Shown here piece by piece: positions 1-64,000 of a stretch of 64,000 nt of DNA (position 1 is its first letter; every line of letters begins with the position of its first letter). Below the pieces are notes generated by a model. It had not been told where the DNA came from, did no database searches, and saw nothing but the letters and a program-made list of their open reading frames with translations. The translations under genes and the position numbers were made by a program. Source of the stretch: a virus; the IMG/VR virus record IMGVR_UViG_3300048580_000372, positions 1 through 64,000 of that record; one strand, given 5' to 3'.

Positions 1-1
1 T

Positions 2-256
2 AAGAAACTTTTGAAATATGTTTCTGGGATAGTAGCATTATTGATAATTAATATCATTAGTTTGAAATTTATCTTCCCAGTAATGATTAAAAAAGGCACA
101 ACAGCCTCTGTTGTGTTAATGGGATTTTATGGCAAATTATTTTTAATTGGTGTATCAATTGGACTTATGATATATTTTGGTAATAAAATTTTCAAACACT
201 TAAAAGAAGGGAGACACAATGAAGAAGAAACCAGAAATAGTACAAACAATGATTGA
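2..256 (+). CDS. Small two-helix membrane protein, 5' end probably outside the window
   Basis: The frame is open to the left edge. The first possible start inside the window is a TTG at 11, which would give 81 residues, and no good ribosome binding site is visible there, so the gene may begin upstream. Two hydrophobic stretches (about residues 5-26 and 40-56 counted from the TTG) are joined by a short basic loop with IKKG, followed by a charged tail. That is the layout of a small inner-membrane protein with two spans. The last 38 bases overlap the next gene in another frame, as in a compact phage operon. No family is recognised. Confidence 0.5.
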   Translation, partial: KKLLKYVSGIVALLIINIISLKFIFPVMIKKGTTASVVLMGFYGKLFLIGVSIGLMIYFGNKIFKHLKEGRHNEEETRNSTNND

Positions 257-458
257 AACCAATCCAACAGATTTTAATCCAGTATTGGAAAATATCAATG
301 ATGATTGTGGAACATTCTTGGGACAATTTTGTGTGGTGAACACAATTAGAAAAACTTGGGAAAATAAATCTGAAATCCAATGTGCCCTTATAAAAGGTGT
401 ATGCACAAACTGTCTGGTAAGTCAGGATTTCACTAAAAAATTAATTAAAGGCGAATAA
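219..458 (+). CDS. Small Cys-containing protein of unknown function
   Basis: 79 residues. The ATG at 219 follows the purine-rich stretch GAAGGGAGACACA, a good ribosome binding site. The gene starts inside the preceding membrane-protein gene, so the two are probably cotranslated. The sequence is acidic in its first half and has five Cys, with a CxNC pair near residues 66-69 that could bind metal or form disulfides; this is speculation. A rho-independent terminator follows the stop directly, so this is the last gene of its operon. Function unknown. Confidence 0.6.
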   Translation: MKKKPEIVQTMIETNPTDFNPVLENINDDCGTFLGQFCVVNTIRKTWENKSEIQCALIKGVCTNCLVSQDFTKKLIKGE

Positions 459-459
459 G

Positions 460-485
460 AAAATCCTCCACTTTGGGGGATTTTT
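460..485 (+). terminator. Rho-independent terminator after the small Cys protein
   Basis: A ten-base stem (AAAATCCTCC against GGGGGATTTT, one G-T pair) with a short loop ends in a T run, directly after the stop at 458. Confidence 0.75.
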
Positions 486-522
486 AATTTGTATATTAGA
501 AAACACAGTGTTAAATAGTATT

Positions 523-1047
523 ATGGATTTTATAATAATACAACTAATAGGCATTGTGGGATTTGGATTAACTTGCATTACCCCATTATGGAAAACTACC
601 AAACATATGCTAATCGTTGGGGCATTAGCATCAATGTTATTCGTCATTCATTATCTATTATTAGGGGCATGGGCTGGAGCTGCCATTGATGTTATTTGTG
701 CCAGTCGTTGTATTTTGGCTGCATATTATCCAAAAACTTGGGTCAAGTGGACGTTCTATCTTTCACCATTCGCTATCCTATTTCTAAATCCAATAAATTT
801 GGCAAACACTTGTGTCTGTATTGCAGCACTAATTAATAGTATATCAAGTTTTAAAACTGATGCACAAACAATGAGAATAATGGATTTATCCAGTATTCCA
901 TTTTGGACTTTCTATAATTTTACTAATTTATCATATGCAGGATTAATTGCGAATTTTGTTGGTTTTGTTTCTTACAGCTATTCTATATACCATTATAGAA
1001 AATCTACTTTAATTGTTCCAAAATCTCCACAACCATCGATTCATTAA
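523..1047 (+). CDS. YgjV-type multi-span inner membrane protein
   Basis: 174 residues from the ATG at 523; an in-frame GTG at 508 would add five residues, and neither start has a clear ribosome binding site. Four or five hydrophobic helices fill nearly the whole length. The pattern (LIGIVGFGL, then HYLLLGAWAGAAIDVI and a conserved Arg in CASRC) matches the bacterial YgjV family of inner membrane proteins of about 180 residues, whose function is unknown. It sits alone on the plus strand, and its 3' end overlaps the convergent gene at 1004-1516 by 44 bases. In a phage it is likely a captured host gene that alters the envelope; that is inference. Confidence 0.65.
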   Translation: MDFIIIQLIGIVGFGLTCITPLWKTTKHMLIVGALASMLFVIHYLLLGAWAGAAIDVICASRCILAAYYPKTWVKWTFYLSPFAILFLNPINLANTCVCIAALINSISSFKTDAQTMRIMDLSSIPFWTFYNFTNLSYAGLIANFVGFVSYSYSIYHYRKSTLIVPKSPQPSIH

Positions 1048-1516
1048 TAAGGCTACAAATCATCTTTGGTTCATATTTATAATCTGACTCTGCTGTTATT
1101 TTAAAGTTTTGGTTTTCCTTGAATGCTACCCACAATGGTAATATTTTTATATTAATGGTGCATTCAAAGGTCTCTGGTGGATATTCATTCATAATTGTAA
1201 TGACAGTTACTTTATATGGTTGTTTAGCACCTTCATCAATTCTTTTTTCTGTTACAAAAGTATTATAAGTATATGTTTTTGTTCTATCTTTTTCAGACAA
1301 AATAAAGAATAATAGTGCAAGTGGGACTAATAATGCAACAACAACTGTAATAATTTTTTTGGGAAGATTGCGTTTTTCTTCTGCTTCTTGTTTTTTCCAC
1401 AATGCTTTAAAATTGACTGCTTTTTTTGGGTCAAATGTTTTTTGTGGTTTTGCAGAAGGTTTTTCCTCCAATTTCTTTGGAGGTTCGTTATCTGGGTGAA
1501 TTACTGCGTTTTTCAT
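1004..1516 (-). CDS. Single-pass membrane protein of unknown function
   Basis: 170 residues. The ATG at 1516 is preceded by AGGATGG at good spacing. Residues 1-52 are Pro/Lys rich and would be cytoplasmic. A single strongly hydrophobic helix follows (about 55-73, ITVVVALLVPLALLFFIL), then a soluble domain of about 95 residues with predicted beta strands. The topology resembles a type II membrane protein with a periplasmic C-terminal domain. A late-type promoter lies 71 bases upstream. The tail overlaps the convergent YgjV-like gene. No family is recognised. Confidence 0.6.
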   Translation of the reverse strand: MKNAVIHPDNEPPKKLEEKPSAKPQKTFDPKKAVNFKALWKKQEAEEKRNLPKKIITVVVALLVPLALLFFILSEKDRTKTYTYNTFVTEKRIDEGAKQPYKVTVITIMNEYPPETFECTINIKILPLWVAFKENQNFKITAESDYKYEPKMICSLINESMVVEILEQLK

Positions 1517-1587
1517 AATTTATCCATCCTATTCTTAAAATGGTTTATCTATACACAATATCATAAGATGCATCTTGTGTATATAAT

Positions 1588-1595
1588 TATTTATA
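1588..1595 (-). promoter_or_regulatory. Late promoter TATAAATA
   Basis: Perfect T4-type late box on the minus strand, 71 bases before the ATG at 1516, farther than most others in the window. Confidence 0.45.
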
Positions 1596-1601
1596 AAAAA
1601 A

Positions 1602-1630
1602 TTGTAAAAACTAAATATTATTGATATAAT
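1602..1630 (+). promoter_or_regulatory. Sigma70-type promoter for the secreted protein gene
   Basis: TTGTAA, a 17-base spacer and TATAAT, with TGA before the -10 (extended -10). It ends 19 bases before the ATG at 1650. Confidence 0.6.
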
Positions 1631-1649
1631 AATACAAAAGGAGTAAAAA

Positions 1650-1928
1650 ATGAAAAGGTTAATTTTAATATTATTTTTCATATCATCATCTGCAATGGCT
1701 GGTGAACCATTCTGCAATTATCTTGGTGATTTTTTTAATTTCATAACGCTTCAGCCATCATGTTATGAACGAATAAGAAAATATAATTATGATCATTCAG
1801 AACGTTCTGTTACTGATTTGGCTGATATTTATGGACCACACAGCCCAGAACATCCACCTGAAAATTATCATAGGGTTAAAGAAGGGTTTGGGAATGATGC
1901 TTGGGAGAAAAATAATAGAGGATGGTAA
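1650..1928 (+). CDS. Small secreted or periplasmic protein
   Basis: 92 residues. The start ATG at 1650 follows AAAAGGAG at ideal spacing. Residues 1-18 form a typical signal peptide: KR, then a hydrophobic core (LILILFF), then SSSAMA with cleavage expected before GEP. The mature part is hydrophilic, has two Cys, and is rich in His, Pro and aromatic residues. It has its own sigma70-type promoter and terminator, so it is an independent unit that could be expressed early and exported by the host. No family is recognised. Confidence 0.65.
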   Translation: MKRLILILFFISSSAMAGEPFCNYLGDFFNFITLQPSCYERIRKYNYDHSERSVTDLADIYGPHSPEHPPENYHRVKEGFGNDAWEKNNRGW

Positions 1929-1933
1929 AAAAT

Positions 1934-1960
1934 AAAAAGGGAGCCGAAGCCCCCTTTTTA
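1934..1960. terminator. Bidirectional terminator shared by the secreted protein gene and the tmRNA
   Basis: On the minus strand it reads as an 11-bp stem with a TTCG tetraloop flanked by A and T runs. On the plus strand the same stem follows the stop at 1928. It closes both converging transcripts. Confidence 0.85.
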
Positions 1961-1984
1961 TAATAATATTATTTAACAGGGAAT

Positions 1985-2255
1985 TATCATAACCCCGAAT
2001 GTTTTTGGAAAAGTTCAAGTGCTCACGCAGCTTGAAGTTCAGTTCCCATAACATAGTTGTCGTTTGAAGCGACAGTTTTAATTTTTCTCGCGGTAACCCT
2101 GCTGGAATTCGGGTGAACGCAACCTTGCGATATTCACTCCAATTACTATCCACCCCATCAAACCTAAATGTGCCCCATAAGAAATTATGGTTCGTGGAGC
2201 ACTGGGGACTTGCACCCCATTCTACAGTGGTCTTCATCTTTGTTCAAACGTCCAT
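1985..2255 (-). ncRNA. ssrA: Circularly permuted tmRNA (ssrA)
   Basis: tmRNA rescues stalled ribosomes and adds a degradation tag. Read on the minus strand, the acceptor piece comes first: a T arm (2203-2219; TGGGG, loop TGCAAGT, CCCCA), then the acceptor 3' strand GTGCTCC (2202-2196) and an A (2195). After an 18-base spacer (2194-2177) the coding piece begins with GGGGCAC (2176-2170), which pairs with GTGCTCC over seven pairs (one G-T). A D-loop-like stretch follows, then a CGCAA/TTGCG hairpin, the tag frame (2023-2070), and a hairpin (TTCAAG/CTTGAA) enclosing the tag stop. CCA is not encoded next to the discriminator base. This order is that of two-piece tmRNAs. The outer ends are estimates: the 5' end from the promoter, the 3' end not resolved. 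Confidence 0.85.
2023..2070 (-). other. tmRNA tag reading frame
   Basis: Fifteen codons and TGA read ASNDNYVMGTELQAA. The bases before the resume codon (CTGTC, then GCT) and the following AACGAC resemble the E. coli ssrA context. SNDN near the start and a terminal AA match known tmRNA tags, where the final AA is the ClpXP recognition element. The middle (VMGTELQ) differs from the usual host tags I know. Confidence 0.8.
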
Positions 2256-2261
2256 TGTGAT

Positions 2262-2290
2262 AATATACCACAAACCTATTTAGTAGTCAA
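2262..2290 (-). promoter_or_regulatory. Sigma70-type promoter of the tmRNA
   Basis: TTGACT (2290-2285), a 17-base spacer and TATATT (2267-2262). It predicts a start near 2255, just before the acceptor piece. Confidence 0.7.
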
Positions 2291-2323
2291 TTAAAAAAAC
2301 ACCCAGTTATCATCTTTTTTTCA

Positions 2324-3769
2324 CTATTTTGCAGTTTGTTCAATATAAAGGATTTCTTCTTCTGTTAACTCATATTCAATAGGATATTCATATCCTGTCT
2401 TGATTTGAGATAAATCAAAATCTTTCATATATCTAAACACCATACCTCTTGTTTTTTCGTGTAATTGTTTTGTTATATATTTCATCAATGGGTTATTTAA
2501 AATAAACAACTTTGCAGCTTCTGCTTCTTCAATTGTATTAAAAAACAAAGTACAAGCTGAACCAACATAAGCAATATCATTCACAACAGAATAACTTTTC
2601 ATTGACTCAAGCCCTTTAAACATAAGTTTTGGACCTTTTGGTAACGAACCACCATTAATATATCCATAAACAATATTAGGCGTTGAACTATTTGGAATAT
2701 CAATAACACCATAATTAAATCCATCAACTGGTGTTTGTGAAATTTTATTTTTTTCAATAAGAACTTTAAAACTTCCACTAATTGCACTTTTATATGGCTT
2801 GCTTATACTAATATCATATAATTTAGAAATGATTTTATCATCATCAACATTGGTTTGAGCATTTTCTTTGTTGATAGAAATAAAATAACCAGCTGTATAT
2901 TGCCACCAAGACGAAGTATTTGAACAATATTTTGTAACAGAATAATTATCCATTGCATATTTAATACCATTTCGCTGAACAACCAACGCCACAATACCAT
3001 CTGATACTGCACAATTAAATGATTTTGAAATGAATTTTTTATATAAAGTTGTATTACCAGAAGTCCCTGCAATTGTATTAGCAGAAGATGGTGCCTCGTT
3101 GAACGGCGGGTTACCAACGATAACATCGAATTTCATTTCAGGCTCCCATTCACGAAAGTTTTCATTAAACCCATTTCCACCACCTAATCTAAACCGAGTC
3201 CATTCAACCCAGTTATTATTTATATCATTAAAGTATAACATATTTTTGTCAATATAGTCAAGCCTTTCTTTTTCCGGAATCATTACAAGCCCAGCCATCA
3301 ATCGTTTCTGAATTTGTACAACGAATTCACCAGTCCCACAAAATGGATCAAGAAAGGTCTTATCAGGATTAGTCCAAGTATCAATGGGCAATTTATCCAA
3401 AATATTATTGACCAATAATGCAGGTGTCTTGTAGCATTGGGTGTACAATTTGTCCAAACCAGTCATTACCCCAACAGACAATTTATCCATAACAGTGTCA
3501 TTGCCAACAGAAAAAATTGTCAACTTCCGAAAACATCTCACATATTGTTCCATCAAATAACTATAAGGCTTATAGGGCATGTTTTTAATAGTCTTGATAG
3601 TGCCACCAGCCTTCAAATAATTAGTATCAAAAACAATCGAATCAAACAATTCAATCGTTTCATCATTGGTAATTTGAGTCAACATCGAATATTTAAAATT
3701 TGTCCTAACGATGAATACAGAGATTCTCGCAGTGATATGAAGTTGACGTTTGATATGAAGGTCGTCCAT
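2324..3769 (-). CDS. DNA adenine N6-methyltransferase
   Basis: 481 residues. The start at 3769 follows AAAGG. Residues 141-149 (DPFCGTGEF) form the AdoMet-binding motif I, and residues 219-223 (GNPPF) the catalytic motif IV of N6-adenine methyltransferases; this spacing fits the N6/N4 amino-methyltransferase fold used by Eco57I-like and type I/III enzymes. The C-terminal half (about 240-480) would carry target recognition. No restriction partner lies beside it, so it is probably an orphan methylase protecting phage DNA. It is downstream of, and 12 bases from, an early-promoter gene (3782-4399) and is likely cotranscribed with it. Confidence 0.85.
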   Translation of the reverse strand: MDDLHIKRQLHITARISVFIVRTNFKYSMLTQITNDETIELFDSIVFDTNYLKAGGTIKTIKNMPYKPYSYLMEQYVRCFRKLTIFSVGNDTVMDKLSVGVMTGLDKLYTQCYKTPALLVNNILDKLPIDTWTNPDKTFLDPFCGTGEFVVQIQKRLMAGLVMIPEKERLDYIDKNMLYFNDINNNWVEWTRFRLGGGNGFNENFREWEPEMKFDVIVGNPPFNEAPSSANTIAGTSGNTTLYKKFISKSFNCAVSDGIVALVVQRNGIKYAMDNYSVTKYCSNTSSWWQYTAGYFISINKENAQTNVDDDKIISKLYDISISKPYKSAISGSFKVLIEKNKISQTPVDGFNYGVIDIPNSSTPNIVYGYINGGSLPKGPKLMFKGLESMKSYSVVNDIAYVGSACTLFFNTIEEAEAAKLFILNNPLMKYITKQLHEKTRGMVFRYMKDFDLSQIKTGYEYPIEYELTEEEILYIEQTAK

Positions 3770-3781
3770 TTAAAAAACCTT

Positions 3782-4399
3782 TCAATCTTTCCCATTAGCC
3801 TGTCGCAAAGCCTTCCGATGCTTATAACGAGTGGAATTTTCAACCTCAACAATCCATTCAGTCTTAAACAAGGGATTATCACCATAATGCTTAATGGCGT
3901 GTTCAAGACCATCTGCAGCATCCCATTCAAAACACCGACGAAGGTCAGCAATATCAAAAGCAAGACGAGCTTCAATGAATTTCTGAACATTCTTTTCCAA
4001 TAATACAATGTTAAAAGTCATGCTCCTGCCACCATAACCACGATACTTCATATCGTATTCTTGTTCAGTCAAAACACGATCTTCAAACTTTTCTTCCCAA
4101 GCACCAACAAACACAATTCGAGGTTCATCATTAACTGTGATGAACTCAATTTCACCATCATCAACCATGGCATGATGGATATGCCGACAAAGCCCTTCAA
4201 AAGATACAGCATCATTCACACTTCCAGCCCAACATTCGGGAAGAATGGAATAGGGATTGATTTCAGTTTCCATAAGCCAACGAATAAGCAGCTTGAAATC
4301 CTGTTCATAGTCCTTGTCTGTATTCAGCATGGAATTGATATTTTCCAATGCTTCATCATGAGCCTTCTGAAACTTTTCCAAACGATTGATGATTTCCAT
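3782..4399 (-). CDS. Early protein of unknown function
   Basis: 205 residues from the ATG at 4399, chosen because GGAG stands eight bases upstream; an in-frame GTG at 4408 overlaps that site. The sequence is mixed alpha/beta, acidic, and has a Trp/His/Cys-rich middle (LPECWAGS, GLCRHIHHAM). A consensus early promoter lies directly upstream. Codon use is visibly richer in G and C than in late genes. It leads an operon with the methyltransferase. No family is recognised. Confidence 0.65.
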   Translation of the reverse strand: MEIINRLEKFQKAHDEALENINSMLNTDKDYEQDFKLLIRWLMETEINPYSILPECWAGSVNDAVSFEGLCRHIHHAMVDDGEIEFITVNDEPRIVFVGAWEEKFEDRVLTEQEYDMKYRGYGGRSMTFNIVLLEKNVQKFIEARLAFDIADLRRCFEWDAADGLEHAIKHYGDNPLFKTEWIVEVENSTRYKHRKALRQANGKD

Positions 4400-4429
4400 T
4401 TTCGTCACTCCAATTGATTAACTTTACCA

Positions 4430-4457
4430 AGTATAGCAGGATTTATAATTTTGTCAA
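4430..4457 (-). promoter_or_regulatory. Early promoter, family member
   Basis: TTGACA (4457-4452), a 16-base spacer ending in CTGC, and TATACT (4435-4430). It lies 30 bases before the ATG at 4399. Confidence 0.8.
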
Positions 4458-4462
4458 TGGCT

Positions 4463-4494
4463 AAAAACAAAAGAACCCGCCTTGCGACGGGTTC
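4463..4494 (-). terminator. Terminator ending the mini-ORF transcript
   Basis: Perfect seven-base stem GAACCCG/CGGGTTC, followed on the minus strand by TTTTGTTTTT. It separates the mini-ORF array from the next promoter at 4430-4457. Confidence 0.85.
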
Positions 4495-4569
4495 CCCTTC
4501 TTCTGGAAGTTAACTAACTCTCTTACTCTACTATCATTATCATCAATATACAATATTAATTTTGAGTCG

Positions 4570-4584
4570 TCAAGTCCAAGTCAT
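4570..4584 (-). CDS. Mini-ORF of four codons (MTWT)
   Basis: ATG ACT TGG ACT TGA preceded by AGAGGAGGACAAA, one of the strongest ribosome binding sites in the window. It is the last module of the array. Translation is likely but not proven; the product is too short to be a normal protein. Confidence 0.4.
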   Translation of the reverse strand: MTWT

Positions 4585-4614
4585 TTTGTCCTCCTCTAAC
4601 GTTTTTCTACAATC

Positions 4615-4640
4615 CTCAATCTATCATCTATCAATCTAAA
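4615..4640 (-). repeat. Array repeat, copy 3 in transcript order
   Basis: 26-base AT-rich repeat built on GATTGATAGATGATAG. It is identical to the copy at 4709-4734 and lies 18 bases upstream of the Shine-Dalgarno of the MTWT module. Confidence 0.85.
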
Positions 4641-4655
4641 AAATTTTTAACCCTT

Positions 4656-4682
4656 TTAGGGACCAGCCCGAATGCTTGTCAT
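4656..4682 (-). CDS. Mini-ORF of eight codons (MTSIRAGP)
   Basis: ATG at 4682, preceded by TTTAGGAGAAATAAA. The stop TAA lies in the loop of a small CCC/GGG hairpin that is followed by a T-rich run. Confidence 0.4.
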   Translation of the reverse strand: MTSIRAGP

Positions 4683-4708
4683 TTTATTTCTCCTAAAACT
4701 TTCTAACA

Positions 4709-4734
4709 CTCAATCTATCATCTATCAATCTAAA
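4709..4734 (-). repeat. Array repeat, copy 2 in transcript order
   Basis: Same 26 bases as 4615-4640. It directly follows the hairpin and T run that end the MTHSRDRPRG module. Confidence 0.85.
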
Positions 4735-4744
4735 AATCTTGGGG

Positions 4745-4777
4745 TTAACCCCGAGGTCGGTCTCTGCTGTGTGTCAT
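4745..4777 (-). CDS. Mini-ORF of ten codons (MTHSRDRPRG)
   Basis: ATG at 4777 with GGAG nine bases upstream. The stop falls inside the palindrome GGGGTTAACCCC, which is followed by ATTTTT, so translation of the last codons would disturb a terminator-like hairpin. Confidence 0.4.
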   Translation of the reverse strand: MTHSRDRPRG

Positions 4778-4810
4778 TTTATCTAACTCCTAAGTTCAAC
4801 CAGTCTCTAC

Positions 4811-4838
4811 AAATCTATCAATCATCTATCAATCTAAA
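4811..4838 (-). repeat. Array repeat, copy 1 in transcript order (variant)
   Basis: Diverged 28-base version of the array repeat with extra bases in the middle. It follows the module whose start codon is lost. Confidence 0.75.
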
Positions 4839-4917
4839 TTGGTGTCTGTGCTCTGTCGCTTGCCTTTTTTATCCTCCATTGGGTTTCTATCTTCTTTGTC
4901 TCACTCTCTATGTTATT

Positions 4918-4946
4918 AATATAGCAGGATTTGAAAAATAAGTCAA
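4918..4946 (-). promoter_or_regulatory. Promoter of the mini-ORF array
   Basis: TTGACT (4946-4941), a 17-base spacer ending in CCTGC, and TATATT (4923-4918). It belongs to the early promoter family, with one change in each hexamer. Confidence 0.75.
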
Positions 4947-4964
4947 CCACTTTTTTGAAAATCA

Positions 4965-4972
4965 TATAAATA
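4965..4972 (+). promoter_or_regulatory. Late promoter TATAAATA
   Basis: Perfect box on the plus strand, only six bases before the ATG at 4979. Either the transcript is leaderless or translation starts at the second ATG (5000). Confidence 0.4.
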
Positions 4973-4978
4973 ATTTTC

Positions 4979-5542
4979 ATGAAAGATATAAAACACAATA
5001 TGGAAATTTTAAAACGAGGGAATGATTTGTTCTTTCGTTGGACAGCTAAAAATTTAACCAAAACCCCAATCAAAATAAAACCCGGTATGGCACTAATCCA
5101 CCCTTTCCACGATTATATCCATACCATCTATAAATTTATTAATTTTACCAAAAAAGAATGGATAGAACCTAACGAAACATTACTCCTTATACAAGAACAA
5201 TTAATCAAGGATAAGGTGGATAATTATCGTTTTAATTCAATACGTTATAAATCACTTGGATTGGAAAGTGCTTCAGGACTACAATACCCAATAACTGACT
5301 TACAATTGAAAAAAATAAGAAAAGCATTCCAAGAATTAGCGTTGGAATTTGGATTACCAGAACATTTGGAACAGGGAATGATATTGCGTTTGGATGAACA
5401 AGACAAACAAATCCAAGAAGTAGTCAATAGAACACCAGCCAAAAATGGATTGCCACAGATAATCACTATAACCATGGAAGAAGGTTATTGTGAAAAAGCA
5501 GACAAAACAGAAAAAGATATTCAGATCATTGATAGACGTTAA
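4979..5542 (+). CDS. Unknown protein with charged C-terminal half
   Basis: 187 residues from ATG 4979; ATG 5000 is an alternative because the late box is so close to 4979. No Shine-Dalgarno is visible at either start. Residues 1-75 look like a beta-rich domain (FFRWTAKNL, IKIKPGMALIHP) and the rest is helical and charged. The stop overlaps the stop of the convergent membrane-protein gene. No family is recognised. Confidence 0.6.
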   Translation: MKDIKHNMEILKRGNDLFFRWTAKNLTKTPIKIKPGMALIHPFHDYIHTIYKFINFTKKEWIEPNETLLLIQEQLIKDKVDNYRFNSIRYKSLGLESASGLQYPITDLQLKKIRKAFQELALEFGLPEHLEQGMILRLDEQDKQIQEVVNRTPAKNGLPQIITITMEEGYCEKADKTEKDIQIIDRR

Positions 5543-5871
5543 ACCAACAATGATAACAGAAAACCAATCCCCAATCCTGCTGTGGTTTTAGTCACATGAT
5601 AAAACATTGTTTCAGTCAATTTATCCCTTGTGTCAATGGCTGGTATCAATCTTGGTTGAGTTAAATAACCAAACACAAATGATAACCCAACCGCTTGCCA
5701 AATAGTTAATGGTTTTATACCAAGAATTGGTACCAAAAACCAACTCCATAATTTATAAACCACAAAACAATTATAAAAGAAAAAACAACCAAACAATAAT
5801 ATAAGTGACGACCCAATTAGAAAACGATATTTTGGCTCATATTCAGCAAAGTTTTTATGTAAAAATTTCAT
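5539..5871 (-). CDS. Two-span membrane protein
   Basis: 110 residues from the ATG at 5871, chosen because GGAGGTGCAGA precedes it; upstream in-frame codons lack a ribosome binding site. Hydrophobic helices lie near residues 18-38 and 42-66, with another at the C terminus (GLGIGFLLSLLV). It is small and basic at the N terminus. It could be a membrane accessory protein, perhaps a holin-like one, but nothing specific supports that. It converges on the unknown gene 4979-5542. Confidence 0.6.
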   Translation of the reverse strand: MKFLHKNFAEYEPKYRFLIGSSLILLFGCFFFYNCFVVYKLWSWFLVPILGIKPLTIWQAVGLSFVFGYLTQPRLIPAIDTRDKLTETMFYHVTKTTAGLGIGFLLSLLV

Positions 5872-5956
5872 TCTGCACCTCCATATTAGCATTATACCTA
5901 TGCTCAACATATTTGTCAAATTTATCTTGCATTATGCTGCGATGCAATATAAAATG

Positions 5957-5964
5957 TATAAATA
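5957..5964 (+). promoter_or_regulatory. Late promoter TATAAATA
   Basis: 29 bases before the ATG of the acetyltransferase gene at 5994. Confidence 0.65.
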
Positions 5965-5993
5965 GAAAGGGATTAATCTTTAGGAGAAATAAA

Positions 5994-6554
5994 ATGAAAA
6001 TTATGAAATTGACAGAAGTTCAAAAAAATGATTATTTAAAGCATCTACTTGAGTTACCAGAACAAGACAAAAAAATGCGGTTCAATGGTGCAATGCATGA
6101 TGCATCAATCACAAATTATGTCGATAGTATCAATTGGGATCGTGATATGATTTTGGGCAAATATGATAAAGATTTGAACTTGGTCGCTGCAGCCCATATT
6201 GGTTTTTATATCACTAAAGATCAAACCACAGCAGAAATTGGGTTGAGTGTTGATTCTAACCATCGTGGTAATGGAACTGGTTATCAAATTTTTTCCCAAG
6301 CAATTATGTATGCAAGAAATCATAATGCTAATAAAATTTGGGTATCTTGTTCCCGCTCCAATCGCAAAATGATTAATATTGCAGCCAAACATGGACTTGA
6401 ATTGGTCTCAGAATCAACAGACATGGAAGGGTATTTGACAGTTGATAAAGGAAATCTCGTTACTTGGTTATTGGAAATTAGGGAAGATAATTTAGCATTT
6501 GTGGATTATCTTGGGAAAAAGCATACTAAGATTTTTAGAGATATATTCTTTTAA
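5994..6554 (+). CDS. GNAT-family acetyltransferase
   Basis: 186 residues. The ATG at 5994 follows TTTAGGAGAAATAAA. The central region has the GNAT core: strand EIGLSVDSNH, then the acetyl-CoA pyrophosphate loop RGNGTG (residues 91-96), the helix after it, and NKIWVSCSRSNRKMINIAAKHGL, a typical motif B end with an N-R pair. It would move an acetyl group from acetyl-CoA to an unknown amine; the substrate cannot be told. It is a single-gene unit with a late promoter and a strong terminator, so it acts late or is packaged. Confidence 0.8.
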   Translation: MKIMKLTEVQKNDYLKHLLELPEQDKKMRFNGAMHDASITNYVDSINWDRDMILGKYDKDLNLVAAAHIGFYITKDQTTAEIGLSVDSNHRGNGTGYQIFSQAIMYARNHNANKIWVSCSRSNRKMINIAAKHGLELVSESTDMEGYLTVDKGNLVTWLLEIREDNLAFVDYLGKKHTKIFRDIFF

Positions 6555-6581
6555 AAAAGGGGGCTAAAGCCCCCTTTTTTT
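6553..6581. terminator. Strong bidirectional terminator
   Basis: GGGGGCT/AGCCCCC stem flanked by A and T runs, between convergent genes ending at 6554 and 6580. Confidence 0.9.
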
Positions 6582-6930
6582 ATTCCTCAATTGTTTGAAC
6601 CTGTGCAGTAGGTACAGACAATAGATTTACCACCTTGGCTTTTGTATCATAATACAAGAACGTTGATAGACTGTGACGCCCATTCTTCATGGCAATGGAA
6701 AGCATTTCACCTGCCCATGGTCCAAGCTTATTGTACATTGGATGCTTATCAGCACGTTTATAAAGTTCAACCCTTGGCGGGTCAACCAATAAAAACCCAT
6801 TGGCATTGATCTGAAGCTCAAACTTCATGTCTTTGTCTAATTCAAAACGTGGTTTGAAATCACAAAACCCTTTGTCGTTATAGGACATTACCCGTCCTTT
6901 GGTTCCCTTTGGGACAATCATCTTTCTCAT
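6580..6930 (-). CDS. Unknown protein, beta-rich
   Basis: 116 residues. The ATG at 6930 is preceded by AGAGGAATAAACAA. The sequence has a basic N terminus and alternating hydrophobic pattern, with Pro/Gly turns (FKPRFELDKDMKFELQ, LVDPPRVEL). The stop overlaps the edge of the shared terminator. It lies just downstream of the virion genes 7000-9207 but has its own ribosome binding site. No family is recognised. Confidence 0.6.
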   Translation of the reverse strand: MRKMIVPKGTKGRVMSYNDKGFCDFKPRFELDKDMKFELQINANGFLLVDPPRVELYKRADKHPMYNKLGPWAGEMLSIAMKNGRHSLSTFLYYDTKAKVVNLLSVPTAQVQTIEE

Positions 6931-6999
6931 TTGTTTATTCCTCTTCTAAAATTTTAAATATAATTTATATTAACACTTTTTACAATTCTGTCAACGTTT

Positions 7000-8178
7000 T
7001 TAATCAAACGTGTTTTGTGATGCTTCAAGAATTTGTTGTTCCATCAATGACCTATCAGGTAACCTATCCGAATTTAAAACATCATTCAATGATGGGACAC
7101 CAATTGCCTCCATGACTTTATGGGCAACGAAACATGGATTCATAAAATTTAAAGCATAAGCCAAAGCATGGGATGCCATATCCAAAACCATTCTCAACAA
7201 TTTCAAAATTTCATTCAATATCAACAATAATGGTGCAATCAATCCCATCAACAACATTGCCAATGGTGCCAATAAATCCCCCAAAGCTACCATCAATGAT
7301 TGGAGTAATTTATCCAATCCCCCCAACAAACTCCCCATTGTCCCTGTCAACATTCCACAAGGGTCCAATTGTTGCATTTTTTGATATAACCCTGTAGCAC
7401 CACCTAACATTGGCAATAGGGAACCAGCAGCCCCGATATGGGCACCTGTATGGATGTTAATGATAGACCAAACATCTGTTGCATTAAATCCACCAATTGA
7501 ACCGGGATTATCAAAAAAGCTTCCACCACCACTGTTGTTGGCTGTTCTGTTCAAATAGGCAATAATATATTGAGCAGTAGCACCACCATCTGTTGGACCA
7601 AATAATCTATTAGCCAATCCTTCCAATGTTGTCAAGTCATGCATTTGTGACAAGGTTTCAAACATAATATAAATGTTATTCTGTAATTGGTCTCGTTGTG
7701 GATAACCAGCATTATCCAAAAATGGATTCCCGTTAGCACTTTGTATAGTTGTAGATGGTGTTGGTGATAACATATCACGCATCATTTGTAATTCATTTCT
7801 GCGTTGTGCTGTCAATGGTGTACTATAATCTAATTGACAAGATGCTGTTGTGCCACCTGGAAGAAAATCATAATCCAATGTTAATGCCATTTCAACACAA
7901 TTCAATCTGTCTGCTATTGCACCAGGTATAGCTGCAATCAATGCAGCCAAATCTGGTGGCATTCTAAATGCAGGGAGAACTTGTGGATTGGCTTGCAATG
8001 GGTCTTCTTCTACATAATTTCTTAAATAATTCCAAGTGTTAGCGACCCCATCGTTTGGGGCAATTGTCCCAATAGGTTGAATGTTCGGACCACCAATGTC
8101 TGCAGTACTTGGTGTTATTTTAGATGGGTCAATACTTTGTTCAACCACACACTCGCTAACTTGACTAATAGTACTCAT
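7000..8178 (-). CDS. Putative virion protein encoded beside the PAAR spike tip
   Basis: 392 residues. The N-terminal half is hydrophilic and Pro/Asn/Gly rich, like structural proteins. Residues about 265-350 hold a long hydrophobic, Leu/Gly/Met-rich region (LLGGLDKLLQSLMVALGDLLAPLAMLLMGLIAP... in several helices) ending in CFVAHK. The gene follows the PAAR gene by 12 bases in the same operon, so a baseplate or tail-tip role, perhaps in membrane contact, is a fair inference. No catalytic motif is seen. Confidence 0.65.
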   Translation of the reverse strand: MSTISQVSECVVEQSIDPSKITPSTADIGGPNIQPIGTIAPNDGVANTWNYLRNYVEEDPLQANPQVLPAFRMPPDLAALIAAIPGAIADRLNCVEMALTLDYDFLPGGTTASCQLDYSTPLTAQRRNELQMMRDMLSPTPSTTIQSANGNPFLDNAGYPQRDQLQNNIYIMFETLSQMHDLTTLEGLANRLFGPTDGGATAQYIIAYLNRTANNSGGGSFFDNPGSIGGFNATDVWSIINIHTGAHIGAAGSLLPMLGGATGLYQKMQQLDPCGMLTGTMGSLLGGLDKLLQSLMVALGDLLAPLAMLLMGLIAPLLLILNEILKLLRMVLDMASHALAYALNFMNPCFVAHKVMEAIGVPSLNDVLNSDRLPDRSLMEQQILEASQNTFD

Positions 8179-8190
8179 TTTAATTTTACC

Positions 8191-9207
8191 TCACGTATAT
8201 AATTGCAATCCTGTAGTTAATTTATAATTTTTATCCATTGTTGATACCTTGAATGGACTTCCCTTGGTTCGTTCTGGAAATGAAACATGAATCCATGGCA
8301 ATCTGCTTGGATATTCCAATATCATCTGCCCAAATGGTAAGCCTGAATTTTTAATTCGTTGTGCAATTTCAAAAACTTCTTGATTGGATTTTCCATTAAA
8401 ACGCAAATCAGCAGCTTGTCCATATTCATGCTGACTATTCTTACCCTGAACATTTCTAAATGCACTATTGACAACAAATTCATATCCCATTCCACGAATT
8501 GGCTCAAGAACGTTGTCACACAATTGTTTTAAATTACAAACTATTTCTGCTTCTGTTAACCCATGTTGTGCCCGCAATGGATGACTACCTGCTGGTGTTC
8601 TTATTGTCAAATCACCTAAAGTAAAATTTTGACTCAATCTTGTCGCAGATGTAAATGGTGGCACCAATCCACCACAATCTGGTGGCGGCGGGGTTGTTTG
8701 AACTGGTGGAACATCATCCTTTTGTGCAGGTGTTGCTGGTGGTGCATCTGGGTCCACACCATTAGCTTTACTTTGTTTTATTTGGGCTTCAGTTGGTGTA
8801 GCACCTTGTTTTAATGGTGGCCAAATTCGCAACCCTTGCATCTGCCCTTCATCTTCTAAATCTGCTTTATCTTTTTCTTCTTCACTTTGTGGAGGTGGCC
8901 AAGAATGATTGACGTTACAAGACATAACATTCGAACTACCACCAATAACAATTGAACTACAACCCAAAATATCACCAATTCTGGCAATGGGTTTTCCATT
9001 GACTAAAACTGTTGGGTCACCAGTTACAACATCACTAACATGGTCTGAAGTATTAGGACAGTGGGCTGGACAAGGTTCCCATGGGTCGCCTTGTCTGGTT
9101 ACTGGAAGTCCATTGACGATAACGTTTGGAGAACCAACATTACTCGATGATGTTCCCCAACAATTGTGTCCTGAATTTGGATCTGTTATACGTGTTACAC
9201 CTGGCAT
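8191..9207 (-). CDS. PAAR spike-tip protein fused to an M15-type peptidoglycan peptidase
   Basis: 338 residues. Residues 1-95 are a PAAR domain: repeated VIVNGLPVTRQGD and VLVNGKPIARIGD, with His and Cys residues that would hold the tip metal. A Pro-rich acidic linker (about 100-180) follows. Residues 185-338 match the peptidase M15 family (D-Ala-D-Ala carboxypeptidase or endolysin type): SAFRN, then SQHEYGQAADLRF with zinc ligands H260 and D267, and WIHVSF with H307. The protein would cap the tail spike and cut the cell wall during entry. In T4 the lysozyme sits on gp5 instead, so this is an alternative arrangement. Confidence 0.85.
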   Translation of the reverse strand: MPGVTRITDPNSGHNCWGTSSSNVGSPNVIVNGLPVTRQGDPWEPCPAHCPNTSDHVSDVVTGDPTVLVNGKPIARIGDILGCSSIVIGGSSNVMSCNVNHSWPPPQSEEEKDKADLEDEGQMQGLRIWPPLKQGATPTEAQIKQSKANGVDPDAPPATPAQKDDVPPVQTTPPPPDCGGLVPPFTSATRLSQNFTLGDLTIRTPAGSHPLRAQHGLTEAEIVCNLKQLCDNVLEPIRGMGYEFVVNSAFRNVQGKNSQHEYGQAADLRFNGKSNQEVFEIAQRIKNSGLPFGQMILEYPSRLPWIHVSFPERTKGSPFKVSTMDKNYKLTTGLQLYT

Positions 9208-9211
9208 GATT

Positions 9212-9523
9212 TTACTTTCCCTTCTTTGGTGCCTTTGGCATTTTTGGCGATCCTTCTATTGCCCATTCAGAACCTTGATGAACTAAACAAGAAATCCCTG
9301 TTGGCATGGAATATACCATTGAAAAACTCTTCCCTTCTTTTTCATCATTTTTAGCAAATAATGTCAAAATATTAGATTCATTGGTTAATCCAGCCCACAC
9401 CTGATGTTCCCCATATGCCCCAGTTAATCCAGCAAAAAGTTTTTCTGTTGGCATACACATCATTTCTTGTGCAACTGTTTGTGAACTAAACAACATCAAA
9501 ATAACCACCAATATATATTTCAT
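9212..9523 (-). CDS. Small exported protein
   Basis: 103 residues. Residues 1-18 are a signal peptide (KYILVVILMLFSSQTVA) with cleavage expected before QEM. The mature part contains two Cys (in MMCMPTEK and ISCLVHQG) that could form a disulfide in the periplasm, and ends in a Lys/Pro-rich tail. It sits between the LSm-like gene and the PAAR gene in one operon, so it may help tail assembly or lysis at the envelope. No family is recognised. Confidence 0.6.
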   Translation of the reverse strand: MKYILVVILMLFSSQTVAQEMMCMPTEKLFAGLTGAYGEHQVWAGLTNESNILTLFAKNDEKEGKSFSMVYSMPTGISCLVHQGSEWAIEGSPKMPKAPKKGK

Positions 9524-9532
9524 ATCATATCC

Positions 9533-9868
9533 TCAAAATTTAATAATGTTATCAGTATTAGTAGCAGTTTCTAATCCTGTGGTGGCTTTAATATATTGTC
9601 CTGCAGCTGATGAATTAGCTTTTACCATCAATACTATATTCTTGCGGTCTAAAGTGATTGCAGCTTGATCATCTGCACCCAACATAAATGGTGCAAAAGC
9701 AACACTACCTTGTCCACCATGACCTGCAGTTAAAATTAAAGTAAATGGTTTGTAGACTGTTACAGTTGTATCATCAACTTCTTTTACTTTGGCAATAATT
9801 TCTTCACCAGTGGTGATTTTCATTGTAACGATATCATTAGCATCGATAGTTCTTTTTTGTATTAGCAT
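9533..9868 (-). CDS. LSm/Hfq-fold-like phage protein
   Basis: 111 residues. Residues 12-45 (VTMKITTGEEIIAKVKEVDDTTVTV, then YKPFTL) have the look of an Sm1 strand set: a short helix-free beta barrel in which TGEEIIAKV and the following acidic turn match Sm-like folds found in T4-type phages. The rest forms more strands with a Gly-rich loop. It could be an RNA-binding or a structural small barrel. A late promoter lies 28 bases upstream, so it leads the late operon down to 7000. Confidence 0.55.
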   Translation of the reverse strand: MLIQKRTIDANDIVTMKITTGEEIIAKVKEVDDTTVTVYKPFTLILTAGHGGQGSVAFAPFMLGADDQAAITLDRKNIVLMVKANSSAAGQYIKATTGLETATNTDNIIKF

Positions 9869-9896
9869 GTTTTATCCTCTTTTAAAGTTCTGTATT

Positions 9897-9904
9897 TATT
9901 TATA
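9897..9904 (-). promoter_or_regulatory. Late promoter TATAAATA
   Basis: 28 bases before the ATG at 9868. It drives the LSm-like, exported, PAAR and tail-tip genes. Confidence 0.7.
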
Positions 9905-9960
9905 TTGAAATTTTCTTCTTTGTATTATTATTTAGATTAAAAATTAACTCTATAGTTAAT

Positions 9961-9988
9961 AAAAAGGGTGGGATAAACCCACCCTTTA
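9961..9988 (-). terminator. Terminator at the end of the dUTPase locus
   Basis: Stem AAAGGGTGGG/CCCACCCTTT with a five-base loop, followed by T-rich sequence on the minus strand. It overlaps the stop codon at 9986. Confidence 0.85.
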
Positions 9989-10279
9989 TTTTGTCCCTGT
10001 GGAACCAAACCCACCTGAACCTCGTTTTGTCTCTGTAACTTCATTAGCCATAATAAAGTGTGCTTGGACAACAGGTGAAATAACACCTTGGGCAATTCTC
10101 ATCCCACGTTCAACTGTGAATGTTTTTTGTGAAGTGTTATGAAGAATAACTTTTACCAAGCCACGATAATCACAATTATGCAGTATAGTATTTTCGATTA
10201 TATAATTACTATTGTTTTCAACAGTCAAATCATATACTGGCATTTTACCCAACGATGTTATATTTTTAATTTTTTTCAT
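9986..10279 (-). CDS. dut: Split intein C half plus C-terminal part of dUTPase
   Basis: 97 residues with its own ribosome binding site (GGAG eight bases upstream); the ATG overlaps the endonuclease stop (TAATG). Residues 1-35 are an intein C-terminal domain: block F (VYDLTVENNSNYII) and block G ending in LHN, with N35 as the cyclising Asn and C36 as the +1 nucleophile. Residues 36-97 continue the dUTPase: CDYRGLVKVILHN (motif III/IV region) and the C-terminal motif V, RGSGGFGSTG. It should trans-splice to the product of 11177-11716 to give a 150-residue trimer-type dUTPase. Confidence 0.9.
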   Translation of the reverse strand: MKKIKNITSLGKMPVYDLTVENNSNYIIENTILHNCDYRGLVKVILHNTSQKTFTVERGMRIAQGVISPVVQAHFIMANEVTETKRGSGGFGSTGTK

Positions 10280-11166
10280 TATTTTTTCTCCAAAAATGTT
10301 AATATTTCTTTTTTCAATTCATCTCGTTTTTCTTTCCAATCATGTTCCCATATTATTAAAACATCATAACCTTTTGATTTCAAAAAAGTCAATCTATTTT
10401 CATCATCTTGCCATTTTTGTTCTGCTGTTATACCCAAACTTTCATTGATTTCTAAAGGTTCAAATAATGTTGGAGAACAATGCCAATAACTACCATAAAA
10501 TTCTATAATCTTATTATCGACTGTAATATCTGGTATATAAAAATTATTATTATCATTGTAAGTTATAGTATTATGCTGAATCGGTTCAAATGATTTTTCC
10601 ACCAAAAAAGAAATTATTTCTTTTTCGCCATTGGATACTTGTGTTACTTTAAATTTAGCACACTGTTCAGAACAATATTTTCTTTTAGCCCATTTTGGGG
10701 CAACAAAGTCTTTTTTACAAGTTGGACAATTTAAATGATCTCTTCTTGATTCATCATGACATTCTACCGAACAAAAACGAACCCCTTCTTTTTCTCTATA
10801 ACGGTGTGTTAAAAATTCCTTTTTACAATGTTCACACACTTTTAAAACCATAGTAGATTCTGGAATTTTATATAAAACACCTTGATTATTTTTATTGTAT
10901 TCACCATAACATTTACTCGAACAGAATTTTTGTTTCTCCATTTGGATACTACAACCTTTTCTATCCCGTATATCATAAATTTGGTTACAATTTAAACATA
11001 CTTTTTTTCTATCTTTTCTCAATGGGTTTTTATCTGATGCCAACCATTTGGACATACAATCAATATTACAAAAACGATGCTTTGTCCTTTCAAGTCTACA
11101 TTTAGTTGTTGTTATTATATTTTGACAATAATCACAATTTATTTCAATATTATGTTTTTTACACAT
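10279..11166 (-). CDS. Homing endonuclease lodged between split-intein halves
   Basis: 295 residues from the ATG at 11166 (GAGG eight bases upstream). The N-terminal two thirds hold at least five Cys-rich zinc-finger-like modules (CDYC, CLNC, CEHC, CPTC with paired FCSxxC elements) that would read the target site. The C-terminal part (about 180-295) is a Vsr-like endonuclease domain: PDITVDNKIIEFYGSYWH, then a helix with KWQDDENR, and VLIIWEHDW. This is the EDxHD/I-Bth0305I type known from fractured phage genes with split inteins. It would cut intein-free dUTPase alleles and so spread the insertion. Confidence 0.85.
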   Translation of the reverse strand: MCKKHNIEINCDYCQNIITTTKCRLERTKHRFCNIDCMSKWLASDKNPLRKDRKKVCLNCNQIYDIRDRKGCSIQMEKQKFCSSKCYGEYNKNNQGVLYKIPESTMVLKVCEHCKKEFLTHRYREKEGVRFCSVECHDESRRDHLNCPTCKKDFVAPKWAKRKYCSEQCAKFKVTQVSNGEKEIISFLVEKSFEPIQHNTITYNDNNNFYIPDITVDNKIIEFYGSYWHCSPTLFEPLEINESLGITAEQKWQDDENRLTFLKSKGYDVLIIWEHDWKEKRDELKKEILTFLEKK

Positions 11167-11176
11167 ACTCAATACC

Positions 11177-11716
11177 TCAAATAATATTATCCTTTTCTGT
11201 TAATTCATTGGCTTGTTTCCAACCATTTTCTGTTAAAATTAATTGTGTATCTGTACAAACAATTTCGGTGCCATCATCAAATTCAATTTTAACAACCTCC
11301 TTTTCCCCAACTTCCCAAATTTTTAAAACTTCATCTCGTTCATATTCTTTAGTGTTGGTATTATAAGATAAAATTGTTGTTTTATTTTCAATAAAATCTT
11401 CAATTGTTTTATCACCTTCTACAGTTTTAATTTTCATAAATGATGGCACACAATCAACAGTACCTGGCGAATTTAAAACTGTTATCCCATTTTTAGCAGC
11501 CAAACCAGAACGAGGACGAACTTGGAGTTCAAACCCTTCTGGAATTTCAAAAATCAATCCAGTATTGATTAATTCTGTACAACCTGGATTAATAATAATA
11601 TCATCTGTAATTGCAGCACGAAAATCAAAACCTGCAGCACCAGAAGTTTCATACTGTGGTAGTTCCAAACCATCAAAATCATCAGTTGGAATTATATTAA
11701 CATTCACTTTATTCAT
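11177..11716 (-). CDS. dut: N-terminal part of dUTPase plus split intein N half
   Basis: 179 residues. The ATG at 11716 follows AAGGAGAACTACA. Residues 1-88 are dUTPase: motif I ([13 protein letters not shown]), motif II (RPRSGLA) and the start of motif III ([12 protein letters not shown]). Residues 89-179 are an intein N domain: C89 as the first nucleophile, the block A region [14 protein letters not shown], and block B-like [18 protein letters not shown]. The break lies inside the active-site motif, between TVD and CDYRG, so the enzyme depends on splicing. dUTPase removes dUTP and supplies dUMP. Confidence 0.9.
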
Positions 11717-11753
11717 TGTAGTTCTCCTTTTTAAATTATTTTATACTATAACA

Positions 11754-11933
11754 TTAATACTTTCTTCTATTCAATAAATTAATATTTTTCTGAATTTTTT
11801 CTACCATCAATAATCCATCGAGCCATTCTGAATAAATAAAATCAATAGTGTCAGATTTTTTCTGATTAATAATCATTTGTTTTTCCAAATCTTCTTTTAA
11901 TATTTTGATCATATCTTGTTTGTAATTTGACAT
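11754..11933 (-). CDS. Small helical protein of unknown function
   Basis: 59 residues from the ATG at 11933, chosen because GGAGGGC stands at good spacing; an upstream in-frame ATG overlaps that site. The sequence is Lys/Glu rich and almost entirely helical, with a possible short coiled coil. It lies between a structured leader and the dUTPase locus and is probably cotranscribed with it. Function unknown. Confidence 0.5.
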   Translation of the reverse strand: MSNYKQDMIKILKEDLEKQMIINQKKSDTIDFIYSEWLDGLLMVEKIQKNINLLNRRKY

Positions 11934-11962
11934 TTTAATGCCCTCCATATATAAATATAATT

Positions 11963-12041
11963 GTATAAGAAAGAAAAAGTGGATACCTCCATTTTCACTG
12001 GAACAAAGTGGTGATAGACTTTGTTCCTCTTTCTTATATAC
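11963..12041 (-). ncRNA. Structured 5' leader RNA element
   Basis: An outer stem (GTATAAGAAAG against CTTTCTTATATAC) encloses a perfect ten-base hairpin (12000-12009 with 12018-12027) and a second smaller stem-loop, forming a three-way junction. It begins directly after a late promoter on the minus strand and precedes the gene at 11754-11933. It may regulate or stabilise the late transcript. Confidence 0.5.
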
Positions 12042-12042
12042 T

Positions 12043-12050
12043 TATTTATC
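12043..12050 (-). promoter_or_regulatory. Late promoter GATAAATA
   Basis: 109 bases before the ATG at 11933; the gap is filled by the structured leader. The context GATAAATAAGTATA is identical to that at 59842 on the other strand. Confidence 0.6.
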
Positions 12051-12070
12051 TAAATGGCGAAAAAAGTGCC

Positions 12071-12322
12071 TCAAATAGATAAAAAAATCGTCTTTTTTAA
12101 TCTATATTTTTCCTTGTTTTTCTTGCTGATTTCTTCTTTATGGATTTCTTTATAATTTTTTGACGCCTGATTTATGGATTCAATGTTCCGAATAGACGAT
12201 TCTTTTTGGCATTCCAAACAAGCACCACTGGAAGTATATCTATCTGATAAGTGCCCATTTCGACAAGGCTTACCTGTATTATACTTGTCCAGTCCCTGTG
12301 CCTTCGCTTCTCTTCTTTTCAT
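12071..12322 (-). CDS. Small zinc-ribbon protein, possibly HNH-associated
   Basis: 83 residues from the ATG at 12322, six bases after AAGG. Residues 18-40 (GKPCRNGHLSDRYTSSGACLEC) match the PCxNGH...CxxC element often seen at the start of phage HNH or zinc-ribbon proteins. The rest is a Lys/Glu-rich helix and no HNH core follows, so this is either a stand-alone DNA-binding protein or a truncated endonuclease. It overlaps the upstream gene by 44 bases. Confidence 0.55.
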   Translation of the reverse strand: MKRREAKAQGLDKYNTGKPCRNGHLSDRYTSSGACLECQKESSIRNIESINQASKNYKEIHKEEISKKNKEKYRLKKTIFLSI

Positions 12323-12485
12323 CTTCATCCTTTTTCTTTTTGGAAATATCAGCCAATTTCTTTTCTTTAGATATTTCTGCTTTGCGGTCTTTATCCAATT
12401 TTTCTTGCCTGTTTTTAACCAATTGTTTTTTGGACAACTTTATCTGTTGTTCTGTGTCTTCATTGACTATTTCATGCCATCTCAT
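12279..12485 (-). CDS. Small Lys/Glu-rich protein with capsid-targeting-like start
   Basis: 68 residues from the ATG at 12485 (AAGAGG upstream). It begins MRWHEIVNED, which fits the leader family found in the late block, and then runs as a continuous charged helix (KKQLVKNRQEKLDKDRKAEISKE in part). It may be an internal head protein cut after VNE. Its end overlaps the zinc-ribbon gene. Confidence 0.5.
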   Translation of the reverse strand: MRWHEIVNEDTEQQIKLSKKQLVKNRQEKLDKDRKAEISKEKKLADISKKKKDEDEKKRSEGTGTGQV

Positions 12486-12522
12486 AATTTGATACCTCTT
12501 ATAATACAATTGTATTTAGCAT

Positions 12523-13092
12523 TTATCGAATGATTCTAAATCCCAAGCTATTTTCAATTGGCGATTTTTGTTGTGGTTCTTCTTCTGAAGTAGTCAATCT
12601 GTGTTTTTGATTTAAATACTTTTGATTATAATCATAATATTCACTATTGTTCATTGTACCTATATAGTTGCATGAATCCAATAAATTTCTTAATGATTGT
12701 TCATTTTTTACTCTAAATCTGTGGGAACCAACCATTATTTCTGTTCCCCAAACAATAAAAGTGGTCTTGTCTTCAATAACGAAATTCAATTTAGTCAACC
12801 CTTTTACCGTCATATCATTTCCACAATATTCATACACTGTGCCTGTTTGTTGGGGGACTGTTGTATTGGTAACTGTATAATCCAATGGACTGACAATTTG
12901 ATCTTCTTTTTCTTGGGACCACACAAAATTATTTTTCTTCAAATTCAAAAAATGTTCTCTTATCCACTTTGGTGCATCAAAGTTTTCTATTTCTTTAATT
13001 GTCTTGTGTTCCAATCTTGTAAAGAATAAATATTGTTCTGGTTTTTTCTTTAAACAACTTATAAAATATTGCCCAGACTTTGTATCCCTCAT
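12523..13092 (-). CDS. Unknown protein, coupled to its upstream neighbour
   Basis: 189 residues. The ATG overlaps the TGA stop of 13089-13556, so translation is coupled. It has a mixed alpha/beta pattern with a central beta region (YEYCGNDMTVKGLTKLNFVIEDKTTFIVWG) and a hydrophilic tail ending SLGFRIIR. Location between tail genes and the dUTPase locus gives no clear role. No family is recognised. Confidence 0.6.
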   Translation of the reverse strand: MRDTKSGQYFISCLKKKPEQYLFFTRLEHKTIKEIENFDAPKWIREHFLNLKKNNFVWSQEKEDQIVSPLDYTVTNTTVPQQTGTVYEYCGNDMTVKGLTKLNFVIEDKTTFIVWGTEIMVGSHRFRVKNEQSLRNLLDSCNYIGTMNNSEYYDYNQKYLNQKHRLTTSEEEPQQKSPIENSLGFRIIR

Positions 13093-13556
13093 TTGATTTT
13101 GAATCCTTTTTTATTTTTGACAAAAATATCCTTTACAATATACAATTCATTTGCTGATTCTTTATTTAAATCAATAATTTCATTTCTTGAATAATTCATT
13201 AACCATCTATTATCAACTATTAATACCATGAAGATTTCTTGTTCGGTTAATGTTTGTACTAATTTTAACTGTAGATTACCATCATTCCATTTTTTATCAT
13301 TTGATAAAACAAGGGTCCAGTACATCATTAACGCCAAGGTGGATTTTGAATAAGTATCTTCTTCAATGATTTCCCAAGGAGTCCGCCATGTTTCTGGTTT
13401 TTCGTAATCCAAGCACCACATAATTAATCCAACTTTTTCCCAAAATTGTTGAACCGATAATAGGGTATTTTGATTGTTGTCTTTATCCGCTATTTCTTCA
13501 CGGAATTCTTTCCACCGATGGCGTTTGTCGTGCCCACTTAATAAATTAAAATTCAT
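13089..13556 (-). CDS. Unknown protein leading a two-gene late operon
   Basis: 155 residues. The ATG at 13556 follows AAAGGAAAACAATT. Trp-rich (KVGLIMWCLDYEKPETWRTPWEI) and otherwise helical, with a basic C terminus. A late promoter lies 34 bases upstream and the next gene is coupled by an ATGA overlap. A virion or assembly role is possible; nothing specific is recognised. Confidence 0.6.
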   Translation of the reverse strand: MNFNLLSGHDKRHRWKEFREEIADKDNNQNTLLSVQQFWEKVGLIMWCLDYEKPETWRTPWEIIEEDTYSKSTLALMMYWTLVLSNDKKWNDGNLQLKLVQTLTEQEIFMVLIVDNRWLMNYSRNEIIDLNKESANELYIVKDIFVKNKKGFKIK

Positions 13557-13590
13557 AATTGTTTTCCTTTCTTATATGAATATTATCATC

Positions 13591-13598
13591 TATTTATA
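13591..13598 (-). promoter_or_regulatory. Late promoter TATAAATA
   Basis: 34 bases before the ATG at 13556. Confidence 0.7.
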
Positions 13599-13636
13599 GG
13601 TATTAAATCAATATTAAATATTTTTTATTTAAAATA

Positions 13637-14293
13637 TTATCCAAATGGGTCGATGATAACTGGAACATTATCATTTCTAATCATAATATTTTGTTCATGA
13701 AGATCAAACTGAAACTGTCCAACATTTTTTTCAACAATAGTTAATGCTTTTTTAAAATCTGGATATTGTTGTTCAAATTCTAACGATTTATTTTTAATAA
13801 TTTTATTAAATTCTCGTTCATTATAATTTTTTTTGATTTTATCTCTCCAATCCAATAAAATGAATCTCCAACATAAACCACCACCATGTTTGGTAGTCCA
13901 ATTGGTAATCATCCAAGATGCAATTTGTATTTCCAAATCTTTATTGGTTTTCAATGGTTGAAGTTTTTCCATATAACTAATGAAATATTCTTTGCCACAC
14001 AGATCATATTTAATAATTCTTGAAACTTTTAAAAAATGTTGATTATTATAGTTGGTACATAATTCGGCATAATGCAACCAACTAACATCAGTTTTTAACG
14101 CAATTTTTAAAACAGAATTCATACCCGATTTATTATAAACTCTTGAATAGTACCCTTTCCCAATTAATTTATATCCTTTATTTTTTAAAAAAGAATCAAT
14201 AAAATTTTGTTTTTTATTTATATTACTATCAACAGAACACAATCCTTTCTCTAATGATAAATTATTTGGGTATTTTAATTCATTAATTATCAT
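13637..14293 (-). CDS. Protein-kinase-like fold protein
   Basis: 218 residues. The ATG at 14293 follows AAGGAATTAAT. Residues 43-53 (LIGKGYYSRVY) resemble the Gly-rich nucleotide loop, and K63 in VLKIALK the ATP-binding Lys. Near the C terminus FDLHEQNIMIRN resembles the catalytic loop (D-L-H-x-x-N as in aminoglycoside kinases), and VIIDPFG the DFG-type metal site. The C-lobe stops right after this motif, so the substrate lobe is minimal. It follows the tailspike gene by ten bases. It could phosphorylate a host protein or be a packaged effector. Confidence 0.6.
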   Translation of the reverse strand: MIINELKYPNNLSLEKGLCSVDSNINKKQNFIDSFLKNKGYKLIGKGYYSRVYNKSGMNSVLKIALKTDVSWLHYAELCTNYNNQHFLKVSRIIKYDLCGKEYFISYMEKLQPLKTNKDLEIQIASWMITNWTTKHGGGLCWRFILLDWRDKIKKNYNEREFNKIIKNKSLEFEQQYPDFKKALTIVEKNVGQFQFDLHEQNIMIRNDNVPVIIDPFG

Positions 14294-14302
14294 ATTAATT
14301 CC

Positions 14303-16411
14303 TTACTGTGTTGTGCCATCCCAATAACTGGTTGTATACTTGAATATACCTGTACCAGGATTCGGCAAATCGCTTGATTTATATTGCAACTTCACAGTAT
14401 TACCAGATGCATCATATTGTACATTAAATAACACACCAGTTCCATATGGATATGGTATCAAGGATGTATCAGGTCCAGTTTCAACGAAATCATCTGTCCA
14501 GTTTGTACCATCTTGATGTCCGGTCGTGATAATCTTCAAAGTGCCCATTCTAAATCTTGTGGCACCAGATGCTGAATCACTTCTCCATACACTATAATCC
14601 AATATAATGCAATTTTGTACACCTGTGTTAAATGATATGGCTGGAACAAAGTCAGTCCAAACACTTCTATTGTTTTGAATGGTTATACCAGCGGAAGTAC
14701 TTAATGCAGCACCAGAACCATTAAATGCAGAACTTGATGATGAATATGCACCATCATAAGCATTAATGATAACATTCAAATCCCCAGCAGTGTGTGTCAC
14801 ACGCAATAATGGTAAATTACCTTCATAACTGAATATGTCGGAAATACTTGTGCAACCACTAACTTTCTTATCAAAGAATATAGCTGGAACATTTGGTGTT
14901 GGTGGTGTTACAGGTGGTAATCCACCAGTTAATGGATTAGCAAATCCAATATTTTCAAAAGTATTGAATGAACTCACATGTCCATAATATATAACATTAC
15001 CATCATCATTTGGTTCACTTCTACTAATATAGATAGCACTGTCTTTGATATTACCAAAACGATTGTGTGTCATTTTGAAATTTTTTGGTCCTTCATTATA
15101 TGCACTTGATGAAGTGTTATAATCTAATGGTGTCAAATTTGAATTCATCGTCAATGGGCTTTGGTTCAAATTAACAGCACGATAAAGAGTATCAAATTTA
15201 CAAGACATTATTATAACTTCATTAACGTTATCTGTGACATTGAATGCATAAGTGGAGTTTTTAAACACACAGCCTGTGAATGAAAAATTTTCAGATCTGG
15301 CAACATTACCTGTTGCATAACTATCAATCAACACCCCAATAGTATCCCTTCTTGGAATATATTTTTCACCATTAGTCAATTTATGGTATTCTGGTGGATC
15401 TGTGGTAATCATATTGGAACGTTGCCAAGAACGGAAATGAGCAGGTTTTCCATTCCATTGTAGTCTAACAGTTGGGTCTAAATTGGATGCACCATTGACA
15501 AAATTATCATAAGCAGTATAGGCTGCATTTGTCCAGTTGGCTTCAAATGAACAATTGGTAACATCAACGTTGGCAGAATAAATCAACTTCAATACCGCGA
15601 AATCTTCTTGTGGAGATTGACGCAACATATCATTTTGTTCAAACCCCAAATAAACAAAGGTAATACCATACAGGGAAAGATTTTCAATTCTAACAGAGGT
15701 AGAAGTGATATTACTAAAAAGAACTTCTAATTCTGGAACATCATAATTGTGCCCAGCAGCTAAAACTTTTTCCCAATCCCATTCATCAACATCAGATATA
15801 CTCATAGCCGGAATGGTTCTTGCGACTGTGTAACAGTTTGGATCAGTCATAAAAATAACTGTCTTGTTGATACCATCACCAATCCATGTTGAATTTGGTG
15901 GAATAATTAATGGGCGGGATATTTTATAAAATCCAGCTGGAAAATATAATGCACGTTTTTCCGGTACACCAGGACGAGTAACATCAACTGCAGCTTTACG
16001 AATAGCAGTTGTATCGTCAACCCCAATGGTAGTCACAGGATCATAATTACCAACAGCACCATATGATTTGATTGAAACACTTTCGTCCAATTTTTCTTGT
16101 AAGAATTGATAATAATCCGAATTACCACGATTAGATAATGGTGTTGGAAATTCTGGGTTTTGGGTATCACGATAGTTATAATTATAACGTGTCAATGCAG
16201 CGACAGGTGTTAACTCAGTCAATACTTCAACGTTGTGTGGATCAGATTTGGTTCTTGGGGCAGAAATGTTGTTGTCATAATTTGGTGAACCAACGAATAA
16301 ACGAGCACTATCTGTGGTGAAACCCATCTCACCTTCTTGAAGAAGAACTTTGTTAATGTTTTCATCTAAACCTCTTCTTAACTTTATTCTACTAATTTGT
16401 GTTACAGCCAT
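14303..16411 (-). CDS. Beta-helix tailspike/fibre protein (pectate-lyase-like)
   Basis: 702 residues. The first 45 (MAVTQISRIKLRRGLDE, GEMGFTTDSARLFVG) are typical of the N-terminal attachment region of phage fibres. Residues 100-190 contain the pectate-lyase-3-like start of a right-handed beta helix (VDDTTAIRKA, YFPAGFYKISRPLIIPPNSTWIGDG). The middle carries helix rungs rich in Asn and small residues, and the C-terminal third a separate beta-sandwich-like domain (SVWRSDSASGATRFRMGTL). It probably binds or degrades a surface polysaccharide. Late promoter 30 bases upstream. Confidence 0.85.
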   Translation of the reverse strand: MAVTQISRIKLRRGLDENINKVLLQEGEMGFTTDSARLFVGSPNYDNNISAPRTKSDPHNVEVLTELTPVAALTRYNYNYRDTQNPEFPTPLSNRGNSDYYQFLQEKLDESVSIKSYGAVGNYDPVTTIGVDDTTAIRKAAVDVTRPGVPEKRALYFPAGFYKISRPLIIPPNSTWIGDGINKTVIFMTDPNCYTVARTIPAMSISDVDEWDWEKVLAAGHNYDVPELEVLFSNITSTSVRIENLSLYGITFVYLGFEQNDMLRQSPQEDFAVLKLIYSANVDVTNCSFEANWTNAAYTAYDNFVNGASNLDPTVRLQWNGKPAHFRSWQRSNMITTDPPEYHKLTNGEKYIPRRDTIGVLIDSYATGNVARSENFSFTGCVFKNSTYAFNVTDNVNEVIIMSCKFDTLYRAVNLNQSPLTMNSNLTPLDYNTSSSAYNEGPKNFKMTHNRFGNIKDSAIYISRSEPNDDGNVIYYGHVSSFNTFENIGFANPLTGGLPPVTPPTPNVPAIFFDKKVSGCTSISDIFSYEGNLPLLRVTHTAGDLNVIINAYDGAYSSSSSAFNGSGAALSTSAGITIQNNRSVWTDFVPAISFNTGVQNCIILDYSVWRSDSASGATRFRMGTLKIITTGHQDGTNWTDDFVETGPDTSLIPYPYGTGVLFNVQYDASGNTVKLQYKSSDLPNPGTGIFKYTTSYWDGTTQ

Positions 16412-16441
16412 GAAAAAACTCCATTATGAAATATATAATGT

Positions 16442-16449
16442 TATTTATC
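16442..16449 (-). promoter_or_regulatory. Late promoter GATAAATA
   Basis: 30 bases before the tailspike ATG at 16411. Confidence 0.75.
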
Positions 16450-16508
16450 TTTTTTATAGATTTTTTGATTATTAAATGATACAGTGGAAAATAAAAAAGG
16501 AGGAAAAC

Positions 16509-16691
16509 ATGGAAATTTCTAAACTCATACAACAATTAACCACAATTAAAGAAATGTATGGCGATCTTCCAATTGGGGATGGCGAAGAACAATCTGCAGT
16601 TAACATCAGGATAGTTGGTAGATCAGGACGAGATGTTGGATTTGGTGATTTTTCAGAAAAACCAGAAATGGTCTATTTAAAAATTTGGTAA
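16509..16691 (+). CDS. Small acidic protein of unknown function
   Basis: 60 residues from the ATG at 16509, which follows AAAGGAGGAAAAC; an earlier in-frame ATG at 16476 lacks a ribosome binding site. It opens with a helix (ISKLIQQLTTIKEMYGDLPI) resembling small phage proteins that bind other proteins, then a Gly-rich beta part. First gene of a plus-strand operon running to 18404. Confidence 0.55.
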   Translation: MEISKLIQQLTTIKEMYGDLPIGDGEEQSAVNIRIVGRSGRDVGFGDFSEKPEMVYLKIW

Positions 16692-16692
16692 A

Positions 16693-16716
16693 ATAAACGG
16701 TATTATAAACGGTATT
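16693..16716 (+). repeat. Tandem 12-base repeat before gene 16731
   Basis: Two perfect copies of ATAAACGGTATT lie end to end directly upstream of the ribosome binding site AAGGGGATTAAT. Possible protein-binding site. Confidence 0.6.
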
Positions 16717-16730
16717 ATAAGGGGATTAAT

Positions 16731-16973
16731 ATGGCAACTAAACTACAAATAGTAAAAGAACAATTGGCTGAAATGAAAGTATCAGAGGAAAGCCTACGAG
16801 ATAAAATCCCAATGTTGAAAACATTATGGGAAAATATGCAGGCAATGAAACGTGAAATGAACGAAGCCAAACTCAAAGCATTGGCAGAAATTGAAGGTCC
16901 ATATTTGGAAACTTTAACAGAAGCAGAAAATAAATATGCATTCTATATGCAATTAACCAGAACTAAAGTATAA
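16731..16973 (+). CDS. Small coiled-coil protein
   Basis: 80 residues. The ATG at 16731 follows AAGGGG. The whole sequence is a heptad-like amphipathic helix rich in Lys, Glu, Met and Leu (LKTLWENMQAMKREMNEAK). It probably forms a dimer and may act as an adaptor or scaffold. It lies ten bases before the next gene in the same operon. Confidence 0.6.
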   Translation: MATKLQIVKEQLAEMKVSEESLRDKIPMLKTLWENMQAMKREMNEAKLKALAEIEGPYLETLTEAENKYAFYMQLTRTKV

Positions 16974-16983
16974 GGAAACCATC

Positions 16984-18180
16984 ATGGCATTAAAAATATT
17001 CGATGAAGCATATATAGGATTACAAAAACGCCAAAAAAGCGTCAATGAAACAAAGGATTTATTACCACTTGGATTTATGGTCCCAAATGGTACAGATTCA
17101 GGTGCATTAAAAAGAAAAGCAACTGTTGATGATTGGGCGAATAGTAATTATTATGGGCAAAAAAATAATACCATCGAACCAATCATAATTCCAAATCTTC
17201 CAACATATGGTTTCAAATTTCATGGTGGAATTAGAACAAGTAGCCAAGGTGGGGAGACCCATTTTAGACTTGAAGACCCAAGAGGGTTTGAATTGGAAAT
17301 TAAAGCATCCAATGTTGCCTTTTTATTAACATTCACAACCTTTCATAATGGTGAAATTTTAGAAGAATGTGTGTGGATGCGTGATGGTTCATCAAATTGG
17401 TTAATCCCAATAAAGTCAGATGAATATAAAGAAGCATTAGCAATGCATTCTAAATTAACCACTGACAAAATATCATTCAAAGATGTTAAACCAGGATTTA
17501 AAGTAACACTTCACAATGGATTAATGGGGACATATTTGGGTTCACACTATCCAGTAACAAATAGTTCAAGATATTATGATGATAAAGAATTTATTAAATT
17601 TCCAGATAAAAAGCATTTTTTCTTATGTATGGAAAAAATTGATGGCATTGATAGAGAAGGGAAAACTCCCATAATTAGAACAGTAAGTTCACCAAAAGTA
17701 ATATCAATTGACGAACGCATTGAAAATTCAATACAAGATTGTGAAAATATTATCAACGAACATATTTACAACGATGGATATTTTGGTGGGGCAAAAATTG
17801 ATGGATATGGATGTTATGAATATACCAATGACATTATTTTTGTTTCAAATTCAAAAATATCATTCCAAGATATAAAGATGGATATTAGGACACTTAGCGA
17901 ATTCAAATCAACTAAAACACAACGATTAACTCGCTTATTATCATCTGGTAATGACACCTATTGGCAAAATGGTTCAAACATATTATTGATTGATAGAAAT
18001 AAATTATTAAAAAATGAATTATACACTTTAAATAAATTTAGCAATGAATCATATTATAAGAACAATTCTTATCGATATACTGGTGTTCAATATCTTGATA
18101 CATTTGATTTTGATAAACGTTGTTTGGTTATTAATATTAAATTGAAAAGTGGGAATGAATTAAAGGATCGCTTGATATGA
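16984..18180 (+). CDS. Unknown 398-residue protein
   Basis: The ATG at 16984 follows AAGGAAACC. The sequence is beta-rich: residues 70-210 hold many alternating strands with WMRDGSSNWLIPI and KVTLHNGLMGTYLGSHYP, the latter like a small SH3-type barrel; a second domain follows with GGAKIDGYGCYEYTNDIIFV and a YRYTGVQYLDTF end. It sits in a plus-strand operon away from the late virion blocks, so it may be an early or middle gene. No family is recognised. Confidence 0.6.
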   Translation: MALKIFDEAYIGLQKRQKSVNETKDLLPLGFMVPNGTDSGALKRKATVDDWANSNYYGQKNNTIEPIIIPNLPTYGFKFHGGIRTSSQGGETHFRLEDPRGFELEIKASNVAFLLTFTTFHNGEILEECVWMRDGSSNWLIPIKSDEYKEALAMHSKLTTDKISFKDVKPGFKVTLHNGLMGTYLGSHYPVTNSSRYYDDKEFIKFPDKKHFFLCMEKIDGIDREGKTPIIRTVSSPKVISIDERIENSIQDCENIINEHIYNDGYFGGAKIDGYGCYEYTNDIIFVSNSKISFQDIKMDIRTLSEFKSTKTQRLTRLLSSGNDTYWQNGSNILLIDRNKLLKNELYTLNKFSNESYYKNNSYRYTGVQYLDTFDFDKRCLVINIKLKSGNELKDRLI

Positions 18181-18404
18181 TAAAAGTAATGGTCTATATG
18201 GTGATTAGTATATTTGGTGAAAAAGCTATCACTATAGGACCATTACCATATGATATGGAAACTTGCCAAGAAAATATCCATATGGCTTACAAACCATTTG
18301 ACGACGATTGGAAAGCTGGTAAAAAATTTATCGTCCAAGGTCGAGAAATTAAAAGAAAAGATATATCGGTTAAATGCATTGAAAAGAAAGAAGCTATAAT
18401 ATAG
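18177..18404 (+). CDS. Small protein translationally coupled to 16984-18180
   Basis: 75 residues. Its ATG overlaps the previous TGA (ATGA). The N terminus is hydrophobic (VMVYMVISIFG) and could be a membrane or signal segment; the rest is basic with two Cys (METCQEN and SVKCIEKK) that could pair outside the cytoplasm. Function unknown. Confidence 0.55.
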   Translation: MIKVMVYMVISIFGEKAITIGPLPYDMETCQENIHMAYKPFDDDWKAGKKFIVQGREIKRKDISVKCIEKKEAII

Positions 18405-18414
18405 CTTCTTAATT

Positions 18415-19941
18415 TCAAGGATTTGGTGTGTCTGTTGAACTATTTGCAGATGTGATGTTATTCAAGCTCCAATTTTTAGAATTCCATACACCAAGGTCTG
18501 CACTATCTTGTCCAAGATTATTAGCATTTTTAAATTCTAAATATGAACCATTTGGTCCAAGCGGTCCAACATATTTTTTTGGTTTCCAAATACCACCAAT
18601 ATCAATACCAAAATCATTAACTGTGACTGTTTGATTATCTATAATATAACATTCAGCCAAGTATCCACCAAAATATGACCCCCAATATTGTTGTCTACCC
18701 CAATAATGAATTCTTGTTTGGTTTATATTTCCAACATCCATACCTTGAGTTGATGGGAATACTTGATAAGCCCAAGAAGTATTTCTTACACCATCAATAT
18801 ATAATTTAGCACGGTCGGTTTGTATAGATTCATTAGTATTAACAATTAAACATATATGATACCATTTATTTAAATCTGTGTATGTCGACGTTGTGTGTAT
18901 GTTAATTGGAGCGGTACCAGATCTATAAAACGTTATATTTATTTGATTAGCACTATTAAATAAAATAGTATCATCATAATCAGTTGGATCTCCGTCAACC
19001 GAAAGCATAGCTTGATTAGTACCATTATTAGCTTTTTTAACCCAAAACGAAACTGCATAATTTATATTACTTCCATTTGATGGTGGGGTTCTTTCTAACC
19101 AAGCTGTTTGTGATGGATAATATAAACGCAATGAATTAGTTACAGTATAAGAAGTAGCCATAATTGTAATAGAAAATGATCTATCTGCAATTCCAAAATT
19201 ACTATCAGTTGCTTGAACTGTAAAATTACTTGTAGTAGTTGAACTAACAGTGGTTGCAGTACCAGTTATAACACCCAAACTACTCATTGATAACCCGGTA
19301 GGTAACGAACCAGAAATCACAGAATATGTTATTGGATCACTATTTGGATCAGTAGCAGATAAACTATAATTAAAACTACTATTCATATTAATACTACCAA
19401 GCGATCCTGCTGCTGTACTCCATACAGGGGGTTCATTAGTTGAATTATTTACAGTTATAGTGAATGATTGTTGTGTATTTTGAGCACTATTGCTCACATT
19501 TATTATAAATGCAAAAACTGTATTAACTGTCACCTGTGGTGTTGTACCAGATATAACACCTGTTGAACTATTTAAAGTCAATCCACTTGGTAATGCACCA
19601 GATGTAACTGTATATGTTAATGTTAACCCATTTGGGTCAACAGCCAATATATTAGCAGAAAAAGCAACTTGTTCATTCACTATCGCTATATTTCCAGATT
19701 GTGTAACCCATATTGGATCTGTGAAACCAGACCACATACCATCACCTCTAAAGAATGAAGATGATGATTGGGTACCAGTTGTGGTAATCATCGGAAGATC
19801 AATCTTTGTCAACGACGACGCTGGGGCTGTAGTGACAGTTCCATCAGGTGTTGCCCATACACCATCACCACGCAAATAAGTTGTGCTATCTGGAGTACCA
19901 GTAGCCTTTAACATGTTAGTTGAAATTTTAGTTAATGCCAT
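18415..19941 (-). CDS. Tail fibre/adhesin with Ig-like and LamG-like domains
   Basis: 508 residues from the ATG at 19941 (AGAGG upstream). Residues 1-75 are a fibre attachment region with two STTYLRGDGVW / SSSFFRGDGMW repeats. Residues 75-250 hold two putative Ig (He_PIG/cadherin-like) domains with the signature LPSGLTLNSSTGVISGTT and LPTGLSMSSLGVITGTA. Residues 265-500 look like a LamG/concanavalin-type lectin domain (YAVSFWVKKA, WYHICLIVN, KLYIDGV, YLAECYIID), which would bind a surface glycan. It is a plausible receptor-binding protein with its own late promoter. Confidence 0.85.
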   Translation of the reverse strand: MALTKISTNMLKATGTPDSTTYLRGDGVWATPDGTVTTAPASSLTKIDLPMITTTGTQSSSSFFRGDGMWSGFTDPIWVTQSGNIAIVNEQVAFSANILAVDPNGLTLTYTVTSGALPSGLTLNSSTGVISGTTPQVTVNTVFAFIINVSNSAQNTQQSFTITVNNSTNEPPVWSTAAGSLGSINMNSSFNYSLSATDPNSDPITYSVISGSLPTGLSMSSLGVITGTATTVSSTTTSNFTVQATDSNFGIADRSFSITIMATSYTVTNSLRLYYPSQTAWLERTPPSNGSNINYAVSFWVKKANNGTNQAMLSVDGDPTDYDDTILFNSANQINITFYRSGTAPINIHTTSTYTDLNKWYHICLIVNTNESIQTDRAKLYIDGVRNTSWAYQVFPSTQGMDVGNINQTRIHYWGRQQYWGSYFGGYLAECYIIDNQTVTVNDFGIDIGGIWKPKKYVGPLGPNGSYLEFKNANNLGQDSADLGVWNSKNWSLNNITSANSSTDTPNP

Positions 19942-19969
19942 AATCAATCCTCTTTTAAAAGTATAATGT

Positions 19970-19977
19970 TATTTATA
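19970..19977 (-). promoter_or_regulatory. Late promoter TATAAATA
   Basis: 28 bases before the fibre ATG at 19941. Confidence 0.75.
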
Positions 19978-19999
19978 CTTTTTAGAGGATTTTTAGGTA

Positions 20000-20719
20000 T
20001 TATCTACCAATCATTTTGTAATATTGTTCTACCCGATTGAACCATTCATTAACATAAAAATCAAAACGTTCTCCCTCAATAACATATTCAGCATATTCTG
20101 CTTCCTTGCCTGTAGTTGGGTCTGGTCGAGTTGCCATCATAATAACAGCACACCGAATATTAGTCCCAAACATCCTATTATGGGTATAACCATAACATGC
20201 TGTTTGTAGATAATAATCCTGAACATATTCTTCTTTTTTGATTTTCTTGGATGTTTTATAATCAATGATTGCAGGTTTTCCCTTCCAAACTCCTGCTGCA
20301 TCAAAGCTCCCAGCCCAAAGCGAGGGTTCAAACACAGACACTTCTTGTGCCCATACTTCATCAACATTACAAAGCCCATTATTAATAATTTGATCAGCCA
20401 TTTGTTCAGCCATTACACGAACAACATTATTCCCAGTTGGTCGTTCAATACCCAATGCATAATTTTCCAAATGGGTATGCATTAGTTTTCCCAACCCGGT
20501 GGCTTCCTTGGACTCTTGATTGGCTTTGGCATCCCCAACACGATTGCGCCATGCTATTAGGGCGGTCTTGTCTGCTGTATCCCCTAAAATGGTGGTGACT
20601 GATGACATTCCAGAATGACAAGTGCCATCTGCCCCAACATAATTATAATGACGCTTCCCTGTGACTTTATCTGTGACTTGTTCTAATTTTGGATAGGTGA
20701 ATTGTGGGTTTAATTTCAT
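20000..20719 (-). CDS. RecB/Cas4-type PD-(D/E)XK exonuclease
   Basis: 239 residues. GLGKLMHTHLEN (residues 76-87) supplies the conserved His and Glu of the RecB-like family, and SFDAAGVWKGKPAIIDYKTSKK (138-159) the core D140, D153 and K155 (D-x-K). QDYYLQTACYGY matches the downstream motif with Gln and Tyr. Such enzymes degrade DNA ends and act in phage recombination or host DNA breakdown. No Fe-S Cys cluster is visible. The ATG follows ATGAGGAAACAATAA. Confidence 0.8.
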   Translation of the reverse strand: MKLNPQFTYPKLEQVTDKVTGKRHYNYVGADGTCHSGMSSVTTILGDTADKTALIAWRNRVGDAKANQESKEATGLGKLMHTHLENYALGIERPTGNNVVRVMAEQMADQIINNGLCNVDEVWAQEVSVFEPSLWAGSFDAAGVWKGKPAIIDYKTSKKIKKEEYVQDYYLQTACYGYTHNRMFGTNIRCAVIMMATRPDPTTGKEAEYAEYVIEGERFDFYVNEWFNRVEQYYKMIGR

Positions 20720-20865
20720 TTATTGTTTCCTCATTAAAGTTTAAACCAGTATACAATTAGTTTAAACAATAATGCAATTTATTCTTTTTAAATTTTTAAT
20801 CATAACTACACCTATAGTTGCAAGTATAAAATCTTACAACTTTCATTACCATTTTAAAATGGTTT

Positions 20866-21063
20866 TCAAGCTGGTTCCATTTCTGAAAAAAATTCATCTA
20901 AAGTCTTCGCCCAAATGTGCCCATTTGAACCTTGATAGATAACAGTCAATGGTAATAAATTAAAATCGTTGGAATATTCATTGGCTATTTGAATAACCTT
21001 ATATTCAACGTTTTCATGGTGCAACCAAGTTGAACCAATATCTGGAATTTGTATAATGCTCAT
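20866..21063 (-). CDS. DUF1653-like small protein
   Basis: 65 residues. The ATG at 21063 follows AGGGAGGATATTGAT. The pattern GSTWLHHENVEYKVIQIAN...TVIYQGSNGHIWAKTLDEFF matches the small beta-barrel DUF1653 family (tight RHYKG...Y..dG..W.RP...F pattern), whose role is unknown. It has its own promoter with a surrounding inverted repeat, so it is an independently regulated early gene. Confidence 0.6.
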   Translation of the reverse strand: MSIIQIPDIGSTWLHHENVEYKVIQIANEYSNDFNLLPLTVIYQGSNGHIWAKTLDEFFSEMEPA

Positions 21064-21069
21064 ATCAAT

Positions 21070-21105
21070 ATCCTCCCTAATATATTTAATACCATTAGGG
21101 AGGAT
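21070..21105. promoter_or_regulatory. Perfect 12-base inverted repeat around a -10 box
   Basis: ATCCTCCCTAAT (21070-21081) and ATTAGGGAGGAT (21094-21105) flank the -10 of the 20866-21063 gene. One arm contains that gene's Shine-Dalgarno. It may be an operator. Confidence 0.5.
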
Positions 21106-21113
21106 AATGTCAA
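21086..21113 (-). promoter_or_regulatory. Sigma70-type promoter of the DUF1653-like gene
   Basis: TTGACA (21113-21108), a 16-base spacer with TGG before the -10, and TATTAA (21091-21086). Confidence 0.6.
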
Positions 21114-21114
21114 A

Positions 21115-21408
21115 TTAATTTTTCACAGTTACGTTAAAAACCAACTTTTCATCAACGTGCTGCATATTAGTCAAACGATTATCAACCTCCATCAAGGTAT
21201 CAAATTCACCCAAAATGGCTTCCTTACGCTCGGTGGCGACAAAGGCAACCATCTTGCCATTCTTATTGGTGAAATCAATCGGAATGACAATGGTTTCATT
21301 CTCTACCGAAAAGGCATCCAAAATCCAACGAGGGACATTGGTGGGGTCGGTGATGACAACACGAAAACCTTCGGCATCATGATAAATCTTCGCAGGGAAT
21401 ACAGACAT
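21115..21408 (-). CDS. Early protein of unknown function
   Basis: 97 residues. The ATG at 21408 follows ACGGAGTAGCGATT. It is a compact alpha/beta protein (FPAKIYHDAEGFRVVITDPTNVPRWI at the start) with richer GC and Glu/Asp content than the late genes. It has its own consensus early promoter. No family is recognised. Confidence 0.6.
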   Translation of the reverse strand: MSVFPAKIYHDAEGFRVVITDPTNVPRWILDAFSVENETIVIPIDFTNKNGKMVAFVATERKEAILGEFDTLMEVDNRLTNMQHVDEKLVFNVTVKN

Positions 21409-21435
21409 AATCGCTACTCCGTTCTATTGAAACCC

Positions 21436-21463
21436 AGTATAGCAGAAATAATGGGAATGTCAA
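21436..21463 (-). promoter_or_regulatory. Early promoter, family member
   Basis: TTGACA (21463-21458), 16-base spacer, TATACT (21441-21436). The surrounding sequence of about 40 bases is repeated almost exactly at 21896-21937. Confidence 0.8.
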
Positions 21464-21466
21464 GCG

Positions 21467-21865
21467 TTAATTTTCAGTGTTGATAATAACCCATGCATCG
21501 TTCTTGTATAACCCAACAATGTTACGCCCATCTCCAACATTGATTTCAAACACACCTGAACGAACACCAAACCGACGATTGGTAGTAATGCGGGTGAAAT
21601 AGGCAACAATAGCATCAACATCATCATAATCACGAAGGTCACCATGAACAGTCACAGTATACGCAGCCATGCAGTTATCCATCGGATTGGTCCAAACTTC
21701 AACATTGACACTCCCCTCAGAACCTGTGGGACGGTCGCAACGTTCCCAAGCATCATCTTCATCATCCCAACCAACACCAACGCCAACATCAGGTGCCTGA
21801 CCACCAGTATTGCAGCGAATATCATCCAGACGAATAGAACCATTAACATGAGTCCAAATAGACAT
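21467..21865 (-). CDS. Early acidic protein of unknown function
   Basis: 132 residues. The ATG at 21865 follows GGAGAATTAAA. Strongly acidic with an Asp-rich segment (GWDDEDDAWERCDRP) and a beta-rich second half (VNVEVWTNP, YTVTVHGDLRDYDDVDAIVAYF). Acidic early phage proteins often mimic DNA or bind host enzymes; that is only a possibility here. Own early promoter. Confidence 0.6.
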   Translation of the reverse strand: MSIWTHVNGSIRLDDIRCNTGGQAPDVGVGVGWDDEDDAWERCDRPTGSEGSVNVEVWTNPMDNCMAAYTVTVHGDLRDYDDVDAIVAYFTRITTNRRFGVRSGVFEINVGDGRNIVGLYKNDAWVIINTEN

Positions 21866-21897
21866 TTTAATTCTCCATCATTTGATTAACTTTGTCC

Positions 21898-21925
21898 AGT
21901 ATAGCAGAAATAATGGGAATGTCAA
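21898..21925 (-). promoter_or_regulatory. Early promoter, family member
   Basis: TTGACA (21925-21920), 16-base spacer, TATACT (21903-21898). The -35 overlaps the stop codon of the upstream gene. Confidence 0.8.
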
Positions 21926-22134
21926 GCGTTAATTTTCACACTGGAAAAAATCCCAAAGCGAACAAAGTTGTAAACACGATTGGAACGACGAACCCAGAAT
22001 TCCTGAACATCATCACGAGTATGAAATGCCCTACCCAAACACACCCAACCATATTTGTAAAAACGATGGGCACGAATGATGTTGCGAATGAAACGAGGGA
22101 ACATCTTCGAAACAGGCTTGGTAATCATTTTCAT
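21922..22134 (-). CDS. Small basic early protein
   Basis: 70 residues. The ATG at 22134 follows AGGGAGTA; a second in-frame ATG at 22128 is equally possible. Very rich in Arg, Phe and Tyr (RFIRNIIRAHRFYKYGWVCLGRAFHTRDD), with a net positive charge suited to nucleic acid or RNA polymerase binding. Own early promoter. No family is recognised. Confidence 0.55.
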   Translation of the reverse strand: MKMITKPVSKMFPRFIRNIIRAHRFYKYGWVCLGRAFHTRDDVQEFWVRRSNRVYNFVRFGIFSSVKINA

Positions 22135-22155
22135 TACTCCCTAAATTATCCTTAT

Positions 22156-22183
22156 AGTATAACAGATTCTTTGAAAATGTCAA
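22156..22183 (-). promoter_or_regulatory. Early promoter, family member
   Basis: TTGACA (22183-22178), 16-base spacer ending CTGT, TATACT (22161-22156). It is back to back with a plus-strand promoter at 22197. Confidence 0.8.
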
Positions 22184-22196
22184 GGGGAAAAATTAA

Positions 22197-22225
22197 TTGT
22201 CAAACCAAAATCCTCATGCTATATT
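22197..22225 (+). promoter_or_regulatory. Divergent sigma70-type promoter
   Basis: TTGTCA, 17-base spacer with TGC before the -10, and TATATT. It ends 29 bases before the ATG at 22255. Confidence 0.7.
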
Positions 22226-22254
22226 GAGGGATAATTTGAAAAAGGAGAACCATT

Positions 22255-22506
22255 ATGACAATTTCCAGAGACGAACTAATAGACTTACTTAAAGAAAAAG
22301 TGCTCATCGTTACATTTAAAAAAGTGGATGGTGATGAACGAATTATGACTTGCACTTTAAAAAAAGATGTTCTTCCATTGTATGAAGCCAAAGAAGATGC
22401 CAAACCAAGAAAACCAAATCTTGAAGTCGTTCATGTGTGGGACATTAATAAATCATCTTGGCGTTCATTCAGGTATGATTCAATTATTAATATTGAAAAT
22501 ACCTAA
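22255..22506 (+). CDS. Small SH3-like protein (DUF2693-like)
   Basis: 83 residues. The ATG at 22255 follows AAAAAGGAGAACCATT. The pattern LKEKVLIVTFKKVDGDERIMTCTLKKDVLP, then VHVWDINKSSWRSFRYDSI, matches small beta-barrel proteins common in T4-type phages, which I associate with DUF2693 from memory. The WRSFR element near the end is the clearest marker. Expressed early from the divergent promoter. Function unknown. Confidence 0.6.
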   Translation: MTISRDELIDLLKEKVLIVTFKKVDGDERIMTCTLKKDVLPLYEAKEDAKPRKPNLEVVHVWDINKSSWRSFRYDSIINIENT

Positions 22507-23352
22507 TCACCATTGAACAAACCATTGGAATGTTGCATTTGTGGACAGGGAGCCAACTAAATTAAATGTTGCCCCTGTACCATGAGCACTTGTCACAGAC
22601 ACAGGATTGGTTGGTAATTTCCCATAAGAACCATTATTTGCAATTGCAACATTTTTTGCGCCCATGGTCAATCCCAATATCAAACCAGAACCAATACCAG
22701 AAGTAGTGCTGCTCGCACCCAATATAGATGGATTACTGGAATATTCCCCTGCATTTAATAATTCTAATCCAGTAACATTTCCCACACCACCAACAGATGT
22801 TACCTTATAAGTGGCTTGTGTAATATACACACCAGTTGATACATAAATTATATCATTAACTGCATAATTTATACCAGGTACATTTATTGTCCAACTTGGA
22901 GTTAATGAACCAACTAAATTAGATATTTGGGTTGTCAATAAAGTTAATGTTGCGTCTGTTGATGCAATCCCATTGTTTACTTGCACAGTTAAAACATCCA
23001 TTGGATAATATCCAGAGCCTGTTGTATTAACACTTGCTTGTGTGACATTATATAACGACACTGGTTGTACAGCCAAAGTATACTTTAATAAACTGAAATA
23101 ATCAGTTATGGTTTTTATTTGAGATGAATATTTTCTATTCACAATATCACCATTGTATGTTTGCCAATATGCATGGGACGTTGGGGATAATGGGGTTGTC
23201 ATCACTGTATTATTAATGGTAGCTTCCCTATTTCCAGAATTGGCTGCAACTAAAATTGCACGTTCAATAGCTTTTATTTCATCAAAAACTACTAAATCAG
23301 TTGTTGATTGTGTTGTTATTAAATTAGTTGCAATTGGAAATATATCAGCCAT
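22507..23352 (-). CDS. Virion structural protein, fibre/baseplate type
   Basis: 281 residues, very rich in Thr, Ser, Asn, Val and Gly with no charged clusters. Residues 110-215 hold repeats such as GSGYYPMDVLTVQVNNG and VPGINYAVNDIIYVSTG that recur in T4-type cyanophage structural proteins as short beta hairpins. The stop directly abuts the convergent gene end at 22506. It is the last gene of the late operon starting at 25230. Probably a tail or neck appendage. Confidence 0.65.
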   Translation of the reverse strand: MADIFPIATNLITTQSTTDLVVFDEIKAIERAILVAANSGNREATINNTVMTTPLSPTSHAYWQTYNGDIVNRKYSSQIKTITDYFSLLKYTLAVQPVSLYNVTQASVNTTGSGYYPMDVLTVQVNNGIASTDATLTLLTTQISNLVGSLTPSWTINVPGINYAVNDIIYVSTGVYITQATYKVTSVGGVGNVTGLELLNAGEYSSNPSILGASSTTSGIGSGLILGLTMGAKNVAIANNGSYGKLPTNPVSVTSAHGTGATFNLVGSLSTNATFQWFVQW

Positions 23353-23810
23353 TATAGTTTATCCCCACCCTTTAAATCTTTATTAACAGCATTCTTTGCC
23401 ATATTATCAACATTGCTTTCAGCTGCAGCTTTATTTTGGTCATCTAATACTCGTTCTGATTGTTTACCTTGTTTTTGTTGCAAGTAGACAATACCATTTT
23501 CAATTTTTTCAACGAATTCTGGTTTTTCTTTATCATCAGCACCCATAATAAGATCAATAGCCATATCTGGTTCATCTGGGTCAATTTCAGCGAAACCCAT
23601 TTCATTTGAAACGTCATTCAATTCTTTAACGATAGATTCCAACGATACCTCTTTAACATTTCTATCACGCAATTGTGTCAAATGGGCTTTAACCCAAAAT
23701 TTCATGGTTTGTTGAACCATATCAATTGGTGACTCTCTGAGTGCTTTCTTGGCTATATAGCGTTGTATATCTTTCAACGAGACTTCACCGAATATTTCAT
23801 CTAATAACAT
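23352..23810 (-). CDS. Putative internal head protein, helical
   Basis: 152 residues. The ATG at 23810 follows TAGGATAAAAACAAA. The start MLLDEIFGEVS resembles the leader type seen across this block, and IAKKALRES a further possible cleavage site. It is helical and acidic to about residue 90, then Gln/Lys/Asn rich and probably unstructured. The single-base stop/start overlap with 22507-23352 shows coupling. Confidence 0.55.
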   Translation of the reverse strand: MLLDEIFGEVSLKDIQRYIAKKALRESPIDMVQQTMKFWVKAHLTQLRDRNVKEVSLESIVKELNDVSNEMGFAEIDPDEPDMAIDLIMGADDKEKPEFVEKIENGIVYLQQKQGKQSERVLDDQNKAAAESNVDNMAKNAVNKDLKGGDKL

Positions 23811-23817
23811 TTTGTTT

Positions 23818-25230
23818 TTATCCTAAATTGTTGACAATTTTCATTGCATATTTTTGTATATTGGTTGCAGTATTGGTATCTGTAAATGAAACGATTCTCG
23901 AACCTTCTTTCATTAAATGAATACCAGTTGATTCTTGTATGGTTTTCCATGATTTTGGATTACCATATTTATTGACCAACCCTAAAACGAAATCAAATGA
24001 ATTAGCTTTAGTATCTTTGGTAACATTTTCAAAGAATGGTCTAAATGGGTCAGATAAATCTGCTTTAGTCATTTCAATCATATAATTAATTCTATCTTCT
24101 ATTTGTTTTGTTTCATTGAATTTAACACCATTGTGTGTTTCATTCAATAATTTATTTGTATAACGGGAAATATATTGTGGAATATTAATGTTTTGTTCAT
24201 TAACATTTTTAATAGTATTCCAATTTTCCATAATCCATTTTTCTCTTTTTGAGTTGGATGTGAAACCAATACTAAATTGTTTATTTTCTTTAATGCATTT
24301 AACCAAATAAACATCTTTTTGTTTTGTTTCTGATAATGCTAATTTAGATAATGAATAATTTTTGCTATTATTTAATTTTTCTGCATTTAATTTTTCTGTT
24401 GCGTCTAAAGCAGTTTTAACTGCAGCTGCAACTTTGGTTGATTTACCATTTGGGTTTTGGTCTTTGGCGATATTTTGCAAACCCAATTTCAAGTTATTTT
24501 CGATTCCTTTTTTCTTGGTGTCTTTGTCTTTATCAGCTGCAGCTTTAGCTGCAGCTTTAGCTGGATCTGTCCCAGAAGCATCTGCCATTTCTGCTGCATC
24601 ACCGAGCATACCAAGAATATCTGTATCTTCATTTATTTTACCTTCACCAATTTTTGATTGATATTCAACTTGTCCTGGCTCAAGAACCATCGATTGTAAT
24701 TTTTTCATAAATTTCATTTCAATGACTTTGTTGAGTTTGAATTTTTCTCTGAGGTCAAATGTGTGTGACATACCACCAAAATTATGTCCTGAAGCCACAC
24801 CATCAAAAATGTCACCTATTTTACAACCTTTCAAACCTTTGACATATTTTAATCCCATAGCAGAATATGCTTCATAAGTAGCATCAACGAATGCTTGACG
24901 AATATTGTATATATCTCTATCCGTAAAACCTGCACCTTTCAATCTTTGTTGAATGGCCCTGGCATTATATCTTAAATCACCATCTTCATTATCACCTTTA
25001 AAAAGAATATCTTCCAACCAATTCATAATAGTTCTTCCTTTATAACCCGGACGAGTATGAACAATATCTGAAACTTCTTGTGGACTAAATGCTTCCAACA
25101 AGGTTTTGCATTCTTTCAAGTCAATTTTATTAACTGTGATGGTGTCATTGGTAGCTGAGAATACAATCCCTTCGTTAACCAATATATCGGTGGCTTTTTT
25201 AATATCCTTTACAGTAATTTTTGCGTCCAT
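23818..25230 (-). CDS. Large putative packaged protein, multi-domain
   Basis: 470 residues. The ATG at 25230 follows TAGGGAAATATTACC. Residues 1-200 form a folded helical domain. Residues 205-290 are an Ala/Lys/Asp-rich linker (AAAKAAADKDKDTKKKG). Residues 290-470 form a second domain (KDVYLVKCIKENKQFSIGFTSNSKREKWIMENW). Several x-E/S sites (LLNETH, KLALSETK, LMKEGS) could be prohead protease cuts. No enzyme motif is recognised. Late promoter 31 bases upstream. Confidence 0.6.
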   Translation of the reverse strand: MDAKITVKDIKKATDILVNEGIVFSATNDTITVNKIDLKECKTLLEAFSPQEVSDIVHTRPGYKGRTIMNWLEDILFKGDNEDGDLRYNARAIQQRLKGAGFTDRDIYNIRQAFVDATYEAYSAMGLKYVKGLKGCKIGDIFDGVASGHNFGGMSHTFDLREKFKLNKVIEMKFMKKLQSMVLEPGQVEYQSKIGEGKINEDTDILGMLGDAAEMADASGTDPAKAAAKAAADKDKDTKKKGIENNLKLGLQNIAKDQNPNGKSTKVAAAVKTALDATEKLNAEKLNNSKNYSLSKLALSETKQKDVYLVKCIKENKQFSIGFTSNSKREKWIMENWNTIKNVNEQNINIPQYISRYTNKLLNETHNGVKFNETKQIEDRINYMIEMTKADLSDPFRPFFENVTKDTKANSFDFVLGLVNKYGNPKSWKTIQESTGIHLMKEGSRIVSFTDTNTATNIQKYAMKIVNNLG

Positions 25231-25261
25231 GGTAATATTTCCCTATAATTGATGTTTATTA

Positions 25262-25269
25262 TATTTATC
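25262..25269 (-). promoter_or_regulatory. Late promoter GATAAATA
   Basis: 31 bases before the ATG at 25230. Confidence 0.75.
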
Positions 25270-25298
25270 TTTTTCTATTTAAAAAGTGGATTTAATTT

Positions 25299-26318
25299 TT
25301 AGTAATCATCATATCCAGAACCACGTTGTTTTGATATTCTTACTTTACCAACATATTCCAACGCATCCATATTAAACCATGCTGTGCTTTCAACATCATA
25401 ACTATAGCTCCAACTATCGTTATCATATCCATACCCTTGTCTGCCCCAAGAATGAATACCATCAACTCTTGATGTTATCAAATCCCATGGAAAATATTGG
25501 GAAAAATCATAATATTCTTGTGAATCATGAATTTTATGATAAATTTCAGGTGTTATAATTTCATCACCAATCATAAGATAATTCAAACATATTTCTTTTG
25601 CATCTCTGGTATCACGAATATCTAATATTTTAGCAGTTGGTTTTACCCTGAAAAGTTCACCAACTGGACTCCACCAATCATCTTGATTTCCCAATACCCA
25701 ATCATTCCATTCAGAGGTAACATAATTTTTACCATCACTTTTGATAAAATTTGTAACTGTTGAAGTCCAAAATGAACCAGATGGTTTGTTGCCACCCCTT
25801 GATGATGGATTTAATCTTGGTCTTGTGACTGTCTCTTTCAAATTCCCTTCATCATCATATTGATATTTCCAACTTCCCCTTCTTTGTCCTTGTTGATACT
25901 TTGATAATGCTGCTGTTTTTCTAAATTCTTTATTTGGAATATGAAGTTGATATTTATAATTTTTACGATTAACATTAAACATATGACGTTCAATATTATT
26001 ATATGCAGCATATCGCAATTCTTCCCTTTTATTTTTTGCCCAATCATCTACACCTGCTACTACTTGGGAAAGGTCAGTTGCAATTTTTTGATAAGTGGAT
26101 ATTGTTACCGGAAAATCTAACCTAATATCAGTATTCCAACGTTGAATACCATAACTTTCTAATTTTTGAAGAACTTGTTCACGCAATTCTGCATCGACTG
26201 TCAAACGCCATTGTTTTCCATATGCTTGATATAATCGCAACCCACGTTCTGCTGCATCTTGTTGTATACCAGCCCATGTTCTCAAATTTGCCTTTTCAAA
26301 TAATTCATATGCTCTCAT
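25299..26318 (-). CDS. Putative packaged protein, possibly ADP-ribosyltransferase-like
   Basis: 339 residues beginning MRAYELFEKA, the clearest form of the leader. The N-terminal domain (about 12-130) is helical. The C-terminal domain has SGSFWTSTVTNF, SEWNDWVLGNQDDWW and LFRVKPTAKILDIRDTRDAK, a layout reminiscent of ADP-ribosyltransferase folds, where an S-T-S strand and a following strand line the NAD pocket. A late acidic/aromatic region (SWSYSYDVESTAWFNMDALEYVG) follows. The catalytic Glu cannot be assigned, so the family call is tentative. In T4 the packaged Alt protein is such an enzyme. Confidence 0.55.
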   Translation of the reverse strand: MRAYELFEKANLRTWAGIQQDAAERGLRLYQAYGKQWRLTVDAELREQVLQKLESYGIQRWNTDIRLDFPVTISTYQKIATDLSQVVAGVDDWAKNKREELRYAAYNNIERHMFNVNRKNYKYQLHIPNKEFRKTAALSKYQQGQRRGSWKYQYDDEGNLKETVTRPRLNPSSRGGNKPSGSFWTSTVTNFIKSDGKNYVTSEWNDWVLGNQDDWWSPVGELFRVKPTAKILDIRDTRDAKEICLNYLMIGDEIITPEIYHKIHDSQEYYDFSQYFPWDLITSRVDGIHSWGRQGYGYDNDSWSYSYDVESTAWFNMDALEYVGKVRISKQRGSGYDDY

Positions 26319-26327
26319 GTTTAATCC

Positions 26328-26606
26328 TTATGCCAAATAATTAATAATTTCTTGAAGTTGGATTACTGGAATCAATGGATTATTCAGTCCCTTATATTTC
26401 AACAAGGCATCTGCTAATAATTTTGCTTGATGGTCATAAGTTGCCTCTCTCATAAGAACTGTTATTAAATTTTCTAATGCACCTTGGGGAACCCTTGTTT
26501 CTGCATTTCTGCATAATAACTTTAATTGTTTGACAGCATCACTTATTTCATTATATCTATCTTCATTTAGAGTTACTGTTTCCATTAATTTACGCATACT
26601 TGTCAT
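26328..26606 (-). CDS. Small packaged-type protein with MRKLME leader
   Basis: 92 residues, starting MTSMRKLMETVTLNED; a cut after LME or LNE would fit the prohead protease pattern. The rest is helical. It is nine bases from the downstream gene and has a late promoter 26 bases upstream. Function unknown. Confidence 0.6.
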   Translation of the reverse strand: MTSMRKLMETVTLNEDRYNEISDAVKQLKLLCRNAETRVPQGALENLITVLMREATYDHQAKLLADALLKYKGLNNPLIPVIQLQEIINYLA

Positions 26607-26632
26607 AATAGTTTCTCCATAAGGTTATTATT

Positions 26633-26640
26633 TATTTATC
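26633..26640 (-). promoter_or_regulatory. Late promoter GATAAATA
   Basis: 26 bases before the ATG at 26606. Confidence 0.75.
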
Positions 26641-26647
26641 AAAAATA

Positions 26648-26680
26648 AAAAAATGGGCTGCAGAATTTGCAACCCATTTT
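26648..26680 (-). terminator. Terminator downstream of gene 26703-27230
   Basis: AAAATGGG and CCCATTTT arms extended by TGCA pairs, with a T run on the minus strand. It separates two late operons. Confidence 0.75.
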
Positions 26681-26702
26681 AATTTAAATAATAAGAAATA
26701 TA

Positions 26703-27230
26703 TTAACCTAATTCACTTATTAACGATTTCATTGCGTCTTCTTTGGATTCTGCTGTCAAAAACTCCCAACTCATTCCTGTTTTTGAAAGTTCTCCTTCCC
26801 AATTTCCGTCGCTATTTTGCCAAACAATACCAATTTTCTTTCCATCTTTTTCAACATCAAATGTTTTACTATCTTTAGATTCATTAACAGAAGAACTTTC
26901 TAATTTAGAAATTTCATTTTTTACTTTTTTAAAGTAATCTTCCCCATCAATAACTTCTAACATTCTTTTCAAAATTTCTGAACGAGTTATTTTGATTTTA
27001 TCTCTTTCTACAAGTTTGCCATCAACAACTTTTACATCTGCACCATCAGTTTTGTTATATACTTTAACTAATTTATTTGTTGGCAATGCATTAATTTGTT
27101 TTGCTAATTTATTTATTTCAGATTCAATATCTTCATCAGACATTTTATCCCAGCTTTCTCTCAATTTAACAGATTGCAAGTTTTTTAAATTTATAGCTTC
27201 CATTAATTTACGCATATCTTGCGAACTCAT
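26703..27230 (-). CDS. Packaged-type protein with MRKLMEA leader
   Basis: 175 residues starting MSSQDMRKLMEAINL. Residues 20-115 are helical and Lys/Asp rich. Residues 122-175 form a small beta-alpha module (KTFDVEKDGKKIGIVWQNSDGNWEGELSKTG, then SKEDAMKSLISEL) that looks like a DUF2188-type or SPOR-like fold. Last gene of the operon that begins at 28039. Function unknown. Confidence 0.6.
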   Translation of the reverse strand: MSSQDMRKLMEAINLKNLQSVKLRESWDKMSDEDIESEINKLAKQINALPTNKLVKVYNKTDGADVKVVDGKLVERDKIKITRSEILKRMLEVIDGEDYFKKVKNEISKLESSSVNESKDSKTFDVEKDGKKIGIVWQNSDGNWEGELSKTGMSWEFLTAESKEDAMKSLISELG

Positions 27231-27241
27231 AATAATACCTC

Positions 27242-28039
27242 TTATTTCTTACACTTTTTGTCTGCTGGCTTTGCAACTTTCTTACCAGCTTTTTTATCTT
27301 GATATGCTTTTAATCCTGCTGGAATTTTACCTTCGTCTAATTCTTTTTCACACTCTTTGTCTCCTTTCTTGCATTCTTTATCTGCTGGTTTTGCATCTTT
27401 CTTACCAGCTTTTTCATCTTGGTATTTTTGTAATCCTGGTGGTAATTTACCTTCTTTAATAGCTTGCAATTTTCTTGCAGTTTCAGCTATCTTTTTACGC
27501 AATGCTCTTTTGGCTTCCATGATTTTTGCTTTCTTGGAGCTAATCTTTGCAGATTCTTTCTTGGCACGACCCACACCATCATCTGAACCACCAAAAATAT
27601 CATCCAATTCTTCTTCTGTATCACCACCAGCATCACCTTCCATATCAGAACCTTCTGTGTCTTCAGCACCAGTTTCTTCTTCAGATGGTTCAGCAGCAGC
27701 TGCAGCATCATTTTCTAAATCACTTGGACCTGATGCTTCTGGGGCTGCCTTTCCTTCTAAACGCAATACTTCGTTGGCTACTCTGTCTTTTGAACTCTTA
27801 ATGGCTTCCAATGCTGCATCTAATGCTTCATTAACTGCTGTTTCAAAAGTATCAGCCTTTTCTGGACCAAATGTTCCACGCATATCATCAACGATTGGCA
27901 TAACGTCATTTACAGACATTTTGGCAATTTGTTCAGCCATGCTTTGAAGACGATCTACTACATCGTTAGTTGCGAATATCAAGCGAGCTTGTTCTAAATC
28001 GCTTTCAAGTAATTTTGATAAATTATTCAATGTTGTCAT
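27242..28039 (-). CDS. Packaged-type protein with acidic middle and Lys-rich C-terminal repeats
   Basis: 265 residues starting MTTLNNLSKLLESDLE. Residues 1-95 are helical. Residues 95-155 are strongly acidic (EPSEEETGAEDTEG). The C terminus holds two copies of a 30-35 residue motif (EGKLPPGLQKYQDEKAGKK and EGKIPAGLKAYQDKKAGKK) joined by KPADKECKKGDKECEKE. The charge pattern suits a DNA- or scaffold-binding internal protein. Confidence 0.6.
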   Translation of the reverse strand: MTTLNNLSKLLESDLEQARLIFATNDVVDRLQSMAEQIAKMSVNDVMPIVDDMRGTFGPEKADTFETAVNEALDAALEAIKSSKDRVANEVLRLEGKAAPEASGPSDLENDAAAAAEPSEEETGAEDTEGSDMEGDAGGDTEEELDDIFGGSDDGVGRAKKESAKISSKKAKIMEAKRALRKKIAETARKLQAIKEGKLPPGLQKYQDEKAGKKDAKPADKECKKGDKECEKELDEGKIPAGLKAYQDKKAGKKVAKPADKKCKK

Positions 28040-28077
28040 TTTTATAAGTTTCCTCTATTAAAAAGTTTTATATATTT

Positions 28078-28085
28078 TATTTATC
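28078..28085 (-). promoter_or_regulatory. Late promoter GATAAATA
   Basis: 38 bases before the ATG at 28039. Confidence 0.75.
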
Positions 28086-28097
28086 TTTTAGAATAAA

Positions 28098-28376
28098 TTA
28101 TCTGCTACTTTTTTTCCTATTTTTACGGGTTGGCGCAATTTCTTTTAAATAAATATTTAACGCTTCACAGATTAATACAGCTTCACTATATTGTGGATTA
28201 AATGTTTGCATACCAAAATGGCTTTCACGAACTACATTAGATTTAACATCTTGATAATAGTTCAAGCTTTCAGTAATGGATTTCATGTCGTTGTTTAAAT
28301 TAATCGATACACCAAAACTTTCTCTCAAAGTTCTGATTATTTTCTTTAAACGATATTCTGCACTTGTTATAGCCAT
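28098..28376 (-). CDS. Small helical late protein
   Basis: 92 residues. It is helical with a basic C terminus (APTRKNRKKSSR) suited to DNA contact. The N terminus (MAITSAEYRLKKIIRTLRESFG) is amphipathic and LRES could be a processing site. It is a single-gene unit with its own late promoter. No family is recognised. Confidence 0.6.
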   Translation of the reverse strand: MAITSAEYRLKKIIRTLRESFGVSINLNNDMKSITESLNYYQDVKSNVVRESHFGMQTFNPQYSEAVLICEALNIYLKEIAPTRKNRKKSSR

Positions 28377-28401
28377 AATACTTCCTCTATATTGTTTTAT
28401 T

Positions 28402-28409
28402 TATTTATC
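28402..28409 (-). promoter_or_regulatory. Late promoter GATAAATA
   Basis: 25 bases before the ATG at 28376. Confidence 0.75.
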
Positions 28410-28454
28410 TTTTTTTTAAAAAAAGTGCCACTTATTTTTGTTTGATATCAATAC

Positions 28455-29024
28455 TTAACATATTTTCCATTTATTTTGTTTTTCTTTTGTTCTTATTTTA
28501 TATTTATAAGTATCTAAATATTGAATATCACCAATTAATGATGGATTTTGTATCACTATTGTTGTTCCCCAATCAGGATGCTTAAAAACAGTCCCATTTA
28601 ATTTTGTTGTTAACCCAAAGTCCTTTAACGTGGCTATTGAATTCGCCATATAATGACCTTTATCAAAAAAATCAGAAAACATTTCTATATCCCTAACTTG
28701 CCATTCACTTAAACTTTTATAATCAATACTCAAAATATCAAATTGATTTTTTAATGAAATTTCACCATAAACTTTTAATGCCAGTTCTTGTTCTAATATT
28801 AAAAAATTTTCTAACTTAACAATCCCTTTTATTATTTGTGACCCATAAGTTAAAATATCATCAATCCTATCCCAATCTAAAATACCATATACACCATTTC
28901 CATAATCACCATTTTCACTCACATAAAAACCTGACTTAAAATCTTTTGGATTTTTATTAGTACAATGATAGAATGGAACCCCAAATACATTAATATTTTC
29001 CAATAATAAATCAACGATCTTCAT
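28455..29024 (-). CDS. Packaged-type protein with ADP-ribosyltransferase-like domain
   Basis: 189 residues starting MKIVDLLLENINVFG, a leader variant. VPFYHCTNKNPKDFKSGFYVSENGDYGNGVYGILD resembles the first NAD-binding strand and following loop of H-Y-E type ADP-ribosyltransferases and related toxins (Y-H-x-T, then G-x-Y-x-S). The rest is alpha/beta. A catalytic Glu is not obvious. It would be injected with the DNA and modify a host protein, as Alt does in T4; that is inference. Confidence 0.5.
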   Translation of the reverse strand: MKIVDLLLENINVFGVPFYHCTNKNPKDFKSGFYVSENGDYGNGVYGILDWDRIDDILTYGSQIIKGIVKLENFLILEQELALKVYGEISLKNQFDILSIDYKSLSEWQVRDIEMFSDFFDKGHYMANSIATLKDFGLTTKLNGTVFKHPDWGTTIVIQNPSLIGDIQYLDTYKYKIRTKEKQNKWKIC

Positions 29025-29025
29025 A

Positions 29026-29673
29026 TTATTTGATATTTTTCAACAATTTAGCGACTTCTTCCTTCGCCACTAATGCATTTTCCCTTGCACGATGGAAACG
29101 ACCTTCAAATATGCTTCCTTGTTCGTTGTTTCTGCTTTCATAACATTGTTTGGCTTTCTTTTTAAAACGAATGGCATCAGCACGTTGGGTGTAATATGTT
29201 TCTTCTAATTGAAGAACTTTTTTAATATTTGTACCATTAATCATTTCGCCCTTGTTTAGATACCTTGTCAACAATAATGCAGCTTCATAAAGAATCAAAT
29301 CACTTGCAATATTTTGTTTAGAGTTACTATAAACAACATCATAAAATGAAGTATTACCAGAACCTTCGCTCAATCTTTGACGAATTTCATATTGCCCAAT
29401 CACTACACCATTTTGTGTCTTTTTACTATTGAGAGCATCATTGGCTTCAGTACTGTAATGGGATTCTTCAACCAATTGATTAACAGCATCATTACCAGCA
29501 CTATAAAATCTTGAAAGAATTTGTTTCATATCATCTTTCATATCAACTGAATTTTCCACAATGGCTGTGTGGGCTGAATTGATTGTTTGTTTAACAGGTG
29601 TTCCTTCTTCAACTGAATTTAATATGTTTAAAAGATTAGACATTGCGTTTACTTCTTCATGTGAAACTACCAT
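29026..29673 (-). CDS. Helical late protein of unknown function
   Basis: 215 residues. The ATG at 29673 follows AAAGGAGAAATATT. Mostly helical. SMEEGT-like and SIFEGRFHRA sites could be processed by a prohead protease. The N terminus (MSNLLNILNSVEEG after the first ten residues) is close to the leader family. It follows the MRAWEI gene by 12 bases in the same operon. Confidence 0.6.
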   Translation of the reverse strand: MVVSHEEVNAMSNLLNILNSVEEGTPVKQTINSAHTAIVENSVDMKDDMKQILSRFYSAGNDAVNQLVEESHYSTEANDALNSKKTQNGVVIGQYEIRQRLSEGSGNTSFYDVVYSNSKQNIASDLILYEAALLLTRYLNKGEMINGTNIKKVLQLEETYYTQRADAIRFKKKAKQCYESRNNEQGSIFEGRFHRARENALVAKEEVAKLLKNIK

Positions 29674-29685
29674 AATATTTCTCCT

Positions 29686-29913
29686 TTAATATCTCGAAAT
29701 TTCTTCAACGTTATTAATATAATAATAATATTTATCATCAATTTTTTCACGGAGTAGAATTTCTTTTGCGAACAATCGTCTGACTACTTCTAATTGACGT
29801 TCAGACAATTTCTCCCTTGGGTATTTATTATTGTTTTGTTTAATCATCTCTAAAATCATTGCTTCTTCATTGTTGACAACAATTTTACCTGTGGCTATTT
29901 CCCATGCTCTCAT
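29686..29913 (-). CDS. Small packaged-type protein, MRAWEI leader
   Basis: 75 residues starting MRAWEIATGK. A winged-helix-like pattern follows (NNEEAMILEMIKQNNNKYPREKLSERQLEVVRRLFAKEILLREK) with a short beta wing (KYYYYIN). Its ATG overlaps the stop of the upstream gene. It may bind DNA; the family is not recognised. Confidence 0.6.
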   Translation of the reverse strand: MRAWEIATGKIVVNNEEAMILEMIKQNNNKYPREKLSERQLEVVRRLFAKEILLREKIDDKYYYYINNVEEISRY

Positions 29914-31388
29914 ATTCCAATCTTCCCTCTAATCATTTCAATTGCCATATTGACATATTCCGAATCATCACTATTATCAAGATAATCTACTATTTGTTGT
30001 TGGTCAAAATGATCCCCCTTGACTTTCCCAATAGCATCACTGACAACATCATGGGCAATACCGGGTATATCAGACTCATCATAATGAACATCAAATACAG
30101 CTTTATTTAATAAAACATCTTGATATTGTGAATTTAAAATACGATTGATTTCAGATTTAATTTCACCATATACTTGGTCCATTTCCCTATCATTGATTTC
30201 ACCCGTGTATGGGTCATTGGTTATTTCACCAGGCACAGACTCCATAACTTGATCTGATGGATACATAAATTCTTCCCATTCTGGTGAACCATATTCTAAT
30301 CCAAGTTTTGCAGCTTCATTAGCTTTAATATCATATGCCTTATCATCATCTTGTTGTTCAAACTTTGATGCTGCTGCTTCCCTGCCTTGTGGTGTATTGT
30401 AATAGTCCAATAAACTCATTGCCTTACCACCAGAATTAGCACTTGCGACTATTCTGTTAGTGGTTTTTTCCACAACATAATTTTCACCATTCTTATAAAC
30501 AATATCAAATTCAAATTGTTCTGGGTCATATGATTCATTGATTTGTGCTGATTCTTTAATAACTTTGTTTGTCTTGGAATCAAATTTATAACCTTTGTCT
30601 TCCAATTCCCAAATCAATTTCAATGCATCATCTTTGCATTTGTCACCCATTTTTTCAAAGTGGGCTTTTTTGATATCACTTTTTGAAGTACTGGTTATTT
30701 TTTTGGAACGATATTTAGCATACCATTTTTCTGATTCTTGGCGCAAGTCATTAATACGTTTTTCATATCTTGCGATTTCTTCTGGTGTTATTACGTCTGG
30801 TTGTTGGGCTTTTGGTTCAACAATATCTTTATTTAAATTTGATATTGGTGGCTCATCACCTTCTTTTAAATCATCTCTCAAATGACCAAAATCATAATCA
30901 TCCTCATCCCCTTTTGCACAGGTTTTTTGATATTTTGGTGCTTTTGGGTTGACAACCTTTTTTTCTTTTTGATTAACAGGTGCCCATCCTTGTTTTTTAG
31001 CATTTTCAAAGACAATATAGCGTCCTGTTTTATTCAAAGTGTTCCCAAACCACATACTTTCGACTAAAGAAGTGCTTGTTTCAACATCACCTTCTGGATT
31101 AATAAGTTCAACTTCTAATTTTTTATCTTCTGCTTTTTCTTGAAAAAAATCAAAAGCATCTTCATAATCATTAAAAGATTTTCTTTTGCCATTGACGGTA
31201 ACGTACCACTTATTTTCATTTAATTTAGCACTTTCCAACATTGATTCTACTGGAATAAGTGTGGATAAACTTTTATATGCAGTTTGGGGGGTTATTTTTT
31301 TATTTTTAATACAGATATGTTCAACCGCTTCAGCGACAGACTCATCATAATCACCTGTATCCCAATAATTGGCCAAGAACATTTCCAT
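29910..31388 (-). CDS. Large packaged-type protein, multi-segment
   Basis: 492 residues from the ATG at 31388; a TTG at 31400 and an ATG at 31382 are alternatives, the latter best spaced from GAGGG. The chain alternates small folded modules (KWYVTVNGKRKSFNDYEDAFDFFQEKAED, a beta-alpha unit) with charged linkers, and has many LVESM, MLESA, IKESA and VMESV sites that fit prohead protease cleavage. That suggests it is packaged as a polyprotein and cut into peptides. No enzyme motif. Confidence 0.55.
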   Translation of the reverse strand: MEMFLANYWDTGDYDESVAEAVEHICIKNKKITPQTAYKSLSTLIPVESMLESAKLNENKWYVTVNGKRKSFNDYEDAFDFFQEKAEDKKLEVELINPEGDVETSTSLVESMWFGNTLNKTGRYIVFENAKKQGWAPVNQKEKKVVNPKAPKYQKTCAKGDEDDYDFGHLRDDLKEGDEPPISNLNKDIVEPKAQQPDVITPEEIARYEKRINDLRQESEKWYAKYRSKKITSTSKSDIKKAHFEKMGDKCKDDALKLIWELEDKGYKFDSKTNKVIKESAQINESYDPEQFEFDIVYKNGENYVVEKTTNRIVASANSGGKAMSLLDYYNTPQGREAAASKFEQQDDDKAYDIKANEAAKLGLEYGSPEWEEFMYPSDQVMESVPGEITNDPYTGEINDREMDQVYGEIKSEINRILNSQYQDVLLNKAVFDVHYDESDIPGIAHDVVSDAIGKVKGDHFDQQQIVDYLDNSDDSEYVNMAIEMIRGKIGI

Positions 31389-31408
31389 GCCCTCGGCCAA
31401 TATTGAAC

Positions 31409-32779
31409 TTATCTTCTCACTTTTTTTTTACTTGTTTCAACAATTTTTGAGTTTTTCATTGTCAAATTGCGATGTTCACGCAATGCATCAATACCACGCC
31501 CACGAATTTCACTGACAAGGGATTCTAAACGAGACAACAATGGTTTGAATTCTGATAATTTAATATCAAGAATCTTTCCTTGAACACCATTCAATAAATC
31601 TTGGATTTCCCCATATGCATCTGCAGATACCGCTGGCATTGCAACTGGTTCAATGGATGGAACTGATGGTGGAGCAGATGGCATAACTGGTGTGTCCAAT
31701 TCTGCATCAACGTCATTACCAACTTCAAAATCAGCATCATCATCCAAATCTTCATCATAATCAGATGAATAATCTGTTGCATCATCGCCCATGGAAACCA
31801 TACCTGTTTCACCACCTGGGAAATTATCAGCCAAATCGCTTGCACCTGCTGCATCCATTGTACCACTAACATCAACTGGACCTGCACTCAATGCAGGGGA
31901 AGAACCAACAACGTTGTCATATTCTTCTTCTTCTCTAACTGGTGTTCTCATACCAGCTAATTGACGCATTCTTTCAATGCTTGGAATTCCTGTGATGCCC
32001 ATAACGCTTTCACTTATTTCATTTCTTTTAACCATTGTAATTTCTCCATTTATTGAAACTCTATATGTTCTATTTGGTCCTTCTTGTATTATAGTTGCAC
32101 AGCGACCATCGTTCAGAACAACTGTTTCATTTATATCAAAGTTATTTATCAAATCTTCTTCAATTGGTGTCCTTTTATTTTCACCTTTCTTCTTAAATTC
32201 CTTCTTTTTGTCAATTTGTGGTCCACCTTTTTTCATTAATGGATTGCTTCTTGCCATATTAGCCCGACTTGCCAATTTTTCTTCTTTTGTCCTAACATCT
32301 TTTTTAGATGATTCATTAAATAATCCATCAATTTGATCATTAATATCTTTTGTTTTTTCTTCATTATCTATGTCTTCAGAAGTATCTTCGTCTTCGTCTT
32401 CAGCATCCAAATTATCTTCTTCGTCTTCTTCTTTAGATTCTGTTTCTTCTTCAGGTTCTTCTTCGGGTTCTTCTGGCGCTTCAGGTTCAACTGGTTTTTC
32501 CTTTGGTTCTGGGGGAGCCTTGCCTTCAATTTTAGCCAATATATCAGCTGGAATTTCTACTTGTTTTAAACTCAAAAAATTCATAATTTCTTTTTTGGAT
32601 GAAACGTCTTTGTCCAATAACTCAATTAGATTTAATTCATCACCAATAGAAACATTACTTACAAGTTTAACTGCTGCTTCATCATCAATACCCAAAACAT
32701 TAGCCAAGGCTTTATGAATGGACCCTTTGGTATCATCTAACATACTTTCTTGCAATAATCTAAATAATTCAAAAGCCAT
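31409..32779 (-). CDS. Highly acidic packaged-type protein
   Basis: 456 residues starting MAFELFRLLQESMLDD. Residues 1-85 are helical. Residues 88-150 are dominated by Glu, Asp and Pro. Residues 215-255 form a small beta module (VVLNDGRCATIIQEGPNRTYRVSINGEITMV) like a KOW or SH3 barrel. A second acidic region precedes a helical, basic C terminus ending KKKVRR. Candidate cleavage sites include LLQES, LFNES and ISESV. The charge pattern resembles internal head or scaffold proteins. Confidence 0.6.
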   Translation of the reverse strand: MAFELFRLLQESMLDDTKGSIHKALANVLGIDDEAAVKLVSNVSIGDELNLIELLDKDVSSKKEIMNFLSLKQVEIPADILAKIEGKAPPEPKEKPVEPEAPEEPEEEPEEETESKEEDEEDNLDAEDEDEDTSEDIDNEEKTKDINDQIDGLFNESSKKDVRTKEEKLASRANMARSNPLMKKGGPQIDKKKEFKKKGENKRTPIEEDLINNFDINETVVLNDGRCATIIQEGPNRTYRVSINGEITMVKRNEISESVMGITGIPSIERMRQLAGMRTPVREEEEYDNVVGSSPALSAGPVDVSGTMDAAGASDLADNFPGGETGMVSMGDDATDYSSDYDEDLDDDADFEVGNDVDAELDTPVMPSAPPSVPSIEPVAMPAVSADAYGEIQDLLNGVQGKILDIKLSEFKPLLSRLESLVSEIRGRGIDALREHRNLTMKNSKIVETSKKKVRR

Positions 32780-33024
32780 TATACTTGTTCCTTCGTTAAT
32801 ATTTTCGTTAATTTGGTCTTCTTTTTAAAGTCTTGTGGATTAATCAATTCTTCTTTGTTCTTTACCACTTTACCCTTGTCAGGACCATTTAAACATTTGA
32901 ATAGTTTGACCAATTTACCATCACGTTTACGCCAAACTATCCCAATATCCTCATTCAATATATTTAGAGAATTATTGTTTAAATCATCATTTCTTTTTGT
33001 TTCAAATAATTCCCATAAATCCAT
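32779..33024 (-). CDS. Small KOW-like packaged-type protein
   Basis: 81 residues starting MDLWELFETKRND. Residues 27-62 (DIGIVWRKRDGKLVKLFKCLNGPDKGKVVKNKEEL) look like a KOW-type beta hairpin. Basic C terminus. Its stop overlaps the start of the acidic protein gene (single-base overlap), so they are coupled. Confidence 0.6.
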   Translation of the reverse strand: MDLWELFETKRNDDLNNNSLNILNEDIGIVWRKRDGKLVKLFKCLNGPDKGKVVKNKEELINPQDFKKKTKLTKILTKEQV

Positions 33025-33029
33025 TTTTC

Positions 33030-33458
33030 TTACCTTCCACCAGAATCACCTTGATAACCATAAGTACGATCACTTATTGGCATGTTACATACAGGTACTT
33101 TTTTACCTTTATTTTTATTAATAGCATCTATATATGCATTAATAGCATCTTCTTCGTTTTCATAGTGTAAACCTGGTGGATGAAAATAACCATTATATTT
33201 ACACCCGTCAACAAGACTACAATAATAAACATAATTTCCATCTTTATAAGGAGATACCTTATTAAAATGTTTTACTAATTTGCATAATTTTTCTTTTGGG
33301 TTTTCTTTACTTACAACCCAACGATATATTGGATTTCCACCTTTTACATTTCTAATTTCAAATTGTTCTCTGCTAATAGGTAGTGTAAAAGAACCCATTT
33401 CTTCTGTGGTCCCACTTTCTAATGCTTCCATTAATTTACGCATATATTGTCCTGACAT
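33030..33458 (-). CDS. Packaged-type protein with MRKLMEA leader
   Basis: 142 residues starting MSGQYMRKLMEALES. A compact alpha/beta domain follows with four Cys (KLCKLVKH, YYCSLVDGCKY, VPVCNMP) that could bind zinc. The pattern NEEDAINAYIDAINK is a typical closing helix. Function unknown. Confidence 0.6.
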   Translation of the reverse strand: MSGQYMRKLMEALESGTTEEMGSFTLPISREQFEIRNVKGGNPIYRWVVSKENPKEKLCKLVKHFNKVSPYKDGNYVYYCSLVDGCKYNGYFHPPGLHYENEEDAINAYIDAINKNKGKKVPVCNMPISDRTYGYQGDSGGR

Positions 33459-33476
33459 AATAATCTCCTTATTTAA

Positions 33477-34829
33477 TTATCTTCTCATTATCTTTGCAAC
33501 ACTTTCTACCAATGAGGCAATTTCATTATTTGTAGATTCATTAAAATTACTACCTTCAAATTCATCAACAATTTCCATCATATGTTGTGGTAAAATGTCA
33601 CAATCAATTCCAGGTAAAGTAACAAAGTCTTCACCATCCCAGTTAAATCTATCTTCAATTGATTTATAAGCATTATATATTGCATTACGTTCTTCAACAG
33701 AATAACAGTCTCTTGCACCGCCATCATTACAACAACCAATTGAATCATCTGATTCTTTAATTGCATATTTTTTGACTAATTCTGTTTCGCCAATATATTG
33801 AGCGAATGTTGTAACCAATTTACCATTTTCAAATATTGATTTCATGGAACTTTCTCCTAATTTATCTACTTTTTTTGTATAATCACGTTGTGCTTTTCTT
33901 TTTTTGGACAATAAATCATCTCTGCGTTTTTCATGGGATACCAATTCATGGGCACACATTGGTCCAGATTTATTTTCTTGTTCGATTTTATTTGTTGCAT
34001 GGTTGGATAATTCTTCTTCTGCATCTTTAATTGAACCTTCAACCAAATCTCTATCATAATCATAATCTCTATCATCACCCGGTTCAACACTATCATAACC
34101 AAATGTTAAAATAATATCTTCAATTTCATCCTTGGTGAATAAATCTGTAACATCTTCATCATTATCTGATCTTGTGACAAAATATTCATCAATATAACTT
34201 TGCATTACACCAACTTCTGGTTCTGCAGGTTGCATACGCCAAGTAATAGTTACCGGCACATCATCTTCACCATTGATATCCAAATTCCATCCCATTGATT
34301 TTGTTCCATTCCCTAAATCCATTTTACTTTCTCCTAATTTGTTTTTTCCACTTCCATCACAAACAGGACAACGAACTAACGCATTCTGTGTATGAAATTT
34401 ATATTTACCTGTTCCCTTGCATTTTTTACATGGGTTTTTCATTTCTTTTTTTGGGAGTGTTACCAACTCTTCATCAGACAAATCGCCCATCGCTTCATTC
34501 ATACTTTCTAATATACTATTACCCAAGTTATCCATTTTTGGAATTTCAACATCTAAAGAATGATCTTCTGGATATTCTTCATGCCATATACGCTTTACTT
34601 CATCAACAGATATATGAAATCCCTTGGCTGCATAAACCAATAATTCTGACACTGGAACTTCATAATCAATGCAGCTTTCATAAAACTCAATAAATTCCAC
34701 AACTGCTTTTTCAACATCATTATTATTATTCTTCATTAATTCCTTAACATCTGCAGCCACAACAGCATCATCTAAATGCCCAGGTACTCTTGGCTGCACA
34801 TTGCTAATTGTCATTTCTTTTAGTTTCAT
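33477..34829 (-). CDS. Packaged-type protein with DnaJ-type zinc repeats
   Basis: 450 residues starting MKLKEMTISNVQ. Residues 33-95 are helical. Residues about 130-160 hold CKKCKGTGKY and CPVCDGSGK, two CxxCxGxG repeats of the DnaJ zinc-finger type, which could bind unfolded protein or RNA. The rest alternates acidic beta parts and linkers with sites such as ILESM, LGESK, LVEGS, IKESD. First gene of the operon; late promoter 32 bases upstream. Confidence 0.6.
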   Translation of the reverse strand: MKLKEMTISNVQPRVPGHLDDAVVAADVKELMKNNNNDVEKAVVEFIEFYESCIDYEVPVSELLVYAAKGFHISVDEVKRIWHEEYPEDHSLDVEIPKMDNLGNSILESMNEAMGDLSDEELVTLPKKEMKNPCKKCKGTGKYKFHTQNALVRCPVCDGSGKNKLGESKMDLGNGTKSMGWNLDINGEDDVPVTITWRMQPAEPEVGVMQSYIDEYFVTRSDNDEDVTDLFTKDEIEDIILTFGYDSVEPGDDRDYDYDRDLVEGSIKDAEEELSNHATNKIEQENKSGPMCAHELVSHEKRRDDLLSKKRKAQRDYTKKVDKLGESSMKSIFENGKLVTTFAQYIGETELVKKYAIKESDDSIGCCNDGGARDCYSVEERNAIYNAYKSIEDRFNWDGEDFVTLPGIDCDILPQHMMEIVDEFEGSNFNESTNNEIASLVESVAKIMRR

Positions 34830-34861
34830 TACCTATTACTCCAATCCATTTGGTTATTATT

Positions 34862-34869
34862 TATTTATC
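34862..34869 (-). promoter_or_regulatory. Late promoter GATAAATA
   Basis: 32 bases before the ATG at 34829. Confidence 0.75.
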
Positions 34870-34885
34870 ATTTTTTTAAAATTTT

Positions 34886-34893
34886 GATAAATA
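34886..34893 (+). promoter_or_regulatory. Late promoter GATAAATA
   Basis: Plus-strand box 31 bases before the ATG at 34925, divergent from the box at 34862. Confidence 0.65.
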
Positions 34894-34924
34894 AAATAAT
34901 AATCAAGAAATAAGGATTTTAAAA

Positions 34925-35284
34925 ATGCGTGAATTTGATATAGTCAACGAAGCTAATATGGGACAAAAAGTATTATACCAAAGACCTACAAAAAATGAAA
35001 AACATGGCTGCTCGTTATGGTAGGACAATATTAATTGCACTCGACCCAAAAACTTATAAACAAGAATATTACAAAAAATTATATACATTGAAATATAACG
35101 GACTTCATGGGAAAATTGAATATAAAAACAAACCAGAAAGCGAAGACCAATTAATTCCACAAACCAAACAACATTTTGGGCATTTTTATCCTCTTCAGAC
35201 GAAGAAACCCCCCATTCAGGTGGGTCGGAAATGCTTCGCATTTCTTGGGATGAATTTGGATCTCCCATCGTTGGCTTTAAATAA
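34925..35284 (+). pseudogene. Frameshifted packaged-type gene left of the TnpB element
   Basis: The ATG at 34925 (AAGGATTTTAAAA upstream) reads MREFDIVNEANMG, a leader-family start, but this frame stops at 35021. The protein-like sequence continues in another frame from about 34990 (MAARYGRTILIALDPKTYKQ) and returns to the first frame near 35165 (SSDEETPHSGGSEMLRISWD), ending at TAA 35282. Two compensating shifts near A-rich runs explain this. It is either a decayed gene or a place with assembly errors. An intact copy would be about 119 residues. Confidence 0.5.
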
Positions 35285-35306
35285 ATACAAATAAATAATT
35301 AATATA

Positions 35307-35335
35307 TTGACAACTTATTGGTAATAAAGTATAAA
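35307..35335 (+). promoter_or_regulatory. Sigma70-type promoter of tnpB
   Basis: TTGACA, 17-base spacer, TATAAA. The -10 also forms a TATAAATA box (35330-35337), seven bases before the initial ATG region. Confidence 0.6.
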
Positions 35336-35342
35336 TAGTATT

Positions 35343-36569
35343 ATGATAAATAAGGCATTCAAATTTAGACTAAAACCAACCCAAGATCAAGTAATCAAAT
35401 TGACTCAGTGGTTTGGAATAAGTCGCTTTATTTATAATTATTGTCTCCAAGAGAACATCCAATATTACCAAGAAACCAAAAAATTCCTTTTTTATAATAC
35501 TTTGGGAGTTAGATTACCAGACCTGAAAAAAATCTATCCTTGGTTATCCGATATACCAAGCCAATCTTTACAACAAAAAATGAGAGATTTCGAAAAATCA
35601 CTAAAGGCATCTTATAAACAAAAAGATGCAGGATTCCCAAAATTCAGATCAAAGCACATCGAGTCCCATAATAGTTTCCGTATTATTCAGACCAATGGAC
35701 ATATAAAACCAACAGCCAGTCATATAATCATCCCAAAATTAGGTGATGTCAAATGGAAACGTCACAGACCACTTGAGGGGAAACTAAAAAGTATAACAAT
35801 TAAAAAAGAAAATAATTATTATTGGTGTGTATGCCTTTGTGAATTACCAGATATACAACCAATACAAGAATTTACTTCTAAAAATTTGGTTGGTATTGAT
35901 GTCGGATTAACGACTTATGCTATAACCTCAGATGGAGAGGTATTTGATACACCAAAGTTTTATCGCAAGAAACAAAAGAAATTAAAGAAATTACAACGAG
36001 TTTTATCGAAAAAGAAAAAAGACTCTAAAAATAGACAAAAAGCCAAAGCGAAAGTGAATAAATTACACTATAAAATAAAAAGCCAAAGACTTGACTTCAT
36101 TCATCAGATAAGTAGTTCGATAACCAAGAATTATTTATTTGTAGGAATTGAGGATCTGAATCTAAAAGGAATGAGTAAATTATATGGTAAGTCAGTAACT
36201 GACCAGTCATTTAATATGTTCTTCCAACAATTAACATATAAAAGTTTATGGAATGGTGGGGCAACGATAAAGATTAATCGTTGGGCACCATCCAGTAAAA
36301 CTTGTTCCCATTGTGGTAATGTCAAAGAAAAACTGTCATTATCAGAAAGAACTTATGTGTGTTCAGAGTGTGGGTTGGTAATTGATAGAGATGCCAATGC
36401 AACCATTAATATTAAAAAATGGGCATTGGCTGAACTAATGAATAGGTATGGAACATACCAAATTAAAGCCTGTGGAGATACCTCTGATGGGATAGAGAAA
36501 TCTATTAGTCAAGTATCGTTGAATCAGGAAAAGTTCCCTCTTATTGTAGAGGGAAGCCCAGTCCTTTAG
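35343..36569 (+). CDS. tnpB: TnpB RNA-guided nuclease of an IS200/IS605-type element
   Basis: 408 residues, full length for TnpB. The N-terminal helical wedge domain begins FKFRLKPTQDQ. The RuvC-like nuclease carries D186 (GIDVGLTTYA), E270 (VGIEDLNLKG) and D350 (DRDANATINI), and a four-Cys zinc finger lies at 321-343 (CSHC, CSEC), so all known catalytic parts are present. TnpB cuts DNA guided by the omega RNA encoded at its 3' end. No tnpA (Y1 transposase) is beside it, so movement would depend on a transposase elsewhere. Confidence 0.92.
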   Translation: MINKAFKFRLKPTQDQVIKLTQWFGISRFIYNYCLQENIQYYQETKKFLFYNTLGVRLPDLKKIYPWLSDIPSQSLQQKMRDFEKSLKASYKQKDAGFPKFRSKHIESHNSFRIIQTNGHIKPTASHIIIPKLGDVKWKRHRPLEGKLKSITIKKENNYYWCVCLCELPDIQPIQEFTSKNLVGIDVGLTTYAITSDGEVFDTPKFYRKKQKKLKKLQRVLSKKKKDSKNRQKAKAKVNKLHYKIKSQRLDFIHQISSSITKNYLFVGIEDLNLKGMSKLYGKSVTDQSFNMFFQQLTYKSLWNGGATIKINRWAPSSKTCSHCGNVKEKLSLSERTYVCSECGLVIDRDANATINIKKWALAELMNRYGTYQIKACGDTSDGIEKSISQVSLNQEKFPLIVEGSPVL

Positions 36570-36585
36570 GGATGGGGTAGTTCAC
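36480..36585 (+). ncRNA. Omega RNA scaffold at the right end of the TnpB element
   Basis: Overlaps the 3' end of tnpB. It holds a perfect hairpin TTCCCTC/GAGGGAA (36534-36555) and a second imperfect one with the TTTA loop (36557-36577), then GTAGTTCAC at the end, the usual right-end signature. The adjoining 16 bases from 36586 would be the guide. The 5' limit is a guess. Confidence 0.65.
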
Positions 36586-36861
36586 CAAATTATTGAACAA
36601 AATATTAAAGATATAATAGCCAATCCAGAAAATACCAAAAAAGCCTGTAATGAAATTTTCAAAAAAATGAAAGATTATGGTGGGTATAATGATTATAATG
36701 ATGAAATTGTATCTGATACAATGAAAAACAATCTCCATTTATATAAAGGATTTGGTATAAAAAAATTCTTACTATTATTGAAACAACGTGGGTTCTTATC
36801 TCCCCAAGACACCAAGAAAATTTTTAAAAAATTCGTCAATCAATTTGGTGATGATGTGTAA
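36586..36861 (+). pseudogene. 3' fragment of a gene cut by the TnpB element
   Basis: Directly right of the element end, an open frame without its own start runs for 91 codons (QIIEQNIKDIIANPEN... FVNQFGDDV). Composition is protein-like: Lys/Asn-rich helices with a GFLSPQDTKKIFKKF end. No ATG occurs until 36667. It looks like the tail of an interrupted gene. The 5' part is not clearly recognisable to the left of the element. Confidence 0.45.
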
Positions 36862-36877
36862 AATTTTAAAAAATCAC

Positions 36878-36905
36878 TTGACATTAAAATCAAACCTGCT
36901 ATACT
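36878..36905 (+). promoter_or_regulatory. Early promoter of the structured RNA locus
   Basis: TTGACA (36878-36883), a 16-base spacer ending CCTGC, and TATACT (36900-36905): an exact member of the early family on the plus strand. Confidence 0.8.
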
Positions 36906-36911
36906 TATATT

Positions 36912-37423
36912 ATGGATTGGGAAGTAACCAACCAAACAGATTTTAGAAATTCAACCCTCTGAGGAGGATGGAGAGCCAAGGTCGGATGTGGGTTAGTTTG
37001 AAAGGGCTAACGAAGTTTCGACAAAGTTTTGTTAGGATGCACGTAATGACCTATCGGCTGGTCATCCATTTAAAATGGTTGTGCCCTTCAACCATAGGGC
37101 GTCATGAACCCTTAGAAGAGATGCTGGTTCGAATCCAGTCTGACAAATAAGCTTGGGTGTTTTGAGCAGCGATTGCGCTCCACCCCTTTCTATAGGGAAG
37201 AAATTCCCACAGTTGTCCCTGTTGGGTTCGAGTCCCAACTTGTGTATGGTAGTGAAAGGAAACAGTAACCGTTGGAAATGATATCAATGCCAACGCCAAA
37301 AGGTTCCAAGTAATGAGGCCAAACTATTTGTGGAAAAATATTGGGTAAAGTTTTAGGATAAACTCCAATAAAGGTTCGCGACCACCACATTTAGGTCGGG
37401 TTCGATCCCCGCTGACGCTAAAA
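36912..37423 (+). ncRNA. Structured RNA locus with three tRNA-like T arms
   Basis: About 510 bases with no convincing protein, between an early promoter and a terminator. It contains three TPsiC-type arms: CTGG-TTCGAAT-CCAG (about 37124-37138), TTGGG-TTCGAGT-CCCAA (about 37223-37239) and CGGG-TTCGATC-CCCG (about 37398-37412). The third is followed by TGACGCT-A, a good acceptor end without CCA, whose best partner is GGCGTCA at 37099-37105. GTCGGAT at 36981 can pair with the bases after the first arm. I could not fold a normal cloverleaf of 70-90 bases for any of them. They may be tRNAs with insertions, decayed tRNAs, or a novel RNA with tRNA-like parts. Confidence 0.45.
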
Positions 37424-37427
37424 ATAA

Positions 37428-37452
37428 AAATGGGAGCCAAAGGCTCCCATTT
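37428..37452. terminator. Bidirectional terminator between the RNA locus and gene 37475
   Basis: Stem AAATGGGAGCC/GGCTCCCATTT with a short loop and T runs on both sides. Confidence 0.9.
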
Positions 37453-37474
37453 CTTTTTCTCAATTCATTGCGAA

Positions 37475-37867
37475 TTAAAGAACGTCTGCTTCTACAACTA
37501 CTACGTTGTCTGTTGCATCACCAACATTCACGAAGCCTGCAATGCCATTGAGCATTGAGCCAAGTTCTGCTGTACTTACTGCTTTGGTGTGTTCAACAGC
37601 GAAGCGGAAAGTATATGTGTTGCCTGAAACATATGCTGGTACTGAACCTGGGTCTGTACCAACGTTAGTTACAACGCCACCCATGATAACTGGTTGAGCA
37701 CGCATGGAGATTGCTTCAACCAATTTGTCCAATGCAACTTGTGTAGCTGCTGCTGGGTCTGCGCTTGCGCTTGGAGTAATATTCACTGTTGTATAAACTG
37801 TGAAGAAATCCATATTGCCAGTTAAATGTTCCCCTGGAAAGGAAGTTCCGTGTACTTTGTCTACCAT
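37475..37867 (-). CDS. Small structural protein, probably abundant
   Basis: 130 residues. The ATG at 37867 follows AAAGGAGAATTTAAA. Rich in Val, Thr, Ala and Gly with few Lys, and codons favour the GC-richer choices, both signs of high expression. Pattern GEHLTGNMDFFTVYTTVNIT, AAATQVALDKLVEAISMRAQPVI, NTYTFRFAVEHTK suggests one alpha/beta domain. A late promoter lies 40 bases upstream and a strong terminator follows. It may be a head decoration or other major virion component; no family is identified. Confidence 0.65.
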   Translation of the reverse strand: MVDKVHGTSFPGEHLTGNMDFFTVYTTVNITPSASADPAAATQVALDKLVEAISMRAQPVIMGGVVTNVGTDPGSVPAYVSGNTYTFRFAVEHTKAVSTAELGSMLNGIAGFVNVGDATDNVVVVEADVL

Positions 37868-37907
37868 TTTAAATTCTCCTTTAATTAGAATTAATTTGTT
37901 GTATATT

Positions 37908-37915
37908 TATTTATC
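37908..37915 (-). promoter_or_regulatory. Late promoter GATAAATA
   Basis: 40 bases before the ATG at 37867. Confidence 0.75.
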
Positions 37916-37975
37916 TTTTTATTCTAAAACTGTGTCCCAAATATTATAAAAATTCACCTTTTTTAAAAATTATTT

Positions 37976-38302
37976 TTAATCGTTGAATTCACGCTCGCTT
38001 TCATAACGAGAATGTTCGTTACTTTCATCAGAAATCCACATAGAGACCGCGGACATCATCGCAGATTGAAGATCTTCATTTTCTGGTGGCCAATTACCCC
38101 TTGATGTTAAATCACCCAATTCAAGTTCTGGATGGGTTGTTTTTGCCCAATTGGCTACTACCGCCCAAAAAGCATTTTCTGCTTCTTGAACAACACCTTC
38201 AAGCTCCATATCCATATCTTTGAAATAACCTTCATTGAGTTTTTTAGTTGGTTCAATAGTTTCATTAATAATATTCATGAATTGTCTTAAATTTTGGTTC
38301 AT
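37976..38302 (-). CDS. Small packaged-type protein
   Basis: 108 residues starting MNQNLRQFMNIINETIE, a leader variant; KKLNEGYF offers a further cleavage site. The rest is helical, acidic and rich in Trp/Glu (ENAFWAVVANWAKTTHPELELG). Single-gene unit with its own late promoter. Function unknown. Confidence 0.6.
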   Translation of the reverse strand: MNQNLRQFMNIINETIEPTKKLNEGYFKDMDMELEGVVQEAENAFWAVVANWAKTTHPELELGDLTSRGNWPPENEDLQSAMMSAVSMWISDESNEHSRYESEREFND

Positions 38303-38325
38303 AATTCTTCTCCTAACAAGATATT

Positions 38326-39219
38326 TTATTTATTTATCTTTTTCTTTGATTTTTTGGTAATTATATTTTCACCATATGGTGGACGACGCAATATAACCCC
38401 CATTGGGGCTGCAATACTGGCAACGTTACCAGAACATGTTCCACCCAACGACGCTTCTTCAGTTAAATCACCATTTATTAACTTCATCGCTTCAACCCAT
38501 AACCCATATAACCTTTTATAAAACGCTTTCTTATTACGAGAATTTAATGTTTTCAAAAAATCATTCTCATGATAACCATTCTTGGATAATACTTTCTCCA
38601 TTGTGTTTTTAAAATTATCAGTTATTCCAAAAATTTTAGCCAAACGATCTGGGTCGCCCTTTTTAGCAGCATTAATGAATGCCATCAAATGACTTACCGA
38701 ATTATGATAATATGCATTGAATTCTACAGGATCATTATAATATTTATCATCATTGCGTTTTGGTAATTCTCCATCTGACTGTTCAGAACTATTGCTTTTT
38801 GCATCTAACATATTTGGTATCCTAAATGAATCCAAATAATGAATATACTCATGCTCCAATACACGATGAATTTTATTATCATGCACAACTTCTTTAGCCA
38901 AAGTTTCTAAATCCAATCCTGTTCTAAATGGATCACCCAATAATTTTACAATTATAACTGGTTGTTTTGAATTTTGAAATTTACTAAATGCACCACCAAC
39001 TGTGTAAAAATTTGGACCACGAAGAAACATTACCTTTATATCATCAATGTCCAACGTCGCATAAATTTTACCATCAATTCGCAATAATTTCATACCGTAA
39101 CCATAATATGCAGCATCTTCATTTAAAAATATTTTCACAATTTTACTAACGAATTCTTTTGCCTGTTTATTATATCCGATATCATCTTTAGCATTTTCAA
39201 ATAAATCTAATAATCTCAT
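38326..39219 (-). CDS. Putative zinc metalloprotease, packaged type
   Basis: 297 residues starting MRLLDLFENAKDD. VLEHEYIHYLDSFR carries the HExxH zinc motif (H123, E124, H127), and NDPVEFNAYYH about 40 residues later supplies a likely third ligand, E166, as in gluzincin-like peptidases. The C-terminal third is helical and ends with a basic tail. If injected with the DNA it would cleave host proteins, or it may act in head processing. Substrate unknown. Its ATG overlaps the next gene's end. Confidence 0.7.
   Translation of the reverse strand: MRLLDLFENAKDDIGYNKQAKEFVSKIVKIFLNEDAAYYGYGMKLLRIDGKIYATLDIDDIKVMFLRGPNFYTVGGAFSKFQNSKQPVIIVKLLGDPFRTGLDLETLAKEVVHDNKIHRVLEHEYIHYLDSFRIPNMLDAKSNSSEQSDGELPKRNDDKYYNDPVEFNAYYHNSVSHLMAFINAAKKGDPDRLAKIFGITDNFKNTMEKVLSKNGYHENDFLKTLNSRNKKAFYKRLYGLWVEAMKLINGDLTEEASLGGTCSGNVASIAAPMGVILRRPPYGENIITKKSKKKINK
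38331..38338 (-). promoter_or_regulatory. Late promoter GATAAATA
   Basis: 28 bases before the ATG at 38302; it overlaps the 3' end of the metalloprotease gene. Confidence 0.7.
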
Positions 39220-39968
39220 CTCACAACCTTTGCATATTTAAAATTCTTTTTATACCAATTTAAATAATTTGGTAAATCTTCAGTCAAATACTCCACAACA
39301 TCACCATAAGTAGTAATTTGTCCCTTGAATTCAGGCACTCGTCTATTCAACACTTCTTCAGTATATTTATATTTTGTTGGATCAAATTTTAAATTAGTTA
39401 ACAATTGTCGCAAATTTAACATATAATATTCTTTGCAATCTAAAATTAATTCATTTTTTATTTTATTATCTGGCCAACCTTCTTTATAAGTAGAAGCGAA
39501 CTCCTTACCAACCATTCTCTTTTTGTCATAATCCCAAGTTGATACATTACCAGTAGAAATGCTCCCATAATTATCCTTATTTTTCCCAACAATCCTATTC
39601 CCACCTAAATCTTCAACAATTGGACTCCAAAAAATGTTATAATTCAATGGGATAACAATATGAGATTTGCCCAATACACCTTGGGTACCATTTGAATGAA
39701 AAACACAAAATACAGGATATTTTATCCCCAATTCTTGTAATAATTCTGGTTGCAATTCATTTTCACCTTGTCTTGCTTTATATTCACCTCTATCATTGAT
39801 TACTTTTATCAATGCAGTGTTTTGTTTTATATTATGGGTAAATTCTCTGAACAAAAGTGGATAGCTGGATAATGGTTCAACGACTTTAGCCAATGATAAT
39901 GACCAATTGATTAAATTATCAATAGTGTCTGCAGATGATACTTCCTCAAATAATTCATAGGCTCTCAT
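39216..39968 (-). CDS. Packaged-type protein of unknown function
   Basis: 250 residues starting MRAYELFEEVSSADT. An alpha/beta domain follows, with YPVFCVFHSNGTQGVLGKSHIVIPLNYNIFWS and a basic, Tyr-rich C terminus. Its layout is similar to the other MRAYELFE protein at 25299 but no shared motif is strong. It overlaps both neighbours by four bases (ATGA), so it is part of a tightly coupled operon 38326-41039. Confidence 0.6.
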   Translation of the reverse strand: MRAYELFEEVSSADTIDNLINWSLSLAKVVEPLSSYPLLFREFTHNIKQNTALIKVINDRGEYKARQGENELQPELLQELGIKYPVFCVFHSNGTQGVLGKSHIVIPLNYNIFWSPIVEDLGGNRIVGKNKDNYGSISTGNVSTWDYDKKRMVGKEFASTYKEGWPDNKIKNELILDCKEYYMLNLRQLLTNLKFDPTKYKYTEEVLNRRVPEFKGQITTYGDVVEYLTEDLPNYLNWYKKNFKYAKVVR

Positions 39969-40714
39969 TTCTTGTCTCTTGTTATATATTTGTAGCCAGC
40001 ATATATACCACCTGCTACAGCAGCATTGACAGCCAATTTTTTCAATAATGATGGTTCTTCTTTTTTGGTTTCATTTTCCCATTCGCCTGTTTCTGGATTG
40101 AATACGTCTGTTAAATGAAGTTTTTGTTCATTGGCAATTTTATTCAAATATGGAAATAAATCACTTTGATAACCTTTAGCCCTAAATGCTTGCAACAATC
40201 TTGTCATAAGCAATTGTTTTTGCATTCTTGATAATGTTTCCCAATCAATAGCCAATCTTCTCATGGATGAATAAATTGAATCTTGTTTTAAATCATATGA
40301 TAATTTCAAAGTATAACGTCTGTCAGTTTGATAATTTATATTATTATTTGCAATACGTGTTATATATTGAATGAATTGGTTTTTATCAAAATGAATTCTA
40401 TCTGTATAAACTGAATCATTTTTATATTTTGTATCATCCAATACTTCTTCTTTATCAACCAAAGCATATGCTAATTGATACATATCATTGGACGAATATT
40501 GTGGACCAGAAAAATTCTTATAACGATAAATTAATCTTGCATAATTTTGGGCATCACGCATTGTTGAATAATTATTCTTTATGATTTCCAAACCAATAAC
40601 ATGCAAGAAAAATAAATCAACAATTTGTTTAGCGTGCATATTGTGCATTACAGATAAATTGCGAAACATCTTTGTTTCGTTCAATTCTTTCAAAAATTCA
40701 AATTTTTCAGCCAT
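39965..40714 (-). CDS. Helical late protein with C-terminal hydrophobic segment
   Basis: 249 residues starting MAEKFEFLKELNETKMF. Mostly helical with many Asn/Tyr. Residues about 229-243 (LAVNAAVAGGIYAGYKYI) form a short Gly/Ala-rich hydrophobic segment that could insert in a membrane, followed by a basic end. This would suit an ejection protein that contacts the host membrane. Overlaps the upstream gene by eight bases. Confidence 0.55.
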   Translation of the reverse strand: MAEKFEFLKELNETKMFRNLSVMHNMHAKQIVDLFFLHVIGLEIIKNNYSTMRDAQNYARLIYRYKNFSGPQYSSNDMYQLAYALVDKEEVLDDTKYKNDSVYTDRIHFDKNQFIQYITRIANNNINYQTDRRYTLKLSYDLKQDSIYSSMRRLAIDWETLSRMQKQLLMTRLLQAFRAKGYQSDLFPYLNKIANEQKLHLTDVFNPETGEWENETKKEEPSLLKKLAVNAAVAGGIYAGYKYITRDKK

Positions 40715-41039
40715 TCAATATCCCCATCTGTTGTTGTAATGCAGCCAATTTTCCATATGCTGCGAAATATGCTTTTATATTTTTTTCTTCACCTGCATTT
40801 ATAGCATCGGATAAATGTTCATGGTATTCTTTAAACATCTTTGTAGCTTTTTCATTACCAAATTCTGCTATTTCGGCTGCATTTTTATCTAAAAGTTTCA
40901 AAGTAGCTTGCATTAATGGTAATCCTTTTTCCATTTGTGCCAAAGCAGAAGTCAAAAAATCACCACCCTTGAATAAATCTTTGAAAGATTCATTCAAAAT
41001 AGTTTTCTGTACTGTATTCATATGTTCTCTAATGTTCAT
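40707..41039 (-). CDS. Small helical packaged-type protein
   Basis: 110 residues from the ATG at 41039 (AAAGGATTTTAACC upstream). Starts MNIREHMNTVQKTILNESF, where LNES is a likely processing site. All helical, Ala/Lys/Glu rich (AYFAAYGKLAALQQQMGIL). First gene of the operon ending at 38326. Confidence 0.6.
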   Translation of the reverse strand: MNIREHMNTVQKTILNESFKDLFKGGDFLTSALAQMEKGLPLMQATLKLLDKNAAEIAEFGNEKATKMFKEYHEHLSDAINAGEEKNIKAYFAAYGKLAALQQQMGILNG

Positions 41040-41059
41040 GGTTAAAATCCTTTTTCTTT

Positions 41060-41067
41060 TATTTATC
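41060..41067 (-). promoter_or_regulatory. Late promoter GATAAATA
   Basis: 20 bases before the ATG at 41039. Confidence 0.75.
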
Positions 41068-41085
41068 AAATTTTATAAAAAACGC

Positions 41086-41113
41086 TTTACATTTTTTTCA
41101 AAGATGATATAAT
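41086..41113 (+). promoter_or_regulatory. Sigma70-type promoter of mgsA
   Basis: TTTACA, 16-base spacer with TGA, perfect TATAAT. It ends 24 bases before the mgsA ATG. Confidence 0.75.
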
Positions 41114-41137
41114 GGTTAAAATCGAAAGGATGAAATT

Positions 41138-41566
41138 ATGAAACGCATCGCTCTGGTTGCCCATGATCAAATGAAACCCTTGCTTCTTCAGTGGGTTATT
41201 GACCATCGAGCCACCTTGACACAACATGAATTTTGGGCTACGGGGACAACTGGACGAATTATTTCAGAACATTGTCCTGAAATGAAAATTACATCACTAT
41301 TTTCAGGGCCATTGGGTGGAGATGCCCAGATCGGGAATTTGATTGTCGAAGGTAAGTTGGATATTCTGATTTTCTTTACCGACCCTCTTACCAGCCAACC
41401 CCATGACGTTGACGTTAAAGCACTTTCAAGGCTTGCCAGCGTCTATAATGTCCCAATGGCTTGTAACCTTGCCACCGCGGATTTCCTTGTGTCGTCGCCT
41501 TATTTTAATGAACCTTATACCCCACACAAATTGGATTTTTCCAGCTATATCAATCGCAAGGTATAA
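41138..41566 (+). CDS. mgsA: Methylglyoxal synthase
   Basis: 142 residues, close to the E. coli enzyme (152). It converts dihydroxyacetone phosphate to methylglyoxal and phosphate. All signature residues are present: LVAHD (H9, D10), GTTG phosphate loop, SGPLGGDAQIG with the catalytic D62, IFFTDPL, PHDVDVKAL (H89, D92) and NLATADFL. The ATG follows GAAAGGATGAAATT. It stands alone on the plus strand between minus-strand virion genes, with its own promoter and terminator and clearly higher GC than neighbours: a recently gained cassette. It would draw carbon away from glycolysis or relieve phosphate stress during infection. Confidence 0.95.
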   Translation: MKRIALVAHDQMKPLLLQWVIDHRATLTQHEFWATGTTGRIISEHCPEMKITSLFSGPLGGDAQIGNLIVEGKLDILIFFTDPLTSQPHDVDVKALSRLASVYNVPMACNLATADFLVSSPYFNEPYTPHKLDFSSYINRKV

Positions 41567-41591
41567 AAAAGGAGGCTTACGCCTCCTTTTT
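41565..41591 (+). terminator. Terminator of mgsA
   Basis: Stem AAAAAGGAGGC/GCCTCCTTTTT with a TTAC loop, overlapping the end of mgsA. Confidence 0.9.
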
Positions 41592-41612
41592 CCATGCCCA
41601 CTTGGATTACTT

Positions 41613-42092
41613 TCAGTCCCACCAAACTCTTACATATTTTTGACCATCAATGGTATCAATATCAATTTCATCTGGTCCACCCAATGCAGAACTATACATT
41701 TCAATTTGTTGTTTCAAAAGTTTAATATCTGGATAAAGTCCACGAACATAAAGAACAACAGAACCTTCTCTGCCTGGAACCATTTCTAATGGTACACATT
41801 GTTCACCACAATTTTTTTCCAACGATTTAAAACCTTTATATACAGTTGTTGTATCATAACTATTATATCCTCTTGGAACAGCGAAAAGCATTGTATTATA
41901 CCATGAATCTAAATCTTGTGGAGTTCCACGAATGTCCAAATCACGAAATTTATTACTATATGCTCTAACGATATCATCATTGGATGCACCATTTTTCTTT
42001 GAACTGAAATTTGGGTCCATACCTTGTGGTACCGTTCCACCAACACTTTCATCCAAACGTTGTAAAATCTTTCTCATATCAGAACTTGACAT
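41613..42092 (-). CDS. Packaged-type protein with MRKIL leader
   Basis: 159 residues starting MSSSDMRKILQRLDESVGG; LDES is a likely cut. The body is an alpha/beta domain (YNTMLFAVPRGYNSY, GSVVLYVRGLYPDIKLLKQQIEMY, KYVRVWWD) with two Cys in EKNCGEQC. Single-gene unit with its own late promoter. Function unknown. Confidence 0.6.
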   Translation of the reverse strand: MSSSDMRKILQRLDESVGGTVPQGMDPNFSSKKNGASNDDIVRAYSNKFRDLDIRGTPQDLDSWYNTMLFAVPRGYNSYDTTTVYKGFKSLEKNCGEQCVPLEMVPGREGSVVLYVRGLYPDIKLLKQQIEMYSSALGGPDEIDIDTIDGQKYVRVWWD

Positions 42093-42127
42093 TTTTTAAT
42101 CTCCTTATTGAATTTTAATCATAATAT

Positions 42128-42135
42128 TATTTATC
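42128..42135 (-). promoter_or_regulatory. Late promoter GATAAATA
   Basis: 35 bases before the ATG at 42092. Confidence 0.75.
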
Positions 42136-42142
42136 TTTTTTG

Positions 42143-43168
42143 TCAAATATTTTGCAATTCATCAGGCAATTCCAAACCAGGATATGATTTCTCAAATGTT
42201 TCCTTCACATCTTTCAAAATTTTCATTTTAAAGGCTGGGCTATAAAGTTTACTTGCCATAAAGACTTTATAAACAGACTCAAATGAACCCAAATCTTCTG
42301 GCTTGGTTCCCGGTCCAAAAATATACGCAGCGATTTCTTCTGGCTCGTCAGTCTCAATATAACCCTTCTTCAATTCTTCCCTTGTCGTTTCCGGCCACTT
42401 TGCCTTCACTGTGTTATAGTATTCTTCAAAGTCTTTTATTGAGTTGTCTGTTGCGTTGAATTTGGTTGGGTCTTTCTTATTAATCTTATGCTTATATCCC
42501 CACATTAAACCCCTTTCTAAAGCCAAGGATGGTCCAGAATATGCAACCAATGTTTCCCCATCATATTTAACCCAATGGCGTCCTTCCAATTCCCTGAGTC
42601 CAGAAACGATACGCATCAAGAATATGGTTCTAAATACACCCTTGTATTTTGATTCTTCCAAAGATGGTGAATGCCACATGAATTTCAAAATTTTAGCTTT
42701 ACCAAATACCAAATCAACTTGGACATATTCAGCATCGCTTCCCTTTACCATTGGACTACCAATTGTTGATATTGGTGTTGGGACGAAAATACAATTCCCA
42801 CCTTTCTGTTTGACATTTTCTTTTCCAAAACTATTTTGCAATTTTTCCAATAATTTTGCTTGGAAATCTTCACCAAAAGTTTTAACATCAACAGCTATAT
42901 CCATATCACCAGATATTGGTTTCTTACCAACACTACCCATAAGATTGTCTATTAAATATTCTGTTGACAATCCAGTAGCGGCTGACAATACACCAATGGT
43001 TCCATATCCTGGTGGAACTGGAATAATTTCCCCGTCATCATCTCTACCAAGAAACTTGATACCTTTTTCTCTCAATCCTTGTTCACCAAAGATTTCTTGA
43101 ACCGCTATTGAACGGGTCTTTCCCGAAAAGGCATTACCACCTTCCATTAAAAATTCTCTTGCTCTCAT
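42143..43168 (-). CDS. Polymerase-beta-type nucleotidyltransferase, packaged type
   Basis: 341 residues starting MRAREFLMEGGNAF, cut expected after LME. SGDMDIAVDV gives the paired carboxylates D88 and D90 of the nucleotidyltransferase superfamily, and YVQVDLVFG the third, D152. After this the sequence has helical parts (GVFRTIFLMRIVSGLRELEGRHWV, EEIAAYIFGPG). Such enzymes add nucleotides to RNA, proteins or small molecules; the target is unknown. In an injected protein it could modify host tRNA or an enzyme. Confidence 0.7.
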   Translation of the reverse strand: MRAREFLMEGGNAFSGKTRSIAVQEIFGEQGLREKGIKFLGRDDDGEIIPVPPGYGTIGVLSAATGLSTEYLIDNLMGSVGKKPISGDMDIAVDVKTFGEDFQAKLLEKLQNSFGKENVKQKGGNCIFVPTPISTIGSPMVKGSDAEYVQVDLVFGKAKILKFMWHSPSLEESKYKGVFRTIFLMRIVSGLRELEGRHWVKYDGETLVAYSGPSLALERGLMWGYKHKINKKDPTKFNATDNSIKDFEEYYNTVKAKWPETTREELKKGYIETDEPEEIAAYIFGPGTKPEDLGSFESVYKVFMASKLYSPAFKMKILKDVKETFEKSYPGLELPDELQNI

Positions 43169-43182
43169 TTTCTTTCTCCGTT

Positions 43183-43806
43183 TTATGGATTTGGATATTT
43201 ATCAGAACCTGTATTTGGTCCAAAATCATAACGATTTAAATTTTTTATAAATTGTTCACGCAACACCAAATCGTTTTTATCTTCATACTGAGTTTCAGCC
43301 AAAATCACCACATCTCTGGACCCATCCCAAGGATTTGGAATTATTAAATTATAATTTGGAACAGAGAACTGTGTTTTTTGTTTTGTAACAGTATTAAAAT
43401 GAAATAATTTTAAATAACCAGGCGTTTGTATAAGCCACTGCCACATATCACGAGCATTTGGTGACTGATGAAAATCACTTATCAAAGGTCCAACCTCATT
43501 CACATAATAGTATAATAAACATCTTATCCACCCTTGCTTTCTATACAATGGGTGGGTTAATGTTTTTACTATTTGATGACATGGATATTCTGATATTTCA
43601 TTAATACACAAATATGATATTAACAATTCTTCTTTAAATACCCCATACATATCAAAATATGGACCTTTTTTATATTTAATAATTACATCCAAAGATGGAT
43701 ATTCTTTAACTATCTCAGCATCGTCAAATCTTTGTTGATAATTGTCAATGAAATCATCAGTTTCTGGACCAACAACTATTTCAGAGATAAATTCTCTTGC
43801 TCTCAT
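43183..43806 (-). CDS. GNAT-like acetyltransferase, packaged type
   Basis: 207 residues starting MRAREFISEIVVG. Residues 85-125 hold the GNAT core: EYPCHQIVKTLTHPLYRKQGWIRCLLYYYVNEVG, with YRKQGW in place of the usual R/Q-x-x-G-x-G/A loop, then QSPNARDMWQWL as motif B. The acetyl-CoA loop is degenerate, so activity is uncertain. It lies between two other MRAREF/MREF genes. Confidence 0.55.
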   Translation of the reverse strand: MRAREFISEIVVGPETDDFIDNYQQRFDDAEIVKEYPSLDVIIKYKKGPYFDMYGVFKEELLISYLCINEISEYPCHQIVKTLTHPLYRKQGWIRCLLYYYVNEVGPLISDFHQSPNARDMWQWLIQTPGYLKLFHFNTVTKQKTQFSVPNYNLIIPNPWDGSRDVVILAETQYEDKNDLVLREQFIKNLNRYDFGPNTGSDKYPNP

Positions 43807-43812
43807 AATAGA

Positions 43813-44238
43813 TTATTCTCCTAATAATTCTGCTTCTATTATTTTTACTTGTTTTGGATATAATGCAACATAAACATTATAACAACTATCAGAAATAGCA
43901 GATGGATGACTAAAAGTTAAATATTTCAATCCATTCTTTCTTGCATCAATTGCCAATTTTGAAATATATTCCTCAATATCACCTTCCATTAATTCATCAT
44001 AAAATTCATCATTCTCAATGTTCATTGAATTAGTATCTGTAACATCATTAATGACAGTATATAAAAAATGTTCTTCGCCTTTTACATTTGGACGATGGGC
44101 ATTAAATGCATAACTAACAGCCTCATCAACATTATCAGTTAAATAAACAACATCACCACTAAAAAATTCAAGATACCTATCCGACCCATGAAACAAATAT
44201 TTTGAAACCTGTTCTGCTATTTTGATAAATTCTCTCAT
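43813..44238 (-). CDS. ADP-ribosyltransferase-like packaged protein
   Basis: 141 residues starting MREFIKIAEQVSKYLFHGS. The stretch YLFHGSDRYLEFFSGDVVYLTDNVDEAVSYAFNA follows the pattern of small ART-like domains (Y-x-H-G-S, then V-Y-x-T-D, then A-x-x-Y-A). The catalytic Glu would lie late in the domain, perhaps in the LYPKQVKIIEAELLGE end. It overlaps the ligase-like gene by ATGA. Family call moderate. Confidence 0.55.
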   Translation of the reverse strand: MREFIKIAEQVSKYLFHGSDRYLEFFSGDVVYLTDNVDEAVSYAFNAHRPNVKGEEHFLYTVINDVTDTNSMNIENDEFYDELMEGDIEEYISKLAIDARKNGLKYLTFSHPSAISDSCYNVYVALYPKQVKIIEAELLGE

Positions 44239-45683
44239 TCTAATTTATCCCCAAGCATAATAGTTATTAAATCAACTGGTTGTTTTGCATTCTTTACATC
44301 ACGAAGATTATCTCGCAATCTTTTAAATGTTTCTGCATATACTGATTTGGTACGTTCATTAATTTCACCCTCATAAGAAAATGTTTGATTGAATGAACCA
44401 GATTGGAATGTCTTCTTTAAATTTGGTAAGTCTTTCATATATTGTTCATACATGGTATTCAACTCTACCAATGATGCTTCCAAAATATCAATAAATTTTT
44501 GTTTTGTTTGATTGAAATCCACTATACGTTGGGATATTTTAGTTGCACGTTCTTCAGGTGTATTACCAGATGCTGCAACGAATGCCTTTATGGATGGTTT
44601 ACCCAATTCTGGTGTATTGGCTGCATTAGCCAATGCTATTTTGACTCTGCCAGCCAAATGGTCACCACGACTATTGGACACTTTAGTTCTTTCAATAAAA
44701 TTCCATTGATTGATGGCTGTGAATATTCCCTTATCAACCAATTTAACGAATGCATCTTTACCTAATGGACTATCACCTTTAATTTGCATTACAACGCCTT
44801 CAATCCAACCACCTTCTGCTGGTGTTGGACCAAATTTACTACTAATACGTCTTACTAATTGGTTCAACAATAACTCCTTAATGCCCAATTTCAAATTGGT
44901 TATATGTTCTTCTACTTTTTCCTTTTCTGCCTTTAAACCTTCTTTAATGGATTTCCACTCTTCTTTACTAATAAAGGATGGGGTAGTGTTGAATTTAATA
45001 AATGCAATTTGGCTATTAGTTAATGTTGGGAAGGTTGTGTTTTTAGAACGCAAGTATTTGTATAATTCAATAAGATTTGTTTTAAATTCATCACTTGACA
45101 CAACTTCTCGCATTTTATCATTTGGAACATGTGGGGTACGATCAATTGACCATTTATAAACTGGGCTTTGTTCAAATGAAACTTCTTTACCTGTTTTAGT
45201 AACCGGTATAGTATCTAATTGTGAAGTAGCCTTTAGCCCAACCATCCCATCAATATCTGGATTACCATCAGTAGCTTGAAGAACGATGATTTGATTATTG
45301 GTTTTTGAATATGGAACTGCGTTTGGCAATTCACCAAAAAGAATTTCTGAATTCACTCTATCTCCTGGGTGGAGAAATGGTTGAACGATTTTTTCCAATG
45401 CTTTATGGGCTGCTCTAAAACCAACTGACCAAAATTTATCTTGTGGATATTCTTTATCTGAATAAAATACTTGCCCATTTTTAACTGCACGGTCTGTATA
45501 AAATTTTCCCTTATCGTCCATACCAAAGCCCATGGCAGCACCATCGACTTTTTCTGTCAATTCATATTTGGATGGATTTTTAACCATATCTTTGCGAATA
45601 TGATTAACCAATTTTATAAATTCCTTTAATGGAAGGTCTTCAAAATGGTCAATACCTTCTACTATAAATTCTCTTGCTCTCAT
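44235..45683 (-). CDS. Ligase-like covalent nucleotidyltransferase, packaged type
   Basis: 482 residues starting MRAREFIVEGIDHF. Residues 40-60 (YELTEKVDGAAMGFG) contain motif I, K-x-D-G, with K45 as the expected AMP-accepting Lys. ILFGELPNAVPY matches motif III, EGGWIEGVVMQIKG motif IV, and DAFVKLVDKG motif V of the DNA/RNA ligase and capping enzyme superfamily. A helical C-terminal region (about 310-482) follows. It may repair DNA or RNA ends on entry, or modify host RNA. A capsid-packaged ligase would be unusual. Confidence 0.7.
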   Translation of the reverse strand: MRAREFIVEGIDHFEDLPLKEFIKLVNHIRKDMVKNPSKYELTEKVDGAAMGFGMDDKGKFYTDRAVKNGQVFYSDKEYPQDKFWSVGFRAAHKALEKIVQPFLHPGDRVNSEILFGELPNAVPYSKTNNQIIVLQATDGNPDIDGMVGLKATSQLDTIPVTKTGKEVSFEQSPVYKWSIDRTPHVPNDKMREVVSSDEFKTNLIELYKYLRSKNTTFPTLTNSQIAFIKFNTTPSFISKEEWKSIKEGLKAEKEKVEEHITNLKLGIKELLLNQLVRRISSKFGPTPAEGGWIEGVVMQIKGDSPLGKDAFVKLVDKGIFTAINQWNFIERTKVSNSRGDHLAGRVKIALANAANTPELGKPSIKAFVAASGNTPEERATKISQRIVDFNQTKQKFIDILEASLVELNTMYEQYMKDLPNLKKTFQSGSFNQTFSYEGEINERTKSVYAETFKRLRDNLRDVKNAKQPVDLITIMLGDKLE

Positions 45684-47455
45684 GTTGGCTCCAATATTTG
45701 TTTTCCAATTTTCATTAACTGTGTTCTTTGTGTTTTAGATAATTTTTTATAAAACTCTGCGAATGCTTTTGGATCATTAATATCCAACTCATCAACTTGT
45801 TGTTTCAATGTTATAATTTTTGGTTGTTTCAATTTCATTTGTTGAAATGCTGGTTCGATAAATTCTGGCTTCACACCATTGTCTGTCAAAAATTTATGAA
45901 GTGAAGCATTATTCAATATTGGTTTACCTGCTTGTTTACTGGCTTTCTTCCATTTTTGCATTAATTTATCTGCTGTAATTTTAGTAGTAAGGTTTTTTCC
46001 TTTGGTGGCAACTTTTTGTGCTGCTGCTCCTGCAATTTTTTTACCTGCGTCTGCAACTTTGGAAGCGGCACCTTTGGCTGTACTTTTAACTTTATCCCAT
46101 ATTGGTCCTTCAGTCAAAATTTGTTGTTGTTCAATTGCTTCAAATAATTCCATCATTTGCATTTCGTTAAATGGATTGATGGATTCTTTGGTTTTTTCTT
46201 TTTTATCTTCTGATTTTCCATCATATGATGCTGCACCTGTGGCCGCGCCTTGGGCTGCAGCCTGAATGGCATCTCCCATTTTTTTAATACTATTTAATGT
46301 TTTATTATAATTTTGTTTATTAACCTCATCAGCTAATTCTGCTATTTTCCTAGCAGCAGCATTTTTTGCATCTTGTGCCAAACCTTTATTTATTTCATCT
46401 AAATATTTTGGGTCATTCATTTCTGCAAGTTTCTTTGTAAATTTAAAATATGCAGATGTCATACGTTGTTGATTCTCCGCTATATCACTAGGACTAATAA
46501 CATTATCACCAGCATATTTTGCAATCGAACCCAACGCTTTATATCTAACCATACTTTGATTATCACTGGCAAATTTATGAACACTATCTGTAAAAATGCT
46601 TCGCAACTTCATTAACTGTTCTAAATCTTCTGTTTTACCATAAAAAGTACCGTCTATATAAGGAATTTTACTATATGAAGAATAAACTTTGATTGTGCCC
46701 ACATTTGTTGTATGTGTGCCAAGTTGGAGTTTTGCAATTTTTTTAATTTCACTAGTACCTATTTCAAACATATCACCCACTTTATTCCCCAACCCAATCA
46801 TATAATCTTTGACTTCTTTTACTGCCATACCAGTCAACCAACCAATAGCAGCAGTTTTCAAGCCCTTTCCAATAGCTGTGGATAATTTTTCACCCTTTAA
46901 TAATTCAACTGTGCCACGCAATACTTGACCTGCAATAGCACCACCCATTGGACCACCAGCCAATGACGCCAACGCAGTTAGTACACCAATGATACAAGCT
47001 GTTTTTCCTGGATGTTCTTTAGCCAACTCACCCAACTTTTTAGTATACTGGACAATCTTTGAATCGTCACCACCCAATTTTTCAGCTACCTTGGCTTTCA
47101 AATCTTCAAACTTTTGGTCGAATGCTTTAACAGGTGCTGTATCTTGTAACCATTTAGCTGCTTTCCCCATAATTTCTTTAACTTTGACAGCAACATCTTT
47201 CCCTTTACCAATAGCTGTTCTATTACCACCACCTGAAGTAACATTATCTTCAATTTTTTTAAACAAATCCAATACTGCATTTTGCCCTTTTAATTCTTGT
47301 TTCAAAGTTGCTTCTATTAATGGGAGGAATTCATTATAAACACCTTCAACAACGATTTGTTGTTCCAAGGTCAATCCTTCACAGGATTCACGCAATATTT
47401 TGCGTCCTTCCATTAATTTTTGTTCATATAAAGGTATTATTGTATTTGCTCTCAT
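45680..47455 (-). CDS. Large packaged-type protein with hydrophobic segments
   Basis: 591 residues starting MRANTIIPLYEQKLMEGRKILRES. Residues about 150-215 carry two Gly/Ala-rich hydrophobic stretches (GKTACIIGVLTALASLAGGPMGGAIAG and TAIGKGLKTAAIGWLTGMAV in parts) that could enter a membrane, as in ejection proteins. A further site, ILTEGPIWDK near 445, is followed by a Lys/Ala-rich basic region that looks like a separate peptide. Overlaps both neighbours, so translation is coupled. Confidence 0.55.
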   Translation of the reverse strand: MRANTIIPLYEQKLMEGRKILRESCEGLTLEQQIVVEGVYNEFLPLIEATLKQELKGQNAVLDLFKKIEDNVTSGGGNRTAIGKGKDVAVKVKEIMGKAAKWLQDTAPVKAFDQKFEDLKAKVAEKLGGDDSKIVQYTKKLGELAKEHPGKTACIIGVLTALASLAGGPMGGAIAGQVLRGTVELLKGEKLSTAIGKGLKTAAIGWLTGMAVKEVKDYMIGLGNKVGDMFEIGTSEIKKIAKLQLGTHTTNVGTIKVYSSYSKIPYIDGTFYGKTEDLEQLMKLRSIFTDSVHKFASDNQSMVRYKALGSIAKYAGDNVISPSDIAENQQRMTSAYFKFTKKLAEMNDPKYLDEINKGLAQDAKNAAARKIAELADEVNKQNYNKTLNSIKKMGDAIQAAAQGAATGAASYDGKSEDKKEKTKESINPFNEMQMMELFEAIEQQQILTEGPIWDKVKSTAKGAASKVADAGKKIAGAAAQKVATKGKNLTTKITADKLMQKWKKASKQAGKPILNNASLHKFLTDNGVKPEFIEPAFQQMKLKQPKIITLKQQVDELDINDPKAFAEFYKKLSKTQRTQLMKIGKQILEPT

Positions 47456-49488
47456 TATTTAACCCTCTTCTTGCTTTGTAATACAGCAGCAGCCACAGCC
47501 AACATTTTTTCATCAGCGCCTTCTCCAGCCAATTTTTCTGCTTGTGCCTTTATACTATCTTGGTCAATCGCATCACCAGTTATAGTGTCTGGATTTTCCA
47601 CAGCAGCCACATAATCTTCTATTTCATTGCCAGTTAATTCTTGTTCTGGGTCTGTATGTTTTGTTTGGCTATTAACAGCTTTTATTGTTTTAACATCAGC
47701 TTTTTTTGCAGCCAAAAGTTCTTTATCAACTTGTCTAACAGTTTTAGTTGTTTTCAAATCATTTTCTTTTGGTTTTACCAACTTTGCTTTTAATTCTTTT
47801 GCTTCTTCAGGTGATAGTTCTTCTTTTGGATTTTTATATTCTGGATTTTGCTGAATAAATTCTTTTGCTTCGCCTTGTTCAACATTACCATTTTTCAATT
47901 CTAATTCAAACACATCACCAACTGTAGTGGTTTCTTGTTCAGATGTTTCATCGCCTGTAGGGGCATCTGTTGGTTCTGCACCATTTTTATTTAATTCATT
48001 TGCAGTATTAATAACTCTGGCAATATCATCATCAGATAAATCCCCTTCAAACAACACGTTGGTATGCCCTTTTAATATTTGTTCAGTAAACCAACCTTCA
48101 AATAATAATTTATCCAAATATCTTTCTAATTTTATTGACTCACCCAAGTCAATTGGTTTGCCTTGTGCTACAGTTATCTTTTTATCATTGTATAATTTTC
48201 TAAACAATTCTAAATCTTCAGAATTTCCAATTTTTGGTGGTGTAATGTTATTTTTCTTAAACCAAGAATTAAATTTCCCATCTTTATCAGCCTTGCGTTC
48301 ATCAGTCCATTGTTTATATTTTTGTGCTAATTCATCAATAACATTGGCTTTTTCAAATGCAGCAGCAGCAGCAGCTGGGGACAATTTACTTGAAAGATAA
48401 ACCATCAAATCTTTAGATTTATCACCTGTTCCATTAGACTCAGACCATTTTGTAAAATCCTCAACTGAACATTGATTATCAGATTCTTCATCTTCATCTG
48501 TGCCAATCTTCGCATCAATTTTATCTTTGAATTTTGTATAAACAGCATTTGTAACTTTAATAAGGTCTTCAACTGATAATGCTGCTTTTGGATCAATTTT
48601 TTTTGGTTTTTCTGTTCCTTCTGGATTCTGTTTCGCATCAGCATTTCCTTGTTGCTGGTTTTCTTCACCATCTTCTTTTAATATATTATTTTTATATTTT
48701 TTACTTTCAGTCAATGCCTTGGCAATTGCTTCCTTAACTTCTGGTTCTGGTAACCCAAGACTTTTGTAATATGAAACTATATTGTCATATGTTATTTTAT
48801 TAATATCAACCCCATTCTTTTTACACCAACCAGTCATGTCTGTTTTCAAACGATTGGAATATTGTTTTTTGACAGGACCACCTTCTCTTCTATTTTCACC
48901 GCCCTTTTTTCCTTCTAAATCTTCATCACTATCGGCGTGCATATTACGCAATGCAGCCCCAATACGTTTTTGGGTAGCTGGAGATAAATCTTTATCAGGT
49001 TTAAATGCCAAATAACCTTGTTTAATCATTACATCAGCCAAATTACCCAAAGCATCCTTTAATTCTTGATCTGTAAAAGGAATGGGTACACGTTTATTTG
49101 CACCCCCATATTGCACTAATACCTTTTTAAAAAGACTACGAGCAGCTGCACTCAATACAGTACTTTCATCAATGTTAAATTCTCTTGAACACCATTCAAC
49201 AAACCCTTCCGGATAAACGTTCAATTTACCATCCTTTGTTTTAGCACAAGCACCTTTAGCTGTTCCACCAGTTATATAATCAGCATCTTCTATATGATCA
49301 GCAGCGAACTGTTTAATACCACTTTCCATGCTATAAATCATTTTTACAACTTCTTTCTTTAAAATTAAAGACTTCAATGAATCATCACTAACAATTGCAG
49401 CAGCTGCGCTCCCTGCTGTACTCAAAGTATTCTTCAATTTACTCATAAATGATATTTCATCTATTCTTTCTATTTCATATGCTCTCAT
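47455..49488 (-). CDS. Large packaged-type polyprotein-like protein
   Basis: 677 residues starting MRAYEIERIDEISFMSK. Several similar helical modules (about 95 residues each; one includes EGFVEWCSREFNIDEST, another MTGWCKKNGVDINKIT, a third SVEDFTKWSESNGTGDKS, a fourth FNSWFKKNNITPPK) recur and are separated by acidic linkers. Sites such as ALTESK, ILKEDG, LLFEGW and VLFEGD fit prohead protease cleavage. The recurring W-C/S-x-K/E element suggests repeated small binding domains. Confidence 0.6.
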   Translation of the reverse strand: MRAYEIERIDEISFMSKLKNTLSTAGSAAAAIVSDDSLKSLILKKEVVKMIYSMESGIKQFAADHIEDADYITGGTAKGACAKTKDGKLNVYPEGFVEWCSREFNIDESTVLSAAARSLFKKVLVQYGGANKRVPIPFTDQELKDALGNLADVMIKQGYLAFKPDKDLSPATQKRIGAALRNMHADSDEDLEGKKGGENRREGGPVKKQYSNRLKTDMTGWCKKNGVDINKITYDNIVSYYKSLGLPEPEVKEAIAKALTESKKYKNNILKEDGEENQQQGNADAKQNPEGTEKPKKIDPKAALSVEDLIKVTNAVYTKFKDKIDAKIGTDEDEESDNQCSVEDFTKWSESNGTGDKSKDLMVYLSSKLSPAAAAAAFEKANVIDELAQKYKQWTDERKADKDGKFNSWFKKNNITPPKIGNSEDLELFRKLYNDKKITVAQGKPIDLGESIKLERYLDKLLFEGWFTEQILKGHTNVLFEGDLSDDDIARVINTANELNKNGAEPTDAPTGDETSEQETTTVGDVFELELKNGNVEQGEAKEFIQQNPEYKNPKEELSPEEAKELKAKLVKPKENDLKTTKTVRQVDKELLAAKKADVKTIKAVNSQTKHTDPEQELTGNEIEDYVAAVENPDTITGDAIDQDSIKAQAEKLAGEGADEKMLAVAAAVLQSKKRVK

Positions 49489-49490
49489 GG

Positions 49491-49742
49491 TTAAATTCTC
49501 TTTTTAGTAGTTTCTTTGAATTCACGTATCTTACGAGTAAATTTTCTTGGGTCTTCACCACGAACAGCCAAATCAATCCTCTTAATTAATTCTTCAGCTT
49601 CTTCAGCAATAAATTTATTCCTAATCTCTTGTTTAATATTAATTAACGCAGACACAGCATTCACCACACGTTGTTCGATAATCTGATGTTTATTGCGCTC
49701 CGGTATAATGGAATCTAATTCGTCTATTATGTTTCTAATCAT
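49491..49742 (-). CDS. Small helical protein
   Basis: 83 residues, all helical, Glu/Arg/Ile rich (QRVVNAVSALINIKQEIRNKFIAEEAEELIKRIDLAV), probably a coiled coil. ATG overlaps the stop of 49739-50239. The basic tail KFTRKIREFKETTKKRI could bind nucleic acid. Function unknown. Confidence 0.55.
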   Translation of the reverse strand: MIRNIIDELDSIIPERNKHQIIEQRVVNAVSALINIKQEIRNKFIAEEAEELIKRIDLAVRGEDPRKFTRKIREFKETTKKRI

Positions 49743-50239
49743 TTATCCACCTTCCTTAATAAGTCTTCTAAACTTGAACTTGCCAACAAATAACCTTGTT
49801 CTACACCGTAATCTATATCAGAATTACCAGAATTCTCCTTTAGATAAGACCACTTCTGAATCAATTCCCTAATACCTTCAACTAATTGATCATATTTTGA
49901 ATTAACATTATTACTACTTCCTTCAAATTGACTTTCAGTTATAACAGAAACAAAACCCGGTAATGAACGCCATGCAACATTTTCTAAATCTGTACTTGAA
50001 ATTCTAATAAAACGTTCTTCAATAACTTCATTCCAAATACCATTGTCTAATATTAATTCACTACTATCAATGGCATTATCACCATCATCCATTTCCAATA
50101 AATAAAACATATCACCAGTTGGCAATAATGGTTCATCAACTGCTTCAAATGTTGTTTCTTCTATATAGTCTTCAACAGCTTGTTCGGTTAAATAAATATA
50201 CTGTCTTAAATCGTTGGGATGATTCATCCAATTCTCCAA
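49739..50239 (-). CDS. Acidic packaged-type protein
   Basis: 166 residues starting MENWMNHPNDLRQYIYLTEQ, where LRQYIYLTE resembles the leader helix. Acidic, with a beta-rich centre (PTGDMFYLLEMDDGDN, RFIRISSTDLENVAWRSLPG) and sites VITES and LVEG. First gene of the large coupled operon 42143-50239; late promoter 19 bases upstream. Confidence 0.55.
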   Translation of the reverse strand: MENWMNHPNDLRQYIYLTEQAVEDYIEETTFEAVDEPLLPTGDMFYLLEMDDGDNAIDSSELILDNGIWNEVIEERFIRISSTDLENVAWRSLPGFVSVITESQFEGSSNNVNSKYDQLVEGIRELIQKWSYLKENSGNSDIDYGVEQGYLLASSSLEDLLRKVDK

Positions 50240-50258
50240 ATGTTTAATAGTTATATTT

Positions 50259-50266
50259 TATTTATC
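50259..50266 (-). promoter_or_regulatory. Late promoter GATAAATA
   Basis: 19 bases before the ATG at 50239. Confidence 0.75.
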
Positions 50267-50288
50267 CTTTTTTTAAAAAAACAAGATT

Positions 50289-51692
50289 TTATTTTTTCTT
50301 CATGAAATTATCACGCAATGATTTGCCTTTAACAGCAACAGTATCATCTGTTTTCTCTTGTGATTGTGTTTCTTCAGGTTGTCCAGCACCACGACGCAAT
50401 TTATTAATCAAATCTGTAGATGATGTTGTAGCTATACTTGTCCCTGCAGCAGATGCATCCTCGTCCTTATCAGAAATACAAAGTGTTTCAGGATCAAAAC
50501 TCAAATAACCCTTCATACCAACACCACCAGATGAACGTGTTTTCAAAAATTGTACCTGCATTTCACCACGACCACGCATTGCGTCAGTCATCAAAATACC
50601 AATAACGTTATCAGAGGTATTAATCTTTGACACACCACCAGCGATATGGGTAAAATCAAATTCTAATTCTGACATACCTTCACGGTTAACCTGTGATGCA
50701 GTAACCAATAACATCTTATACTCAATAGCCAATCCACGCAATTCTTCAGACACAAATTTATCTTTGATGAACAGATTACTTGGATCAACTTTTTTGTTGT
50801 TTGGAAACATAAGGTCCAAATAGTCAACCACAATAGCATCAGGTACATACCCATATTTGATTTCATACTCTTTCAAATATGCCCGCAATTCTAAAGTCGA
50901 ACCACCCTGTGGCATTTGTTTGGTAACAAGACTACCCTTGGTCTTTCTTGCTTTTGCACCAATCTTTAATGCTGTTTCCTCAAGGTTCTTCATAATATCT
51001 TTTTGTGGTGTTCCAACCAACATCGAACCCAAACGTTTGTTGATTAATGCCTCAGACAATTCAAACGAAAAATAAACAACGTTCAATCCAGCCATTGCCC
51101 AATTCAACGCAACGTTCTGCATAATAAGACTCTTACCACCACCAGAACGAGCGATGAAAACATTCAATTCCCCACGATTGAAACCACCATAAAGAACCTT
51201 GTCAACCATTTTAAATCCAGTGGATTGGGTACCGTTGTTGGTTTGCATGTCCTCTAATGATGATTGGAAATCTTTGAAAAAATCAGAACCCAAATCTTTG
51301 TTTAACGATATCAAAAGGGCATCCTTTAACCCTTGCTCAACGTCTGCGTACTTACCCTTCTCAATTAATTCTGGGGCTTCCATGATACGATTGGACACAG
51401 CCTTATGACGACAAAATTTTTCAATCTCAGTTAATATAAATTGTTGTTCTGGTAATGTTATCTTTAATGGCTCAATGTCAATGTTTGTTTTGGCTTTTAA
51501 TATTTCTTGACTTGGAACAGCATGATATTTTTCAGCATAATCTAAAATAAAATCAACAGTTTTTTGTAACCGCTCATCAAAATATTCTTTATTTAATATA
51601 CCAACACACCTTGTGAAAATAGTATCATCACCTAAAAAACAATTAATAAAAAGTTTCTGTGTTTCAAAATTATATTCTAAATTATCATGCAT
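50289..51692 (-). CDS. 41: Replicative DNA helicase, gp41/DnaB type
   Basis: 467 residues, the usual length for T4 gp41 (475). N-terminal helical domain to about 150, then a RecA-like core: Walker A ARSGGGKS (181-188), YFSFELSEALINKR, Walker B DAIVVDYLDLMFP (about 282-294), and LLVTASQVNREG (motif H3/H4 sensor). It unwinds the lagging-strand template as a hexamer and works with the primase encoded upstream. A low-complexity tail follows (about 405-467). No intein is present. Its start overlaps the primase stop by one base. Confidence 0.93.
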   Translation of the reverse strand: MHDNLEYNFETQKLFINCFLGDDTIFTRCVGILNKEYFDERLQKTVDFILDYAEKYHAVPSQEILKAKTNIDIEPLKITLPEQQFILTEIEKFCRHKAVSNRIMEAPELIEKGKYADVEQGLKDALLISLNKDLGSDFFKDFQSSLEDMQTNNGTQSTGFKMVDKVLYGGFNRGELNVFIARSGGGKSLIMQNVALNWAMAGLNVVYFSFELSEALINKRLGSMLVGTPQKDIMKNLEETALKIGAKARKTKGSLVTKQMPQGGSTLELRAYLKEYEIKYGYVPDAIVVDYLDLMFPNNKKVDPSNLFIKDKFVSEELRGLAIEYKMLLVTASQVNREGMSELEFDFTHIAGGVSKINTSDNVIGILMTDAMRGRGEMQVQFLKTRSSGGVGMKGYLSFDPETLCISDKDEDASAAGTSIATTSSTDLINKLRRGAGQPEETQSQEKTDDTVAVKGKSLRDNFMKKK

Positions 51693-52792
51693 TAACGATT
51701 ACCTCCTACCAACATTCCTTCTTTTACTTTTATTTTCATAACATCATTGTCATTATTACTACCTGTTATGTTATCCATTACAGTTTTCAACACCCATAAT
51801 CTACCATATTTAGCCACAGCATCTGCAGCATCTTTAACATTCTCATCCCAAGATTGCCAAGGGAAGCTAACCAACCAATTATTCTTTATTGCAATATCAG
51901 TCAAATGTTTTCCAGCTTTATCCCTATCTGGTAATATGATAACTTTCTTACCATATGAATTTATCCAGTTAATTTGTTCCTTGGTTAATGTTGAACCCAA
52001 ACTTGCCATACACCCCAACGATATTGCATCCAACACACCCTCAACTATTAATAGATAATCACGAGTTTCCATAAGATTACAATTGAATATATAATCCTTT
52101 GGTGTGTACCCAACATATCTAAAGGTATTTTGTGGTTTACAAGTTCTTGCATGGAACCCAACAAAATGTTCTTTCCAAAAAAATGGAATTATGATTCGGT
52201 GGTTTATATCTTTAAAATTCATTCCCTGCCCAGAATATGGGGCTGGTGTCCAATAAAAATCATAATAATTAATTAAATCTGAATTCCTTGAATCCAAATA
52301 TGTCAACACTTCAATAAAATCGTCTGGTGGATTGGTTGACGTTGCCCAAAAATTAATATCCTTGGCACCACTTGGCCAAGCAATCGGGTCAAATTTCAAC
52401 TTGGCAGAATATGCATTCAAATATTCTTTTTGTGTCGGGTCTTGTTGAACAACTTGTTGTAATTGCCAAGCCTTGAAATTCAACTTTTTAATTTCATCTT
52501 CTGTGAAAGTCAATGATTTTAAATATTTTTTAATTCTGGCGTTTAATTGTTGCCCCGGCGTGAATACAGTTTTAAATCCACAATTAAAACAATTGATAGT
52601 AAACGAACCATTGCCAATAATTTTTAAACCACCACGCATACGTGTGTCAGGGCGAGATTGTCCATTCGCTGTACAAACAGGACAATTATATGATAACCAA
52701 GAACCCGGTGTTTGATGACGTTTGGATGGCAATCTACTCGTTATTGCATCCAAAAGAAAATTTATATTGTATTCAGATATGTCGTGTGTCAT
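51692..52792 (-). CDS. 61: DNA primase, gp61/DnaG type
   Basis: 366 residues. The zinc-binding domain has CPVC (about 37-40) and CFNC (about 68-71). The TOPRIM core shows DYLLIVEGVLDAISLG with the catalytic Glu, and KVIILPDRDKAGKHL with the D-x-D. The protein makes RNA primers and forms the primosome with the helicase next to it. Length and gene order fit T4-type phages. The start follows AGGAACAA. Confidence 0.9.
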   Translation of the reverse strand: MTHDISEYNINFLLDAITSRLPSKRHQTPGSWLSYNCPVCTANGQSRPDTRMRGGLKIIGNGSFTINCFNCGFKTVFTPGQQLNARIKKYLKSLTFTEDEIKKLNFKAWQLQQVVQQDPTQKEYLNAYSAKLKFDPIAWPSGAKDINFWATSTNPPDDFIEVLTYLDSRNSDLINYYDFYWTPAPYSGQGMNFKDINHRIIIPFFWKEHFVGFHARTCKPQNTFRYVGYTPKDYIFNCNLMETRDYLLIVEGVLDAISLGCMASLGSTLTKEQINWINSYGKKVIILPDRDKAGKHLTDIAIKNNWLVSFPWQSWDENVKDAADAVAKYGRLWVLKTVMDNITGSNNDNDVMKIKVKEGMLVGGNR

Positions 52793-52852
52793 TTGTTCCT
52801 ATCCATTATTAATAAAACCATAATAATAGATAGTGTGGTATGAAATCAATAT

Positions 52853-53338
52853 TTAATACTCAAAAAGAATAAGATTATGTTCTCGCAATGTTGGTATTGT
52901 AATTGCAACAAAGCTGTTATCATCACTTTCTTTATTCTTTTTATGAATCATATCAATCTTACCAGAACCAATCAAAAGCAATAATTTTTGAATATCAAAA
53001 CAAACAGCCCATAAGAAATCTGTTTGACGATAGTTTGATATACCATAAATAAAAATATCAGCTTTGATTTTTGAAAATTCGCCTGCACGTTTTTCAGCAC
53101 CATTTTCATAACGAATGGTTACATCCTTATAAGGACTGTATTTTGCATTCCGAAAACGCTCTTGAATGGTTAAATGTTTGTCACCAAGCATTGCCACATA
53201 ATCAATCTTGTCATGATAATCTTTGTGGGTTCCAACTTCACTTTTAATGTTATCAAATCCCCATTCTGGATATAGTTTCGTTAATGCAACATCGTGCATC
53301 TTATTGGTGAAATTCATTGATGTTTGGGAAAATGTCAT
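52853..53338 (-). CDS. Unknown protein, possibly PD-(D/E)XK nuclease-like
   Basis: 161 residues. The ATG at 53338 follows AAAGGATTACCATT. DKIDYVAMLGDKHLTIQERFRN and KIKADIFIYGIS resemble the D-x(n)-Q/E-x-R/K arrangement of the restriction-like fold, but the match is loose. Alternating strands and helices fit such a fold. It has its own promoter with a dyad, unlike the neighbouring late genes, so it is likely early or middle. Confidence 0.5.
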   Translation of the reverse strand: MTFSQTSMNFTNKMHDVALTKLYPEWGFDNIKSEVGTHKDYHDKIDYVAMLGDKHLTIQERFRNAKYSPYKDVTIRYENGAEKRAGEFSKIKADIFIYGISNYRQTDFLWAVCFDIQKLLLLIGSGKIDMIHKKNKESDDNSFVAITIPTLREHNLILFEY

Positions 53339-53367
53339 AATGGTAATCCTTTCATTGATTATCCATT

Positions 53368-53397
53368 ATCATAACTGCGATGGCAGTTGAATGTCAA
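53368..53397 (-). promoter_or_regulatory. Sigma70-type promoter with internal dyad
   Basis: TTGACA (53397-53392), 18-base spacer, TATGAT (53373-53368). The spacer contains the perfect dyad AACTGC-CATC-GCAGTT, a candidate operator. Confidence 0.65.
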
Positions 53398-53398
53398 A

Positions 53399-53860
53399 TT
53401 ATTTGTTTTTGGTGAATACTAAACCATACCCACCCCAATTGGTCCCTTCAACTGTATCAAAAAATACTTTGTATCCGTCAGATGTTATAAAAACAGTTGA
53501 ATTTGGAGAAGCTGTTATTGAATCATACCAATTCTTAAATTCGTCTGCCATTTCTTGTTTGATTTTATAATCAACAGTTCCACCAATTTTTACAAAGGTT
53601 TGAAAAAATCTACTAAAGCCATAAGAACCACCAGGAACTTGTGTTTTTGGGGCATACTCGATCATCCCACTTTGTTTGGCTAAAAATTTAGTGGAATCTG
53701 GGGCAGATGGAATGGAACGTCCATCGTTGACATATTGTTGATATTCTGCAACTTGTTCTTTCATGAATTCTTCAGCACCTTCAACCAATTCAATACTACT
53801 AATAACATCATCAAATGGTGATTCCATCAAATTCATAAATTTTCTAATATCTTGTCCCAT
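53399..53860 (-). CDS. Packaged-type protein with IRKFMNLMES leader
   Basis: 153 residues starting MGQDIRKFMNLMESPFD, cut expected after LME or in ELVEGAEEF. The body contains a beta-rich domain (STVFITSDGYKVFFDTVEGTNWGGYGLVFTKNK). Function unknown. It lies 12 bases after the structural gene 53873-54772 in the same late operon. Confidence 0.6.
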   Translation of the reverse strand: MGQDIRKFMNLMESPFDDVISSIELVEGAEEFMKEQVAEYQQYVNDGRSIPSAPDSTKFLAKQSGMIEYAPKTQVPGGSYGFSRFFQTFVKIGGTVDYKIKQEMADEFKNWYDSITASPNSTVFITSDGYKVFFDTVEGTNWGGYGLVFTKNK

Positions 53861-53872
53861 AATCGTTTCTCC

Positions 53873-54772
53873 TTAAACAGCTTTTTTCAATTCATAAGTT
53901 ACCAATTTAGCTTGACCTTGATTACCCGGCATTGGCTCAAGCATAATTCGCCAATAGTTCAAATCTTCTTTTATCAAAAATTCAGTCACACCAGTTGTAT
54001 TCATTACAGATATAAAATTTCTATCTAAATCCTCATCCAATTGTATATATTTCCAATCTGTACCATCAGGATTACTATCATTATTACTATTAGTCAATTG
54101 TTGATGGTCATTTTTTTGAATATAAATGTTTCCACTAAAATTGTCCATATACACCTTAATGGAATTCCAATATTGTCCAGCCAAATCTCTATTAACATTT
54201 CCCTTTATAGCAGAACTTACTCTTCTGGTGTTACCTTGTCCCAACCCAGTATTCCAGCCATAATTCATAATAGCGAAATTTAATGGATTGAACGATTGGA
54301 CATTTAAACTTGATTGATATAATGGTGCCTTCAATGTTATATGTCCTGTGCAACTTTGGACCATATCTGTGAATAATGGGAAAGTATAATCGTTTTGATC
54401 TGTCAAGAATACTGTGTAATTATATCCACCCAATGACCATGTTTGTGTATCCGCCATATTAATGGTAAGGTTGGCTGTCCCTTTATATTCATCAACAACT
54501 GTCAAAACTTTATCCAAAACTACTTCACCATTATCAGGGTTACTAACTATAATTTTTAAAACTTTACCAACAAGAACAACAGCTTTACGGTCAAGCGAGC
54601 GTATGAAAAAATTTAAAACTTGGTTGGCTCCTTTATGGATGATAAATGCATTATTACTCATTGGGTAATTCTCCGTAAATTGTTTGCGTAATGGTTCAGT
54701 TTCGTTGCCAAGCGTTCCATCCCTAAAAGTAAGGTTAATATTAATATCATAAGAATATAGCGTGTTCAACAT
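53873..54772 (-). CDS. Virion structural protein
   Basis: 299 residues, beta-rich with many Asn, Thr and Tyr and no catalytic motif. An N-terminal beta-sandwich (NQVLNFFIRSLDRKAVVLVGKVLKIIVSNPDNGEVVL, GGYNYTVFLTDQNDYTFPLF) is followed by a second beta domain. Similar to neck or baseplate appendage proteins of T4-type cyanophages in layout; identity not certain. A late promoter lies 22 bases upstream. Confidence 0.6.
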   Translation of the reverse strand: MLNTLYSYDININLTFRDGTLGNETEPLRKQFTENYPMSNNAFIIHKGANQVLNFFIRSLDRKAVVLVGKVLKIIVSNPDNGEVVLDKVLTVVDEYKGTANLTINMADTQTWSLGGYNYTVFLTDQNDYTFPLFTDMVQSCTGHITLKAPLYQSSLNVQSFNPLNFAIMNYGWNTGLGQGNTRRVSSAIKGNVNRDLAGQYWNSIKVYMDNFSGNIYIQKNDHQQLTNSNNDSNPDGTDWKYIQLDEDLDRNFISVMNTTGVTEFLIKEDLNYWRIMLEPMPGNQGQAKLVTYELKKAV

Positions 54773-54794
54773 TTTTAAAATTCCCTTTTTATTT

Positions 54795-54802
54795 TATTTA
54801 TC
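54795..54802 (-). promoter_or_regulatory. Late promoter GATAAATA
   Basis: 22 bases before the ATG at 54772. Confidence 0.75.
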
Positions 54803-54875
54803 AAATTTTTTATTTACAAGATTCATTTTTTGTTCATAAATAAATTAAATATACAGTTAATGACTAAATGATTGA

Positions 54876-54883
54876 TATAAATA
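54876..54883 (+). promoter_or_regulatory. Late promoter TATAAATA
   Basis: Plus-strand box 34 bases before the ATG at 54918. Confidence 0.7.
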
Positions 54884-54917
54884 CTTTATTAGCTTTTTTT
54901 AAAAGGAACCAACAAAA

Positions 54918-55307
54918 ATGTCAGAAGAAAAGAATATATACCAAATATTGACTGAAAAATTCCCATTTTTATCATATGGAACCTATAATGAGGAAGATTA
55001 TGTTGGAATTATTCAAAATCACGACACAACATTTGTAATGATGTACGTGTATAATAAAATTCAAGATGAAAAATTAAAAAAATTATTCTTGGAATATTCA
55101 GATGAATATTATTGGTCAAGTAATCGCTTGGTACCAATCAATATTTATTTCCGTAACAGATTTAAAGTTTTCACCCCATATCTAATGGCATTCTCTGCTA
55201 AAGATTTTAATCTAATATGTGGACCATCACCATCAATTGATGCCTACATGTCAAAGAGAATTAAAAGAAGAACTGTGGCATTAGTATCAACTAAAAAAAT
55301 TAGTTAA
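54918..55307 (+). CDS. Conserved-looking phage protein of unknown function
   Basis: 129 residues. The ATG at 54918 follows AAAAGGAACCAACAAAA. Single alpha/beta domain: YQILTEKFPFLSYGTYNEEDYVGIIQNHDTTFVMMYVYN, then SNRLVPINIYFRNRFKVFTPYLMAFSAKDFNLICGPSPSI and a basic KRIKRRTVAL end. It reminds me of a small T4-type phage protein, but I cannot name it. Single-gene unit, late promoter, convergent with 55300-55914. Confidence 0.6.
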   Translation: MSEEKNIYQILTEKFPFLSYGTYNEEDYVGIIQNHDTTFVMMYVYNKIQDEKLKKLFLEYSDEYYWSSNRLVPINIYFRNRFKVFTPYLMAFSAKDFNLICGPSPSIDAYMSKRIKRRTVALVSTKKIS

Positions 55308-55914
55308 ATTGCTCCAAAATCAAATTCATCTGAACAATAACCAATGATGCATAACCATACGCATGACTCTTTTTGAAACCATATTGAGCCTCTTCTTCAT
55401 CAGAACCAACTTGAACAGGTTCCCAAATAGATTTTTCAATTTCATCCCAAGATTTGTCAATCAAATATTTCTTACCTGGACGAATCAATGCCAACACCAT
55501 TGCCAATTGGTCAATGTTTTTAGGTTTTAATTTTTTCAACAAATCAATTTGCCCATGAAGCTGAAATATAGGCTCACCAGTTTTAGCCCCAGATACAACA
55601 TCATCTTCTTCCAAAAGTTCCCACACAGGTTCTTGATTTAACATTCGTTCCAAATGTTCTTCATCTTTGATTTTACTATATATGAAAACATTCAAAAAAT
55701 CTACCTTCATATATCCACGAGCATTAGCATCACGATAGTCAATTGATGAATACCCTGTCAATGGATCAACCATTGGTGTGTTATAAAAATAAACACCTGT
55801 GTTATGCTTGATAGTTTCTGTCTGTTTGATAATTGTTGCAGGGACATGTGGAACACAAGCCAATGCCTCGTCCCTGTTGGCGAAATCAATGTCAATGTCA
55901 AAAAGTTTTCCCAT
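55300..55914 (-). CDS. Small DnaE/PolC-type DNA polymerase III alpha-like protein
   Basis: 204 residues. FDIDIDFANRDEAL matches the palm motif of C-family polymerases that carries two catalytic Asp; GYMKVDFLNVFIY matches the region of the third Asp (K/F-D-F-L); PIFQLHGQIDLLKKLKPKNIDQLAMVLALIRPG matches the conserved FQ...LK.lKP....dl.a..AL.RPG block. A bacterial DnaE has over 1,000 residues, so only fragments of the palm and finger region remain. It may be a minimal domain with a structural or regulatory role in replication. Confidence 0.7.
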   Translation of the reverse strand: MGKLFDIDIDFANRDEALACVPHVPATIIKQTETIKHNTGVYFYNTPMVDPLTGYSSIDYRDANARGYMKVDFLNVFIYSKIKDEEHLERMLNQEPVWELLEEDDVVSGAKTGEPIFQLHGQIDLLKKLKPKNIDQLAMVLALIRPGKKYLIDKSWDEIEKSIWEPVQVGSDEEEAQYGFKKSHAYGYASLVIVQMNLILEQFN

Positions 55915-55917
55915 GTT

Positions 55918-56196
55918 CTACTCCATTATAAAAGTTAATCTAAACAACATTTCATCTTTACTGTGAATAAATTTTATCTTCATTGCACAATTGGCTTGTT
56001 CTATCATTTCAACCTCAACTGGTCGTTCTTCTAACCAGTCGTATGCCCGCTTACCTTCTGATGAACCTTCCCAAATAACATAAATATTACCTTTTTCAAC
56101 ATATATAGCACTATCAAACCCTAACAACGAATCAACCTCTAATGATGTCAATACTCTATTTTCATTTTGTGGGTCAGGATGTTTGATTATTATCAA
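55918..56196 (-). CDS. Small unknown protein beside the DnaE-like gene
   Basis: 92 residues. Alpha/beta pattern (VLTSLEVDSLLGFDSAIYVEKGNIYVIWEGSSEGKRAYDWLEE) with a C-terminal beta part. ATG overlaps the upstream stop. In the operon 55300-58209 with replication-associated genes. No family is recognised. Confidence 0.55.
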   Translation of the reverse strand: MIIIKHPDPQNENRVLTSLEVDSLLGFDSAIYVEKGNIYVIWEGSSEGKRAYDWLEERPVEVEMIEQANCAMKIKFIHSKDEMLFRLTFIME

Positions 56197-56486
56197 AACT
56201 TAACGTCCATTTTATTATCAAGTTGTTCTTTGACAGCTTTTAATTCATCAATCAATCCATTTACTGTGGCTATTAAAACTTTTTGATTAGCAGTTACTTC
56301 ATGAAGTTTCTTTTTCAAAAGCCCATTTTCTTTTTCCAAATCATTCATAGACGATAGTGTTGGAACATCAATGAAACTCTCGCCTAATTGAATTCTCGAT
56401 ACTTTACTATTGAGTTGTCTACTTTTCATCTCCAATATTATTTTTTGTGCTCTTGGTGGCGCAGTCCCTGAATATTGTTTTGTCAT
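56193..56486 (-). CDS. Small coiled-coil protein
   Basis: 97 residues. The first 45 are basic and Ser/Gln rich; residues 48-92 form a leucine-rich coiled coil (LEKENGLLKKKLHEVTANQKVLIATVNGLIDELKAVKEQL). Probably a dimeric adaptor. Overlaps both neighbours by four bases. Confidence 0.55.
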   Translation of the reverse strand: MTKQYSGTAPPRAQKIILEMKSRQLNSKVSRIQLGESFIDVPTLSSMNDLEKENGLLKKKLHEVTANQKVLIATVNGLIDELKAVKEQLDNKMDVKF

Positions 56487-56947
56487 TTAATCTCCCTCTT
56501 ATTCAATTTAACCCAATAGCGTTGTTCTTGTTCTTGGCGTTCTTTTTCTTGTTTTTTGGTTATGCTAATATGTTCTTTAATCAAACGCTCTTTATTAGCA
56601 GTATGATATTTATTATTTTTCTGTTGTTCTGCCAATTCTTCAGTATGACACAAACGAACAAGCATTTCCAATTCTTTCAATTTAGCCTTGACAGCAGGAT
56701 GTTCAGAATTAGCTGCAACGTTCAACACAGGCTCTTGGAGATATGGATTAATATCCAATGGTGGTTGCCCATAACTTTCAATATCAAGATAGCCATACAT
56801 TGAATTCATCATTTGCTTTAAAGTGTTTCTTGCGGTCCTTGTAATAGACTGTTGCAGATATGTTGATTTACCATGTGAATATAATTGCATCACAGAATTA
56901 TTCTGGTGCCCATATATCATGCTATTAAAAATTGAACTATTTGACAT
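56483..56947 (-). CDS. Unknown helical protein with charged tail
   Basis: 154 residues. The N-terminal 60 residues are Ser/Tyr/Gln rich; the remainder is helical and ends in a long charged helix (ITKKQEKERQEQEQRYWVKLNKREIK) likely to bind nucleic acid or protein. Part of the replication-associated operon. No family is recognised. Confidence 0.55.
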   Translation of the reverse strand: MSNSSIFNSMIYGHQNNSVMQLYSHGKSTYLQQSITRTARNTLKQMMNSMYGYLDIESYGQPPLDINPYLQEPVLNVAANSEHPAVKAKLKELEMLVRLCHTEELAEQQKNNKYHTANKERLIKEHISITKKQEKERQEQEQRYWVKLNKREIK

Positions 56948-56959
56948 TTTATCTTCCTT

Positions 56960-57640
56960 TCATATTCCTGCATTATCACAAGTGTCTTTAACAAATTTAA
57001 CATCTTCTTTCTGTCTTGCAAACTTTAATTTCCAAAATTTTGGATTAACAGTCTCATAAATTTTAGTCAATTGTTCATCGTCCATTCGCTTGAATAATTC
57101 ATCTGCAGTGTTGGCATGATATAGAACCCATGGACTAATACGCCCAGATTTTATCCATTGAACCGCAACGTTAGTATTCAATTCCCTGAAAAAATCAGTC
57201 CAAAGTTTATCATGCTCAAGTGCCCATTGTTCCATCAACAAAATGGTTCGCTCAAGAGATACTTCTGGTGGTTCTTTTTTAGATACCTCTCGCAGATACA
57301 TCTCATATACATGGTCCTTAACCCAATCATCTATCCTTACAGTGTTTTTAATTATAAAAGTAATAAAATTTTCAGGTGATATTGCTTGAATATCAATAAC
57401 ATGTTTCCCAAACCTTACAAATGCATTATAAAGTTTGTCATTACAAAATTTATCATAAGATGCATCGCCACGGATTTTATTATACTTTCTAAAAAATAAC
57501 CAAGTCTGAAAACCAATTCTAACATTGGAATCTTGTTTCTGAATATGACGCAATTTTTTAGTACAAAGATGATCCACCAAAGTTTTAGCTCTGGCAAATT
57601 CTTTACCACAAAATTCACAATGATACTTTTCTTCTGTCAT
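56960..57640 (-). CDS. C2H2 zinc-finger protein
   Basis: 226 residues. Residues 6-31 (YHCEFCGKEFARAKTLVDHLCTKKLRH) form a C2H2-type finger with C8, C11, H24 and H31, rare in bacteria but present in phages. The rest is helical and Trp/Lys rich, with no known enzyme motif. ATG overlaps the stop of 57637-58209. Probably a DNA- or RNA-binding regulator of middle or late expression; this is inference. Confidence 0.65.
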   Translation of the reverse strand: MTEEKYHCEFCGKEFARAKTLVDHLCTKKLRHIQKQDSNVRIGFQTWLFFRKYNKIRGDASYDKFCNDKLYNAFVRFGKHVIDIQAISPENFITFIIKNTVRIDDWVKDHVYEMYLREVSKKEPPEVSLERTILLMEQWALEHDKLWTDFFRELNTNVAVQWIKSGRISPWVLYHANTADELFKRMDDEQLTKIYETVNPKFWKLKFARQKEDVKFVKDTCDNAGI

Positions 57641-58209
57641 TTAATTTTCTTCAATTCTTCTGTGTGTTTCTTAATTTCTTTATCATCCATGCCTGTATCT
57701 TTACACAATTCAACAAGGCGTTCTTGGGTGATAATCATCTTAAAAGTGTCCATTTCCTGCTTCCCAATCAATGGGTTATGGATTTTAATTAACGCATCTA
57801 TCAAAGGCGTACTGGAAGTACCTGCAACAGGAACCCAACCATGCATTGTACGAGGATTGCCTGTGCCAGCCACACACAACATCAACCATTGTAATTTTTT
57901 ATGGTCACGGTCTTTGGATGATGGGATATTGAATAATCCAATTTTATTAATCATTTCGTTAATGAACACAATACTATTTTGTGTTTCTGATGAATGCTCA
58001 ACATTAAAACCTTTGTTGACTGTGGTTAACCATCGCAACAATACTGGTGGGAATATGGATGCACGTTCTTCTTCTGTGCATTTGTCATAAAAATCAAAAT
58101 CTTTCCTATTGATAGCTGGCATAACATCCTTGAACAAATCCAATTTATACTTTTTTACTTCTTCAATTGGTTCTTCATCTTTGAATGTTGTCTTGGGTTT
58201 TTTAGCCAT
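57637..58209 (-). CDS. Possible clamp-loader small subunit (gp62-like)
   Basis: 190 residues from the ATG at 58209 (AAAGGATACACA upstream). After a basic/acidic start, KLDLFKDVMPAINRKDFDFYDKCTEEERASIFPPVLLRWLTTVN recalls the first part of gp62 clamp-loader proteins (a PFxxNRxLS-type element), and DHKKLQWLMLCVAGTGNPRTMHGWVP a later helix. The match is by pattern memory only. The location next to a DnaE-like gene supports a replication role. First gene of the operon. Confidence 0.45.
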   Translation of the reverse strand: MAKKPKTTFKDEEPIEEVKKYKLDLFKDVMPAINRKDFDFYDKCTEEERASIFPPVLLRWLTTVNKGFNVEHSSETQNSIVFINEMINKIGLFNIPSSKDRDHKKLQWLMLCVAGTGNPRTMHGWVPVAGTSSTPLIDALIKIHNPLIGKQEMDTFKMIITQERLVELCKDTGMDDKEIKKHTEELKKIK

Positions 58210-58228
58210 TGTGTATCCTTTAATAAAA

Positions 58229-58259
58229 ATGCTTCCCAATCATAATATCGGGAAGCATT
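58229..58259 (-). terminator. Terminator after early gene 58279-58611
   Basis: ATGCTTCCC/GGGAAGCAT stem, T run on the minus strand (CATTTTTATT). Confidence 0.8.
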
Positions 58260-58278
58260 CCAAAAGTCAAATTTTCTG

Positions 58279-58611
58279 TTAGGCTGCTTCAAAAATCTTT
58301 ACCATTTCAGTAAGCTTCGCAACACCCTTCTCGTTGATAGTCAAAAATGCAATGTGCTTGCCTTCTGGGCTAATGTCGGCAAATTCCAAATAACCATCAT
58401 AAACCAAGTCAGTCAACGCCTCGTCGTTCTTCCATGGTAGGGAGGTTTTGGTGCGGGTATTGAATGGTCCCTTGGTTTCATCCAAGAAATAATAGTCATC
58501 AAAAACTTCAGGGGTGGATGCATCAGGATATTCCCGAAAGATTCCCCTAACCATCGCAGTGGTTAAAAGATAGTTCATCTGAACAGTTTCAAAAGGGGTC
58601 AATTTAGTCAT
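58279..58611 (-). CDS. Early protein, possibly winged-helix
   Basis: 110 residues. The ATG at 58611 follows AAGGAG. Helix-rich start, then LTDLVYDGYLEFADISPEGKHIAFLTINEKGVAKLTEMVKIF, whose helix-strand-strand-helix order suits a winged-helix regulator. GC-rich codon use like the other early genes. Cotranscribed with the gene at 58624. Confidence 0.6.
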   Translation of the reverse strand: MTKLTPFETVQMNYLLTTAMVRGIFREYPDASTPEVFDDYYFLDETKGPFNTRTKTSLPWKNDEALTDLVYDGYLEFADISPEGKHIAFLTINEKGVAKLTEMVKIFEAA

Positions 58612-58623
58612 TTTCTTTACTCC

Positions 58624-58956
58624 TTAATCCACCATGCTGCTGGCATAAGCTGTAATACCATACTTTCGCATAACATTTGCAAAAGCAATTGCGCCACGTT
58701 CACGGGCGATAATGGACTGCCCAGTAGCCTTACCGGGATTGTTCACCATCACACCACCCTTATAATAACGATCAGCAGCCTTAATACTAACAAGATACTT
58801 CGCCATCTTGCAATTTCCAGGGCGCAAAATTGTCCAAGCGAAACCACAAATGTCCCTATCACCATACTTATCCACAAATTCCTGTGTAGCAGCTTCTGCA
58901 GCCATGAAAGCTTCTCCTGCAATCCGTTCAACATCAAAATCAGATAAAGTAGCCAT
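58624..58956 (-). CDS. Early protein of unknown function
   Basis: 110 residues from the ATG at 58956, chosen because GGAGGAAGATT precedes it; a longer frame to 59010 has no ribosome binding site and would overlap the promoter. Ala/Gly rich, alpha/beta (ERIAGEAFMAAEAATQEFVDKYG, GNCKMAKYLVSIKAADRYYKGGVM). No family is recognised. Confidence 0.65.
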   Translation of the reverse strand: MATLSDFDVERIAGEAFMAAEAATQEFVDKYGDRDICGFAWTILRPGNCKMAKYLVSIKAADRYYKGGVMVNNPGKATGQSIIARERGAIAFANVMRKYGITAYASSMVD

Positions 58957-58982
58957 AATCTTCCTCCACCAATTGGTTAACC

Positions 58983-59010
58983 AGTATAACAGGATTTTTG
59001 GATTTGTCAA
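58983..59010 (-). promoter_or_regulatory. Early promoter, family member
   Basis: TTGACA (59010-59005), 16-base spacer ending CCTGT, TATACT (58988-58983). It overlaps the stop of the upstream gene. Confidence 0.85.
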
Positions 59011-59324
59011 CCCTTAAAAAATTCAACAGCAGCAGCAATCAATGCTGGCTCAAGAGGTCCACTACTACCGCTCACATATCGTGCAAGCCCTGTATAAAAA
59101 TGACCAGTCATAGTAGTAAGGTCAATATTGATATCAACACCATGCCCATTAATGTAGCCAACAGAACACAGCCGAATAAATCGGTCATCAATATCAACAT
59201 CAACATCAACTGATTTAGTGCCATCAAACAATTTAATGGCATTATTTTCCCAATGGCTGTCAAAACAAAACGCAATCTGCACAAGTTTGTTACCATTACA
59301 ATATCCAACCAGCACAATAGACAT
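59007..59324 (-). CDS. Early protein of unknown function
   Basis: 105 residues. The ATG at 59324 follows GAAGGAGAAAAATC. Beta-rich first half with an Asp-alternating strand (SVDVDVDIDDRFIRL), then a Gly/Ala-rich end (LEPALIAAAVEFFKG). Own early promoter. No family is recognised. Confidence 0.6.
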   Translation of the reverse strand: MSIVLVGYCNGNKLVQIAFCFDSHWENNAIKLFDGTKSVDVDVDIDDRFIRLCSVGYINGHGVDINIDLTTMTGHFYTGLARYVSGSSGPLEPALIAAAVEFFKG

Positions 59325-59350
59325 GATTTTTCTCCTTCAATTGTTTAACC

Positions 59351-59378
59351 AGTATAACAGAATTTTTGGATTTGTCAA
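59351..59378 (-). promoter_or_regulatory. Early promoter, family member
   Basis: TTGACA (59378-59373), 16-base spacer ending TCTGT, TATACT (59356-59351). The -35 overlaps the end of the upstream gene. Confidence 0.85.
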
Positions 59379-59743
59379 GCGAGATTCAACAGTTCACGCT
59401 CTTCCTTGGTCAACTTCGCAAGGGCTGCAGCCTTCTTCGCCATACGCTCTTCAGCTTCCAACCTATCACTACGCTTGTCTTCAACGTCCAACGCAAGTTC
59501 CCGAAGAGTCTCTGCGTTTTCTTCAGTCCAATAATTATCAAACACGAACCTGCGACTGCGAGCGTCGTCATAATCACGAACGACAAACTGGAAATTCACA
59601 ACCTTAACTTCAAAGGTTTCAGCTGTGGCGTTGGTAAGGACTTCCATCATCCGAGTAGGATAACTATCAAAAGCCTCCTTATCACGACGAGCCTTCTCCA
59701 TCATCGCTTCATATTCACGTTCAGCCTTGGTCTTGCGAGCCAT
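59375..59743 (-). CDS. Early charged helical protein
   Basis: 122 residues from the ATG at 59743 (GGAG upstream). Long charged helices at both ends (MARKTKAEREYEAMMEKARRDKEAF in part; DKRSDRLEAEERMAKKAAALAKLTKEERELLNLA in part) flank a beta region (AETFEVKVVNFQFVVRDYDDARS). It may bind DNA or a host protein. Own early promoter. Confidence 0.65.
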   Translation of the reverse strand: MARKTKAEREYEAMMEKARRDKEAFDSYPTRMMEVLTNATAETFEVKVVNFQFVVRDYDDARSRRFVFDNYWTEENAETLRELALDVEDKRSDRLEAEERMAKKAAALAKLTKEERELLNLA

Positions 59744-59773
59744 AATCGTCACTCCATTTGATTAACTGTACCA

Positions 59774-59801
59774 AGTATAACAGATTATTTGGATTTGTCA
59801 A
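59774..59801 (-). promoter_or_regulatory. Early promoter, family member
   Basis: TTGACA (59801-59796), 16-base spacer ending TCTGT, TATACT (59779-59774). Confidence 0.85.
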
Positions 59802-59841
59802 ATGGTATTTTGAAATAAAATACACAATTTTCAAACAAATT

Positions 59842-59849
59842 GATAAATA
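59842..59849 (+). promoter_or_regulatory. Late promoter GATAAATA
   Basis: Plus-strand box 66 bases before the ATG at 59916, in the same GATAAATAAGTATA context as 12043. Confidence 0.6.
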
Positions 59850-59850
59850 A

Positions 59851-59915
59851 GTATAGGAGGGCGTTGGCACACCCCCCTACACAAGAACACAACTTTATTC
59901 TGGGAGAATAAAATT
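59851..59915 (+). ncRNA. Structured leader of the homing endonuclease gene
   Basis: A GC-rich stem (TAGGAGGG with CCCCCCTA, imperfect) is followed by a perfect eight-base hairpin TTTATTCT/AGAATAAA whose loop holds the GGG of the Shine-Dalgarno GGGAG. It may limit translation of the endonuclease. Confidence 0.45.
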
Positions 59916-61256
59916 ATGAACAATATTATTTATCATAACATAAGAGAACAAGAAAAGAAAAAATTAGAATTTTGGAATAATTATTTAAAAGATAATGGAT
60001 ATACTTTAATCTCTGCAGATTATCGTGGAAATGGAGTTATAATACTTAGTTTTTCAGACTCAACTGGGATAATATATAGTAGAAAAATATCAAGATTAAA
60101 AACAATTGGTTTACAAAATTTAACACCAAAAAGTAATAAACCAAAAACCAAAAATATTATAGGTGACGAATATTTTGAAATAATTAAAAACATTGCCAAA
60201 TCAAGAGGTGGTAAAATAATATCAAATGGTTATAAAAATAGTGGAACAAAAATAGAATGTGAAGACATTGCAGGTAATCATTTTTGGATGTCACCAGAAT
60301 GCATAAAACGAGGTAGTTGGAGTCCATATGAAAAAAACACTTGTGAACATATATGCAGACAGATATTTGAATATATATTCAATTGTAAATTTATTATAAC
60401 AAATAAAATTGTTGTTAGACAAGGGAAGGTCAATCTCCAATTAGATGGGTATAATGATAATGTTATAATAAACAATAAATCTTATAAAATAGCATTTGAA
60501 TATCAAGGTTATTATTCACACAGAACCGACCAAAATGCCATCGAACGAGATAATTATAAAAAAGAATATTGTAAAAATAATAATATTGTTTTATTTGTAA
60601 TTGATGAATTTTCAAAACATCTACTCGATGATAACTGGATATTTTCATATATAAAAAATATGATAGTTGAACAATTTCCAGAAATTAATATAAATTACGA
60701 TTTTAAAATAAGATACGACCTTATAAATTCAAATATTATTAAATACAATTATTGGAAAAATAAAGCAGAACAAGACGGATTCACATTAATAAGCGAAACA
60801 TATATCAATTGTGGCAATAAAATGATATGGAAAAGAAACAGCGATGGTTATATTTTCAAACGAAGCATTGACAACATACTACAAAATGGTTGGCCACCAA
60901 ACAACAATATATCAAAAGGAAAACTATTAACAAAAACTGAATTATTAAATAGAATACAAAATAAATGTCAACAATATGGTGGAAAACTTTTAGACACAGA
61001 ATGGAAGGGAGACCGCACAAAACATAAATTCCTTGATGTTTTGGGAAACGAATTTGAATCAATGCCATGCAATGTTTTTCATAAAAACAGTTGGTCACCA
61101 TATGAAACAAACCGCTATTGTACTATTCACAAAGAAAATAATATGTTATATATAACAACAAAAAATAACACAGAGTTATGTTATGATATATCCAATGAAA
61201 AAATATTAAAATATGTGAAATATCCAACAGGAGAGATTAAATATTTCTCCTGCTGA
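59916..61256 (+). CDS. Free-standing homing endonuclease (Vsr-like/EDxHD type)
   Basis: 446 residues, very AT-rich. Four similar DNA-binding-type modules are visible: two near the start (ending RKISR and SWSPYE at about 140) and two at the end (ending GWPP and SWSPYE at about 405), each with a Y/G-x-GGK or GYTLIS start and a (D/S)xxGN/GY element. Between them lies a PD-(D/E)XK domain: HICRQIFEYIFNCKF, LDGYN, IAFEYQGYYSHR, YCKNNNIVLFVID. Such proteins are mobile and usually spread themselves between phages. It interrupts the minus-strand gene order between early genes and the cyclophilin gene. Confidence 0.75.
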   Translation: MNNIIYHNIREQEKKKLEFWNNYLKDNGYTLISADYRGNGVIILSFSDSTGIIYSRKISRLKTIGLQNLTPKSNKPKTKNIIGDEYFEIIKNIAKSRGGKIISNGYKNSGTKIECEDIAGNHFWMSPECIKRGSWSPYEKNTCEHICRQIFEYIFNCKFIITNKIVVRQGKVNLQLDGYNDNVIINNKSYKIAFEYQGYYSHRTDQNAIERDNYKKEYCKNNNIVLFVIDEFSKHLLDDNWIFSYIKNMIVEQFPEININYDFKIRYDLINSNIIKYNYWKNKAEQDGFTLISETYINCGNKMIWKRNSDGYIFKRSIDNILQNGWPPNNNISKGKLLTKTELLNRIQNKCQQYGGKLLDTEWKGDRTKHKFLDVLGNEFESMPCNVFHKNSWSPYETNRYCTIHKENNMLYITTKNNTELCYDISNEKILKYVKYPTGEIKYFSC

Positions 61257-61270
61257 ACACAAGTATATGG

Positions 61271-61777
61271 TCATGGTGCTACAGGTTTTAATTCTGCCAA
61301 CACTTGATCTGCCATTTTCATACTTATAATAATATCTGGGTCAACTACAGCACCACTTTGTGGATCGCCTTTTTTAATTTTATCCACAGCTGTCATTCCC
61401 GAAATTACCACACCCCACACAGAGTACTGGCGATCCAAAAATGTTGAATCTGCAAGACAAATAAAGAATTGTGATGATGCAGAATTAACATCTGAACTTC
61501 TGGCCATACTGCATATTCCCCTTGTATGACTTATCTGGTTAAACTCAGCCTCAATGTTAACGCCACTACCACCTGTGCCGTTTTTATTTATTGGGTCTCC
61601 GGACTGTGCAACAAACCCTGCTATAACCCGATGAAATGGTGCCCCATCATAAAACCCAGACCTCACAAGCTCCTTTATCCTTGAAACGTGTTTTGGTGCA
61701 TATTGTGGCAACATTTGAATAGCCACTGTACCATCTTTTAATTCTAAATATAATATATTGTTCAAATCTATTTCCAT
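61271..61777 (-). CDS. Cyclophilin-type peptidyl-prolyl cis-trans isomerase
   Basis: 168 residues, normal for bacterial cyclophilins. Shows FYDGAPFHRVIAGFVAQSGDP (active Arg R50, Phe and Gln residues), the GTGGSG loop, ARSSDVNSASSQFFICL and FLDRQYSVWGVVISGM. It speeds proline isomerisation and so protein folding. The Trp of W-G-V is in a common position. Uncommon in phages; it may help virion protein folding. The ATG follows AAGGAGACTATT. Confidence 0.93.
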   Translation of the reverse strand: MEIDLNNILYLELKDGTVAIQMLPQYAPKHVSRIKELVRSGFYDGAPFHRVIAGFVAQSGDPINKNGTGGSGVNIEAEFNQISHTRGICSMARSSDVNSASSQFFICLADSTFLDRQYSVWGVVISGMTAVDKIKKGDPQSGAVVDPDIIISMKMADQVLAELKPVAP

Positions 61778-61787
61778 AATAGTCTCC

Positions 61788-62297
61788 TTAAATTAATTTA
61801 CTAATATCTAATACTTCTGAAATTTTTGATATTTCTTTTACAAAAAATGCACACATTGGATTATGACCTTCTTCTAATGGAACAGTCAAAATATGCCCAC
61901 TTTTTAATTTTGGAACAGTCCACTTAATATTTGGAAAAATATTAACTACTTCAATTGTCAAAAAACTTGGCAAATATCCTTTTCTATTTTCCCCAATAGG
62001 ATTAAAACAAAATCCCTTAAATCCACGATCATTCAAATGTTTTATATTCATTACTTCTATACAATCCAAATCACCAACAACAATACTCCAATCTAATGGG
62101 ACAGCCACAAAATATTGTTCCCCAATCATTAACTCAACTACAGGACTGGAAAAAGTCTCAATCATAACTAATGGATGGAAATAATAGTCTACATTGTTTG
62201 GATCAGCATAATCTAATACACAAAATCGTATATCGTCAATTTGTTCAGGTACCTCATTCATTTCAAACGAAGCATTAAAATTCGTTAATATTTTCAT
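61788..62297 (-). CDS. Unknown protein between cyclophilin and UvsW
   Basis: 169 residues from the ATG at 62297, six bases after GGAG; a TTG at 62309 overlaps that site. Beta-rich (DDIRFCVLDYADPNNVDYYFHPLVMIE, GYLPSFLTIEVVNIFPNIKWTVPKL). A late promoter lies 27 bases upstream and the cyclophilin gene follows ten bases later. No family is recognised. Confidence 0.6.
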   Translation of the reverse strand: MKILTNFNASFEMNEVPEQIDDIRFCVLDYADPNNVDYYFHPLVMIETFSSPVVELMIGEQYFVAVPLDWSIVVGDLDCIEVMNIKHLNDRGFKGFCFNPIGENRKGYLPSFLTIEVVNIFPNIKWTVPKLKSGHILTVPLEEGHNPMCAFFVKEISKISEVLDISKLI

Positions 62298-62324
62298 AGC
62301 GTTCTCCAAAAAGTTTCATAATTT

Positions 62325-62332
62325 TATTTATA
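62325..62332 (-). promoter_or_regulatory. Late promoter TATAAATA
   Basis: 27 bases before the ATG at 62297. Confidence 0.7.
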
Positions 62333-62361
62333 TGAACTTTTTGGATTTGGTAAAAATTATT

Positions 62362-63204
62362 TTAACGGTACTCAACCTTCGTCACTGTGTATGGATACTT
62401 AGCTTCGTCATAAAACTTCTTTCTTTCAGATAAGTGTTTCTTGGAGTATTTAGTAGATGCAGTAATATCAAAAATGTTCGCGAAGTCTTTATCACTCGAC
62501 ATTCTAATACTTCTACCAATACTTTGAATAACCTTGATAAAACTTTTACCAGCTTCAACCATAACCAAATTAAATATTCGAGGAATATTAATACCAGTGC
62601 TACAAGTACCAAATGTTGCAATCAAAATTTCATTATTCGAATTATTAACTTCTTCAAAATGCTCCCTGCGTTTTTTATTCTTTGTGGCACCTTGAATAAA
62701 GATAGTATCTTTGGTTATATATTCAACCAACTTTTCACCTGTTTCAATTCTATCAATTAAAACCAAAGTATTCCCTGTATTGGACACTTCTTCAATAAAA
62801 TTAGCCAACCAACGAACCCTTGTTTCATCTGTAACCAAGAACCTATATTCGTCTGCATATTCTTTATAAGAAACATGGTCTTTAGTTTGAATAATATCAA
62901 TATGCAAATTAGCCAACACACCTTGGTCCTGCAATTCATGAGCTTTCAACGTATTAACAATTGGACCAATACAAAACAACAAACACAAAGAATCTATTTC
63001 ATCTTTTGGAATTGTTCCTGTAAATCCCCAACGAATTGGAATATTGGCAAATGGACCAGTCAAAAGTTCTTGCAATTTATCTGCTTTTGTGGTGTGACAA
63101 TTGGCGACAATAGCATCATCAACTATATAATTGTGATCATTTTTAATATGAAGATTATACACCTCATTTGGCTTTTCTATTTCTTTTCTTTTTACAAGCT
63201 TCAT
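62362..63204 (-). CDS. uvsW: Split intein C half plus C-terminal part of a UvsW-type helicase
   Basis: 280 residues. Residues 1-35 are an intein C domain: EVYNLHIKNDHNYIVDDAIVAN, with N35 and then C36 as the +1 residue; the penultimate residue is Ala instead of the usual His. From C36 it reads CHTTKADKLQELL, which completes a DE(C)H-type Walker B box, then GFTGT (motif III), LVLIDRIETGEKL (IV), ATFGTCSTGINIPR (V) and QSIGRSIR (VI) of superfamily 2 helicases such as UvsW, which acts on branched DNA in recombination and replication. The N-terminal helicase part with Walker A must lie beyond 64000. Confidence 0.88.
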   Translation of the reverse strand: MKLVKRKEIEKPNEVYNLHIKNDHNYIVDDAIVANCHTTKADKLQELLTGPFANIPIRWGFTGTIPKDEIDSLCLLFCIGPIVNTLKAHELQDQGVLANLHIDIIQTKDHVSYKEYADEYRFLVTDETRVRWLANFIEEVSNTGNTLVLIDRIETGEKLVEYITKDTIFIQGATKNKKRREHFEEVNNSNNEILIATFGTCSTGINIPRIFNLVMVEAGKSFIKVIQSIGRSIRMSSDKDFANIFDITASTKYSKKHLSERKKFYDEAKYPYTVTKVEYR

Positions 63205-64000
63205 AACATTTCTCCAATTTTTTAACTGTTTCTAACTCTAATTCATTTAATCTAAAATTATACCAATTATCATAAATCCAATCTTCATCTATAACACTAT
63301 AGCAGTAACCATTGGTTAAACACCAATTTAATAATGCTGTTTCTTTGATTTTTTCTTTAATTCTTGTTTGATGGATTTTTGGCTTAATTTCGTACACCAT
63401 TTTTGTATCATGATTTATAAAATCAACTATATAAACCTTTGTTTTTCCATCAAGTTCATATTTGATTCTCAATGTTTCATAATCACAACCTTCATTTATA
63501 TGGACAAATGCAGCTTCCCAACTTGAACGATATTTTTGTCCTTTATAAACTGTTGTCATATGGGTATTACTATTATGAATATTTGGGGTGAACTTACCAT
63601 CTGCAATCAATTCTTTCATACATTCTGATTTTTGTTCACGTTCTTCTTCTGAATAAACAGTTCCAAACATTGGATTTCTATCACCAATTTTAGATTCACT
63701 TATTTTTTTAACAGATTCATTTGTTTCTTTAGTTAGCCCTTTATTCCAAGCGGTAACTACCCCAACTGTTCCTGTATGCCAAGGAACCCCTGTGTTCAAA
63801 TTTAATTTAATTTTATCACCATGTTGTTGTTGACACGCAATACCACCTTTTTTAGCTGTTAATGTTATAATTAATTGTTCTGTTTTTTCACGTTCTTGTT
63901 TATCTGTTGAATACAACGAATCAATAAAATTTATTAACACGCCATGTTCAATTCTTCTTTTAAAAGTGTTTATTTCAACAGGAGTATTCAATTGGACACC
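63164..64000 (-). CDS. Homing endonuclease next to the split helicase, 5' end outside the window
   Basis: At least 275 residues; the frame is open to the window edge and a TTG at 63991 is only the first possible start. NUMOD3-like segments (GVVTAWNKGLTKE, KIGDRNPMFG) precede a possible nuclease domain: YRSSWEAAFVHIN, TKVYIVDFINHDTKMVYEIKP (D-x-E-x-K) and WCLTNGYCYSVIDEDW, a PD-(D/E)XK-type layout. The stop overlaps the intein C-half gene by 41 bases. The position matches the endonuclease inside the dUTPase locus, so a second fractured gene is likely. Confidence 0.75.
   Translation of the reverse strand, partial: GVQLNTPVEINTFKRRIEHGVLINFIDSLYSTDKQEREKTEQLIITLTAKKGGIACQQQHGDKIKLNLNTGVPWHTGTVGVVTAWNKGLTKETNESVKKISESKIGDRNPMFGTVYSEEEREQKSECMKELIADGKFTPNIHNSNTHMTTVYKGQKYRSSWEAAFVHINEGCDYETLRIKYELDGKTKVYIVDFINHDTKMVYEIKPKIHQTRIKEKIKETALLNWCLTNGYCYSVIDEDWIYDNWYNFRLNELELETVKKLEKCYEACKKKRNRKAK

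Follow-up and report, generated by a model that had tools for sequence, protein, structure and literature searches.

Two-piece tmRNAs are already known from bacteriophages. A 2022 survey of phage tmRNAs counted 133 distinct structures, 53 of them two-piece (PMC9004378), tmRNAs have been noted in huge phages (PMC7162821), and PMC11242549 lists one for the Sinorhizobium jumbo phage AP-J-162, a relative of Atu_ph07, and none for Atu_ph07 itself. The merged alpha, beta and cyano models make up the Rfam family RF04321, tmRNA_permuted (PMC11915505). The gene described here is a divergent member of this known class; with these reports and eight more permuted genes found in this work, the view of the initial annotation that such a tmRNA would be unusual in a phage is not supported. 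It shares with RF04321 the gene order, the pairing of acceptor stem and T arm, the D-loop analogue and the tag frame, and differs from it in a score of 46.1 bits (curated cut-off, 47 bits), in CGA in place of CCA, and in a tag that ends in QAA. The copy that we found in Sinorhizobium phage Phosso belongs to a related jumbo lineage and has the same PAAR/tail-region synteny and a UUCG terminator, whereas it scores 113 bits, encodes CCA, contains an intervening sequence of 410 nt and specifies the tag ANDNVSTKVALAA. Melnitz (a Methylophilales phage) and HTVC008M (a Pelagibacter phage) also carry permuted tmRNAs, but they are smaller marine phages, with the tags ANDNYVPVDYALAA and ANFNEYALAA, respectively. 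A glutamine riboswitch has been reported in Melnitz, whereas an Rfam scan of the window at curated cut-offs reported no family.

The window, i.e., the whole stretch of DNA analyzed here, corresponds to the initial 64 kb of a viral contig of 73.8 kb. The contig encodes UvsX, a gp32-like SSB, a DnaB-type helicase, a primase, a UvsW-like helicase, an exonuclease and tail-type proteins, and most likely represents part of the genome of a T4-like jumbo phage. Its UvsX is 61.5% identical to that of Phosso (469 kb) and 59.3% identical to that of Agrobacterium phage Atu_ph07 (490 kb); its DnaB is about 46% identical to those of the same two phages and 48% to that of Pseudomonas phage PA5oct. The initial annotation had suggested that the two-piece form points to the host. 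The closest named relatives do include rhizobial, and hence alphaproteobacterial, jumbo phages (Phosso and Atu_ph07), and an alphaproteobacterial host is likely, though no more than that, given this similarity together with the permuted form of the tmRNA. The assignment does not draw on the UvsX tree, in which the phage of the window sits on a long branch without strong support, and a search for relatives through the neighboring methyltransferase returned none. Elsewhere in the window, a transposase-family gene lies at 35343-36569 on the plus strand (phrog_506, E 2.8e-112), and the PAAR protein encoded at 8191-9207 on the minus strand greatly exceeds those of relatives in length and has a weak match to M15 peptidase on its C-terminal side; it is perhaps a spike tip fused to a peptidase. 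The UvsW-like helicase gene is broken (window 62362-63204, minus strand, and contig 63164-64108 and 64143-65192) into an N-terminal half ending in the N part of an intein, a separate ORF with a NUMOD3 motif, and a C-terminal half starting with the C part of an intein, an arrangement suggestive of a split intein into which a homing endonuclease gene has been inserted.

The circularly permuted tmRNA gene occupies about 2255-1932 of the window, on the minus strand. ARAGORN calls a permuted tmRNA at this locus, and 200 Markov shuffles of the window, 12.8 Mb in all, yielded no tmRNA call. RF04321 covers the whole element with an E-value of 5.1e-8 for a 551-base query and of 1.6e-9 with the whole contig as target, and the alpha_tmRNA model gives a partial alignment to the locus at 17.5 bits (E 9.3e-5). 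Together, these E-values and the absence of calls in the shuffles exclude a chance match. In the comparison with Rfam models proposed in the initial annotation, the RF04321 bit score is 0.9 under the curated cut-off. RF04321 describes the tRNA domain only, and in the mRNA-like part of the window gene pseudoknots were not recognized. At the nucleotide level, blastn of the locus against phages gave short matches only, mostly to the terminator end or at chance level, and searches of viral contigs with exact DNA patterns of the T arm and tag, or with a gapped permuted-gene pattern, found no close copy. We consider, with a probability of roughly 0.9, that this locus is a phage-encoded permuted tmRNA (ssrA) served by a sigma70-type promoter and an intrinsic terminator of its own, and that it belongs to a T4-like jumbo phage from the group related to Phosso and Atu_ph07 whose host is probably alphaproteobacterial. 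The sequence itself shows the permuted order, covariation in the acceptor stem, which contains the alanine identity pair, as well as the T arm, a tag frame that stays open, the stop hairpin and synteny with related phages.

On the minus strand the order of elements is promoter, acceptor half, 15-nt intervening sequence, 5' acceptor strand, tag frame, stop hairpin and terminator, so that the acceptor half does precede the coding half, as had been proposed. The candidate promoter (2262-2290) reads TTGACT-17 nt-TATATT, with TG before the second hexamer; it is a consensus match with the 17-base spacer originally noted. The acceptor piece (2192-2255, its 5' end at 2255 placed from the promoter) starts with a 5' flank and a strand of helix P2 (about 2230-2223). 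It continues with the T arm TGGGG-TGCAAGT-CCCCA (2219-2203), of five pairs and a 7-base loop, which directly abuts the acceptor 3' strand GTGCTCC (2202-2196), exactly as first described; discriminator A73 (2195) and CGA (2194-2192) follow. The 15 nt between this CGA and the GGGG of the next element (2177-2191) would be expected to be removed, by analogy with processing in the known family. The tRNA-like 5' part (2150-2176) comprises the acceptor strand GGGGCAC (2176-2170), the D-loop analogue AGGTTTGAT and the other P2 strand, and GGGGCAC forms all seven of the proposed pairs with GTGCTCC, including G3-U70. The tag reading frame, VASNDNYVMGTELQAA-stop, runs over 2023-2073, and its TGA (2025-2023) lies in the loop of a predicted hairpin, TTCAAG(c)TGC-GTGA-GCACTTGAA (2014-2036), in agreement with the earlier description of a stop within a hairpin. 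The intrinsic terminator, a UUCG loop with a T run, is present as claimed, at 1932-1961, which places it outside the boundary at 1985 that the gene had been given.

Permuted tmRNAs were also found in other phages. RF04321 scored above its cut-off in Phosso and Melnitz (113 bits each), HTVC008M (91 bits), a 60 kb viral contig (115 bits), a 6 kb contig found by pattern (92 bits), and the 435, 182 and 232 kb contigs found as UvsX relatives (89, 97 and 109 bits). These three are all of the UvsX-relative contigs above 150 kb; one contig of 115 kb lacks the gene, and most UvsX relatives come from contigs of less than 10 kb, so short that the absence of a tmRNA says nothing. In Atu_ph07 and the gammaproteobacterial jumbo phages tested with RF04321 there was no match, or matches of at most 18 bits, below the cut-off, at loci that ARAGORN identifies as ordinary tRNAs. 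The Phosso gene (PV764938, 349596-350198) is missing from the annotation of its record, and ARAGORN made no call on the Phosso, 435 kb or 232 kb copies. Within the intervening sequence of the Phosso gene, stretches such as CCCCATCATAACAACATG and its reverse complement recur.

The window gene, those of Phosso, Melnitz and HTVC008M, and those of the five viral contigs (6, 60, 182, 232 and 435 kb) were compared as a set of nine. The acceptor stem has 7/7 pairs in all nine, which answers the concern that its pairing might not be conserved in related phages; both strands vary at positions 4-7 while still pairing, and the alanine identity pair, G3-U70, does not vary. Given an alignment that took in the window gene, with intervening sequences cut out beforehand and no structure supplied, RNAalifold returned exactly the T stem and the acceptor stem, with compensatory changes in 7 of the 12 pairs. 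When the two pieces were cofolded without constraints, the acceptor stem, T arm and stop hairpin all formed, although the minimum-energy form is without the P2 of the Rfam model. In our interpretation of the RF04321 alignment, the P2 helix of the window gene has one mismatch.

The tag of the window gene is VASNDNYVMGTELQAA, and the first codon is probably GTC rather than GCT. In E. coli tmRNA, A86, four bases before the first codon, sets the frame (PMC2481249); an A four bases upstream of GTC fits this rule and GCT does not. The 435 kb relative has the same AACT-GTC context. The alternative starts would give ASNDN... or SNDN..., and since all candidates share one frame the LQAA end is independent of the choice. 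The ssrA-like context that had been described for the tag stands as regards its frame, Ala-Ala end and stop hairpin, with the first codon probably moved from the earlier GCT to GTC. The middle of the tag, VMGTELQ, had been singled out as its oddity; in comparison with the relatives the odd part is instead the QAA end, found in this tag only, as the other eight end in LAA. We read those as ANDNVSTKVALAA (Phosso), VNDNDVVEALAA (435 kb contig) and ANDDYFYQEVKLAA (232 kb contig) from their own sequences, and as ANDNNVSFEGLALAA, ANESYALAA, ANFNEYALAA, ANDNYVPVDYALAA and ANDENFALAA in the remainder. Recognition by ClpXP depends above all on the terminal Ala-Ala, with a modest contribution from the third-last residue (PMC7652416). 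With the final Ala-Ala, the main ClpXP signal, intact, degradation of tagged proteins is likely kept, and the altered degradation put forward in the initial annotation is speculation.

It is nevertheless conceivable, as an addition to the main reading and not in place of it, that the QAA-ended tag evolved to slow degradation while keeping ribosome rescue. The lone departure from LAA among nine tags would fit, as would the modest rise in KM on changing the third-last residue with E. coli ClpXP (PMC7652416). We think this improbable, with terminal Ala-Ala intact, the E. coli effect modest, and the idea built on a single sequence in a comparison made up of phage tags, host adaptors and the host tag lying outside it. 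A slightly longer shot still is the fuller proposal that the jumbo-phage tmRNA, conserved beside the tail-spike region, has been retuned in this phage, needing CCA addition and slowing proteolysis through its QAA tag; if true, this would allow ribosome recycling without losing tagged phage proteins.

The divergence of the window gene could also be taken as decay, leaving an RNA that no longer performs trans-translation, or as a decoy that inhibits trans-translation by the host. Its 46.1 bits are far below the 89-115 bits of the relatives, it encodes CGA after discriminator A where the eight relatives encode CCA, and its T loop, TGCAAGT, is unusual in having G at position 55. A tag-less tmRNA from phage DS6A inhibits the endogenous tmRNA when expressed in E. 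coli (PMC11915505). However, the acceptor stem, G3-U70, T stem, open tag frame, stop hairpin, promoter and terminator of the window gene are all intact, and a tag frame is present, unlike in DS6A. In addition, the T loop variant, in combination with a TTTGA motif, is common to the window gene and HTVC008M. For these reasons we rate decay or a decoy role as improbable. The TGCAA T loop with G at position 55 was also seen in one-piece tmRNAs, mostly of Patescibacteria, in a genome scan for this loop together with GCTCCAC; the scan returned 42 stretches, with no permuted tmRNA where ARAGORN made a call, and no host.

tmRNA genes are common integration sites (PMC11915505), and one may ask whether this locus is the ssrA of the host, either where host DNA meets phage DNA or in a chimeric contig. 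The gene is 2 kb away from the end of the contig, and a neighboring gene for an Imp-YgjV family inner membrane protein (508-1047, plus strand) has no counterpart in 50,697 phage records or in 21 related ones. Against this, the search for a phage integrase found none, GC is uniform, and the gene has the same position in the related phages. The window and three relatives have a PAAR baseplate gene upstream of the tmRNA and in the same orientation, at approximately 0.05 kb (435 kb contig), 0.6 kb (Phosso), 6.0 kb (232 kb contig) and 6.7 kb (window); the PAAR gene of the 182 kb contig is 37 kb away. Further genes of the window, at 9.5-20.7 kb, have matches in these regions of Phosso and the 435 kb contig; for the 232 kb contig there is one such match. 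Promoter-like sites are found just upstream of the tmRNA in the 435 kb contig (TTGACA-17-TATATT) and the 232 kb contig (TTTACA-16-TATCAT), and terminators follow it in Phosso (UUCG) and the 232 kb contig (another loop). The shared position downstream of PAAR/tail-region genes in the window, Phosso and the 435 and 232 kb contigs indicates that the tmRNA gene is the phage's own and makes a host origin very unlikely; together with the promoter and terminator sites, it supports the original proposal of a permuted tmRNA that is encoded by the phage and flanked by a promoter and a terminator of its own. Finally, an open frame of 146 codons (1797-2237, minus strand) spans tmRNA and terminator, but the chance that the region is a protein gene is negligible, as this frame has no Pfam match and crosses the T arm, acceptor stem and terminator into an opposite-strand ORF (1650-1928), and all conserved features are RNA features.

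By analogy with the known family, the permuted tmRNA of this phage would be cut from its precursor by host tRNA-processing enzymes, CCA would be added, since it is not encoded, and host AlaRS would charge the acceptor piece. SmpB was not found in ten phage records (the phage of the window and relatives), so that the tmRNA would depend on the host for function: host SmpB would bring it, during infection, to ribosomes that have stalled on non-stop mRNA. Addition of the tag would then serve rescue and, via its terminal Ala-Ala, proteolysis. The likely benefit is that ribosomes are kept available during infection; PMC9004378 proposes either that the hijacked machinery is maintained in this way or that host proteins are recycled.

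The new points are modest: the gene is syntenic across jumbo phages, its Phosso copy had gone unannotated, and the window contributes a divergent member whose tag ends in QAA. These findings show that the permuted tmRNA recurs in synteny in several related jumbo phages and is not a one-off capture, and that annotation overlooks it, as in the Phosso record and in the three copies on which ARAGORN is silent. With the gene located in Phosso, ribosome rescue during jumbo-phage infection becomes testable in a cultured system, Phosso on Sinorhizobium.
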